A DNA stretch of 38,354 nt from contig JAFEEX010000026.1 of assembly GCA_018240895.1 (NCBI GenBank), forward strand, positions 1-38,354, in the 5' to 3' direction. Both the position numbers and the translations under genes were made by a program. This stretch comes from Pseudomonadota bacterium (lineage in GTDB: Bacteria > Pseudomonadota > Alphaproteobacteria > Sphingomonadales > Sphingomonadaceae). Shown here piece by piece: positions 1 to 38,354 of the stretch (the stretch's first letter is position 1; each line of letters opens with the position of its first letter). Below the pieces are notes generated by a model, which had not been told where the DNA came from, ran no database searches, and saw only the letters and a program-made list of their open reading frames with translations.

Positions 1-558
1 GGCGGCGAGAAGATGATGGTTGACGAGAGCGGTGAGGGCCAGATCGCGCGAACCCGCTACCGAGTGATTGACCGGGCCGGCAACCGCGCCGCCTGGGTTG
101 AGCTGCAACCGCTGACCGGGCGCACGCACCAATTGCGCGTCCACATGGCGGCGATCGGCCACCCGATCGTGGGTGATGGCAAGTATGGTGGGCAGGATGC
201 GTTCCTGTCGGGCACGATCAGCCGCAAGATGCACCTTCACGCCCGCCGCCTGCTGATTGATCAGCCGGGCGGGGCCAAGGCAATCGACGTTACCGCCGCG
301 CTGCCCGAACACTTCGCCGCGAGCATGGCGAGCCTGGGCTTCGACGAGGCCGACGGAGCCGCTCTGCCCGCCGCGCCCCCGCCGCCCAGCCGCGAGGTCA
401 AGAAGCAGCAGGCCAAGGCTCACGCCAAGCAATACCGCAAGGAACGCCGGGGCGAACGGCGGTCGCGCAGCGAGGGTCCGGAACGTCCGGCGAAAAAACG
501 CGGCCCGACCAAGGGCAAGGGCTCACCCAAGCCGGGGCCGCGCCCCAAGGCCCGCTGA
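1..558 (+). CDS. RluA/RluC-family pseudouridine synthase, 5' truncated
   Basis: This is the C-terminal part of a family A pseudouridine synthase, which isomerises uridine to pseudouridine in rRNA. The frame is open from base 1, so the N-terminal part (S4 domain and catalytic HRLD region) lies outside the window. The visible hallmark is the conserved late motif GRTHQLRVHMAAIGHPIVGD, typical of RluC/RluD. The last ~60 residues form a Lys/Arg-rich, Pro-rich tail (KKQQAKAHAKQYRKERRGER and on) that is not part of the catalytic fold and may bind RNA; this is inference. It heads an operon: its TGA overlaps the ATG of the next gene by one base (TGATG). A second, complete RluA-family gene lies at 26587. 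The substrate position cannot be assigned from this fragment. Confidence 0.9.
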   Translation, partial: GGEKMMVDESGEGQIARTRYRVIDRAGNRAAWVELQPLTGRTHQLRVHMAAIGHPIVGDGKYGGQDAFLSGTISRKMHLHARRLLIDQPGGAKAIDVTAALPEHFAASMASLGFDEADGAALPAAPPPPSREVKKQQAKAHAKQYRKERRGERRSRSEGPERPAKKRGPTKGKGSPKPGPRPKAR

Positions 559-1160
559 TGCACCCCAACCCAGCCTTTCGCCATTCCGAACGCGCCCTGC
601 TGGAAACGATGCTTGAGGAAATCGGTTTCGGCATGATCTTCGCGCAGACGCCGGATGGCCCGCGCGTGGCCCACGTGCCGCTGCTGTGGACCGGAGACGG
701 CGCGGTGCAGTTCCACCTGGCGCGCGGCAATGCCCTGACCCGGCATCTGAACGGCATGACCGCGCTGGCATTGGTCAACGGCCCTGACGCTTACGTCAGC
801 CCGCGCTGGTATGCCGATGGTGATCAGGTGCCGACCTGGAACTATGTCGCGCTGGAACTTGAAGGACGGGTGCGGCGGATGGATGATGAAGGCCTGCTGG
901 GCCTTGTTACCGCGCTGTCAGACAAGCACGAGGCGCGGATCGCAGAGGGTCCGCCCTGGACCATGGACAAGCTTTCTCCCGCCCGGCTGAGCGGACTGCT
1001 TGCGAGTATCACCGGGTTCGAGATGGAAATTCAGGCCTGGCGCGAAACCGTCAAACTCAGCCAGAACAAGGACGCGGCTGAGCGAGACCGACTGGCCGAT
1101 GGGCTGGAAGCAGAAGGATCGCCGGCAATCGCCCAGTTGATGCGGAACCTTGCCCGATGA
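558..1160 (+). CDS. PaiB-like FMN-binding protein
   Basis: A 200-residue protein of the PaiB family (FMN-binding split-barrel; Bacillus PaiB was described as a negative regulator of sporulation and protease genes). Supporting features are the N-terminal MHPNPAFR start followed by a split-barrel pattern, the central region PRWYADGDQVPTWNYVAL typical of PaiB, and the C-terminal KLSQNK motif. The length matches the family (about 200-210 residues). The start overlaps the upstream stop and its own stop overlaps the next ATG (ATGA), so it is translationally coupled in the operon. Whether it regulates transcription here or is a flavin-binding enzyme is unknown; most family members outside Bacillus are uncharacterised. 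Confidence 0.88.
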   Translation: MHPNPAFRHSERALLETMLEEIGFGMIFAQTPDGPRVAHVPLLWTGDGAVQFHLARGNALTRHLNGMTALALVNGPDAYVSPRWYADGDQVPTWNYVALELEGRVRRMDDEGLLGLVTALSDKHEARIAEGPPWTMDKLSPARLSGLLASITGFEMEIQAWRETVKLSQNKDAAERDRLADGLEAEGSPAIAQLMRNLAR

Positions 1161-1810
1161 GCGTGCGGCTCGCCGTATTCGACTGTGACGGGACACTGGT
1201 CGATGGCCAGGCTGCGGTCTGCGATGCGATGGATGCGGCCTTTGCCGAGGTTGGGGCGGCGCTGCCCGATCGTCATGCGGTGCGCCGCGCGGTGGGGCTC
1301 AGCCTGCCTCAGGCAATCCGCTTGCTGCTGCCCGACGCCAACGAGACACTGCGCAGCGCGATCGACCGTGCCTATCGCGACTCGTTCCGCCAGACGCGCG
1401 AGAGCGGTGCCCTGGTCGAACCGCTTTATGACGGCATCCCCGAACTGCTCGCCGCCCTGCATGGGCAAGGCTGGGCGTTGGGGGTGGCGACCGGCAAGAG
1501 CGATCGGGGCCTCGCCCATTGTCTCGCCACCCACGGCCTTTCCCATCTGTTCGGTACGCTCCAGACCGCTGATCGCCACCCGTCCAAGCCGCACCCGGCC
1601 ATGCTCGAGGCCGCGATGGACGACGTACTTGCCCTGCCCGATGATACGGTGATGATCGGCGACACGCAGTTTGACATGGACATGGCCCGGGCAATCGGCG
1701 TGCGTGCGATCGGGGTCAACTGGGGCTATCACACTCCGGATGAATTGATTGCCGCCGGGGCCGATGCCGTCGCCACATCCCCCACTCACCTGCTGGAACT
1801 TCTGTCATGA
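1157..1810 (+). CDS. HAD-family hydrolase, phosphoglycolate phosphatase-like
   Basis: A 217-residue haloacid dehalogenase superfamily phosphatase of the Gph/PGP-like type. Motif I is FDCDGT with nucleophile Asp9 and acid/base Asp11; motif II is in VATGKSDRG; Lys in HPSKPHP fits motif III; motif IV is MIGDTQFDMDMARA with the two acidic residues that hold Mg2+. An alpha-helical cap domain lies at about residues 15-90. It probably hydrolyses a small phosphomonoester such as 2-phosphoglycolate, but the substrate is not determined by the sequence. The ATG overlaps the PaiB-like stop, and the downstream small gene overlaps its stop by four bases. Confidence 0.9.
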   Translation: MSVRLAVFDCDGTLVDGQAAVCDAMDAAFAEVGAALPDRHAVRRAVGLSLPQAIRLLLPDANETLRSAIDRAYRDSFRQTRESGALVEPLYDGIPELLAALHGQGWALGVATGKSDRGLAHCLATHGLSHLFGTLQTADRHPSKPHPAMLEAAMDDVLALPDDTVMIGDTQFDMDMARAIGVRAIGVNWGYHTPDELIAAGADAVATSPTHLLELLS

Positions 1811-2019
1811 GCCAACCCGATCCCGCCCGCCAGCGCTTCATCGTCCTGCAACTGCTGCGCCTCAGCGGAGCGGTATTCGCCCTGCTTGGCCTGCTGATCG
1901 TTGCGCGCCGGGTCGATATGCCGATCGCTGCGGGCTATGCCTTCCTGATCGTCGGCTTCGTCGACCTGTTCGTGGTGCCGCTGCTGCTGGCCAAACGCTG
2001 GAAGTCACCGCCACAATGA
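1807..2019 (+). CDS. small two-helix membrane protein
   Basis: A 70-residue protein with two predicted membrane segments (about residues 12-32 and 38-62) and a short basic cytoplasmic tail ending KRWKSPPQ. No family function is recognised. It is real by context: its ATG overlaps the HAD gene stop (ATGA) and its TGA overlaps the ATP12 start at 2016 (ATGA), so it is read in one coupled operon. The position immediately before an ATP synthase assembly factor suggests, but does not show, a membrane role linked to that complex. Confidence 0.7.
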   Translation: MSQPDPARQRFIVLQLLRLSGAVFALLGLLIVARRVDMPIAAGYAFLIVGFVDLFVVPLLLAKRWKSPPQ

Positions 2020-2714
2020 AGCGCTTTTACAAGGCGGTGGCGGTCGAGGCGGCAGAGGGCGGCTGGCAGGTGTTCCTCGACGGCCGCGGGATCAAGAGCG
2101 TCGGCGGGCGTCCGCAGATCGTCCCCACCCGCGCACTGGCCGATGCGCTGGCCGCCGAATGGAACCGCCAAGGCGAGGAAATCGATCCAGCCGGCTTCGT
2201 GCTGCGCGACATGGCCGATTTTGCGATCGACGTGATCGGCCCCGATCGCCCCGGCGCGATCGCCGCGCTGCTGCGCTTCGGCGAGGGCGACACGCTGCTC
2301 TATCGCGCCGAGGCGGGCGAACCGCTGCACCGGCGTCAGGTCGAGCGGTGGGAACCTCTGATCAACGCCGCCGAAGCGCGCTGGGACATTCATTTCGAGC
2401 GGATGGAGGGGATCATTGCCCGGCCCCAGCCCGCTGCGACGCTGGCAAGGCTGCGCGCGGTGCTGGACGCGGAGGGCGACTTTACGCTGTCAGCGGTCAA
2501 TACCGTCGCCTCGCTCGCTGCCTCGCTCACCGTCGCGCTCGCCGCACTGCAACCCGGTGCCGATGCGGTCGATCTGTGGGCGCTGGCCAATCTCGAGGAG
2601 GATTGGCAGGCCGAGCAATGGGGCAAGGACGACGAGGCTGAGGCCCGCCGCACCCGGCGTCTTGCCACTTTCACTGCCGCCGTGGAATTCGCGCGGATGG
2701 CCCGGACCGGTTAG
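2016..2714 (+). CDS. ATP12 family chaperone (F1-ATPase assembly factor)
   Basis: A 232-residue member of the ATP12 family, which in mitochondria binds the F1 alpha subunit during assembly of ATP synthase; alphaproteobacteria keep a homologue. The N-terminal pattern MKRFYKAV...VFLDGRGIKS and the central pattern EWNRQGEEIDPAGFVLRDMADFAIDVIG are characteristic. The frame stays open far upstream (to 1749), but ATG 2016 is chosen because it begins the conserved domain and overlaps the previous stop as ATGA. It ends nine bases before the convergent lipoprotein gene. The function is inferred from the family. Confidence 0.88.
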   Translation: MKRFYKAVAVEAAEGGWQVFLDGRGIKSVGGRPQIVPTRALADALAAEWNRQGEEIDPAGFVLRDMADFAIDVIGPDRPGAIAALLRFGEGDTLLYRAEAGEPLHRRQVERWEPLINAAEARWDIHFERMEGIIARPQPAATLARLRAVLDAEGDFTLSAVNTVASLAASLTVALAALQPGADAVDLWALANLEEDWQAEQWGKDDEAEARRTRRLATFTAAVEFARMARTG

Positions 2715-2723
2715 GCAGCCACC

Positions 2724-3356
2724 CTATCCGCTGATCCAGTCCACCACCTGGCCCGCAACGGCATTGGCCGCCTCGTTAAGCGCGGGGCCAACCGCAGCGG
2801 CGGCGGGATCAACCGATTTGACCACCGCTTCAAACCGTTTGGTGGTGACTTCGCCGGTGGGTGCGGTGCGCAGGGCATCGAAGCGGACGATGACTGAGTT
2901 GGTGCCCGCGTCATAGCCCATGTCGAGCAGTTTGCCGCCCAGCCGGGTGCCGGTGGCGGGAACCTGCTGGTCATCCTCCAGCACCAGCCGTCCACCGCGC
3001 GCGCGCAGCCGCTCGGCAAGCAGGGCGCGGAACTGCCGGGTGGGGCGTTCCACCCACTGCGCGTCCTTTATGTAAGCCACGTCGACCGCGTTGACCTGCA
3101 CCGGTATCCGCTGCACCGACAGCCGGCTGTCGGTTTCCGGCTCCATCACCATCACCGCGTCGGCGGGGCGGCCGCTGGCCGTGGCGCCCGGCTTTGCGCT
3201 TTCGGTGGAAGACAGGCGCAGCAGCATTGCCGGCGCCTTTGAATTGCCCACCAGTCCGCCCAGGCAGCCCCCCAGGGACAGCGTCAACAGCGCCGCCAGA
3301 CCAACCCCGCGCAAAGCCCGTGCCCGCATCTTCATGTGCTCCATTTTCCCGTTCAC
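2724..3356 (-). CDS. ABC-type transport auxiliary lipoprotein (Mla/PqiC-like)
   Basis: The last gene of the Mla operon encodes a lipoprotein of the ABC_trans_aux family (PqiC-like), which partners MCE-domain proteins in the periplasm. A signal peptide with lipobox LSLGGC is followed by a globular domain carrying features usual in this family (VQRIPVQV, RFRALLAERL-like segment, KLLDMGYD). The GTG at 3356 overlaps the MlaD stop as GTGA and gives 210 residues; in-frame ATG codons at 3344, 3335 and 3329 are alternatives, and starting at 3335 would give a more normal signal peptide (MKMRARAL). Expected location: lipid-anchored in the periplasm, probably at the outer membrane. Confidence 0.85.
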   Translation of the reverse strand: MNGKMEHMKMRARALRGVGLAALLTLSLGGCLGGLVGNSKAPAMLLRLSSTESAKPGATASGRPADAVMVMEPETDSRLSVQRIPVQVNAVDVAYIKDAQWVERPTRQFRALLAERLRARGGRLVLEDDQQVPATGTRLGGKLLDMGYDAGTNSVIVRFDALRTAPTGEVTTKRFEAVVKSVDPAAAAVGPALNEAANAVAGQVVDWISG

Positions 3357-4291
3357 GGCTTGTAATCCGGCAGTTTCCGGCCGCCGAGCACGGCCCCCGC
3401 GCCCTCGTCCTGAATTTTTTCGGTCACATCGCGCAGCGCCTTGGTGGTGGAGCGCAAATCGCGGATCGCGGCTTCGGCGGCGGGCAGCGTCGTTTCGTTG
3501 AACTGGCGCGCGGCCGGCTGCGTGCTCTTCAGGGTTTCCTGCAACTGATCCGCTGCACCCTGAGCCGATTTCAATGTACCGCGCAGCGATTGAGCCAGAT
3601 TCACGCCCTCGCCATTGACAAGCTGGTCTGCCGAACCGGCAACCTTTTCAAACGCCGCGAGAGACGATCGGGCCTGGATCAGCGTTGCCTGCAAATCCGT
3701 CATCGTCTTTTCGAATTGCGGGGAAGCCTTGGCGACATTGGCCGAAAGCGTATCCGTGTTGGACAGGATGTGCGCGATCGATTTCTGGTTTTCGTCGGAC
3801 AGCACCAGCGTCATCCGCTCGGTAAGGGTGGCCAGCCGTTCAAGCAGGACGGGCGCGCTGTTGAGCAGTTCGCCAAGCCCGCCGCGCTTGGTCGGGATCA
3901 CGGGCACCCCTTCCGGGCCGACCTCCACCAATCGCGGCGCACCTTTCACCGCACCTTCAAGCTGGACGTTGGACACGCCGGTAAAGCTGCCTTGCAAGGT
4001 TGCCGTCACGCCCTGAAGGATCGGCACCCCTTCATCGATGGCAATCCGCACCCGGACGAAGCTGGGATCCTTGCGCCATAATTCGATCCGCTTGACCTGT
4101 CCCACCGGCACACCCGAAAAGGTTACGCCCGACCCCTTGGACAGCCCATCGACCGATTGCTTGAAGAAGATGTCATATTCGTTGAGGTCACCGCGGTTGA
4201 TCCGCGCGACCCAGATTATGATCCCGGCGACCAGCGCCAGCAGGGCCAGCGTGACCGCGCCCACCCAGACATGATTGGCCCTGGTTTCCAT
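3353..4291 (-). CDS. MlaD/MCE-domain lipid-binding protein
   Basis: The periplasmic substrate-binding component of a phospholipid transport ABC system. The 312-residue product has one N-terminal membrane helix (about residues 9-28, AVTLALLALVAGIIIWVARI), an MCE domain with the pattern SVDGLSKGSGVTFSGVPVGQV and SFTGVSNVQLEG (about 40-125), then a long helical C-terminal region that resembles the coiled or tubular extension of YebT/Mce-type proteins. The frame is open to 4363, but ATG 4291 is preferred because it lies seven bases after the ATPase stop with a GGGGAA/AGGGAA ribosome binding site before it. The lipoprotein gene overlaps its stop. Known family role: movement of lipid between outer and inner membranes; direction and cargo are inferred. 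Confidence 0.92.
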   Translation of the reverse strand: METRANHVWVGAVTLALLALVAGIIIWVARINRGDLNEYDIFFKQSVDGLSKGSGVTFSGVPVGQVKRIELWRKDPSFVRVRIAIDEGVPILQGVTATLQGSFTGVSNVQLEGAVKGAPRLVEVGPEGVPVIPTKRGGLGELLNSAPVLLERLATLTERMTLVLSDENQKSIAHILSNTDTLSANVAKASPQFEKTMTDLQATLIQARSSLAAFEKVAGSADQLVNGEGVNLAQSLRGTLKSAQGAADQLQETLKSTQPAARQFNETTLPAAEAAIRDLRSTTKALRDVTEKIQDEGAGAVLGGRKLPDYKP

Positions 4292-4298
4292 CGGTTCC

Positions 4299-5174
4299 CT
4301 ATTCCCCTGCTTCCGGGCGCTTGTCCATGCCCTTGGCCTTTGGTTGATCATCCCGCGCGGCACTTACGTTTTCGCCGACGCTGCGCGCGGCGCGCCCGCG
4401 CGGGCCGTTGAAATATTCCTGGATCCACGGATGGTCGAGCGCCAGCAGCTCTGGAATCGTCCCGACCGCGATCACCCGCTTGTCCGCCAGCACCGCCACA
4501 CGGTCGCAAATCGCATAAAGCGTATCGAGATCGTGGGTGATCAGAAACACCGTCAGCCCCAACGTATCCTGCAGCGCCCCGATCAGCGAATCGAACGCCG
4601 CCGCGCCGATCGGGTCAAGCCCGGCGGTCGGCTCATCCAGAAACAGCAGTTCCGGATCGAGCGCCAGCGCGCGGGCCAGGCCGGCGCGTTTCTTCATCCC
4701 CCCTGACAGTTCCGATGGATACTTCGCCGCCGCCTCGGCCGGCAGGCCAGACAGCCTGACCTTGAAGCGAGCAATCTCGTGCCGCAGATCGTCCGACAGG
4801 CCGGGATAGAATTCCTGCAGCGGCACCTCTACGTTTTCCGCCACGGTCAGGGTTGAAAACAGCGCCCCGCCCTGGAACAGCACACCCCAGCGGCTGCGAA
4901 TATCGATATCGTCATCATCGCGCGCGGCCGTAATATCATCGCCCAGCACCGTGATCTTCCCGGCATCGGGCACTTGCAGACCGATGATCGATCGCATCAG
5001 CACCGATTTGCCGGTGCCCGATCCGCCCACCACGCCCAGAATCTCACCGCGCCTGACCGTCAGGGACAGATCATCGTGGATGACCTGTCCGTCAAAACTG
5101 TTGCGCAGCCCCTCCACCACGATCGGATGATCCCGGTCATAGTCGGTAACGCGGTCAGGTCTGTGCCGGTTCAT
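4299..5174 (-). CDS. Mla-type ABC transporter ATPase (MlaF-like)
   Basis: A 291-residue cytoplasmic ATPase that powers the MlaE-type permease. All ABC motifs are present: Walker A GGSGTGKS (about residues 50-57), Q-loop LFQGGALF, signature LSGGM (156-160), Walker B LLFLDEP with Asp180 and Glu181, D-loop GLDP, and switch His in LITHD. The Q-loop context (GVLFQGGALFSTLTVAENV) is typical of MlaF rather than of importers or exporters. The C-terminus has about 35 extra, charged residues. Its ATG overlaps the permease stop (ATGA), so the two subunits are translated together. Confidence 0.93.
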   Translation of the reverse strand: MNRHRPDRVTDYDRDHPIVVEGLRNSFDGQVIHDDLSLTVRRGEILGVVGGSGTGKSVLMRSIIGLQVPDAGKITVLGDDITAARDDDDIDIRSRWGVLFQGGALFSTLTVAENVEVPLQEFYPGLSDDLRHEIARFKVRLSGLPAEAAAKYPSELSGGMKKRAGLARALALDPELLFLDEPTAGLDPIGAAAFDSLIGALQDTLGLTVFLITHDLDTLYAICDRVAVLADKRVIAVGTIPELLALDHPWIQEYFNGPRGRAARSVGENVSAARDDQPKAKGMDKRPEAGE

Positions 5175-6283
5175 CCCCAGCCGACCTCGCTGAAAAACAC
5201 CGCAAAAAAGGCGTCAAGCACGATCACCGCAAAGATCGCCTGGACCACCGCGATCGTGGTGCGCAGCCCGACTTCCTCCGAATTGCCCTCTACCTGCATC
5301 CCCTGATAACAGCCGGCCAGCGCCACGATTGCGCCAAATACCGGCGCCTTGACCAGCCCGACCCACAGGTCATGCAGCGGCACCACGTCCTGAATGCGGC
5401 TGAGAAAGGTGGCGAACGGAATGTCCAGCGTCAGCGTGGAAATCGCCGCCCCGCCGAACACCGCCAGCACCGAGGCATAGAAGCCCAGCAGCACCATCAT
5501 CAGCGTGCAGGCCAGCACCCGCGGGATGACCAAGGCCTCCATCGGGGAAACGCCGATGGTCCGCATCGCGTCAATCTCTTCGGTCAGCTTCATCGTCCCA
5601 AGCTGTGCGGCAAAGGCCGATCCGGAACGACCCGCAACCATGATCGCGGTCATCAACACGCCCAGTTCGCGAAACGAAAGCCGCCCGGTCAGGTTGATGG
5701 TATAGATTTCCGCGCCGAATTGCTGAAGCTGCACCGCCCCCTGCTGAGCGATCACCACGCCGACCAGAAAGCTCATCAGGCCAACGATGCCCAGCGCCGA
5801 AACCCCCACCAGCTCCATCTGCCGGACCAGCGCCTTGCCGCGAAACTGCGATGGGTGAGCGATAAGCTGCCCCATGGAAACCATCATCGCGCCGATGAAT
5901 TCCAGAAAGGCCAGCGCCCCGGTGCCCATGCCCGAAACATAGTCCCCCACCGATGACAGCACCCGGCGCACCGCCGGCAGCCGCGGCGGGACAATTGCGG
6001 TATCATCCCGCGTGCCGGCTATGGCATCGATCAAACGCCGCGCCCGGGCGCTGGCGCCAACAATCTCCGCATCGTGGTGCCGCGCCAGCCGCACCGCGAT
6101 CCATGCGCCAACCGTATCGATTGCGCTGACCTGGCTGAGATCGACCCGCGCAACCGCTCCGTCAAACGCGCGCAGCCCTGCATCAAGCCGTGACGCGGAG
6201 GAAACGACCAACGGCCCGCTGAGCGCCAGGGTCACGGCACCGTCAGCGTCAGTCGTACTGGTGAAATCACTCAATTCACGCAT
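5171..6283 (-). CDS. MlaE-family permease with N-terminal STAS domain
   Basis: First gene of the operon. The 370-residue product joins an N-terminal STAS-like domain (about residues 1-95, with the typical [15 protein letters not shown] strand-helix pattern) to an MlaE permease (about 115-370) with several membrane helices. The permease hallmark is the segment [30 protein letters not shown], seen here at about 235-265. In E. coli the STAS protein MlaB is separate; the fusion found here is common in alphaproteobacteria. Transcription runs away from valS, leaving about 85 bases for both promoters. Confidence 0.92.
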
Positions 6284-6369
6284 CGTTGCCGTTCATGCGG
6301 GAAAATCCGCGCGCCGACAAGCGTGGCCGCGCTTGCCAGGTTCGCGGGGCGCTGGCAAAGCGCCCGGCC

Positions 6370-9342
6370 ATGACCGACACCGCGCTAGACAAGACCTTCG
6401 ACCCCGCCGCGATCGAGGCGAAGTGGTATGCCCATTGGGAGGCAAACGGCCTGTTCCGCCCAGACCGGCCGAACGCCCAGCCCTTCACCATCGTCAACCC
6501 GCCGCCCAACGTAACGGGATCGCTGCACATCGGCCACGCGCTGGACAACACCTTGCAGGACGTAGTGATCCGCTATGAGCGGCTGCGCGGCAAGGATGCG
6601 CTGTGGGTGGTCGGCACCGATCACGCCGGCATCGCCACGCAAATGGTGGTCGAACGGCAGATGGAAGCCGCGCAGGACAAGCGCACCAATTACACCCGCG
6701 AACAATTCGTGGACAAGGTGTGGGAATGGAAAGCCGAAAGCGGCGGGACGATCACCCGCCAGCTGCGCCGCCTGGGCTGTTCAATGGACTGGAGCCGCGA
6801 ACAGTTCACCATGGACCCGCACTTCACCAAGGCGGTGGTGAAGGTCTTCGTCGATCTTTACAACGAAGGGCTGATTTACCGCGACAAACGGCTGGTCAAC
6901 TGGGATCCGCGCCTGAAAACCGCAATCTCTGACCTTGAGGTGGAGACGCGCGAGGTAAAGGGCAGCTTCTGGCGCTTCCGCTATCCCTTCGCCGACGGCA
7001 GCGGTTCGGTTGAGGTGGCGACCACCCGGCCCGAGACGATGCTGGCCGACATGGCCGTGGCGGTGAACCCGGAGGATGAGCGCTATAAGGCGGTGATCGG
7101 CAAGGACATTCTCCAGCCGATCACGGGCCGCACCTTCAAGGTGGTGGCCGATGAACACGCCGACCCCGAACTGGGCAGCGGCGTGGTCAAGATCACCCCG
7201 GGGCACGATTTCAACGACTTCGAAGTGGGCAAGCGCGCCGGGATCAAACCCGCCGATATGCTCAATATGTTCGATGCCGAAGCAAAGGTGGTGCAGACCG
7301 CCGATGGGCTGGTGCCGGACGAATTCATCGGCATGGAACGTTTCGCCGCCCGCAAACTGGTGGTCAGCCGCATGAAGGAACTTGGCTTCCTGATCCCCCA
7401 TGTCGACAAGGACGGCGCGGAACATGACGCCGAACCGCGCACCATCCAGACCCCCTTCGGCGACCGCGGCGGGGTGGAAATCGAACCGTGGCTGACTGAC
7501 CAATGGTATGTCGATGCCAAGGTGCTGGCCCAGCCCGCGATAGAGGCGGTGAAAAGCGGCGCGATCGAGATCGTGCCAAAGACCTGGGAAAAGACCTGGT
7601 TCCACTGGATGGAGAACATCCAGCCCTGGGCAATCTCGCGGCAGTTGTGGTGGGGGCACCGGATTCCGGCGTGGTATGCGCCCAAGGTAACGTCCTCTGG
7701 CGGCAAAACCACTTATCACTCGGGCTTCTCGATCGACGGGAACAACCCCCCAGTGATGACAAATCCAAACATCTCCGTCGCGGAGTCCTACGAGGACGCG
7801 GTGACAATTCTGAAAGCTCAGTATCCAGAGAACGTGGGCTTTGTCCGCTGCGATAGCTGGGAAGATTGGCGGCGGATCATTCTGAATGGGATTGCGTCAG
7901 GGCAGCACCCAGGAGTTGACGGAAATCCAGTCCCCGTTGTGCGGGACAACGACGTCCTCGACACCTGGTTCTCCTCGGCGCTGTGGCCCTTTGCCACGCT
8001 GGGCTGGCCGGACGCACAAGTCCCTCCCCTTCAAGGGGAGGTGGCAGCGCGTAGCGCTGACGGAGGGGTGTCGCCCCCTCCGGCAAGCGCGACACCCCTC
8101 CACCACCCTGCGGGCGGTCCCCCTCCCCTTGCAGGGGAGGCAAATCTGCTCGCGCGCCACTATCCCAACGATCTCCTTATCTCCGGCTTTGACATCCTGT
8201 TCTTCTGGGATGCGCGGATGGCGATGCAGGGGATTCACTTCATGAACGAGGTGCCGTGGCGGCGGCTGTACCTTCACGGGCTGGTCCGCGCCGCCGATGG
8301 CCAGAAGATGTCCAAGAGCAAGGGCAACGTGGTCGATCCGCTGGGCCTGATCGACAAGTACGGGGCCGATGCGCTGCGCTTTTTCATGGCGGCGATGGAA
8401 AGCCAGGGCCGCGACGTGAAGATGGATGAGCGCCGGGTTGAAGGCTATCGCAACTTCGCCACCAAGCTGTGGAACGCGGCGCGGTTCTGCCAGGCCAACG
8501 GCATCGGCGCGAGCCACTCGATCAAAGCGCCCCCCGCCACCAGCGCGGTCAACAAGTGGATCACCGGCGAAGTGGTGGAAACCCTGGCCGAGCTGGACAA
8601 GGCCATGGCCGACCTGCGCTTCGATGCGGCGGCCAACGCGATCTACCACTTCGTCTGGGACCAGTTCTGCGACTGGTACATCGAGCTGATCAAGGGATCG
8701 TTCGACGATGAAACCAAGGCCGTGGCCGGCTGGGTGCTTGACCAGATTCTGGTGATGCTCCACCCGTTCATGCCCTTTGTGACGGAGGAGTTGTGGGCCA
8801 AGCTGGGCGACCGGGCCAACTATCCGCTGATCACCGCGAAGTGGCCGGAGCCGGGCGCAAAGGTGGACGGCGCGGCCAAGGCCGAGGTCGATTGGCTGAT
8901 CGCGCTGATCGGCAACCTGCGCACCGCCAAGAACGAGCTTGGCATAGCTCCCGGTGCCAGACTCGACGCCTACCTGCCTGCCCCGAGTACAGCAACGCGC
9001 GGCATCATCGAGCGCAATCCAGCGGCGATCGAACGTCTCGCGCGGCTCAGCGCCATCCGCTTCGAGGCTGCCCCGGCGGGCGCGGCGATGCAGATTGGCG
9101 TGGGGGATGCCAATGTGGTGGTTCCCCTTGAAGGCGTGATCGACATCGCCGCTGAAAAGGCCCGTCTGGCCAAGGCGCTTGAGGTTTCGGCCAAGGAAGC
9201 CAAGGCGCTTGAGGGGCGGCTCTCCAACGCCGCCTTTGTCGAGAAGGCCAAGCCCGAAGCGGTTGAGAAGGCCCGTGCGGACCATGCCATGCACGCGGCC
9301 GAAGCCGAGCGGCTGGCGGCAGCGTTGCAGCGATTGGGGTGA
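6370..9342 (+). CDS. valS: Valyl-tRNA synthetase, with in-frame insertions
   Basis: Class Ia aminoacyl-tRNA synthetase that charges tRNA-Val in the cytoplasm. The 990-residue product shows [15 protein letters not shown] with HIGH at residues 53-56, an editing (CP1) domain with [10 protein letters not shown], the [10 protein letters not shown] segment, [22 protein letters not shown] from about residue 646, the anticodon-binding region ([13 protein letters not shown]) and a C-terminal coiled-coil tRNA-binding arm. ATG 6370 is preferred over upstream in-frame starts because the usual N-terminus begins there. It is longer than typical bacterial ValRS: about 40 residues (551-590) are encoded by a palindromic repeat at 8021-8141, and a second unusual stretch lies at about residues 438-520. 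The frame stays open throughout, so it looks functional. Confidence 0.96.
8021..8141. repeat. palindromic repeat element inside valS
   Basis: A block of three inverted repeats in about 120 bases: a near-perfect palindrome at 8023-8041 (CCTCCCCTT/CAAGGGGAGG), a 13-bp perfect stem formed by 8062-8074 and 8089-8101 with a 14-base loop, and another palindrome at 8122-8140 (CCTCCCCT and AGGGGAGG arms). This arrangement is like dispersed, normally intergenic, repeats of sphingomonads and rhizobia whose translated frames contain PPLQGE-type peptides. Here it sits in frame between [18 protein letters not shown] and the [14 protein letters not shown] segment of ValRS and is translated without a stop. 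Confidence 0.8.
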
Positions 9343-9354
9343 GGGTGCGCATGG

Positions 9355-9450
9355 GCTTCGACAGGCTCAGCCTGAGCGGGGTGGGGTATTCCGGGCGAGA
9401 ATTCTGCCTCACCCAGTCAAACAGTCGCCGCTCAGCCTGATCTGTTGAAG
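9355..9450. repeat. REPIN-like inverted pair of REP sequences
   Basis: In the gap between the convergent valS and aldo/keto reductase genes, bases 9355-9379 hold a copy of the GCTTCGACAGGCTCAGC-type sequence that is dispersed in sphingomonad genomes. A second, degenerate copy in the opposite orientation is at 9428-9450 (CCGCTCAGCCTGATCTGTTG). Two REP-like units facing each other about 50 bases apart make a REPIN or BIME-like hairpin unit. It may also work as a bidirectional transcription barrier here; that is inference. Confidence 0.65.
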
Positions 9451-9494
9451 GCGTGCGTAAGGCCTCCGCGCGCGCCCGATCCGGACGCTGCGCT

Positions 9495-10382
9495 CTATGC
9501 TTGCCCCCCAATCGCATCCAGCCGCGCCACGGCCTCATCGGGCAACACCAGGTCCGCCGCGGCAAGATTTTCGCGCAGGTGCCCCAGCGAGGATGTGCCT
9601 GGGATCAGCAGCACGTTGGGTGAGTGCTGCAGCAGCCACGCCAGCGCAACCTGCATCGGGCTGGCCCCCAGTCCGGCAGCGACCGCGTTGAGCGCATCCG
9701 ATTGCAGCGGGCTAAACCCGCCGAGCGGAAAGAACGGAACATAGGCAATCCCCTCCCCCGCCAGCCATTCTATCAGGCCATCATCATGACGGTTGGCCAG
9801 GTTACAGGCGTTCTGGACACAGACGATCGGCACAATCCTGCGCCCGTCCTCAACCTGCTTGCGGGTGACGTTGCTAAGGCCGATGTGGCGGATCAGCCCT
9901 TGCTGCTGAAGCGCCGCCAGTGTTTCAAGCTGCAGCTCAAGCGGGCCTTCACCGGGTGCATGAAGCCCGTGCATCGAGCGCATATTGACCACTTCAAGCT
10001 GATCCAGCCCCAGGTTTTCAAGGTTGCTTTCCACCCCCCGGCGCAACTCGTCGGGAGAGAAGGCACCCAGCCATTCGCCCTGATCGCCGCGCCGCCCACC
10101 CAGCTTGGTAACGATTGTCAAGTCGGCAGGATAGGGATGCAGCGCCTCATGGATCAGACGGTTGGTCACATAGGGGCCATAGTAATCGCTGGTGTCAATG
10201 TGATCGACCCCGGCTGCAATAGCTGCCCGCAGCACCGCTACCGCCTGATCATGGTCGCGCGGCGGGCCGAACACACCCGGCCCGGCAAGCTGCATCGCGC
10301 CGTATCCCATGCGTTTGACCGTGCGATCCCCCAGCGTCCAGGTTCCGGCGGCAGACAGGTCGGGGTTGGCGATCCCGGTCAT
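9495..10382 (-). CDS. pdxI: aldo/keto reductase, PdxI/YdbC-like (pyridoxal reductase)
   Basis: A 295-residue TIM-barrel NADPH-dependent oxidoreductase. From memory it closely resembles E. coli YdbC (PdxI, pyridoxal reductase) across its length: RMGYGAMQLAGPGVFGPPRD, HIDTSDYYGP, DLTIVTKLGGRRG, RHIGLSNVT, YVPFFPLGGFSPLQ and LLIPGTSS. Expected catalytic residues Asp63, Tyr68 and Lys93 are present; the usual AKR histidine position has the NMR sequence instead (VVNMRSM), as I recall for YdbC. The likely reaction is pyridoxal to pyridoxine, part of vitamin B6 salvage. It is a single gene, convergent with valS and divergent from queE. The symbol rests on recalled similarity, not a search. Confidence 0.8.
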   Translation of the reverse strand: MTGIANPDLSAAGTWTLGDRTVKRMGYGAMQLAGPGVFGPPRDHDQAVAVLRAAIAAGVDHIDTSDYYGPYVTNRLIHEALHPYPADLTIVTKLGGRRGDQGEWLGAFSPDELRRGVESNLENLGLDQLEVVNMRSMHGLHAPGEGPLELQLETLAALQQQGLIRHIGLSNVTRKQVEDGRRIVPIVCVQNACNLANRHDDGLIEWLAGEGIAYVPFFPLGGFSPLQSDALNAVAAGLGASPMQVALAWLLQHSPNVLLIPGTSSLGHLRENLAAADLVLPDEAVARLDAIGGQA

Positions 10383-10482
10383 TGTGATTCTCCTTGCGCG
10401 TTAAGGGGATAGGATAGGCGCGGACTGCCGGGCAGCCAAGCCGGTTCGACAAGCCCGGGCCTTGCCTCTATGACGCGCGGCG

Positions 10483-11214
10483 ATGCTGACCCTTGCCACC
10501 ACCACCCCGGGCGAGCCGGAGATCTTCGCCTCGCTGCAAGGCGAAGGGCCGAGCATGGGCCGCCCGGTGGCCTTTGTCCGCCTGTCGCGCTGCAATCTGG
10601 CCTGCCAATGGTGCGACACCGCCTACACCTGGCGGTTCGATGGCGATAACCGCCCGCATCGCGATGGGCTGACTTTCGATCGCGCGACCAACCGGATCGC
10701 CCTGTCCGAACGCGACGTTGCCCAGCGGATTGCCATGCTGGCGCAGGACCGGCTGGTTATTACCGGGGGCGAACCGCTGCTCCAGGCGGCGGCGCTGGCC
10801 CGGATGGTCGCCTTGCTGGGCGACATGACGGTGGAGATCGAAACCAACGGAACCGTCGCCCCTCACCCCGCGCTCGATCCGCTGGTGGTGCAATATACGG
10901 TCAGTCCGAAGTTGAAACATTCGGGCAATGCCCTTGAACTTGCCCAGATTCCCGAGCGGCTGACCGCCTGGGCCAATGAACCTAAAGCATGGTTCAAGTT
11001 CGTGATCGCGGCGGCGGATGACCTCGCCGAAGTGCTGGACCTGATCGCCCGCCACGGGATCGATCGCGCCCGCGTCTATCTGATGCCTGAGGGCACCGAC
11101 AGCCAGACCCTGCGCGACCGGGAACGCTGGCTGGCACCGCTGGCGATAGAGCACGGCCTGCGCCTGTCAGACCGGCTGCACATCCACCTTTACGGTGACA
11201 CGCGCGGGACGTGA
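10483..11214 (+). CDS. queE: 7-carboxy-7-deazaguanine synthase
   Basis: A 243-residue radical SAM enzyme of the queuosine (preQ0) pathway, converting 6-carboxy-5,6,7,8-tetrahydropterin to 7-carboxy-7-deazaguanine. The Fe-S cluster motif is C37-x3-C41-x2-C44 (CNLACQWC), preceded by the QueE-typical FASLQGEGPSMGRP, and followed by the glycine-rich SAM motif VITGGEPLLQ and VEIETNGT. The C-terminal YLMPEGTD and LHIHLYGDTRGT are characteristic of proteobacterial QueE. It stands alone; queC and queD are not in the window. It ends ten bases before the convergent HerA-like gene. Confidence 0.93.
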   Translation: MLTLATTTPGEPEIFASLQGEGPSMGRPVAFVRLSRCNLACQWCDTAYTWRFDGDNRPHRDGLTFDRATNRIALSERDVAQRIAMLAQDRLVITGGEPLLQAAALARMVALLGDMTVEIETNGTVAPHPALDPLVVQYTVSPKLKHSGNALELAQIPERLTAWANEPKAWFKFVIAAADDLAEVLDLIARHGIDRARVYLMPEGTDSQTLRDRERWLAPLAIEHGLRLSDRLHIHLYGDTRGT

Positions 11215-11224
11215 AGCGCCGAAC

Positions 11225-12937
11225 TCAGCGCCCCTGAGCGCGCCAGCGTTGGACGGTGCGCTGCACCATCTCTTCTTCGCCGCCGCTGTTGTTCCACAGC
11301 TGGGAGAACGAAGGATCGGCGCTGGCCGGGCGTTTGACTTCTTCAAGATCATCAAAGCTGACGCGGATCGGGATCGAAACACCTTCGCCGCAGATGATGC
11401 ATTCGCGGTTGCGCAGCGCCGGGATCGCATCAAGAAAGCCGCGTGCGCCTTCGGGCATGGCGGCCTTTACGAAGGCCTGGTCGCGATCGTTGTTGAGGCG
11501 CATCGAAATGATCGTGCCGCACTGTGACAGCACGCCTTCGGCAAGGTCCGATGGGCGCTGGGTGATCAGGCCGAGCGAGATGCCGTATTTGCGGCCTTCC
11601 TTGGCGATGCGGCTGAGAATCCGGCCAACTGACGAGCCATCGGCGTTTTTCTCGTTGGGGACATAGCGGTGTGCTTCCTCACAGACCAGCAGCACCGGCC
11701 GGGTCTTTTCATCGCGCGACCAGATCGCAAAGTCGAACACAAGGCGGCTGAGAACGGCCACCACGGTACTGGTGATGTCTGAAGGCACCCCCGACACGTC
11801 GATGATCGAGATCGGCTTGCCCCGGCTGGGCATACGGAAAATCTTGGCGATGAATTCGGCCATGGTATCGCCGACCAGCATCCCTGAAAACATGAACTGA
11901 TAGCGCGGATCGGCCTTCAATTCATCGATCTTGGTCTTGATCCGCATGAACGGCGCGGTTGATGTTGCCTTGTCCAGCTTGCCCATCTCGTTCTGGATGA
12001 TCGTGGTCAGGTCCGAGAGCAGATAGGGGATCGGCGAATCTACCGTCAGCTTGCCCATGCCTTCGGCCATGCGGTTCTTGGTCCGCGCGGCGAGCAGGCA
12101 TTTGGACAGGATGTCGGCATCTTCCTGCCGCTGGTTGCCGGTAGAGGTCAGGAACACTTCGCAATGTTCTTCAAAATTCATCAGCCAATAGGGCATCTGC
12201 AGGTTGGACACGTCAAAGATCATGCCGGTCTGCTTGAAGGCCGCCGAATATTCGCCGTGCGGATCGATCATCACGATATGCCCTTCGGGGGCATGTTCGC
12301 AGATGCGGTGCAGGATCAAAACGGCGCTGGTCGATTTGCCGGTACCGGTCGAGCCGAGCAGTGCAAAGTGTTTGCCCAGCATCGCATCGACATAAAGCCC
12401 GGCGCGGATGTCGCGGGTGGGAAAGACCGTGCCGACTTCAACATTGGCGCGCCCGTCGGACGCATAGATCTGCTTGAGATCGTTGCTGGTGGCCGGGTAG
12501 ATGAGCGCGCCGGGAATGGGATACCGGGTGACGCCGCGGCGGAATGAGTGAATCCGGCCAGTCAGCCGTTCTTCATCACCTTCGCCCAGAAAATCGATCG
12601 CGGCCAGAATGCCGCCGGGGGTCTTGGAATCCTGACGCTGGGTGCGGACCGATGCGAGCAGCCAGCCCCGGCCAACCCGGATCTTGACCTGGCTGCCAAC
12701 CTGGCCGGCCAGCGCCACGGACGGATCACCATCGCCCGCGCATTCCTGCAAGCGGGTCAGGTCCAGCGCGATCTGGCTGCCCGAACCGGCGATTTCCAGC
12801 ACGATGCCAATCGGTTCCAGCGCATTTTCAAAAGGCTGCTGCGCCACGCCTGCCGCGGCGTTGACCGCATCGGCCGGAATGTGTGCCCCCTGCGCCGGAC
12901 TGGCGCCAGCATATCCCTGGTGGTTCATATCGCTCAT
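11225..12937 (-). CDS. HerA-type ATPase (DUF87 helicase)
   Basis: A 570-residue ATPase of the HerA/FtsK superfamily. An N-terminal region rich in beta strands (about 40-175) fits the HAS-barrel; Walker A is GSTGTGKS at residues 195-202; the DPHGEYSAAF segment follows; Walker B is VLLVCEEAHRYVP at about residue 410; and a C-terminal helicase motif ISLGLITQRPSDL is present. HerA proteins form hexameric DNA translocases, in archaea together with the nuclease NurA for end resection. No NurA-like gene is adjacent. Alphaproteobacterial members are conserved single genes of unknown biological role. ATG 12937 and the in-frame ATG 12928 are both possible starts. Confidence 0.88.
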   Translation of the reverse strand: MSDMNHQGYAGASPAQGAHIPADAVNAAAGVAQQPFENALEPIGIVLEIAGSGSQIALDLTRLQECAGDGDPSVALAGQVGSQVKIRVGRGWLLASVRTQRQDSKTPGGILAAIDFLGEGDEERLTGRIHSFRRGVTRYPIPGALIYPATSNDLKQIYASDGRANVEVGTVFPTRDIRAGLYVDAMLGKHFALLGSTGTGKSTSAVLILHRICEHAPEGHIVMIDPHGEYSAAFKQTGMIFDVSNLQMPYWLMNFEEHCEVFLTSTGNQRQEDADILSKCLLAARTKNRMAEGMGKLTVDSPIPYLLSDLTTIIQNEMGKLDKATSTAPFMRIKTKIDELKADPRYQFMFSGMLVGDTMAEFIAKIFRMPSRGKPISIIDVSGVPSDITSTVVAVLSRLVFDFAIWSRDEKTRPVLLVCEEAHRYVPNEKNADGSSVGRILSRIAKEGRKYGISLGLITQRPSDLAEGVLSQCGTIISMRLNNDRDQAFVKAAMPEGARGFLDAIPALRNRECIICGEGVSIPIRVSFDDLEEVKRPASADPSFSQLWNNSGGEEEMVQRTVQRWRAQGR

Positions 12938-13018
12938 TGAAATGTGCGTTCCCCTGCGACCCTGCCGAAGTGTTAGGGGGCTTGAGTTAAGATTGGCCTA
13001 AACACACAGCCAAGTGCA

Positions 13019-13771
13019 TCAAATAAGGGCAAACAATCGTCCGGCCAGAAAGCCCATGGCAACCGATATGGCAACGGCAACCAGTCCGTACCAAAATCCG
13101 TCATTTTCAGCGAACAGTTCGACGAACCGTTCAAAGCCCTGCTTTTTCACCTGAACCCGGCTGATCGCCGACGCAACCACCCGGCCATGGGTGATCGCAA
13201 AGGTTTCCGCGGTATAGGTTCCGGTCTGGACGTTGGATGGCAGGGCGATGCGGGCCTGATAGAGTACCTGTTCACTTACCGTGACGCCCCGGGCATCTTC
13301 CTTGTAAAGCCCGTCGCGCTGCATCAGATCGACCAGCCCGGCAGAAAATCGTGCCTGCTGCTTGGGATCGTAGGATCCGATCGGTGAAAGCTGCAACCAC
13401 GGCAGCCCCAGTTCATAGATTGCGGCGGTCTTGTCATCGACGATCTTGTTGATCGGTTTTGATGATGCCACCGCGAAATATGTGGGGGCGGAACGGAATT
13501 CGGCGCTGACCGCGTTGACCCAGATCCCGGCGATGCGCTGTTTTTCGCGCAGCACGATTGACCGGGTTGGCCCCTTCAGCACCACGACGATGTCATAATC
13601 CTGCCCCGCGCGCGATCCCTCTGGCGTCAGGATCGCGCCGAACAGCAGCAGGTCCGCACCGCGAAATCCCTGCCGCACCTGCACTTCATGCTGGGAGATT
13701 TCCGGAACCAGAATCGGATCGCGTGCGCCGGTCAGCACGACCAGCGCCAGAAGGCACAGCAACCGCTTCAC
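13019..13771 (-). CDS. TIGR02186 family membrane-anchored protein
   Basis: A 250-residue protein with an N-terminal signal peptide (MKRLLCLLALVVLTGA), a beta-rich periplasmic domain and a single C-terminal membrane helix (about 226-248). It matches the alphaproteobacterial TIGR02186 / Alph_Pro_TM family, which is typically encoded beside TauE/SafE exporters. The GTG start at 13771 overlaps the stop of the exporter gene (GTGA), so the pair is co-translated. The likely role is an accessory to the exporter; the biochemical function is unknown. Confidence 0.82.
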   Translation of the reverse strand: MKRLLCLLALVVLTGARDPILVPEISQHEVQVRQGFRGADLLLFGAILTPEGSRAGQDYDIVVVLKGPTRSIVLREKQRIAGIWVNAVSAEFRSAPTYFAVASSKPINKIVDDKTAAIYELGLPWLQLSPIGSYDPKQQARFSAGLVDLMQRDGLYKEDARGVTVSEQVLYQARIALPSNVQTGTYTAETFAITHGRVVASAISRVQVKKQGFERFVELFAENDGFWYGLVAVAISVAMGFLAGRLFALI

Positions 13772-14682
13772 AGCGGCGCCACCGTGTAAATCTCATCCGG
13801 ACGCCAGCCCAGTCCCAGTGCCATGCGCAGCGCCACCACCAGCACGATTGCGGCAAGAACAAAACGCAGCCGTTCCGCCGGCAGCTTCTGCGCCAGCTGC
13901 GCCCCGATCTGCGCGCCGGATACCGAACCGACCAGCAGCAGCAGCGCCAGCACCACGTCCACCGCCTTGGTGGTCACGGCGTGCATCATGGTTGTGGCCA
14001 TGGTCACATACAGGATCTGGAACAGTGATGTGCCAACCACCACCCCCGCGCTCATCCCCAGGATGTAAAGCATCGCGGGCACCAGCACGAACCCGCCGCC
14101 GATCCCCATCAGCATGGTCAGGATCCCGGTGAATATGCCCAGCAGCAACGGAGCCAGCGGAGAGATGTAAAGGCCCGATCGATAGAACCGCCAGCGCAGC
14201 GGCAGGCTGGCGACCATCGGATGATGCCGGCGCTTGCGCGCGGGCAGCGGAATACCGGTTTTCTGCGCCTGCAACGCAGCCCAGCTTTCCCGCGCCATCA
14301 CCCCGCCGATCCCGCCAAGCAACAGGACGTAAAGGATGTTGATCACCACGTCGATCTGGCCAAGGTTTTGAAGCAGGCGGAAAATCCCCGCCCCCAGCAC
14401 GGTGCCGATGATGCCACCAGCCACCATCACCCCGCCCATCTGGTAATCGACCCCGCCGCGCTTCGAATGAGCGAATACGCCCGATACGCTGGCCCCGGTC
14501 ACCTGGCTGGCCGCTGATGCGGCGGCAACCGTGGGGGGGATGCCATAAAAGATCATCAACGGCGTGGTCAGAAACCCGCCGCCGACGCCGAACATACCCG
14601 AAAGAATCCCCGTCAACGCCCCCAGCGCGACGATAACCAGGCCGTTCACCGAAAGGTTGGCGATGGGAAGATAGACGTCCAT
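13768..14682 (-). CDS. TauE/SafE (TSUP) family anion exporter
   Basis: A 304-residue inner-membrane protein of the TSUP family, whose members export sulfite, sulfoacetate or related organosulfur anions. About eight membrane helices are visible. The two family repeats each carry a glycine-rich loop: GMFGVGGGFLTTPLMI near residue 30 and LMGIGGGFVLVPAMLYILG near residue 190. A long cytoplasmic, basic loop (RKRRHHP) lies mid-protein. It is translationally coupled to the downstream TIGR02186 partner. The substrate is not determined by sequence. Confidence 0.9.
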   Translation of the reverse strand: MDVYLPIANLSVNGLVIVALGALTGILSGMFGVGGGFLTTPLMIFYGIPPTVAAASAASQVTGASVSGVFAHSKRGGVDYQMGGVMVAGGIIGTVLGAGIFRLLQNLGQIDVVINILYVLLLGGIGGVMARESWAALQAQKTGIPLPARKRRHHPMVASLPLRWRFYRSGLYISPLAPLLLGIFTGILTMLMGIGGGFVLVPAMLYILGMSAGVVVGTSLFQILYVTMATTMMHAVTTKAVDVVLALLLLVGSVSGAQIGAQLAQKLPAERLRFVLAAIVLVVALRMALGLGWRPDEIYTVAPL

Positions 14683-14734
14683 GTCGTGCCCCTTCGCCTA
14701 TCCTAGCGGCATGGTGGAGGAAAGACTATCAGCC

Positions 14735-15916
14735 CTAGAATCCGGCGGAAAGTGTTATCGCCGGTCCCGATGTCGGCACGGCATTGCCGGCAACGCGGAA
14801 CCGCCAGTCAGCCGAAACACGGCTGCCCACCGATCCCAGCGGCAGGGCAAGCGTCGCCGTGGGGCCAACATCGATCCGCCCGGCACCCTTTTGCGCCCCG
14901 CCCCAGGCGCCGGCCCCGGCGCGCAGTTCCCAGCGCCCCGCCCCGGCAATGCGCCGTTCAAGCCGGCCCTGACCATCGACGAAGCCGGTCGCAAAACGGC
15001 CGCCGACGTAGCCTGCCTGGGCATAGACCTCTGCCCGGAAACCCTGCGGCAGCTTGATCGGCGGCACTTCGCTGACCACGGCCAGTGCCGGGCGAAGCAC
15101 CGTCCCGCTGGCGGTGCGTGTGGCGCGGACCTCCACCATTGCCGATGCTGGCACGCGGGCAATCGGGCGCGCGGAAAGGCCCCCCGCGAATTCCTCTCCG
15201 CGCGGGGACTGCAGACCGCTGGTGACGCGGGCATAAAGCGCGGGCCGGTTGGGACTGGACGGTGCCAGCCGATAGCGGACCACCGCGCCGGCCTGACTCG
15301 CGCCATAGGCTGCCGATGGCGCACCGCCCCCAGCCAGTCCGCCGCCGGGCAGGTTGAAGCCCGTGCCGCAGCGGCGCAGCATCAGCCAGCCATCCGCCGA
15401 CCACCGCGAAGGCCGTGGCGATCCCGCCGATCCCGCCGGAACCGGTAGCGGCACGGCGTGCGGTGGCAGATCGGGCATAGGCAATTGCGCCAACGCAGCC
15501 AGCCACAGCATCTGGTGTCCACCTGCAATGCGCGGGCTGACGGGTTGCGGCGCAAATGAGCCTGCGGGTGCGAGCGGTACGGCGTGACCATTCGAATCGA
15601 TCGGTGCGTCGCGCCAGACCGGTGCCGCAACCGGAACCGGGGCACGATGCAGACGCACTGCATCAAGCACCGACCCCGCTCGCCCAGCGTCATCCGCCAC
15701 CGGTGCGGGCCGTGTTCCGGCAAGGACGACAGCGGGAAGATCCTGCTGCCGGGAAGATGCCGCAATCTTTCCGGGCGCTTTCGTGTGGGCGGCGGCAGAG
15801 TCAGGGCGATCCGTGCCAGACCATGCAACCGCGCGGGCACCGGCCCACGTCACCAGCAGCAGCGACAGCGCCACGATCGGCTGCCCCCTGCGTCCGGATC
15901 GTCCGCCTGTCGTCAT
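14735..15916 (-). CDS. NfrA-C/YaiO-like outer-membrane protein partner of glycosyltransferase
   Basis: A 393-residue protein with an N-terminal signal or membrane anchor (about 13-30), a proline- and alanine-rich linker to about residue 180, and a C-terminal ~200-residue region with alternating strands ending in a terminal Phe (ITLSAGF), as in outer-membrane barrels. ATG 15916 is chosen because it overlaps the glycosyltransferase stop as ATGA. By context with an NfrB-like transferase this resembles the C-terminal domain of phage N4 adsorption protein NfrA or YaiO; that match is from context and general pattern and is not certain. It may form the outer-membrane exit for a polysaccharide. Confidence 0.6.
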   Translation of the reverse strand: MTTGGRSGRRGQPIVALSLLLVTWAGARAVAWSGTDRPDSAAAHTKAPGKIAASSRQQDLPAVVLAGTRPAPVADDAGRAGSVLDAVRLHRAPVPVAAPVWRDAPIDSNGHAVPLAPAGSFAPQPVSPRIAGGHQMLWLAALAQLPMPDLPPHAVPLPVPAGSAGSPRPSRWSADGWLMLRRCGTGFNLPGGGLAGGGAPSAAYGASQAGAVVRYRLAPSSPNRPALYARVTSGLQSPRGEEFAGGLSARPIARVPASAMVEVRATRTASGTVLRPALAVVSEVPPIKLPQGFRAEVYAQAGYVGGRFATGFVDGQGRLERRIAGAGRWELRAGAGAWGGAQKGAGRIDVGPTATLALPLGSVGSRVSADWRFRVAGNAVPTSGPAITLSAGF

Positions 15917-17349
15917 GCCCTGGCTCCACGCGGCTCGATGTTGATCATCACTGCCTGATCGGCAGGATGGGTATGATGCGCAGTCTTGTCCCACACAACC
16001 CGTTGGCCGCGCAGTGACCGCACATAGGCACCCAGCGCCCGACGGCCGGCCATGATCGCAATGATATTGCCAACCGGGATACGCAGCACCGCCCGCAATC
16101 CTTCGGCCCAGCCATATTCGCGTGCGGTAAAAGCCATGCGCCAGGCGGCTCGCCACACGAAACCCACCAGACTGATTGCCGTCAGCATCCCGATCAACCG
16201 GCCCGGTTCATGGCCGCCGGCCCAGCCCAGCCCATGCGCCGCGATCAGCACCGTCTCGATCAGCAACAGCAAATAGGCTGCAAACAGCACCAGCGCCGTG
16301 AGCGGCCCGCGCCGGTCGCGCAGCGCCATCCACAACTCCATCGGCCGCGCGCTCCAGCCCATGCGGTCCCACGCCTGAAAGGCAATGCCGTGAACCCAGC
16401 GCGTCTTCTGCCGCACCGCGCCGGGCAGTTCCCCCGGGAAATAGCTGGACGTGGCCACCAGATTGCCGCCCGCGTCACGCAGGCGCAGGAACGTGCTGCC
16501 GCGCCCCCCGCGCGACAGGGTCAGCCCCAATTCGTAATCCTCTGTCAGGCAATCGGTGGCGAAGGGGCCGCTCTCTCCCTCTCCAGCGCGCAGATCGGCC
16601 AGGCGGGCCAGGGCGCTTCGGGAAAAGCCGCAGCCAACCCCCGCTGCCGGAATGGCCGCGCCCACGGCAGCGCGCATCACCAGGGTTTTGGTATGGGCTT
16701 CGGCAAATTCGTCGGCATAGTGCCCGGCAATCCAGCGCGAATTTGCCTGCAACGCGGGGCGAACCGGGATCTGCACAAAATCGTGCCCGGTCAGCGCCAT
16801 GTCGATCGCCTGAAGCGCGGCGGGGTGAACCATATCTTCCGAATCGTGAAGGATCACCGCGCGGAACCGCTGGCCGCCACGCGCTTCATCCAGCGTCAGC
16901 GCGGCATAGAGCCGGTTGAGGCAATCCGCCTTGGTGGTTGGGCCATGAGCGGCGTGAACGATCACACGAACCCGCGGATCGTCGGATGCCGCCTGCGCAG
17001 CAACGGCAATCGTCGCCGCATCATTGGCGTAACAGCCAATATACAGACGCAGTTCGCGCTGGTGCCAGGTCCGCAGCATATGAGTGATGGTGGTGGCGAT
17101 CACCCCGGCTTCGTCATAGGCCGGAACCAGCACCGCGGTCGGCCCGGTCAATTCCGCCCCGCCAAATCCGTGAGGCAACCGCGTGGTGCGGGCGCGGCCA
17201 GTGAGCTTGAGCCAGACCCACGTCAAATCTACGGCAAATTCGTCAATCAGGCCCACCACCAACCAGAACGCCGCGAAGACGAGCAGTTCGTGTTCGATGG
17301 GCACAAGCCACTGCAGAAACGGGCCGAAACCCGATTCAGCCCAAGTCAT
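15913..17349 (-). CDS. NfrB-like family 2 membrane glycosyltransferase
   Basis: A 478-residue inner-membrane processive-type GT2 enzyme. It has one or two N-terminal membrane helices (about 20-40), then a GT-A domain with VLVPAYDEAGVI, the catalytic metal motif ILHDSEDMVHP (about residues 166-176), the acceptor motif TEDYELG and the Q-x-x-RW motif in RQKTRWVHGI. Several C-terminal membrane helices follow. It lacks the GspE-N and PilZ parts found in full NfrB or BcsA. Upstream in-frame TTG 17376 exists, but ATG 17349 has a GAGG ribosome binding site. Coupled to the outer-membrane-like gene; together they probably make and export a surface glycan. Confidence 0.82.
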   Translation of the reverse strand: MTWAESGFGPFLQWLVPIEHELLVFAAFWLVVGLIDEFAVDLTWVWLKLTGRARTTRLPHGFGGAELTGPTAVLVPAYDEAGVIATTITHMLRTWHQRELRLYIGCYANDAATIAVAAQAASDDPRVRVIVHAAHGPTTKADCLNRLYAALTLDEARGGQRFRAVILHDSEDMVHPAALQAIDMALTGHDFVQIPVRPALQANSRWIAGHYADEFAEAHTKTLVMRAAVGAAIPAAGVGCGFSRSALARLADLRAGEGESGPFATDCLTEDYELGLTLSRGGRGSTFLRLRDAGGNLVATSSYFPGELPGAVRQKTRWVHGIAFQAWDRMGWSARPMELWMALRDRRGPLTALVLFAAYLLLLIETVLIAAHGLGWAGGHEPGRLIGMLTAISLVGFVWRAAWRMAFTAREYGWAEGLRAVLRIPVGNIIAIMAGRRALGAYVRSLRGQRVVWDKTAHHTHPADQAVMINIEPRGARA

Positions 17350-17492
17350 GGTCCTCAACCCCCTTAACCGGCGCAATTTTTCCTGACCCTAATGTCAAGT
17401 TGATCCTCTGGCAATCTGGCCAGCCCTGCAAAAAGCCGTCCGCAGTTCCGGTTTTGGTTGCCATCGCGGCAAAGTTCCGCAAATCGCCTGCC

Positions 17493-18683
17493 ATGCCCTT
17501 CAATCGCCACCCCATCTCCCGGATCGCCAGCCGCATAAACCAGTTGTTCCATGGCGAATCCGGTGCCGGCATTTTGCTGATACTGGTCGCCGTCGCCGCC
17601 ATGGCGATTGCCAACTCCAACCTTGCCGATGCCTATCATCACCTGTTCCATGGCACCCTGTGGTGGAGCCCGGTCGCCAAGCTGGATACGCTGCACCTCT
17701 GGATCAACGATGCGCTGATGGCGCTGTTCTTCTTTGTGGTCGGGCTTGAGATCAAGCGCGAGGTGCTGGAGGGCGAACTGGCAACCCCGGCGCAGCGCCG
17801 CCTGCCGGTGCTGGCGGCTGCGGCGGGCATGATCTTTCCCGCTGCCATCTTCCTGCTGGTCACCCGCGATCAGCCCAGCCTGCATCAGGGCTGGGCCATT
17901 CCCGCCGCAACCGACATTGCCTTTGCAGTGGGGGTGCTCAGCCTGCTCGGGTCGCGGGTGCCACCCTCATTGCGGCTGTTTCTGCTGACCGTGGCGATCG
18001 TTGACGATCTTGGCGCGGTAACGATCATCGCCCTGTTCTACACCGCAAACCTGGCGCTGGGCTGGCTGGCGGCTTCGATGGCGGTGCTGGCCGTGCTGGT
18101 TGCGCTCAACCGGCGCGGGGTGACGAGCGGCTGGCCCTATGCAATCGGCGCGCTGGTGCTGTGGTTCACGGTGCTGCATTCCGGCGTCCACGCCACGGTG
18201 GCGGGTGTGCTGGCGGCGATGTGCGTACCGATCAAGCTTGATGCGAACGGCAACTGCCTGCTGCTGCGGATGGAACACGCGCTTGCGCCGGTCAGCGCCT
18301 ATTTTGTGGTCCCGCTGTTCGGCTTTGCCAACGCCGGGGTCCACTTGCCCTCGGGCGGCGGAGCGGGCCTGGCCGCCGCGCTGCCGCTGGGCGTGGGTCT
18401 GGGGCTGTTCCTGGGCAAGCAGATCGGGATCTTCGGCGCGATCGTGGGGGCGGAGCGCAGCGGCTTTGCCGCGCGGCCCGCAGGCGCCAGCCTGCTGCAA
18501 CTGTGGGGCATATCCTTGCTGTGCGGGATTGGTTTCACGATGAGCCTGTTCATCACCCAGCTTGCCTTTCCCGCCAGCCCCGAACTGATCGAGGAGGCCA
18601 AGCTGGGCGTGATCATGGGATCAACCGCGGCAGCGCTGCTGGGCTTCGCCGTGCTGCGCCTGGCTCCGCGCAGACCAGCCTGA
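17493..18683 (+). CDS. nhaA: Na+/H+ antiporter NhaA
   Basis: A 396-residue inner-membrane antiporter that expels Na+ or Li+ in exchange for protons and contributes to pH homeostasis. The characteristic segments are ANSNLADAYHHLFH, LWINDALMALFFFVVGLEIKRE, PAATDIAFAVGVLSLLG and VAIVDDLGAVTIIALFYT, the last containing the paired Asp residues equivalent to Asp163/Asp164 of E. coli. About eleven or twelve membrane helices are expected. The frame opens at TTG 17400, but ATG 17493 is the plausible start because the conserved N-terminus begins there. It stops four bases before the convergent VOC gene. Confidence 0.94.
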   Translation: MPFNRHPISRIASRINQLFHGESGAGILLILVAVAAMAIANSNLADAYHHLFHGTLWWSPVAKLDTLHLWINDALMALFFFVVGLEIKREVLEGELATPAQRRLPVLAAAAGMIFPAAIFLLVTRDQPSLHQGWAIPAATDIAFAVGVLSLLGSRVPPSLRLFLLTVAIVDDLGAVTIIALFYTANLALGWLAASMAVLAVLVALNRRGVTSGWPYAIGALVLWFTVLHSGVHATVAGVLAAMCVPIKLDANGNCLLLRMEHALAPVSAYFVVPLFGFANAGVHLPSGGGAGLAAALPLGVGLGLFLGKQIGIFGAIVGAERSGFAARPAGASLLQLWGISLLCGIGFTMSLFITQLAFPASPELIEEAKLGVIMGSTAAALLGFAVLRLAPRRPA

Positions 18684-18687
18684 TCGC

Positions 18688-19122
18688 TTACCAGGAACCG
18701 GTGTTGGGCATCGATGCCCACGGCTCCTGCGGCGGCAGATGGCCTTCCTGCAACAGCTCCACCGAAATGCCATCGGGCGATTTGACGAAAGCCATATGCC
18801 CGTCGCGCGGGGGGCGGTGGATGATGTGCCCCGCATCGGCCAGCCGCTGGCAAACGTCATAGATGTCATCGACCCGGTAAGCGAGATGGCCGAAATTGCG
18901 CCCGCCGCTATAGCTTTCGCCAGCGCCGCCTTCGTCCGGCCAGTTCCAGGTCAGTTCCACCTCCGCCACGCCTTCATCGCCCGGCGCGGCCAGGAAAATC
19001 AGGGTAAAGCGGCCCTGGTCGTTTGAAAAACGGCGCACTTCCTTGACGCCGATAATGGCGAAGAAGGCAATGGTCGCATCGGGATCCGCAACGCGGATCA
19101 TGGTGTGAAGATAACGGGTCAT
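18688..19122 (-). CDS. VOC-family glyoxalase I-like protein
   Basis: A 144-residue protein of the vicinal oxygen chelate superfamily, closest in pattern to lactoylglutathione lyase (GloA), which detoxifies methylglyoxal. Ligand-type residues expected for glyoxalase I are present: His6 (YLHTMIRV), Glu in VEVELTWNW, His in NFGHLAYRVDD and Glu in DGISVELLQ. These four match the Ni/Zn ligand set. The C-terminal tail (EPWASMPNTGSW) is typical of sphingomonad GloA-like proteins. It is a single gene downstream of a terminator-like hairpin that ends the porin transcript. Confidence 0.87.
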   Translation of the reverse strand: MTRYLHTMIRVADPDATIAFFAIIGVKEVRRFSNDQGRFTLIFLAAPGDEGVAEVELTWNWPDEGGAGESYSGGRNFGHLAYRVDDIYDVCQRLADAGHIIHRPPRDGHMAFVKSPDGISVELLQEGHLPPQEPWASMPNTGSW

Positions 19123-19150
19123 AGCACCTGCTTCTAGCGCCGGATCGGCG

Positions 19151-19192
19151 CGGGGAACAGAGCCGCCGCAAATATGGCGGCACTGTTCCCCG
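19151..19192. terminator. hairpin ending the TorF porin transcript
   Basis: A strong stem-loop: a 10-bp outer stem (arms 19151-19160 and 19183-19192, CGGGGAACAG against CTGTTCCCCG), one A/A mismatch, a 6-bp inner stem (GCCGCC with GGCGGC) and an 8-base AT-rich loop. It lies nine bases beyond the porin stop on the minus strand. There is no T run, so intrinsic termination is probable but not certain. Confidence 0.6.
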
Positions 19193-19200
19193 AAAGCCGG

Positions 19201-19995
19201 TCAGAACGATGCAGTCAGCGAGATGACCCCAACGGTCTTGGCCTGACGAAAGGCCTGTTCGTTGGCATAGCTGCCAACCGGGCCGAAAGTGCCGGCCAGC
19301 GCGGCATGGCTGATGTCTGTGCCCATGATCGAAGCATCCAGCGTCAGCCTTTTCCACGCATAGCTGACCCCGACGCTGTAATCGAGATAGTCCCGGCCAT
19401 AGTCAAACCCGCCGGCGGTGTAGCCGGCATGGCCGTGGACTGACAGCGGCGTGCCCGGAATCCCGCTGCTGAGATCGCCATAGACGTAGGTGTTGCTGCG
19501 CGTCGGCGAGCTGAAATTGTAATTGAACACCTTTTGCGCCGGGGCGAAATTGACGCCGACTGCGGCGCGCGCCGGACCAAGCGTCTTGGCCAGCGATCCG
19601 AACAGTTCGTAATAGTTGCCACCCGTCGCCCCGGGATAGAGGTAACCGTAAACCCCGCCATCCAGCGTGACACCGCCCACGGTGCGGGCATAGCCGCCGT
19701 AAACGTCGATTTCCGATCCGCCGATATCGATCGGGCTGGTTTTGTGCGCTGCGGATGATCCCCAGGTTCCGACATAGAAGCCCGAACTATGTGTCAGCTT
19801 GATCGCCCCCTGCACCGCCGGCAGATTGTCTGACTGCGCCAGCCCGCGGAAACGGTACTGCGATACGACCGACGCGCTACCGCTGATGGTGATGTCTGAC
19901 GGCGGATCGGTTTCATCCGCCAGGGCCGGTGCGGCAACCACAACTCCAGCGCCAAAAAGTGCAGCGGCCGCAAGGCCGCGAATGGACGTGAGCAT
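19201..19995 (-). CDS. TorF-family putative porin (TIGR02001)
   Basis: A 264-residue outer-membrane protein. It has a signal peptide of about 26 residues (MLTSIRGLAAAALFGAG to APALAD), then a beta-strand-rich barrel with the family pattern SGSASVVSQYRFRGLAQSDN and later YGDLSSGIPGTPLSVHGHAGY, ending in Phe. ATG 19995 has an AAGGGAAGA ribosome binding site; the frame runs further upstream without signal features. TIGR02001 porins often sit near glnK-amtB, but here they do not. The solute is unknown. Confidence 0.85.
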   Translation of the reverse strand: MLTSIRGLAAAALFGAGVVVAAPALADETDPPSDITISGSASVVSQYRFRGLAQSDNLPAVQGAIKLTHSSGFYVGTWGSSAAHKTSPIDIGGSEIDVYGGYARTVGGVTLDGGVYGYLYPGATGGNYYELFGSLAKTLGPARAAVGVNFAPAQKVFNYNFSSPTRSNTYVYGDLSSGIPGTPLSVHGHAGYTAGGFDYGRDYLDYSVGVSYAWKRLTLDASIMGTDISHAALAGTFGPVGSYANEQAFRQAKTVGVISLTASF

Positions 19996-20297
19996 AATCA
20001 ATCTTCCCTTGTTGAACCGGGTAATCCGATTGGGTGCTTCGTCCCGCCTGCGCTCACCCCGCTGCCTCTCGTGCGGAGGCATGATGGGTGTGCGATCACA
20101 GTGCTGACCCGAATTGCTGCACTGCACAAGAGGCCGCGTGCCATCCGGCAAGACAACGCCGTTCAGTGTGGTATTCTTGCAACTGCTCCATGACGGGACT
20201 GGCGGCATGGCCCGCACTTTTCCGCAACATTGCCGGTTATCCGCGATGAAGCTATAGCGCGACTGCCATCAGGATCCCGTGCCCGCCCGTCAAATCG
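19996..20297. other. 302-bp divergent intergenic region
   Basis: This gap carries the promoters of the porin (minus) and the phosphatase (plus). I looked for sigma-54, Fur-type and CtrA-type sites and found none that meet consensus. A TGGCACG sequence on the minus strand lacks a GC at the correct -12 distance. No small gene is convincing. Confidence 0.5.
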
Positions 20298-21092
20298 ATG
20301 TTACCGTTCAAGAATCCCTTTCGCCTCTCTCCGGCCGTGGCGCTCCCCGCGGTGCCGACCGGCCAGCGCGTCTATGCGATTGGCGATGTCCACGGCTGCC
20401 TGCCGCAGCTTGAATGCCTGGCGGACGCAATAGAGTGCGATGACGCTGCGCGCGGGGATGCCGAAACAACCGTGATCATGCTGGGCGATCTGGTTGACCG
20501 CGGCCCTGACAGCGCCGGGGTGATCGCATTTGCCCGCGCCTGGCAAGGCCGCCGCAAGGTCCGCATCCTGGCCGGCAACCATGAGGAAATGTTTCTTCGA
20601 TCCTTCGACGATATCAATGTTCTGCGCGAATTCCTGCGCTTTGGCGGGCGCGAGACGGTGCTGTCCTATGGCATTGAATCGGACACCTATGTCGCTGCGG
20701 AGCTGGACGAGTTGCAGATGCTGATCGCTGAACTGGTCCCCCAGGCAGACCGCGATTTCATCACCGGGTGGGAGGATTCGGTTGCGATTGGCGATTATCT
20801 GTTTGTCCATGCCGGAGTTCGTCCCGGTGTGCCGCTTGACGAACAGCGCCCGTCAGACCTTCACTGGATTCGCGGCGAATTCCTTGATTATCCAAAAAGC
20901 TTTGGCCCGATCATAGTGCATGGTCACACAATATTCGCTAAGCCGGAAGTAAAGGCAAACCGCATCGGTATTGACACCGGCGCCTATTCCACTGGCCGGC
21001 TGACCGCACTGGGGCTGCAAGGGGATCGGCGCTGGCTGATTACCGCCGAAGATGATGGTGGCACTATCACCACCGCGAAAAGGAGCATTTGA
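20298..21092 (+). CDS. calcineurin-like metallophosphoesterase (Ser/Thr phosphatase type)
   Basis: A 264-residue phosphoesterase of the PP2A/PrpA-like group. The two-metal site motifs are in order: GDVHG (about 29-33), GDLVDRG (about 62-68), GNHEEMF (about 92-98), then FVHAGVRPG and IVHGHTI toward the C-terminus. These are the five conserved blocks of protein and symmetrical dinucleoside phosphatases. The C-terminal YSTGRLTALGL with invariant Gly-Ala-Tyr context is typical for bacterial serine/threonine phosphatases. The next gene, UDP-glucose dehydrogenase, starts on its stop (TGATG), so the two are co-transcribed; a regulatory link to sugar nucleotide metabolism is possible but unproven. 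Confidence 0.9.
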   Translation: MLPFKNPFRLSPAVALPAVPTGQRVYAIGDVHGCLPQLECLADAIECDDAARGDAETTVIMLGDLVDRGPDSAGVIAFARAWQGRRKVRILAGNHEEMFLRSFDDINVLREFLRFGGRETVLSYGIESDTYVAAELDELQMLIAELVPQADRDFITGWEDSVAIGDYLFVHAGVRPGVPLDEQRPSDLHWIRGEFLDYPKSFGPIIVHGHTIFAKPEVKANRIGIDTGAYSTGRLTALGLQGDRRWLITAEDDGGTITTAKRSI

Positions 21093-22402
21093 TGAAGATC
21101 GCAATGGTCGGTTCGGGTTACGTTGGCCTGGTTTCCGGGGCGTGCTTTGCCGATTTTGGCCACGATGTGGTTTGCATCGACAAGGATCCGGCCAAGATCG
21201 AAAGCCTTCAGGCCGGGATCATGCCGATCTATGAGCCGGGTCTGGCCGAACTGGTCGGCTCCAACGTCAAGGCCGGGCGGCTGACCTTTACCACCGATCT
21301 TGCCAGCGGGATTGACGGCGCGGCGGCAATCTTCATTGCGGTGGGCACGCCCAGCCGCCGCGGCGATGGCCATGCCGACCTGTCGTTCGTTCATGCCGTG
21401 GCCCGCGAAGTGGGAGAGAACCTGCGGCAACCGGCGGTGATCGTGACCAAATCGACCGTGCCTGTCGGCACCGGCGATGAGGTGGAGCGGATTCTGCGCG
21501 ATGCCAACCCGGGCGTGAAATTCGCGGTTGCCTCTAACCCCGAATTCCTGCGCGAAGGCGCGGCCATCGCCGATTTCAAGCGCCCCGACCGGATCGTGAT
21601 CGGCACCGAGGATGAATGGGCGCGCCAGGTGATGAGCGAGGTCTATCGCCCGCTGTTCCTCAACAAGGCCCCGCTGCTGTTCACCAGCCGCCGCTCGTCC
21701 GAACTGATCAAATATGCGGCCAACGCCTTTCTGGCGGTCAAGATCACCTTCATCAACGAAATGGCCGACCTGTGCGAAAAGGTTGGTGCCGATGTGCAGG
21801 ACATTTCGCGCGGGATCGGCATGGACGGACGGATCGGGTCCAAATTCCTCCACGCCGGGCCGGGCTATGGCGGATCGTGCTTTCCCAAGGATACGCTGGC
21901 CCTGCTGAAAACCGCAGAGGACTATGAAGCGCCAACCCGGATCATCGAGGCGGTGGTCAAGGTCAACGATGCCCGCAAGCGCGCCATGGGCCGTAAGGTG
22001 ATAGAGGCGCTGGGCGGCACCGACGCCGCGCGTGGCAAAAAGGCCGCGCTGCTGGGCCTGACTTTCAAGCCCAATACCGACGATATGCGCGATGCCCCGT
22101 CAATCGCCGTGGCGCAAACGCTGACCGATGCCGGGGTCAGCGTTGCCGCCTATGATCCTGAAGGGATGGACCTGGCCAAGCCGCTGATGCCGGAAGTGGC
22201 GATGCAGCCCAATGCCTATGCTGCGATCGAAGGGGCGGACGTGGTGGTGATAGTCACCGAATGGGACGCCTTCCGTGCCCTCGATCTTGACCGGATCAAG
22301 GCAATCGCCCGAACCCCGGTACTGGTCGATCTGCGCAACGTCTATGACCCGGCAGAAGCCCGCGCCAAGGGGTTTGCCTATTCCAGTGTGGGGCGGGTTT
22401 AG
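21092..22402 (+). CDS. UDP-glucose 6-dehydrogenase
   Basis: A 436-residue NAD-dependent enzyme oxidising UDP-glucose to UDP-glucuronate for exopolysaccharide or lipid A sugars. It begins with the Rossmann motif GSGYVGLVSG, followed by FIAVGTPS, TKSTVPVGTG, SNPEFLREG, KYAANAFLAVKITFINE and the catalytic cysteine in GGSCFPKDTLALL. The C-terminal UDP-binding domain contains LGLTFKPNTDDMRDAPS. ATG 21092 is chosen over TTG 21089: it follows an AAAGGAG ribosome binding site and overlaps the upstream stop by one base. The restriction-modification genes follow after about 90 bases. Confidence 0.95.
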   Translation: MKIAMVGSGYVGLVSGACFADFGHDVVCIDKDPAKIESLQAGIMPIYEPGLAELVGSNVKAGRLTFTTDLASGIDGAAAIFIAVGTPSRRGDGHADLSFVHAVAREVGENLRQPAVIVTKSTVPVGTGDEVERILRDANPGVKFAVASNPEFLREGAAIADFKRPDRIVIGTEDEWARQVMSEVYRPLFLNKAPLLFTSRRSSELIKYAANAFLAVKITFINEMADLCEKVGADVQDISRGIGMDGRIGSKFLHAGPGYGGSCFPKDTLALLKTAEDYEAPTRIIEAVVKVNDARKRAMGRKVIEALGGTDAARGKKAALLGLTFKPNTDDMRDAPSIAVAQTLTDAGVSVAAYDPEGMDLAKPLMPEVAMQPNAYAAIEGADVVVIVTEWDAFRALDLDRIKAIARTPVLVDLRNVYDPAEARAKGFAYSSVGRV

Positions 22403-22455
22403 CTGGATGCTGTCCGGCGTTTGATCCAAATTGACGTGGACTTTTCCCGCCGCCG

Positions 22456-22484
22456 TTGACACGGCCGAAATCCTCGGACAAGAT
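22456..22484 (+). promoter_or_regulatory. putative promoter of the methyltransferase gene (leaderless)
   Basis: A consensus -35 TTGACA at 22456-22461 is followed, after exactly 17 bases, by CAAGAT (3 of 6 to TATAAT) at 22479-22484. The expected transcription start then falls at or next to the ATG at 22491, and no Shine-Dalgarno sequence precedes that ATG. This fits a leaderless mRNA. Predicted from sequence only. Confidence 0.45.
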
Positions 22485-22490
22485 CCCGTT

Positions 22491-23144
22491 ATGTTCCAAG
22501 ATCATTCTTTGTCCGAAGCTGACGCCAGCCTGTTGAAAACGGCGAACGGCCGCAAGTTTGGAACGGTACTGGCAGATCCCCCGTGGCAATTTCAGAACCG
22601 TACGGGGAAAGTGGCGCCGGAACACAAGCGCCTCAACCGTTACGGGACCATGTCGCTCGACGACATTTGTGCGCTTCCGGTGGCTGACATAGCGGATGAT
22701 CCCGCGCACCTTTATTTGTGGGTGCCCAATGCCCTTCTCCCGGAGGGCATCCGGGTTATGGAGGCATGGGGGTTTCGCTACATTTCCAACATTGTCTGGC
22801 ACAAGGTCCGCAAGGACGGAGGGTCAGACGGGCGCGGTGTCGGTTTCTATTTCCGCAACGTCACCGAACTGTTGCTGTTTGGCGTGCGCGGAAAAAATGC
22901 ACGGACGCTTGCCCCCGGGCGCAGTCAGGTCAACATGATCCAATCACGCAAGCGTGAACACAGCCGCAAACCGGATGAACAATACCGAATAATCGAAGAT
23001 TGCAGCTGGGGGCCGCGCATTGAACTTTTCAGTCGAGGCAAACGGCGGGGATGGACGGTATGGGGCAACCAGGCCGACGATGACTACAAGCCAAGCTGGG
23101 AAACATATTCCTACAACAGTTCGTTGAGCGTTGCTGCCGAATAG
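22491..23144 (+). CDS. MT-A70 family adenine methyltransferase (restriction-modification)
   Basis: A 217-residue N6-adenine methyltransferase of the MT-A70 class. The catalytic DPPW motif is at residues 29-32 (LADPPWQF), followed by YGTMSLDDICALPV and YLWVPNALLPEGIRVMEAWGF, which are the standard MT-A70 blocks; GFYFRNVTELLLFGVRG and SRKREHSRKPDEQY complete the SAM/target region. It probably protects the host DNA from the nuclease encoded three bases downstream. The ATG 22491 is preferred over TTG 22431. Codon use is less GC-rich than in the neighbouring ugd gene, in keeping with acquisition by transfer, though not proof. Target site is unknown. Confidence 0.88.
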   Translation: MFQDHSLSEADASLLKTANGRKFGTVLADPPWQFQNRTGKVAPEHKRLNRYGTMSLDDICALPVADIADDPAHLYLWVPNALLPEGIRVMEAWGFRYISNIVWHKVRKDGGSDGRGVGFYFRNVTELLLFGVRGKNARTLAPGRSQVNMIQSRKREHSRKPDEQYRIIEDCSWGPRIELFSRGKRRGWTVWGNQADDDYKPSWETYSYNSSLSVAAE

Positions 23145-23147
23145 CCG

Positions 23148-23738
23148 ATGGTCACCGACCACCTTGTTCCGCTGGATATCTCCAGCCGCTATGAAGTGCA
23201 CGAATGGCGCAATGCCGTGGGTGTGTTGTCGACAGCCTGTCCTGCCGAATGGAGCGAAATCCAGGCTGCGCTGCGTGCGTTCCAGTTGATCCGATCCGAA
23301 ATTGTTGCACCGGGCAGAAACCGATCCAAGATCGTGACCCGCCTCGAAGCACCGCTCAAAGCAGCGGGCTGGGTTGAAAAGCAGTTCGCCACTGGCGTTC
23401 TTGTAGATGGAGAAACTCGCGAATCCCCGACGCACAAGGTTGATTGTTTCAAGGGCAGGGTTGCGATCGAAGTTGAGTGGAACAACAAGGATCCCTTCTA
23501 TGATCGGGATCTCAACAACTTTCGCCTGCTGTTCGATCTGCAAGTCATCGATGTGGGGGTGATCATAACCCGCTGCACCGAATTGCAGAGCATTTTCAAC
23601 GCGCTGGGTAAAGGAAGCAGCTATGGCAATTCCACCACCCATATGGGAAAGCTGTTGCCACGGCTGCGCGGCGGATCGGGCGGCGGATGCCCGATTGTCG
23701 CCTTCGGAATCAGTCCGACGCTCTACGTCGAAGACTGA
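23148..23738 (+). CDS. BglII/BstYI-like type II restriction endonuclease
   Basis: A 196-residue nuclease that resembles the BglII/BstYI family in size (196 versus about 200-225) and in its active site. The segment HKVDCFKGRVAIEVEWNNKD gives Asp99, Glu108 and Glu110, matching by spacing the D84-E93-Q95 set of BglII (D-x8-E-x-Q), with Glu in place of Gln. FYDRDLNNFRLLFDLQVIDVGVIITR follows, as expected for the strand-helix after the active site. Start ATG 23148 is three bases after the methyltransferase stop. The likely function is cleavage of unmethylated DNA; a GATC-centred site such as RGATCY is a guess from family membership. Not confirmed by search. Confidence 0.72.
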   Translation: MVTDHLVPLDISSRYEVHEWRNAVGVLSTACPAEWSEIQAALRAFQLIRSEIVAPGRNRSKIVTRLEAPLKAAGWVEKQFATGVLVDGETRESPTHKVDCFKGRVAIEVEWNNKDPFYDRDLNNFRLLFDLQVIDVGVIITRCTELQSIFNALGKGSSYGNSTTHMGKLLPRLRGGSGGGCPIVAFGISPTLYVED

Positions 23739-23744
23739 ACCAAA

Positions 23745-24157
<413 letters not shown>

Positions 24158-24168
24158 CGCTGCTTAGT

Positions 24169-24198
24169 CTTTCCGCTGTCACGATCCAACAACAAAGC
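24169..24198 (-). repeat. fossil of the amidase C-terminus upstream of rnpB
   Basis: Read on the minus strand, these 30 bases encode ALLLDRDSGK, the same ten residues that end the amidase gene (24731-24760). Five bases differ, all synonymous (Ala GCT/GCC, Asp GAT/GAC, Arg CGT/AGG, Gly GGA/GGG). No complete gene surrounds this copy. It therefore looks like the 3' end of a former amidase gene left next to rnpB, with the 24233-24682 gene between the two copies. Confidence 0.7.
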
Positions 24199-24232
24199 GC
24201 ACGAACGGACCGGCTTCACCAGGTAGGCATTT

Positions 24233-24682
24233 CTAGCGGTCGAATTTGGAGATCTCGCCGTTCCACAAAATCTGTTCGGGTGGTGCCTTGGAGAGGTCCA
24301 ACGTCAGAGTTTCCGTTGAATCCGGATTTTGCAGAAACAGCTTCGCACCACTTACTGATATAGTCGCATAGGGCGGCGTCGAAAGCACATATCCTCCCAG
24401 ATAGTCTTGATCACGAAAAACAAGCAGTCGTTGCCCTCCGTGAAACACCCCCTCTGGGTGAGGCAAGAAGCGATACCGATAGTCATAGATTTTGAAGCTT
24501 GTCCCCGGTGTGTGACCGACCAAGCGCATGGATGCCTGTTCACCCGGGCAAATCAGTGGACCAGAAAAATGCCCCCGGACCAAAGCACTGATCAGATCGT
24601 CAAGACAGCGGCTTTTCGGCGCCGCGCCAGCTGGAACTGCAAGGGCAACGGTCAATATCAAGGCAGGAGCAAGAACCCTCAT
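24233..24682 (-). CDS. secreted hypothetical protein
   Basis: A 149-residue protein with a clear signal peptide (MRVLAPALILTVALAVPAGAA). ATG 24682 is chosen because it starts the signal peptide; the frame extends ten codons further. The mature part is a predicted beta-rich domain with two Cys residues (CLDD and LICPGEQ) that could form a disulfide, and the pattern GTSFKIYDYRYRFLPHP. I do not recognise a family. Base composition is lower in GC than that of neighbouring conserved genes. It lies between the two copies of the amidase C-terminal sequence, which suggests it entered this spot by recombination. Confidence 0.65.
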   Translation of the reverse strand: MRVLAPALILTVALAVPAGAAPKSRCLDDLISALVRGHFSGPLICPGEQASMRLVGHTPGTSFKIYDYRYRFLPHPEGVFHGGQRLLVFRDQDYLGGYVLSTPPYATISVSGAKLFLQNPDSTETLTLDLSKAPPEQILWNGEISKFDR

Positions 24683-24721
24683 CGCGCAGAAATACTCTTC
24701 ATTTGTCAGCAAAATCGCAGA

Positions 24722-25429
24722 TTACCGCGCCTTCCCGCTGTCCCTGTCCAACAACAAGGCAAACAGCATCGCCGAACATTCCCCGTCGACCTGCCCATCG
24801 ATGATATGCGGGCGCCAGCGGCGCTGGAAGGCACGCATGGCCGCCTGGGGATCGGAAATGTCATAGCCAAAGCGCTCAAGCGCCAGAAAGAAGGCCCCGT
24901 CGTTTTCATAGGGGCTGGGCATCCGCACTTTCGGGCGCGGCAGGGCGAGGTGGTGAGCGGCGAGCAGATCCCAGTCGAACAGTTCGCCCGGATCGTCCTT
25001 GCGCGCCGGGGCGACATCGGAATGGCCGACCACGTTGGCGCGGGGAATGTCGTGCCGCTTCACGATGTCCGCCAGCAGCGGCAGCAGCGATTCCATCTGC
25101 GCATCGGGAAACGGGCGATAGCCAAATTCGTGCCCGGGGTTGACCAGTTCGATCCCAACGCTGGCCGAATTGATGTCGGTCATCCCACGCCAGTATGATC
25201 GGCCAGCGTGCCAGGCGCGCTTGGCTTCATCGACCAGGGCGTGGACCGTGCCGTCCTCATCAATGCAGTAATGCGCAGAAACCCGAACCGATGCATCGGG
25301 ATCGGTCAGTCGCTCCAGCGCCTCCGCCGCACTGCGCATCCCGGTGTAATGCAGCACCACCATCGATACGGGCAGCAACCGCTCTCCCCAATTGGGCGAA
25401 GGCGTTTCGCGGTGGATCAGTTCGGACAT
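24722..25429 (-). CDS. N-acetylmuramoyl-L-alanine amidase (AmpD-like)
   Basis: A 235-residue zinc amidase (Amidase_2 fold) that cleaves the bond between muramic acid and the peptide in peptidoglycan or recycled fragments. Expected Zn ligands are His27 (VVLHYTGM), His in VVGHSDVAP and the Asp in KDDPGELFDW; the catalytic-site Glu is in SVGIELVNPG. A C-terminal helical segment (FFLALERFGYDISDPQAAMRAFQRRW) resembles the peptidoglycan-binding domain of AmiD. No signal peptide is visible, so it may be cytosolic like AmpD or the start may be imperfect. Its C-terminus (LLLDRDSGKAR) is duplicated near rnpB. Confidence 0.88.
   Translation of the reverse strand: MSELIHRETPSPNWGERLLPVSMVVLHYTGMRSAAEALERLTDPDASVRVSAHYCIDEDGTVHALVDEAKRAWHAGRSYWRGMTDINSASVGIELVNPGHEFGYRPFPDAQMESLLPLLADIVKRHDIPRANVVGHSDVAPARKDDPGELFDWDLLAAHHLALPRPKVRMPSPYENDGAFFLALERFGYDISDPQAAMRAFQRRWRPHIIDGQVDGECSAMLFALLLDRDSGKAR
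24731..24760 (-). repeat. intact partner of the amidase C-terminal duplication
   Basis: The codons for ALLLDRDSGK at the end of the amidase gene, matched at 24169-24198 in the same orientation. Identity is 25 of 30 bases. It is part of the functional gene. Confidence 0.7.
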
Positions 25430-25459
25430 TGCATTCCCCAGATCAAATGCTGACGCGCG

Positions 25460-25486
25460 GCCTTGGACAGGCTCGGGCCGAGCGGG
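25460..25486. repeat. diverged copy of the GCTTCGACAGGCTCAGC repeat
   Basis: Bases 25460-25486 match the repeat at 9355-9379 in about 20 of 25 positions and sit between the amidase and chpT genes. A weaker, half-length match is seen at 10441-10462. These are members of a dispersed, intergenic REP-like family. Confidence 0.5.
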
Positions 25487-25504
25487 GGCATTTCCAGATC
25501 CCGC

Positions 25505-26146
25505 TCACCCTTCCGGCAGGACCGCGCCCATCACCAGTGCCTCTTCGCTTAGGGCGAATTGCAGGCCGCCGCCCTGTCGCCCCGCAAGTTCGCGCAGCAT
25601 CCAGGCGGGCGCGGTGCGGCTGGATAGTTCGGCGGGAGGCAGGCTGCCGTCAAGCGCCTTGCCAATGGCGGGATCAAAGGCGATCCTGGGGCCGGCGGCG
25701 CGCACCACGATTTCGCTGGCCTTGTCGCGCTGTTCGGCACCAATGTCCAGCGTGCCGCCGCGCACCAGCGCGTCAATCGCGATATGCGCCAGGTTGAGCA
25801 ATACCTTGACCGCCGGCTTGGGCAGCACTGGCGTACCCAGCGACCAGTTAACCGTGATCCGCCCGCCATCACCCACCAGGGCATCGACCAGCGCGCGCGG
25901 CTCTTCCACCGGCACACGGTCGCCAAATCCGCCCGCCGCGCCAAAGGCCAGGCGGAAGAACTTGAGCTTGTCGGCGCTGGTCCGCGCGGATTGTTCAAGC
26001 AATTCCATGCAGCGTTTGCGCATTTCCGGGTCTTTTTCCTCCGCCAGGAGTTCCAGACCATTGGTCATCGCCCCAACCGGGCTGAGCAGATCGTGGCACA
26101 GCCGCGAACACAGCAGGCTGGCAAGGTCAACGGCAGGTTCGTTCAT
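25505..26146 (-). CDS. chpT: Histidine phosphotransferase ChpT
   Basis: A 213-residue histidine phosphotransferase that relays phosphate from CckA to CtrA and CpdR in the alphaproteobacterial cell-cycle pathway. The phosphorylation site is His18 in LASLLCSRLCHDLLSPVGA, the canonical ChpT signature, followed by MTNGLELL. The C-terminal half has a degenerate histidine-kinase ATPase fold, as in the family. ATG 26146 is preferred over TTG 26152. CckA, CtrA and CpdR are not in the window. ChpT and the downstream MraZ-like gene are both plausible parts of cell-cycle control, but no direct link is seen. Confidence 0.93.
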   Translation of the reverse strand: MNEPAVDLASLLCSRLCHDLLSPVGAMTNGLELLAEEKDPEMRKRCMELLEQSARTSADKLKFFRLAFGAAGGFGDRVPVEEPRALVDALVGDGGRITVNWSLGTPVLPKPAVKVLLNLAHIAIDALVRGGTLDIGAEQRDKASEIVVRAAGPRIAFDPAIGKALDGSLPPAELSSRTAPAWMLRELAGRQGGGLQFALSEEALVMGAVLPEG

Positions 26147-26174
26147 CAACAATTCCCGTAAGTGTCAGACGCTC

Positions 26175-26576
26175 TTAGCGATCCGCGACTCGGCTGGGAA
26201 GCGGTTCGAATCCATTTCGTCCGTCGCGCCAGAATGTCACGTCATCCCGGGCGACTATCGCCCAGATCCGGCCATCGCCGCTTGCCGCGGCGCGATCGGC
26301 AGGAGATGGTCCGGCCCGGCCATTGGGGTGCGAATGGTAATAGCCCATCACCTGCGCGCGCCCGGCCCGCGCATCGCGGTGCGCGGCGATCAGCGCCGCA
26401 GGATCAATTTCAAAATGATGCAACGGATCGGCGTGCACGTTCGCTGCGGGGCAAGCCGTTTCAATCCGCCCACCCTGTCCCAGCAGCAGACCACAGCATT
26501 CCCGGGGAAAGGCCCGCGTCGCTTCTGCCAGCAGTGTGGCCAATGCGCCACTTGTCACCTCGATCTCCATCCCCAT
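26175..26576 (-). CDS. JAMM/MPN metalloprotease-like protein (M67)
   Basis: A 133-residue JAB1/MPN domain protein with the complete JAMM zinc motif: Glu26 (RECCGLLLG), His81-Ser-His83-Pro, seven residues, then Ser91-x2-Asp94 (HSHPNGRAGPSPADRAAAS). It is thus expected to be a catalytically competent zinc isopeptidase or, as in bacterial relatives, to act on ThiS/MoaD-type C-terminal fusions; the substrate is unknown. The start is uncertain: ATG 26576 is used, with 26570 and 26588 also possible. Its starts overlap those of the divergent pseudouridine synthase gene. Confidence 0.85.
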   Translation of the reverse strand: MGMEIEVTSGALATLLAEATRAFPRECCGLLLGQGGRIETACPAANVHADPLHHFEIDPAALIAAHRDARAGRAQVMGYYHSHPNGRAGPSPADRAAASGDGRIWAIVARDDVTFWRDGRNGFEPLPSRVADR

Positions 26577-26586
26577 GTCCCTAGCC

Positions 26587-27537
26587 ATGAACGGGGGGGA
26601 ACGCATCATCGAAGGCACGATCGCCGCCGAAGGCCTGCGGCTCGACAAGGCCCTGGCCGAGGCGAGCGACCTTTCGCGGGAACGGATCAAGGCGCTGCTG
26701 GGTGAAGGTCGGATCAGTCTGGCCGGAAAGGCCGTCAGCCAGGCCAGCCTCAAACCCGCTGCCGGCACCCCCTTCACCATCCGCGTTCCCGAGGCCGCAC
26801 CTGCGGAGGCGGAGGCGCAGGACATCCCGCTGGTCATCGCATACGAGGATGAGCACCTGATCGTGATCGACAAGCCCGCCGGGCTGGTCGTCCACCCGGC
26901 GGCGGGCAACCTTGACTGCACCCTGGTCAACGCGCTGCTTCATCACTGCCACGGCCAGCTTTCCGGCATTGGCGGTGTGGCCCGACCCGGGATCGTTCAC
27001 CGCATTGACAAGGATACTTCGGGCCTGCTGGTCGTCGCCAAGACCGACGCCGCGCACGAGGGGCTGGCAAAACAATTCGCCGACCATTCGATCGAGCGGG
27101 CCTATCTGGCGATTGTCGGGGGGCAGCCCATTCCGCCCGCCGGAACGGTGCGCGGCGCGATCGCGCGGTCTAGCGCCAACCGCAAGAAGATGGCCCTGGT
27201 TGAGGACGGGCGCGGCAAGCACGCCGTCACTCATTATCGCACCATCGAACCGCTGGATGGCGCCGCGCTGATCGAATGCCGGCTGGAAACCGGGAGAACC
27301 CACCAGGTTCGCGTTCACATGGCATCAATCGGTCATGCGCTATTGGGTGATCCTGTCTATGGACGTTCCCCCGCGCGGCTGCGCCCGCTGCTATCCCGAA
27401 TCGGCTTTGCCCGGCAGGCGCTGCACGCCGCCGTACTTGGCTTCACCCACCCGGTCACGGGCGCTCCGGTGCGATGCGAAAGTGCGCTTTCCGACGATAT
27501 GAGGGAACTGTTGGTCGAATTGCATCGTTCAAGCTGA
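26587..27537 (+). CDS. RluD-family pseudouridine synthase
   Basis: A 316-residue family A pseudouridine synthase. It has an N-terminal S4 RNA-binding domain (RLDKALAEASDLSRERIKAL), followed by the catalytic domain with the essential Asp in IVHRIDKDTSGLLVVAKT and the late motif GRTHQVRVHMASIGHALLGD. By arrangement it corresponds to RluD, which modifies 23S rRNA helix 69 and aids ribosome assembly; the specificity is inferred. Start options are ATG 26587 (used) and ATG 26575; neither has a good Shine-Dalgarno sequence. rpoH follows after 91 bases. Confidence 0.92.
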   Translation: MNGGERIIEGTIAAEGLRLDKALAEASDLSRERIKALLGEGRISLAGKAVSQASLKPAAGTPFTIRVPEAAPAEAEAQDIPLVIAYEDEHLIVIDKPAGLVVHPAAGNLDCTLVNALLHHCHGQLSGIGGVARPGIVHRIDKDTSGLLVVAKTDAAHEGLAKQFADHSIERAYLAIVGGQPIPPAGTVRGAIARSSANRKKMALVEDGRGKHAVTHYRTIEPLDGAALIECRLETGRTHQVRVHMASIGHALLGDPVYGRSPARLRPLLSRIGFARQALHAAVLGFTHPVTGAPVRCESALSDDMRELLVELHRSS

Positions 27538-27628
27538 ACTATTGGTCTAAAAAGAACAGTCTATGTGGCCGCCGCCGCCAGATGCCTATAAAGGGTCGGG
27601 TATGGGTGGGCCGACAAGGAAAGGACGA

Positions 27629-28558
27629 ATGACGACAATGTCCGAACGTGAAAGCAACCTGCCCGCAACCGGCAGCTCGGCAATGCCCAGCCTCAGCGGA
27701 GAGCAGGGCCTCAACCGCTATCTGGCAGAGATCCGCAAATATCCGCTGCTGACGGCAGAGCAGGAATATATGCTCGCCAAGCGTTATGCGGAGCATCAGG
27801 ACCCCGAAGCGGCGGCCCAGCTCGTCACCAGCCATCTGCGCCTGGTGGCCAAGATCGCCATGGGTTATCGCGGCTATGGCCTGCCGGTTTCCGAACTGAT
27901 CGCCGAGGGCAACATTGGCCTGATGCAGGGCGTCAAGAAGTTCGAGCCCGAACGCGGCTTTCGCCTGGCGACCTATGCGATGTGGTGGATCAAGGCCAGT
28001 ATGCAGGAATTCATCCTGCGCTCGTGGAGCCTGGTCAAGATGGGCACCACCGCCGCGCAGAAGAAGCTGTTCTTCAACCTGCGCCGGATGAAGAAGAACC
28101 TTGACGCTTACGAGGATTCCGACCTCCATCCCGATCAGGTGAAGAAGATCGCCACCGATCTCGGCGTGTCCGAGCAGGAAGTGGTCAACATGAACCGTCG
28201 GATGATGATGGGCGGGGATTCCAGCCTCAACGTCTCGTTCAACGATGATGGCGAGGGTCAGTGGCAGGATCTGCTGCAGGACAACGGCCCCTTGCAGGAC
28301 CAGGTGGTTGAGGAAGCGCAGGAGGCAAGCAACCGCCATGCCCTGCTGGTTGAGGCGATGGACAGCCTTAACGAGCGCGAACGTCACATCCTGACCCAGC
28401 GCCGGCTGATCGACGATCCGCAGACGCTGGAGGAACTGAGCCAGGAATACAACGTCAGCCGCGAACGCGTCCGCCAGATTGAGGTGCGCGCGTTTGAAAA
28501 GCTGCAAAAGGCGATGCTGCGGATTGCCAGCGACAAGCGCTTGCTGGCCGCGGCCTGA
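27629..28558 (+). CDS. rpoH: RNA polymerase sigma-32 factor (heat shock)
   Basis: A 309-residue sigma-70 family protein that directs transcription of heat-shock genes. It carries the RpoH box QKKLFFNLR (residues about 145-153), region 2 with LIAEGNIGLMQGVKKFEPERGFRLATYAMWWIKA, and region 4 with LNERERHILTQRR and VSRERVRQIEVRAFEKL. Frames open upstream, but ATG 27629 is chosen because an AAGGAAAGGA ribosome binding site precedes it. The gene is followed by a perfect GC-rich palindrome. Confidence 0.95.
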   Translation: MTTMSERESNLPATGSSAMPSLSGEQGLNRYLAEIRKYPLLTAEQEYMLAKRYAEHQDPEAAAQLVTSHLRLVAKIAMGYRGYGLPVSELIAEGNIGLMQGVKKFEPERGFRLATYAMWWIKASMQEFILRSWSLVKMGTTAAQKKLFFNLRRMKKNLDAYEDSDLHPDQVKKIATDLGVSEQEVVNMNRRMMMGGDSSLNVSFNDDGEGQWQDLLQDNGPLQDQVVEEAQEASNRHALLVEAMDSLNERERHILTQRRLIDDPQTLEELSQEYNVSRERVRQIEVRAFEKLQKAMLRIASDKRLLAAA

Positions 28559-28568
28559 CACGAATCAC

Positions 28569-28590
28569 GCCGCCGCCGATCGGCGGCGGC
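28569..28590. terminator. GC palindrome after rpoH
   Basis: A perfect inverted repeat with 10-bp arms (GCCGCCGCCG against CGGCGGCGGC) and a two-base centre starts ten bases after the rpoH stop. It is not followed by a T run, so its role as a terminator is uncertain. Confidence 0.4.
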
Positions 28591-29009
28591 ATTCAAGACC
28601 ATTCCGTGCATGGCCAACCGAACCATGGCGGCAAGTGGCGCTTCGGGTCAACCGCCGCATTCGGGCTGAATCGCGCGGGCTGGTCCGCCGCACAAATGAT
28701 GAGCGCCCGCGACCGGCAATGCCTGTGCGGATCGTGCGGCCCGGCCCCAGCCATCCCGCCCGGACATCCGGAAGCCAAGGGTTCGCGGATTTCGACTCGC
28801 GGGCTGGTTTGGCGCGATGCCGCCAAATTGGGGCGCGTTGACGCTGCGGAAGTGCCGCGTCCAAAGCGGTGACATGGACTTGCCGGCAAACCGGCCTACC
28901 CCGACACCCCACCGTTACCTGGTCTGCCAGCGCCGCGAATTTCGCCGCCAAGTCATTCCATTTCTGGTAAAGGGCCGGCATCTGCCCCGGTGTTGGTCAA
29001 TTCCGGGAA

Positions 29010-29017
29010 TTAACCAT
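29010..29017 (+). promoter_or_regulatory. candidate CtrA half-site
   Basis: TTAACCAT, a half-site form often seen in CtrA-regulated promoters, lies 157 bases before the MraZ-like ATG. It is a single octamer, so chance occurrence is possible; ChpT of the same pathway is encoded 3 kb away. Confidence 0.35.
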
Positions 29018-29173
29018 GTCGCTAACATCTCTTAGCGCTTTCAAACGTGTCGTAACCTCAAGCTCGTGGACAAATCCGCCGATCGGGTACCCTCATTCTT
29101 ACGGTAAGGCTGCGGCCGCTTGCCTGGAAAGTCCGGCGTCCGGCCGGATCCCCATTTATCGAGGAAGAGGGAC

Positions 29174-30205
29174 ATGGAACCTCTGTCACTGGTTTACGGT
29201 TACGCAATCGGCCACCTGCGGCGCGATGGGCGGATCAAGGTTCCGGTGGATTTTCGCCGGGTGATGATGGGCAATTCAAATACGGCGGAATTGATCCTGC
29301 ACCTTGATGTGGAGCGCCGGTTTATCGACGTGCACGATGCCGATCATGACTGCCGCCTGATGCGGCACGAACCGGGGACTTCGGCGCAGGGTGACACGCG
29401 GCGCGATGAGACAAGCGCCAGTCAGAACGCGCGCAGTTGGTTCGGCCTGTCCCAGAAGGTGGAAATCGGCATGGACGATCGTTTCACCGTGCCCGCGTTC
29501 ATGCGCGAATGCGCCGGTCTTGATGATGAAGTGATCATGATGGCGACCGGCACGGGATTCGAAATGTGGAATCCCGCTTCACTGCTTGAAAACGATGATA
29601 CCGGCCCCGCGCTCCGCACGTTGTTGCAGCACCTGTTCGCGGCGGGTTGCCTTGTCCGGACCGCCTCACCCCCACCCGGCAACCCGTCGGATGCGGAAGA
29701 CACCGGGCAGGAAGAACCTTGCGCCGAAGCCGGAACTGCGGTGCATCAGGCCCCGGGGCCGCCCGTGCTGATCTGGCCGGCCTGCGATCAGAGGATCGAG
29801 CTTGTCCATCACCGCATCCTGGCCAGCTCGCGGCACCCCTGCAAGGTCATCCGCTATCAGACACCCGTTCTCGAGCTGTTGAACTCGCAATGGACGATCA
29901 TTGTGGAACGGCACAGCAATGCCAAACACGGCGTCATCCCGCTATGGCGCTCGGTCGAAGAGAATGTCGGGGAGAACCCGGGATACTCGATCCGTACCGG
30001 CTGGCGGGAAATGCGCGATTGGCCCGGTTTCGATCCGCACGACCGAAAGCACCTGGGCCTGCCGGCAGAGTTGTACCGGCATTATGAGCAGCACCGCGCA
30101 ACCATTGAGCATCACGCGGCAGCCAGACGCTCTTTCAGCTTTGCCAATTTCGCCATTCCGCGTGGTGAGCAGATCTTCCGCGTCGCAAGTTTTGGCGAAG
30201 CTTGA
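29174..30205 (+). CDS. MraZ-like double-repeat protein with unknown C-terminal domain
   Basis: A 343-residue protein. Residues 10-55 (YAIGHLRRDGRIKVPVDFRR) and 95-140 (KVEIGMDDRFTVPAFMRECA, then DEVIMMATGTGFEMWN) match the two SpoVT/AbrB-like repeats of MraZ, the repressor of the division and cell wall cluster. The DNA-contacting DXXXR motifs are changed: only the Arg is kept (Arg20 and Arg103), with Arg16 and Gly99 where Asp is expected. A Pro/Glu-rich linker (about 165-197) leads to a 145-residue C-terminal region (from VLIWPACD) that I do not recognise. ATG 29174 has a GAGGAAGAGGGA ribosome binding site. MraZ is usually about 150 residues, so this is a paralogue with a new role, not the standard one. 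Confidence 0.7.
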   Translation: MEPLSLVYGYAIGHLRRDGRIKVPVDFRRVMMGNSNTAELILHLDVERRFIDVHDADHDCRLMRHEPGTSAQGDTRRDETSASQNARSWFGLSQKVEIGMDDRFTVPAFMRECAGLDDEVIMMATGTGFEMWNPASLLENDDTGPALRTLLQHLFAAGCLVRTASPPPGNPSDAEDTGQEEPCAEAGTAVHQAPGPPVLIWPACDQRIELVHHRILASSRHPCKVIRYQTPVLELLNSQWTIIVERHSNAKHGVIPLWRSVEENVGENPGYSIRTGWREMRDWPGFDPHDRKHLGLPAELYRHYEQHRATIEHHAAARRSFSFANFAIPRGEQIFRVASFGEA

Positions 30206-30255
30206 TCGCGGGACGATCGGGCAGAATCGGGACGGGGGCGCAACTGCCTGATCCG

Positions 30256-30285
30256 GCGGCCCCTCTCGCTTGCGGGAGGGGCCGC
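30256..30285. terminator. bidirectional terminator-like hairpin
   Basis: A stem of 10 bp with continued pairing inward (GCGGCCCCTC at 30256-30265 with GAGGGGCCGC at 30276-30285) between the convergent MraZ-like gene and the outer-membrane gene. It is followed on the plus strand by TGTCATT, weakly T-rich. Confidence 0.65.
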
Positions 30286-30312
30286 TGTCATTCAGATACT
30301 GCAAACAGGCGT

Positions 30313-31098
30313 TCAGAACCGCCGCGCCATTCCGAACATCAGCGAACGATCCGGCGCTGCCGCGCTGAGGCCCAGATCCAGTTCCAGATCGATCTGCCAG
30401 TTCTTGCCCGCCTGCCACGCCACCGAAACGGCGCTGCGGGCATCGGTATAGTGCCCAGCCGGATCATCGTGCCGCCAGGCCGCCAGTTCTGCCTCGATTG
30501 ACAACATCGGCCCCACGGCGTGGCTCAGCCCTACCACCCCGCCCCACGCCAGATGGCGACCCTTGCCGCTGCCATTGACCGCAGCGTCAAGCTCGGGCGT
30601 CAGATCAATTTCAAATCCGCGCGGCAGGCCAATGCCGATCGGCACCAGCAGACCCGCCCCCCAATCCCCGGCCCCGATTCCGCCGCCGCCGGCTGGCAGC
30701 GAAACAAATCCGTGCACGGCAATCGGCCCGTTCGGGCCTGAAAGACCGCGCCGCAGGGCAATCGTCATGTCACCGGCCCCATGCTGGCGCGAAACCAGGC
30801 CGCTGGTCCGATCCCGCAAGCGGGTTGTGCCATATCCATCGAAACCCAGTTCGATTTCGGTCCTGTCATCAAGGCCGGTACGGATCAGCAGGTTGCCATA
30901 GGTCAGATCATCGCCGACCTGCGCCGGATCGCTGGAATGGTCCCAGCCGACGATCCCCATTTCGGCCATGATCCGCCCTGGCTCAACTGTGCAAGCCGGG
31001 GTGCCAAGTCCGGGCCGGTCTGCGCAAAACTCACGCTCCTGCGCGCTGGCGGTTTGTGGAACGATGGCAAGCAATAGGCCCAGAAGCTGTTTTCGCAT
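30313..31098 (-). CDS. outer-membrane transporter-like protein (MetA phenol degradation family type)
   Basis: A 261-residue protein with a 19-residue signal peptide (cleavage after ASAQ) and a beta-barrel-like mature part ending in Phe (MARRF). The N-terminal pattern FCADRPGLGTPACTVEPGR is typical of proteins placed in the Phenol_MetA_deg outer-membrane family, which are numerous in sphingomonads. No enzyme motif is seen. Probable outer-membrane channel; substrate unknown. Confidence 0.68.
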   Translation of the reverse strand: MRKQLLGLLLAIVPQTASAQEREFCADRPGLGTPACTVEPGRIMAEMGIVGWDHSSDPAQVGDDLTYGNLLIRTGLDDRTEIELGFDGYGTTRLRDRTSGLVSRQHGAGDMTIALRRGLSGPNGPIAVHGFVSLPAGGGGIGAGDWGAGLLVPIGIGLPRGFEIDLTPELDAAVNGSGKGRHLAWGGVVGLSHAVGPMLSIEAELAAWRHDDPAGHYTDARSAVSVAWQAGKNWQIDLELDLGLSAAAPDRSLMFGMARRF

Positions 31099-31175
31099 GG
31101 CTCTCCATAACCGCCCGGCATCATATTCGCCACGGCGCTTTACCTGCGCCGCGCACCTCCGCTAGACTGGCGGCA

Positions 31176-31901
31176 ATGGCCCGGTTCCTTTCGCCTTCGC
31201 GGCGCAGCTCACAGCATGGTCTTGCCTATCGCATCGCGTGGTGGATCGGGCGGTTGATCATCGCCTTTCTGGCGATCAGCCTTGGTTTTACGCTGCTTTA
31301 CAAATTCGTGCCGGTGCCGGTGACGTTGACCATGGTGCTGGATCCCAACGGTTTTGACAAAAGCTGGACCCCGCTAAGCCGGATCGATCGCACCATGGTT
31401 GATGCAGTGATCGCGGGTGAGGATGCCAAGTTCTGCAGCCACAACGGCTTCGATACGCAGGCGATCGAAAAGGCGATGGAGCGCAACGCCAGTTCCAGCC
31501 GCCTGCGCGGCGGATCAACCATCAGCCAGCAGACCGCCAAGAACGTGTTCCTGTGGCAAGGCACCGGCTGGACCCGCTATCTGCGCAAGGGGCTGGAAGC
31601 CTGGTTCACCGTGCTGATCGAGAATATCTGGGGCAAGCGGCGGATCATGGAGGTTTACCTGAACGTCGCCGAAACCGGGGTGGGCACCTATGGAGTAGAG
31701 GCCGGGGCGCAGCGCTATTTCGATCATTCCGCCGCGCGGCTGAGCCAGGTGGAGGCCGCGCGCATCGCCGCCGCCCTGCCCGCGCCCAAACGGCGTGAGG
31801 TGGTTGATCCCGCCGGCTTCACCCGCCGCCACGGCAACGCCATCGCCGCGCGCAGCGGCGTGGTGCGCAATTCGGCGCTGGATGCCTGCGTTTACCAATA
31901 A
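31176..31901 (+). CDS. mtgA: Monofunctional peptidoglycan glycosyltransferase
   Basis: A 241-residue inner-membrane enzyme that polymerises lipid II into glycan strands. A single N-terminal membrane helix (about 21-43) is followed by the GT51 domain with the catalytic block EDAKFCSHNGFD, GGSTISQQTAKNVFLW, KRRIMEVYLNVAETG and GVEAGAQRYFDHSAARL. Length is normal for MtgA. ATG 31176 is used; the frame continues upstream but the N-terminus with a basic patch and helix begins here. A small secreted-protein gene follows after 18 bases. Confidence 0.93.
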   Translation: MARFLSPSRRSSQHGLAYRIAWWIGRLIIAFLAISLGFTLLYKFVPVPVTLTMVLDPNGFDKSWTPLSRIDRTMVDAVIAGEDAKFCSHNGFDTQAIEKAMERNASSSRLRGGSTISQQTAKNVFLWQGTGWTRYLRKGLEAWFTVLIENIWGKRRIMEVYLNVAETGVGTYGVEAGAQRYFDHSAARLSQVEAARIAAALPAPKRREVVDPAGFTRRHGNAIAARSGVVRNSALDACVYQ

Positions 31902-31919
31902 CAACCGCCAGGGGGCTTC

Positions 31920-32471
31920 ATGAAATCCGTGGTTGCCGCCAAACTCGCTCTGCTGGCAGCAACCGCCAGCGCCGCAACGGTTCTGCTGGCCGATAGCTCC
32001 ACCCCGCCAGCGCCACCTTCGGTCGCGCCGGATGTGGCAGGGCCGGCCGTGGTACGGATTGCACAAGCCCAACCCTGCGCCAGGGGCTGCCTTAATCCGA
32101 TCGAGACAGTAACCTATGCCTCATATCTGGGCGATCGCGCCGGCGTTGCCGGTGAATTCGAACTGACCGTGCGTGCCGTAGGCCAGCAGCACGGCATCAT
32201 CTTCCTCAATTCAGAGACCGACTACCTCGACCGCAACTGCCTGACGATCGCCCTGCCACTGGCGCTGGCGCATCAGATATTCGGAACCACCGATCTCGAT
32301 CAGCTGCGCCGGCGGCTGCCAGGGAAAAGCGCGGTTTTCGGCGGTGTAGCGCGGCAGGTGCGGATTGACCTGACCGATGCCGGCAGACCCACCGGAAAAT
32401 GCTATTACCAGGTCCACGTAAACATCATGTCCCCGCACCAGGCACTGCGCCTGCCGTCACCATCGCGATAA
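31920..32471 (+). CDS. secreted hypothetical protein downstream of mtgA
   Basis: A 183-residue protein with an N-terminal hydrophobic signal (to about residue 24), a Pro/Ala-rich stretch, and a C-terminal domain (about 55-180) with a beta-rich, OB-fold-like pattern (GIIFLNSETDYLDRNCLTIA, then VFGGVARQVRIDLTD and CYYQVHVNIMSP). I do not recognise a named family; the OB resemblance is weak. An AGGGGGC ribosome binding site precedes ATG 31920, and it lies just behind mtgA, so they may be co-transcribed. Confidence 0.7.
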   Translation: MKSVVAAKLALLAATASAATVLLADSSTPPAPPSVAPDVAGPAVVRIAQAQPCARGCLNPIETVTYASYLGDRAGVAGEFELTVRAVGQQHGIIFLNSETDYLDRNCLTIALPLALAHQIFGTTDLDQLRRRLPGKSAVFGGVARQVRIDLTDAGRPTGKCYYQVHVNIMSPHQALRLPSPSR

Positions 32472-32487
32472 CCGCCGGAATCGAAAA

Positions 32488-32515
32488 GGGGAGGAGCACC
32501 GCGGTGCCCCTCCCC
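32488..32515. terminator. terminator between hypothetical and TonB receptor genes
   Basis: A 28-base near-perfect palindrome (GGGGAGG arm pairing with CCTCCCC, one mismatch pair) between the convergent genes. Read on the minus strand, the hairpin is followed by a TTTT run (plus-strand AAAA at 32484-32487), so it is a good intrinsic terminator for the TonB receptor gene. Confidence 0.75.
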
Positions 32516-32544
32516 CATTCAGATGTTCAGCAACCTTCCGGCAA

Positions 32545-35133
32545 TCAGAAGCCGAAGCTGATCGTCCCGATAACCGTGCGCGGCGCGCCCAATTGGGCAT
32601 AGGTGATCGGGCTGGTCGCGCTCGACGTCTGGCTGATGAACGTGCCATCGAACCCGCCGACATAGCGCTGATCGAACAGATTGGTGACGTTGAACTGGAG
32701 ATAGGTCTTCTTGCCCAGACCAAACCGTTCAAGCGAAACCTTGGCGTCAAGATCCACCAGCGTATAGGCCGGGGCCTTCGCTGCGAATATCTGGGTCGGA
32801 ACGCCTGCCACAGTGACATAGAACGGCAGGTTCTGGTCGTTGACATAACGCGGCCCGGTGCGCTTCATCTGAACGCCCAGCGACACCAGGCTCAGATCAG
32901 CCTGAACACGCCCGCCAAAGCTGTAAACCGGCGCACCCGATTCACGCTTGCCCGCTGTTTGGTAGTAGGCAACCGAGCCGACGGTGGTGCATCCCAGGGT
33001 GCCATAGGTGACGTTGGCTGCCGTGCAGTTCGCCCCGGCATCGACGTTGTCGCGAATCTTGGAATGCAGGTACGAACCCATGGCATAAAGCGTGATCGCC
33101 TTGACCGGGCTATAGGCGATGCTGCCGTCGAACCCATATTTGTCGACCCGGCCAAGGTTGCGATAAATCGATGCGTTCAGATCGCGATCATAGGCCGAGG
33201 CAAGGCGGTTCTGGTAAATGGTGTACCAGGCCGAAACCTGAGCGAGCAACGATCCCGAACGGAAACGAACACCGCCATCAAAATTGTCGGTCGTTTCCGG
33301 CGTTGGCAGCGCAGCGGCCGAGTTCGCGGGGAAGTAGAACGAATTATAGAGATTGTCAGTGCCGGGAACCTGCAAGCCCTTTGAATAGTTGGCAAACAGG
33401 CTGAAATCGCGGGCGACCTTGTAGGTCAGCCCAACGTTGGGGAGCACCCTGTTGTAAGTGAAGATGCGCTGCTGCGGCCCTGCCGCCGCGGGATAGGCAC
33501 CGGCGTAAGCGGTAAGGCCCGCCGCGGTTGCCGGACAGCCAAGCGTGCCCCCCGCGCTGAAGGTGAAGCAGTGGTTGGTCAGATTGCGCTTGAAGAACGG
33601 CAGGCGGAGCCCGGCGGTCACGGTGAGAGCGTCACCGGCAAATTCGCCGCGATATTCGCCCGAAATCTGGTGCAGAATGGCAAAGGAAAGGCGATTGCGC
33701 TTTTCGATCATGTTTCCGCTTGCGTCGGTGATCGGCGCATCAATCGGGAAGGGATTGACCCCGAAGCCGTTCCCACGAAGGTAGCCCAGTTCACCGGTCT
33801 GCCTGTGACGGCCGCGATCATAGGAATAGGCGACGCGCACGGTGTTGTGGCTGTTGATGTCATAGCGCAGCGACGCGATCACCCCAAGCCGCCAGGTCAC
33901 GGTGTTGCTGGGGGCAAGCAGCCTGACGGTGTCCTTCGTATCACCATCGTTGTTCAGGTCACGCCCGAAGAAGTACTGGGTTCCCGAAAGATTGCCGAAA
34001 AAGCCGGTCAGGCCGGTTGTAGTTCCGACGGTGGCGGTGCCTTCAGAAGCAACCACCGTGCCACCGCCGTTGGCCTTGGTATATTGCAGGCTTGGATCAA
34101 CCGTCAGCACCAGACCATCGGCCAGGGTAAAGCGCGAATTGATGCGGATGTTGCCCGTATTCGACGGATTATAGCGGTATTCATAATCCGAGCCGCAGCT
34201 GCTGGCGGCGTCAGCGGTGCCGGCGACACCAGCGGGAACGACACAGCGCGCCACGGAATAGAACCGCTCCGCATCGGTCACGGGGAAGCGATTGCCGGAA
34301 CCCGATCCAACGACACGGGTGCCGTAGTTCATGTTCCACATCGGAATCGAACCGAAGAAATTGTTCCGGTTCGTGTTATAGTGGGCAGCGACCGAGATAA
34401 AATCACCGCCATCGCCCAGCGGCTGATAGATGCGGGCGTTTATCTGCTTCTTGTCGATCTTGCCAATTCCGCCATAGATCGCCTTGTTGGTGGCCGAACT
34501 TGCCGCGATGAAGGCGCGCAGTCCGGATGCAGTAAGATCACCCGTGTCCACTTCCCCAAAAACCCGCATGAAGTTGAAATCCCCCGTCGAACCGACGAAG
34601 CGGGCTCCAAAATCGTGAGCAGGCTTGCGCGTGCGGTAGTTGACGGTCGAGCCAGAGGCCGAGGCGGTTGGCGAATCGACGTCGGTCGATCCCAGGTTGA
34701 CATTGACCTGTTCGATCAGTTCAGGATCAAGCTGCTGGTTGGAATAGAGCGCATAGTTGCCGGTATCGTTAAGCGGAAGCCCGTCAAACGTCTGCGAAAT
34801 GCGCGTGTTGTCAAAACCGCGAATGAACAGTTTGCCGCCAGCCGAACCGAAGGGATCGTTGTTCTGGAAGCTGACCCCTGGAACCAGATTGATCGTGTCG
34901 TTGATCGTCTGCCCCGGCGTTTGCCGACCGATGATTGCCTGGTCCAGAACCTGCTTTGCCTTGGCCGTATCGGGAGCTTCGACACCGGCAACGCCGCGGT
35001 TGTTCGTGGCGGTCACCACGATTTCCTTCTCGAAGTCAACCGAGCCGGTGGACTGGGCCAGTGCCGGGCTCGCCAGCCCGCAGGCCAGGGAAACGCTGGC
35101 CGTGCCGGCCGCCAGGAAGTATTTGAATTGCAT
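32545..35133 (-). CDS. TonB-dependent outer-membrane receptor
   Basis: An 862-residue receptor for energy-dependent uptake across the outer membrane. A signal peptide (MQFKYFLAAGTASVSLACGL to ALAQ) is followed by a TonB box-like EIVVTATNN, a plug domain (about 35-165, with PGQTINDTINLVPGVSFQNN and LFIRGFDNTRISQ), then a 22-strand type barrel ending in Phe with QFNVTNLFDQRYV near the C-terminus. ATG 35133 starts the signal peptide; an in-frame ATG 35154 also exists. The substrate is unknown: no FecA-type signalling extension is seen. It diverges from the zinc exporter gene. Confidence 0.92.
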   Translation of the reverse strand: MQFKYFLAAGTASVSLACGLASPALAQSTGSVDFEKEIVVTATNNRGVAGVEAPDTAKAKQVLDQAIIGRQTPGQTINDTINLVPGVSFQNNDPFGSAGGKLFIRGFDNTRISQTFDGLPLNDTGNYALYSNQQLDPELIEQVNVNLGSTDVDSPTASASGSTVNYRTRKPAHDFGARFVGSTGDFNFMRVFGEVDTGDLTASGLRAFIAASSATNKAIYGGIGKIDKKQINARIYQPLGDGGDFISVAAHYNTNRNNFFGSIPMWNMNYGTRVVGSGSGNRFPVTDAERFYSVARCVVPAGVAGTADAASSCGSDYEYRYNPSNTGNIRINSRFTLADGLVLTVDPSLQYTKANGGGTVVASEGTATVGTTTGLTGFFGNLSGTQYFFGRDLNNDGDTKDTVRLLAPSNTVTWRLGVIASLRYDINSHNTVRVAYSYDRGRHRQTGELGYLRGNGFGVNPFPIDAPITDASGNMIEKRNRLSFAILHQISGEYRGEFAGDALTVTAGLRLPFFKRNLTNHCFTFSAGGTLGCPATAAGLTAYAGAYPAAAGPQQRIFTYNRVLPNVGLTYKVARDFSLFANYSKGLQVPGTDNLYNSFYFPANSAAALPTPETTDNFDGGVRFRSGSLLAQVSAWYTIYQNRLASAYDRDLNASIYRNLGRVDKYGFDGSIAYSPVKAITLYAMGSYLHSKIRDNVDAGANCTAANVTYGTLGCTTVGSVAYYQTAGKRESGAPVYSFGGRVQADLSLVSLGVQMKRTGPRYVNDQNLPFYVTVAGVPTQIFAAKAPAYTLVDLDAKVSLERFGLGKKTYLQFNVTNLFDQRYVGGFDGTFISQTSSATSPITYAQLGAPRTVIGTISFGF

Positions 35134-35476
35134 ATCTGTCAGTCCCCATTTCACCCGTCGGCCGGGCGCTCAGTCAACTCGGTTCGAATAGCGGACGGGG
35201 ATGCGAATCGCTCCCGGTCCATAGACCTGCCGTGCGTGATACAGGCCTGCCGCGGCCCTAAAAACACGGTTATTTGACACCTTGTTGACAGTCCAGCGCT
35301 GGCGGCGGCCCGCCCACGCCGCGAATGAAACTTTGTTACACCAGTGTCAGCAGGCTGGTAATCTTCGCACACGTTCGGGATTGATATGCAGCGAATTGCC
35401 GGGACTTTGGACATTGCATCCCGTCGAATCTTGCTGCACTGCGGCATTTGTGCAACGCTTGATCAAGGGCGAACAA
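35134..35476. other. 343-bp divergent region between TonB receptor and zinc exporter
   Basis: Holds the promoters for the receptor (minus) and the CDF gene (plus). Two TTGACA hexamers occur on the plus strand at 35274 and 35285 but neither has a matching -10. An imperfect inverted pair TTACACCAG...CTGGTAA lies at 35336-35362 and could be an operator. No Zur-type box was recognised. No small gene is supported. Confidence 0.45.
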
Positions 35477-36448
35477 ATGGGCGAACACCACGATCACGGC
35501 GAGCAAGGCCATGCGTCCGGACACGGCCACAACCATGGGCACGGGCACGGCCATCATCACCATCATCATGGCGGGGGCAGCCACGGCATGGCATTCGCCA
35601 TTGCGGTGCTGCTGAATGCCGGCTTTGTCGTTGCCGAAACCGCGGCCAGTTTCATCAGCGGATCGGCGGCATTGCTGGCCGATGCCGGGCACAACCTGGG
35701 GGATGTGCTGTCATTGCTGCTGGCCTGGGGGGCCAGCGTGCTGTCCACCCGGCCGGCGTCAAAGGGCTTTACCTATGGGCTGAAAAGCAGCTCGATTCTG
35801 GCAGCGCTGGCCAATGTCGCGCTGCTGTGGGTGGCGCTGGGCGCGGTTCTGATCGAAACGCTGCGGCGGTTCTGGCAGCCAGAGCCGGTCAACGGGCTGC
35901 AGATGATGATCGTTGCGGCAATCGGCATCGCCATCAACCTGGTGTCAGCCCTGCTGTTCGCAGGCGGACGCAAGACCGACCTTAACCTGCGGGCCGCGTT
36001 CCAGCACCTGCTGGCCGATGCGGTGGTTTCAGCCAGCGTGGTCTTTGCCGGGCTGGCGATCATGCTGACCGGCCTGCAATGGATCGATCCGGTGGCCAGC
36101 CTGATCATCACCATCGGCCTGGCCTGGGGAAGCTGGGATCTGCTGAAGGAGGCGATCCGAATGGGCCTGCTGGCGGTTCCGGCGCACATCGAGGAGGCCG
36201 AGGTGCGGCATTACCTTTCAGAACTGGACGGTGTCACCGCCATTCACGATCTGCACATCTGGCCGATGAGCACCACCGAAACCGCCTTTACCGCGCATCT
36301 GGTGATGCCGGCCGGGCACCCCGGCGACGCCTTCGTCCAAAGCGTTTCCACTCACCTAGAGGCGCATTTCGGCATTCATCACAGCACAATCCAGATCGAA
36401 CAGATCGCCGCCGAATGCAGCCTGCACGCCGGGCACGTTCACGCATAG
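35477..36448 (+). CDS. Cation diffusion facilitator, zinc exporter (CzcD/ZitB-like)
   Basis: A 323-residue inner-membrane metal exporter. The N-terminus is extremely His-rich (about residues 4-35, repeated HGH and a run of six His), a likely Zn-binding or sensor loop. Six membrane helices follow, with the metal-site signature ADAGHNLGDVLSLLLAW in helix II and LADAVVSASVVFAGLA in helix V (HxxxD and DxxxS patterns). The C-terminal cytoplasmic domain contains VTAIHDLHIWPMS. ATG 35477 is used; the longer frame upstream lacks signal. Zn2+ (with possible Cd2+ or Co2+) export is inferred from the family. Confidence 0.92.
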   Translation: MGEHHDHGEQGHASGHGHNHGHGHGHHHHHHGGGSHGMAFAIAVLLNAGFVVAETAASFISGSAALLADAGHNLGDVLSLLLAWGASVLSTRPASKGFTYGLKSSSILAALANVALLWVALGAVLIETLRRFWQPEPVNGLQMMIVAAIGIAINLVSALLFAGGRKTDLNLRAAFQHLLADAVVSASVVFAGLAIMLTGLQWIDPVASLIITIGLAWGSWDLLKEAIRMGLLAVPAHIEEAEVRHYLSELDGVTAIHDLHIWPMSTTETAFTAHLVMPAGHPGDAFVQSVSTHLEAHFGIHHSTIQIEQIAAECSLHAGHVHA

Positions 36449-36529
36449 AACCGGTCAATTGCCGTTCATCGACTGGCCGTTAGGAAGCAGGCCATTCACT
36501 CTTTCCCCAACCCTTTCCCGGAGACTGCC

Positions 36530-37045
36530 ATGCACCGTTCAAACCGCCTTGCCGCGCTGCTTGCCGGCGGCCTTGCCAGCATCGCGCTGATCACCCCCGC
36601 CCAGGCGCAGGACGATGCCAAGGCGCAGTTCCAGGCGCGCTATACCGCCTTGCGCAGCGCGATGGAGGCACATGATACCGCCGCGGTGAGCGCGGTCTTC
36701 GCCCCCGATTACCAGATCACCGACCTTAGCGGCGAGACGCATCCCGGCACTGATCTGATCGCCCGGATGAGCAAGATGGCGGCCCGCCCGGCTGACCCTT
36801 CGCGCCACGTTGAAACCACGGTGCTGTCAGCCGCCGTTTCCGGCAACAGCGCCACCGTGCAGCAGCAACTTGTTGCCGGCGGCAAGCGTACCGGTGACGA
36901 CGGGCAGGAACACACCATGGAAATGGTTGCGGAAAGCACTGACACCTGGGTCAAGACCGGCGATGTCTGGAAACTGTCAAAGACGGTTCAGGTCAGCCGC
37001 ACCGTCAAGCGCGACGGCGAGGTGTTTTTCCACGAAGGGAAGTAG
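36530..37045 (+). CDS. secreted NTF2-like (SnoaL/DUF4440) domain protein
   Basis: A 171-residue protein with a 26-residue signal peptide (MHRSNRLAALLAGGLASIAL to AQAQ) and a single NTF2-like domain: DAKAQFQARYTALRSAMEAHD, then VFAPDYQITDLSGET and DTWVKTGDVWKLSKTVQVSR. Such domains bind small ligands or have enzyme or scaffolding roles; no catalytic residues can be assigned. The stop codon is part of a small palindrome shared with the convergent SIMPL gene. Confidence 0.85.
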   Translation: MHRSNRLAALLAGGLASIALITPAQAQDDAKAQFQARYTALRSAMEAHDTAAVSAVFAPDYQITDLSGETHPGTDLIARMSKMAARPADPSRHVETTVLSAAVSGNSATVQQQLVAGGKRTGDDGQEHTMEMVAESTDTWVKTGDVWKLSKTVQVSRTVKRDGEVFFHEGK

Positions 37046-37058
37046 GCGGACCTACTTC
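37039..37058. terminator. small palindrome containing both convergent stop codons
   Basis: An 8-bp perfect inverted repeat, GAAGTAGG and CCTACTTC, with a 4-base loop, spans the 6-base gap between the NTF2-like and SIMPL genes. The TAG of the first gene is in one arm and that of the second in the other. No T run follows on either strand. Confidence 0.4.
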
Positions 37059-37768
37059 TCCAGCTCGAACACCATGGAGACATTGGCCAGAACGGTCGAT
37101 GGACGTTGATCGATCTTTGTCCCGGCATCGATTGCTGCGAACCCATACCTCACAACGGGAGCGTCGCTCACGTAGCTGGAATTGTCGGCAACCGACACGA
37201 TACGGCGAACGCGCATGCCAAGCTCTCGCGCGTATTGGTCAGCCTTCGCCTGGGCATCCTTGATATCTTGACCGCGGGCTTGGGCCAGGCTTTTCGGGTC
37301 GATATCGGAATTGAAGCCCCAACCTTTTTGCACCGTCACGTCAGTTGCCCCGGCCGCGACCAGTGCATCGAGTACCGAACCGGCCTGGCCGGGCTGCCGC
37401 AGCACGATCGACAGACGATGCGAGACCATAAAGCCGCGTTCGTCGTTGTTGCCCTCCGGATTCCGCGCCTGAGAGAAGTTGAACTCGGCGGTGCGGAAAT
37501 CGTCTTGCTTAACCCCCAACCCCGCCAAACGCGACCGCAGTCGGTCCATCTTCACAGCGTTGTCGCTCACAGCCTGCGATGCGCTGGTTGAGAAGTTCCG
37601 CACCCCTGCAGAAATGGTCATGGTCTCGGCAATCTGGGTTGAATAGCCCACGCCCGAAGCCGAAAGCCGGGTGTACTGCGAATCAGATTCGCTGCTGTTG
37701 GATGATGCCCCAATTAGCAGCGGAACTGCACATACCAAGCCGATCGCAGGAAAGTACTTTCGGTTCAT
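37052..37768 (-). CDS. SIMPL-domain (DUF541) periplasmic protein
   Basis: A 238-residue protein with a signal peptide or lipoprotein-less anchor (MNRKYFPAIGLVCAVPLLIG) and the SIMPL fold that covers most of the mature part: ISAGVRNFSTSASQAVSDN, FNFSQARN, and the C-terminal DAKADQYARELGMRVRRIVSV. Relatives include BP26 of Brucella and YggE of E. coli, linked with oxidative stress protection, but their exact function is not settled. ATG 37768 is used; it has a GGAGAAG ribosome binding site that lies in the loop of an inverted repeat (37762-37801). A TTG 12 codons upstream is less likely. Confidence 0.85.
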   Translation of the reverse strand: MNRKYFPAIGLVCAVPLLIGASSNSSESDSQYTRLSASGVGYSTQIAETMTISAGVRNFSTSASQAVSDNAVKMDRLRSRLAGLGVKQDDFRTAEFNFSQARNPEGNNDERGFMVSHRLSIVLRQPGQAGSVLDALVAAGATDVTVQKGWGFNSDIDPKSLAQARGQDIKDAQAKADQYARELGMRVRRIVSVADNSSYVSDAPVVRYGFAAIDAGTKIDQRPSTVLANVSMVFELEK

Positions 37769-37801
37769 ACCGGCTTCTCCTCTAGAAATCCGGTATGAAC
37801 C
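37762..37801 (-). promoter_or_regulatory. hairpin over the SIMPL gene start
   Basis: Perfect 12-bp inverted repeat: GGTTCATACCGG at 37762-37773 and CCGGTATGAACC at 37790-37801, separated by 16 bases. In the minus-strand mRNA the start codon ATG is inside the 3' arm and the GGAG ribosome binding site is in the loop. It may be a translation control hairpin or a protein operator. Confidence 0.6.
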
Positions 37802-37831
37802 CAAACGATTAATCGCGACTTACGATTACTT

Positions 37832-38354
37832 TTAAGCCGCCTCTTCCTTGCCCTTCAGCACGCGAACGGGTTCCTTGCGGCCTTCAACCACGTCCTTGTC
37901 GACCACCACTTCGGCAATGTCCTGCTCGGTCGGCAGGTCGAACATGGTGTCGAGCAGCAGCCCTTCGACGATCGAGCGCAGCCCGCGCGCGCCGGTCTTG
38001 CGCTCGATCGCGCGCTGGGCGATCGCCTCGAGCGCGTCGTCGGTGAAGGTCAGCTGCACATCCTCAAGGTCGAACAGCTTGGCGTATTGCTTGACCAGCG
38101 CGTTCTTCGGCTCCTTGAGGATCTTGACCAGCGCCTCGATGTCGAGGTCGTTGAGCGTGGCGATCACCGGCAGGCGGCCGACGAATTCGGGGATCAGCCC
38201 GAACTTCAGCAGATCTTCCGGCTCGGCCTTCTGGAGCAACTCGCCCACCCGGCGCTTGTCGGGATCGGCAACGTGTGCGCCAAAGCCGATCGAACGCTTT
38301 TGCAAGCGGTCAGCAATGATCTTTTCAAGGCCGGCAAAGGCCCCGCCGCAGATG
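37832..38354 (-). CDS. clpX: ATP-dependent Clp protease ATP-binding subunit ClpX, truncated
   Basis: The C-terminal part of ClpX, the unfoldase for ClpP. The frame is open to the window edge, so the zinc-binding domain and most of the AAA+ module are missing. Visible parts are [20 protein letters not shown] near the edge, [15 protein letters not shown] (the conserved block with sensor Arg), [16 protein letters not shown] and the sensor-2 region [13 protein letters not shown]. The end GKEEAA is a normal ClpX tail. About 174 residues are visible of an expected 420. Confidence 0.95.

Follow-up and report, generated by a model that had tools for sequence, protein, structure and literature searches.

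The analysed window, a stretch of 38,354 nucleotides from a genome of the family Sphingomonadaceae, carries on its + strand the gene valS for valyl-tRNA synthetase (ValRS), which runs from an ATG at 6370 to 9342 and encodes 990 aa in a frame that is open from 6286. The product is a full valine--tRNA ligase (NCBIfam NF004349/TIGR00422; Pfam PF00133, PF08264 and PF10458) and is homologous to the ValRS of T. thermophilus (PDB 1gax). In a slot between a motif of 17 residues and one of 13 residues, the gene contains a palindromic element at 8020-8142 on the + strand, a net in-frame insertion of 123 nt or 41 codons. The element comprises a left terminal hairpin (CCTCCCC..GGGGAGG, 8022-8041), a small hairpin supported by sequence and fold (CAGCGC-GTA-GCGCTG, 8045-8059), a perfect central stem of 13 bp (8062-8101, with 8062-8074 inverted at 8089-8101) and a right terminal hairpin (CCTCCCC..GGGGAGG, 8121-8140), the two terminal hairpins being 90% direct repeats of each other. 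The outer inverted-repeat arms (8014-8044 and 8119-8149) are 81% complementary. As RNA, the GC-rich stretch 8018-8144 has a minimum free energy of -85.4 kcal/mol against a mean of -56.25 for 200 dinucleotide shuffles, none of which (0/200) was as good (z = -7.55), and no stop interrupts the valS frame across the whole element. The initial annotation had described an in-frame palindrome with inverted repeats in valS, and its arms, stem, open frame and fold are all confirmed.

A scan of the window against Rfam at the gathering threshold returned only a bacterial class A RNase P RNA (RF00010; 23745-24153, - strand) and no known RNA family at the valS element. The AlphaFold model of ValRS, made from an alignment of 30 similar sequences (A1), has a mean pLDDT of 62.5 and a poor catalytic core; its quality does not suffice for placing the insert, which appears in it as coil with a pLDDT of 27-36.

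The insertion is visible from comparison with relatives. In L050, the closest relative read, whose ValRS is 93% identical to that of the window in alignment A1, the slot from the GWP to the YPN motif holds 9 codons only, while the window slot consists of flanks totalling 9 codons plus exactly 41 extra ones. Since the flanks alone make up the full length of the empty site, 9 codons, the net insertion can be placed at about 8020-8142. The 41-residue segment is also absent from T. thermophilus ValRS (1gax), on which the slot falls between about residues 472 and 476. Searched against its own genome, the element gave 19 rows. Two are the self match and its reverse, and the remaining 17 fall at 10 different places, where mostly the arms were matched in part. 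By ORF reading, seven of these places look intergenic (for example pdxJ/acpS, nuoG/nuoH and hisA/hisF, gene names being assigned by eye without search), two border a DUF559 gene and one lies inside trmD. The stretch 8020-8142 is almost certainly an inserted copy of a dispersed palindromic element. Among the initial proposals, those that some 40 residues are missing in relatives, that the segment is kin to a dispersed repeat and that copies of this repeat normally lie between genes were borne out: many relatives, the closest included, are without the 41 residues, and most copies look intergenic, one more being in frame in trmD.

Recurrent insertions at the valS slot

A valS match was obtained in 193 family genomes; the slot was read in the best-scoring 130, of which 36 have an in-frame insert. 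Slot length is bimodal: of the 129 genomes that could be parsed, 94 have 9-12 aa and 35 have 24-59 aa, and the 130th (L197), read by eye, is filled. Among the named genomes, represented by the best 80 of 392 and sharing six loci with the family set, 51 have 9-12 aa and 29 have at least 16 aa, the shortest being 16, 20 and 22. After six loci with slots identical to others were dropped, 60 fills and 143 empty slots were retained, L197 not included. Although the occurrence of inserts in both genome sets would fit a segment inherited as an ordinary part of the sphingomonad enzyme, neither the closest relative read nor T. thermophilus has one, and among carriers the slot sequence varies, mostly matches dispersed repeats and follows no phylogenetic signal. 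This reading is ruled out by the empty sites and the dispersed copies, and its probability is negligible.

The fills share the character of the window element. A fold z below -3 was found for 51 of the 60 (median -5.3) versus 4 of 120 valS control stretches of the same length, and of the nine fills that do not reach this value five are short and relic-like. Matches to DNA outside valS were obtained for 54 of the 60 (E <= 1e-3, in 546 kb of fetched flanks), some of them being matches to the unmasked valS of L197. By regular-expression labels on peptide motifs, which are not curated families, the fills fall into groups A (14), B (30), C (10), D (4) and E (1), with one other, L219, set apart from B. 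In a DNA graph at E 1e-4, groups A, B and C form one component of 54, the four D fills stand together, and L210 (E) and L219 stand alone. The short fills L082, L087, L190 and L220 look like relics. L082 retains a single terminal hairpin, as would result from loss of the sequence between the terminal direct repeats.

The genome of the window is in 104 contigs and 89% complete, features that could suggest an assembly artefact of metagenome bins. Filled slots occur, however, in the named isolates N. hassiacum (L065), N. colocasiae (L083) and N. lentum (L088) as well as in the single-contig genome G094 (L026). These fills refute the artefact, to which we assign next to no probability.

The history of the fills was analysed on a valS gene tree built with FastTree after removal of the two variable stretches of the gene. 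The group labels of the 60 fills require at least 58 changes on this tree, with a mean of 57.1 and a minimum of 52 for shuffled labels, and the filled/empty state alone requires 49. With nodes of less than 0.9 support collapsed, the values are 59 for groups and 52 for filled/empty, with shuffled means of 58.1 and 53.7 (L219 was labelled B in the count of 58 and set apart in the collapsed-node count). Parsimony against shuffled labels detected no phylogenetic signal of the fills at this sampling; the changes counted are gains, losses and transfers together, not gains alone. Transfer and new insertion could both leave the fills without signal, so that recombination of valS segments between species might have spread the fills and the number of insertions might lie far below 58. 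We consider this improbable. Among the close pairs listed, the inserts belong to different groups or one of the two is missing, and only the pair L064/L070 visibly shares the sequence beside the insert, which looks inherited, though the tree does not unite the pair. Many independent insertions at this one slot are very probable.

A second slot in trmD

Both valS and trmD are translation genes that are generally held to be essential. In the own genome, trmD (C37; L017, 905-1789) carries an in-frame palindromic insert, and the identity of TrmD was confirmed by domain search. Its slot has 65 residues versus 18 in empty relatives. With the own TrmD as query, matches were found in 117 of 119 family genomes, of which 16, the own included, align through the insert. 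The slot measures 47-65 residues in the 15 of these 16 loci that could be parsed, and 18 residues in all 11 parsed of the next 14 loci (L306, L319, L323 and L326 were unparsed and stand outside these counts). In the remaining genomes the listed TrmD alignments split at the slot, which suggests that a like insert is absent there. The 15 TrmD inserts, the own one among them, are all similar to a valS insert, and 11 match the arms of DUF559 genes described below.

An adaptive role, such as regulation of ValRS through an mRNA hairpin or escape from an inhibitor directed at ValRS, could be read from the recurrence at one slot of an essential gene. The fills differ, however, in sequence and length, TrmD shows a like pattern, the relic-like short fills (L082, L087, L190 and L220) suggest decay, and tolerance is the simpler explanation. 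We regard adaptation as quite improbable.

DUF559 genes between inverted arms

The two own-genome copies noted above that border a DUF559 gene adjoin small ORFs assigned to this domain by Pfam. Bracketing of DUF559 genes was scored as an inverted pair with E <= 1e-4 lying within 350 nt on either side of the domain match. Among 92 loci, which were the best-scoring ones returned plus two of the own genome and no random draw, such a bracket surrounds 70. The genus accounts for 27 of 32 (with the own three among the 32), the family for 26 of 30 and the remaining families of the class for 17 of 30. No bracket was seen in any of 497 control windows, of which 300 were drawn at random in named valS loci and 197 lay in DUF559 loci at a distance from the gene. 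The arms are 72-100% identical, have a median length of 44 nt and lie mostly less than 100 nt from the domain match, and the median span is 458 nt. The 22 genes without a bracket comprise five in the genus, four in the family and 13 in other families; of the own genes, C30 and C39 are bracketed and C32, one of the five, is not. An active-site-like motif of the D..E-x-D-G-x-x-H type is present in 88 of the 92.

Many of the inserts in valS resemble these arms. A DUF559 arm is matched at E <= 1e-4 by 43 of the 60 valS inserts versus none of 60 control valS stretches. No arm match was obtained for 17 inserts, namely L129, L219 and every one of the 15 in groups C, D and E, and no partner gene for groups C-E was found in the data examined. 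Sharing between a valS insert and a DUF559 arm of the same genome was seen in 3 of 10 pairs, in two of them over at most 24 nt, with one or two loci compared per genome. DUF559 is present in 167 of 199 family genomes (E <= 1e-10). Genomes with filled valS slots have more copies than those with empty ones (mean 3.3 vs 2.0, median 3 vs 1; Mann-Whitney p 2.6e-5), lack the domain less often (0 of 36 vs 11 of 94; Fisher p 0.03) and more often have a strong match (30 of 36 vs 43 of 94), kinship being ignored in all three comparisons. The number of DUF559 matches reaches 13 in G168, 9 in G116 and 8 each in G091 and G031, as expected of multiplication.

At orthologous places the DUF559 element is either present or absent. 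The own pntAA/pntAB spacer (names by eye) has the arrangement arm-DUF559-arm, and this element is absent in the closest relative compared there (G493) and also in G494, G496, G172 and G111. G501 has the element: its sequence aligns with the whole own locus at 80%, and the arms match on both sides. Four more genomes have other, unmatched sequence at this place. Between trpA and accD (names by eye), the own stretch is missing entirely in G494, G495, G172 and G501; at about 809 nt it is longer than the bracketed element, which makes this the less clean place. The trpA/accD spacer of G496 resembles a bare palindrome, but the 3' part of the DUF559 gene is matched as well, which makes it a decayed remnant with arms. 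Inspection by eye of the valS, pntAA/pntAB and trpA/accD sites that were compared revealed no clear target-site duplication. The extra spacer sequence of five trpA-accD and four pntAA-pntAB relatives gave no match to an arm or insert at E <= 1e-6; these spacers (L383-L387, L375 and L377-L379) may be general insertion sites.

The two main groups of fills, A and B, most likely represent shortened forms of elements that encode DUF559, and DUF559 is more likely than not the driver of the two groups. Alternatively, DUF559 may be a passenger, a nuclease of repair or restriction type that sits in insertion-rich intergenic sites while machinery of another kind or of the host spreads the palindromes, as by replication slippage or gene conversion. 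This would agree with the occurrence of palindromes without DUF559, with the lack of an arm match in groups C-E and with the sharing of arms in few same-genome pairs, and also with the accessible text on Caulobacter VsrA, a DUF559 protein predicted to be a mismatch-repair endonuclease (PMC12907096). The inverted arms, which flank most of the DUF559 genes and none of the control windows, and the presence or absence of arm-DUF559-arm as a unit at pntAA/pntAB speak against a passenger role, which we hold to be possible, with an appreciable but lesser probability.

A RAYT (Y1 transposase) was also considered as the mover, as for REP/BIME palindromes. The own genome has one Y1_Tnp gene, which lies 53 nt from a contig end and whose left side is hardly visible. 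The domain occurs, however, in only 7 of 119 family genomes, and the DNA fetched around all seven genes contains no match to any valS or trmD insert (E <= 1e-3). With Y1_Tnp rare and its surroundings unmatched, this mover is rejected on present data and is very unlikely.

Relation to known elements and proposed origin

In-frame palindromes are best known from Rickettsia, the original papers on the Rickettsia palindromic elements (RPEs) being reportedly those of Ogata and colleagues, and we know of no mover established for them. REP sequences, which are associated with RAYT genes, are short GC-rich hairpins between genes, and the flanking of a gene by inverted copies is a likeness shared with the elements studied here. 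The gene flanked here is, in contrast to REP/BIME, a DUF559 nuclease and not a Y1 transposase, Y1_Tnp being rare and unconnected. As in MITEs, a short non-autonomous copy with terminal inverted repeats appears to correspond to a longer element that carries a gene; unlike in MITEs, the long element carries DUF559 and no known transposase. No target-site duplication was seen by eye at the places compared. The proteins have the same domain as the DUF559/Vsr-like endonucleases (PF04480; Caulobacter VsrA; NCBIfam PRK09767), but the genes here are mostly bracketed by inverted arms. The accessible text on VsrA contains neither the word palindrome nor the term intergenic repeat (PMC12907096).

According to the accessible text of PMC10969869, RPEs are palindromes of about 150 bp in ten families, with nearly half of their copies in ORFs, where in-frame fusion is possible, and other bacterial MITEs inside genes include ERIC, BOX and Coxiella QMITE1. 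The likeness to RPEs proposed in the initial annotation fits as an analogy, drawn from description and not from sequence. In common are the size, the palindromic fold, the copies elsewhere in the genome and the in-frame insertion in unrelated protein genes, here valS and trmD. The hosts, by contrast, are not Rickettsia, the named relatives being mostly Novosphingobium and other Sphingomonadaceae; the element is GC-rich, several repeat groups re-invade one slot, and there is a candidate autonomous partner in the DUF559 element. In-frame palindromes of Rickettsia and MITEs inside genes are thus already known. In the open-licence literature, which covers few subscription journals and was available in part, no report of sphingomonad or valS insertions or of DUF559 with repeats was found.

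Taken together, the inserts are probably RPE-like selfish DNA in free-living sphingomonads that would derive from DUF559 elements, an explanation we hold with good confidence. A dispersed palindromic element landed in a length-tolerant stretch of ValRS and would be translated as 41 residues rich in proline, glycine and alanine, presumably tolerated as a loop. It has presumably survived since it is open in this frame and its net length is divisible by three. Across Sphingomonadaceae, palindromic repeats of at least five peptide-motif groups have invaded this slot many times and, it seems, independently. Groups A and B would be the short forms of elements of about 460 bp with a DUF559 gene between two inverted arms, and the putative mobility enzyme, a PD-(D/E)XK, Vsr-like nuclease, probably acts on the arms and so drives the spread. 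Copies can shrink afterwards, perhaps when the sequence between the terminal hairpins, themselves direct repeats, is deleted.

In its widest form, this proposal holds that arm-bracketed DUF559 genes are widespread minimal mobile elements of about 460 bp, with one nuclease and no known transposase, and that their gene-less derivatives, which would make up many of the GC-rich palindromes in Alphaproteobacteria, are selfish DNA that codes for protein in frame and settles again and again at fixed safe sites of essential proteins, as in ValRS and TrmD; we see the chances for and against this generalisation as evenly balanced. If DUF559 proves to be the mover, the link would represent a new kind of minimal mobile element. 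An RPE-like phenomenon is frequent here in free-living, partly culturable bacteria and at fixed slots of two translation genes, and a concrete candidate enzyme makes the mover of small palindromic repeats testable at the bench. The origin of new protein segments from selfish DNA likewise becomes a testable question, as does the role of DUF559, which Pfam lists as a domain of unknown function.

ValRS has a second stretch of variable length, at about 7675-7935 of the window, between an 11-residue motif and DVLDTWFSS. It has 38-39 residues in many relatives and about 60-104 poorly conserved ones in others, including the window. In L032, L049 and L083, this stretch contains an insert whose peptide resembles RHSRE.GNP...PRL.G(D/N)D and looks by eye like a further dispersed repeat in translation.
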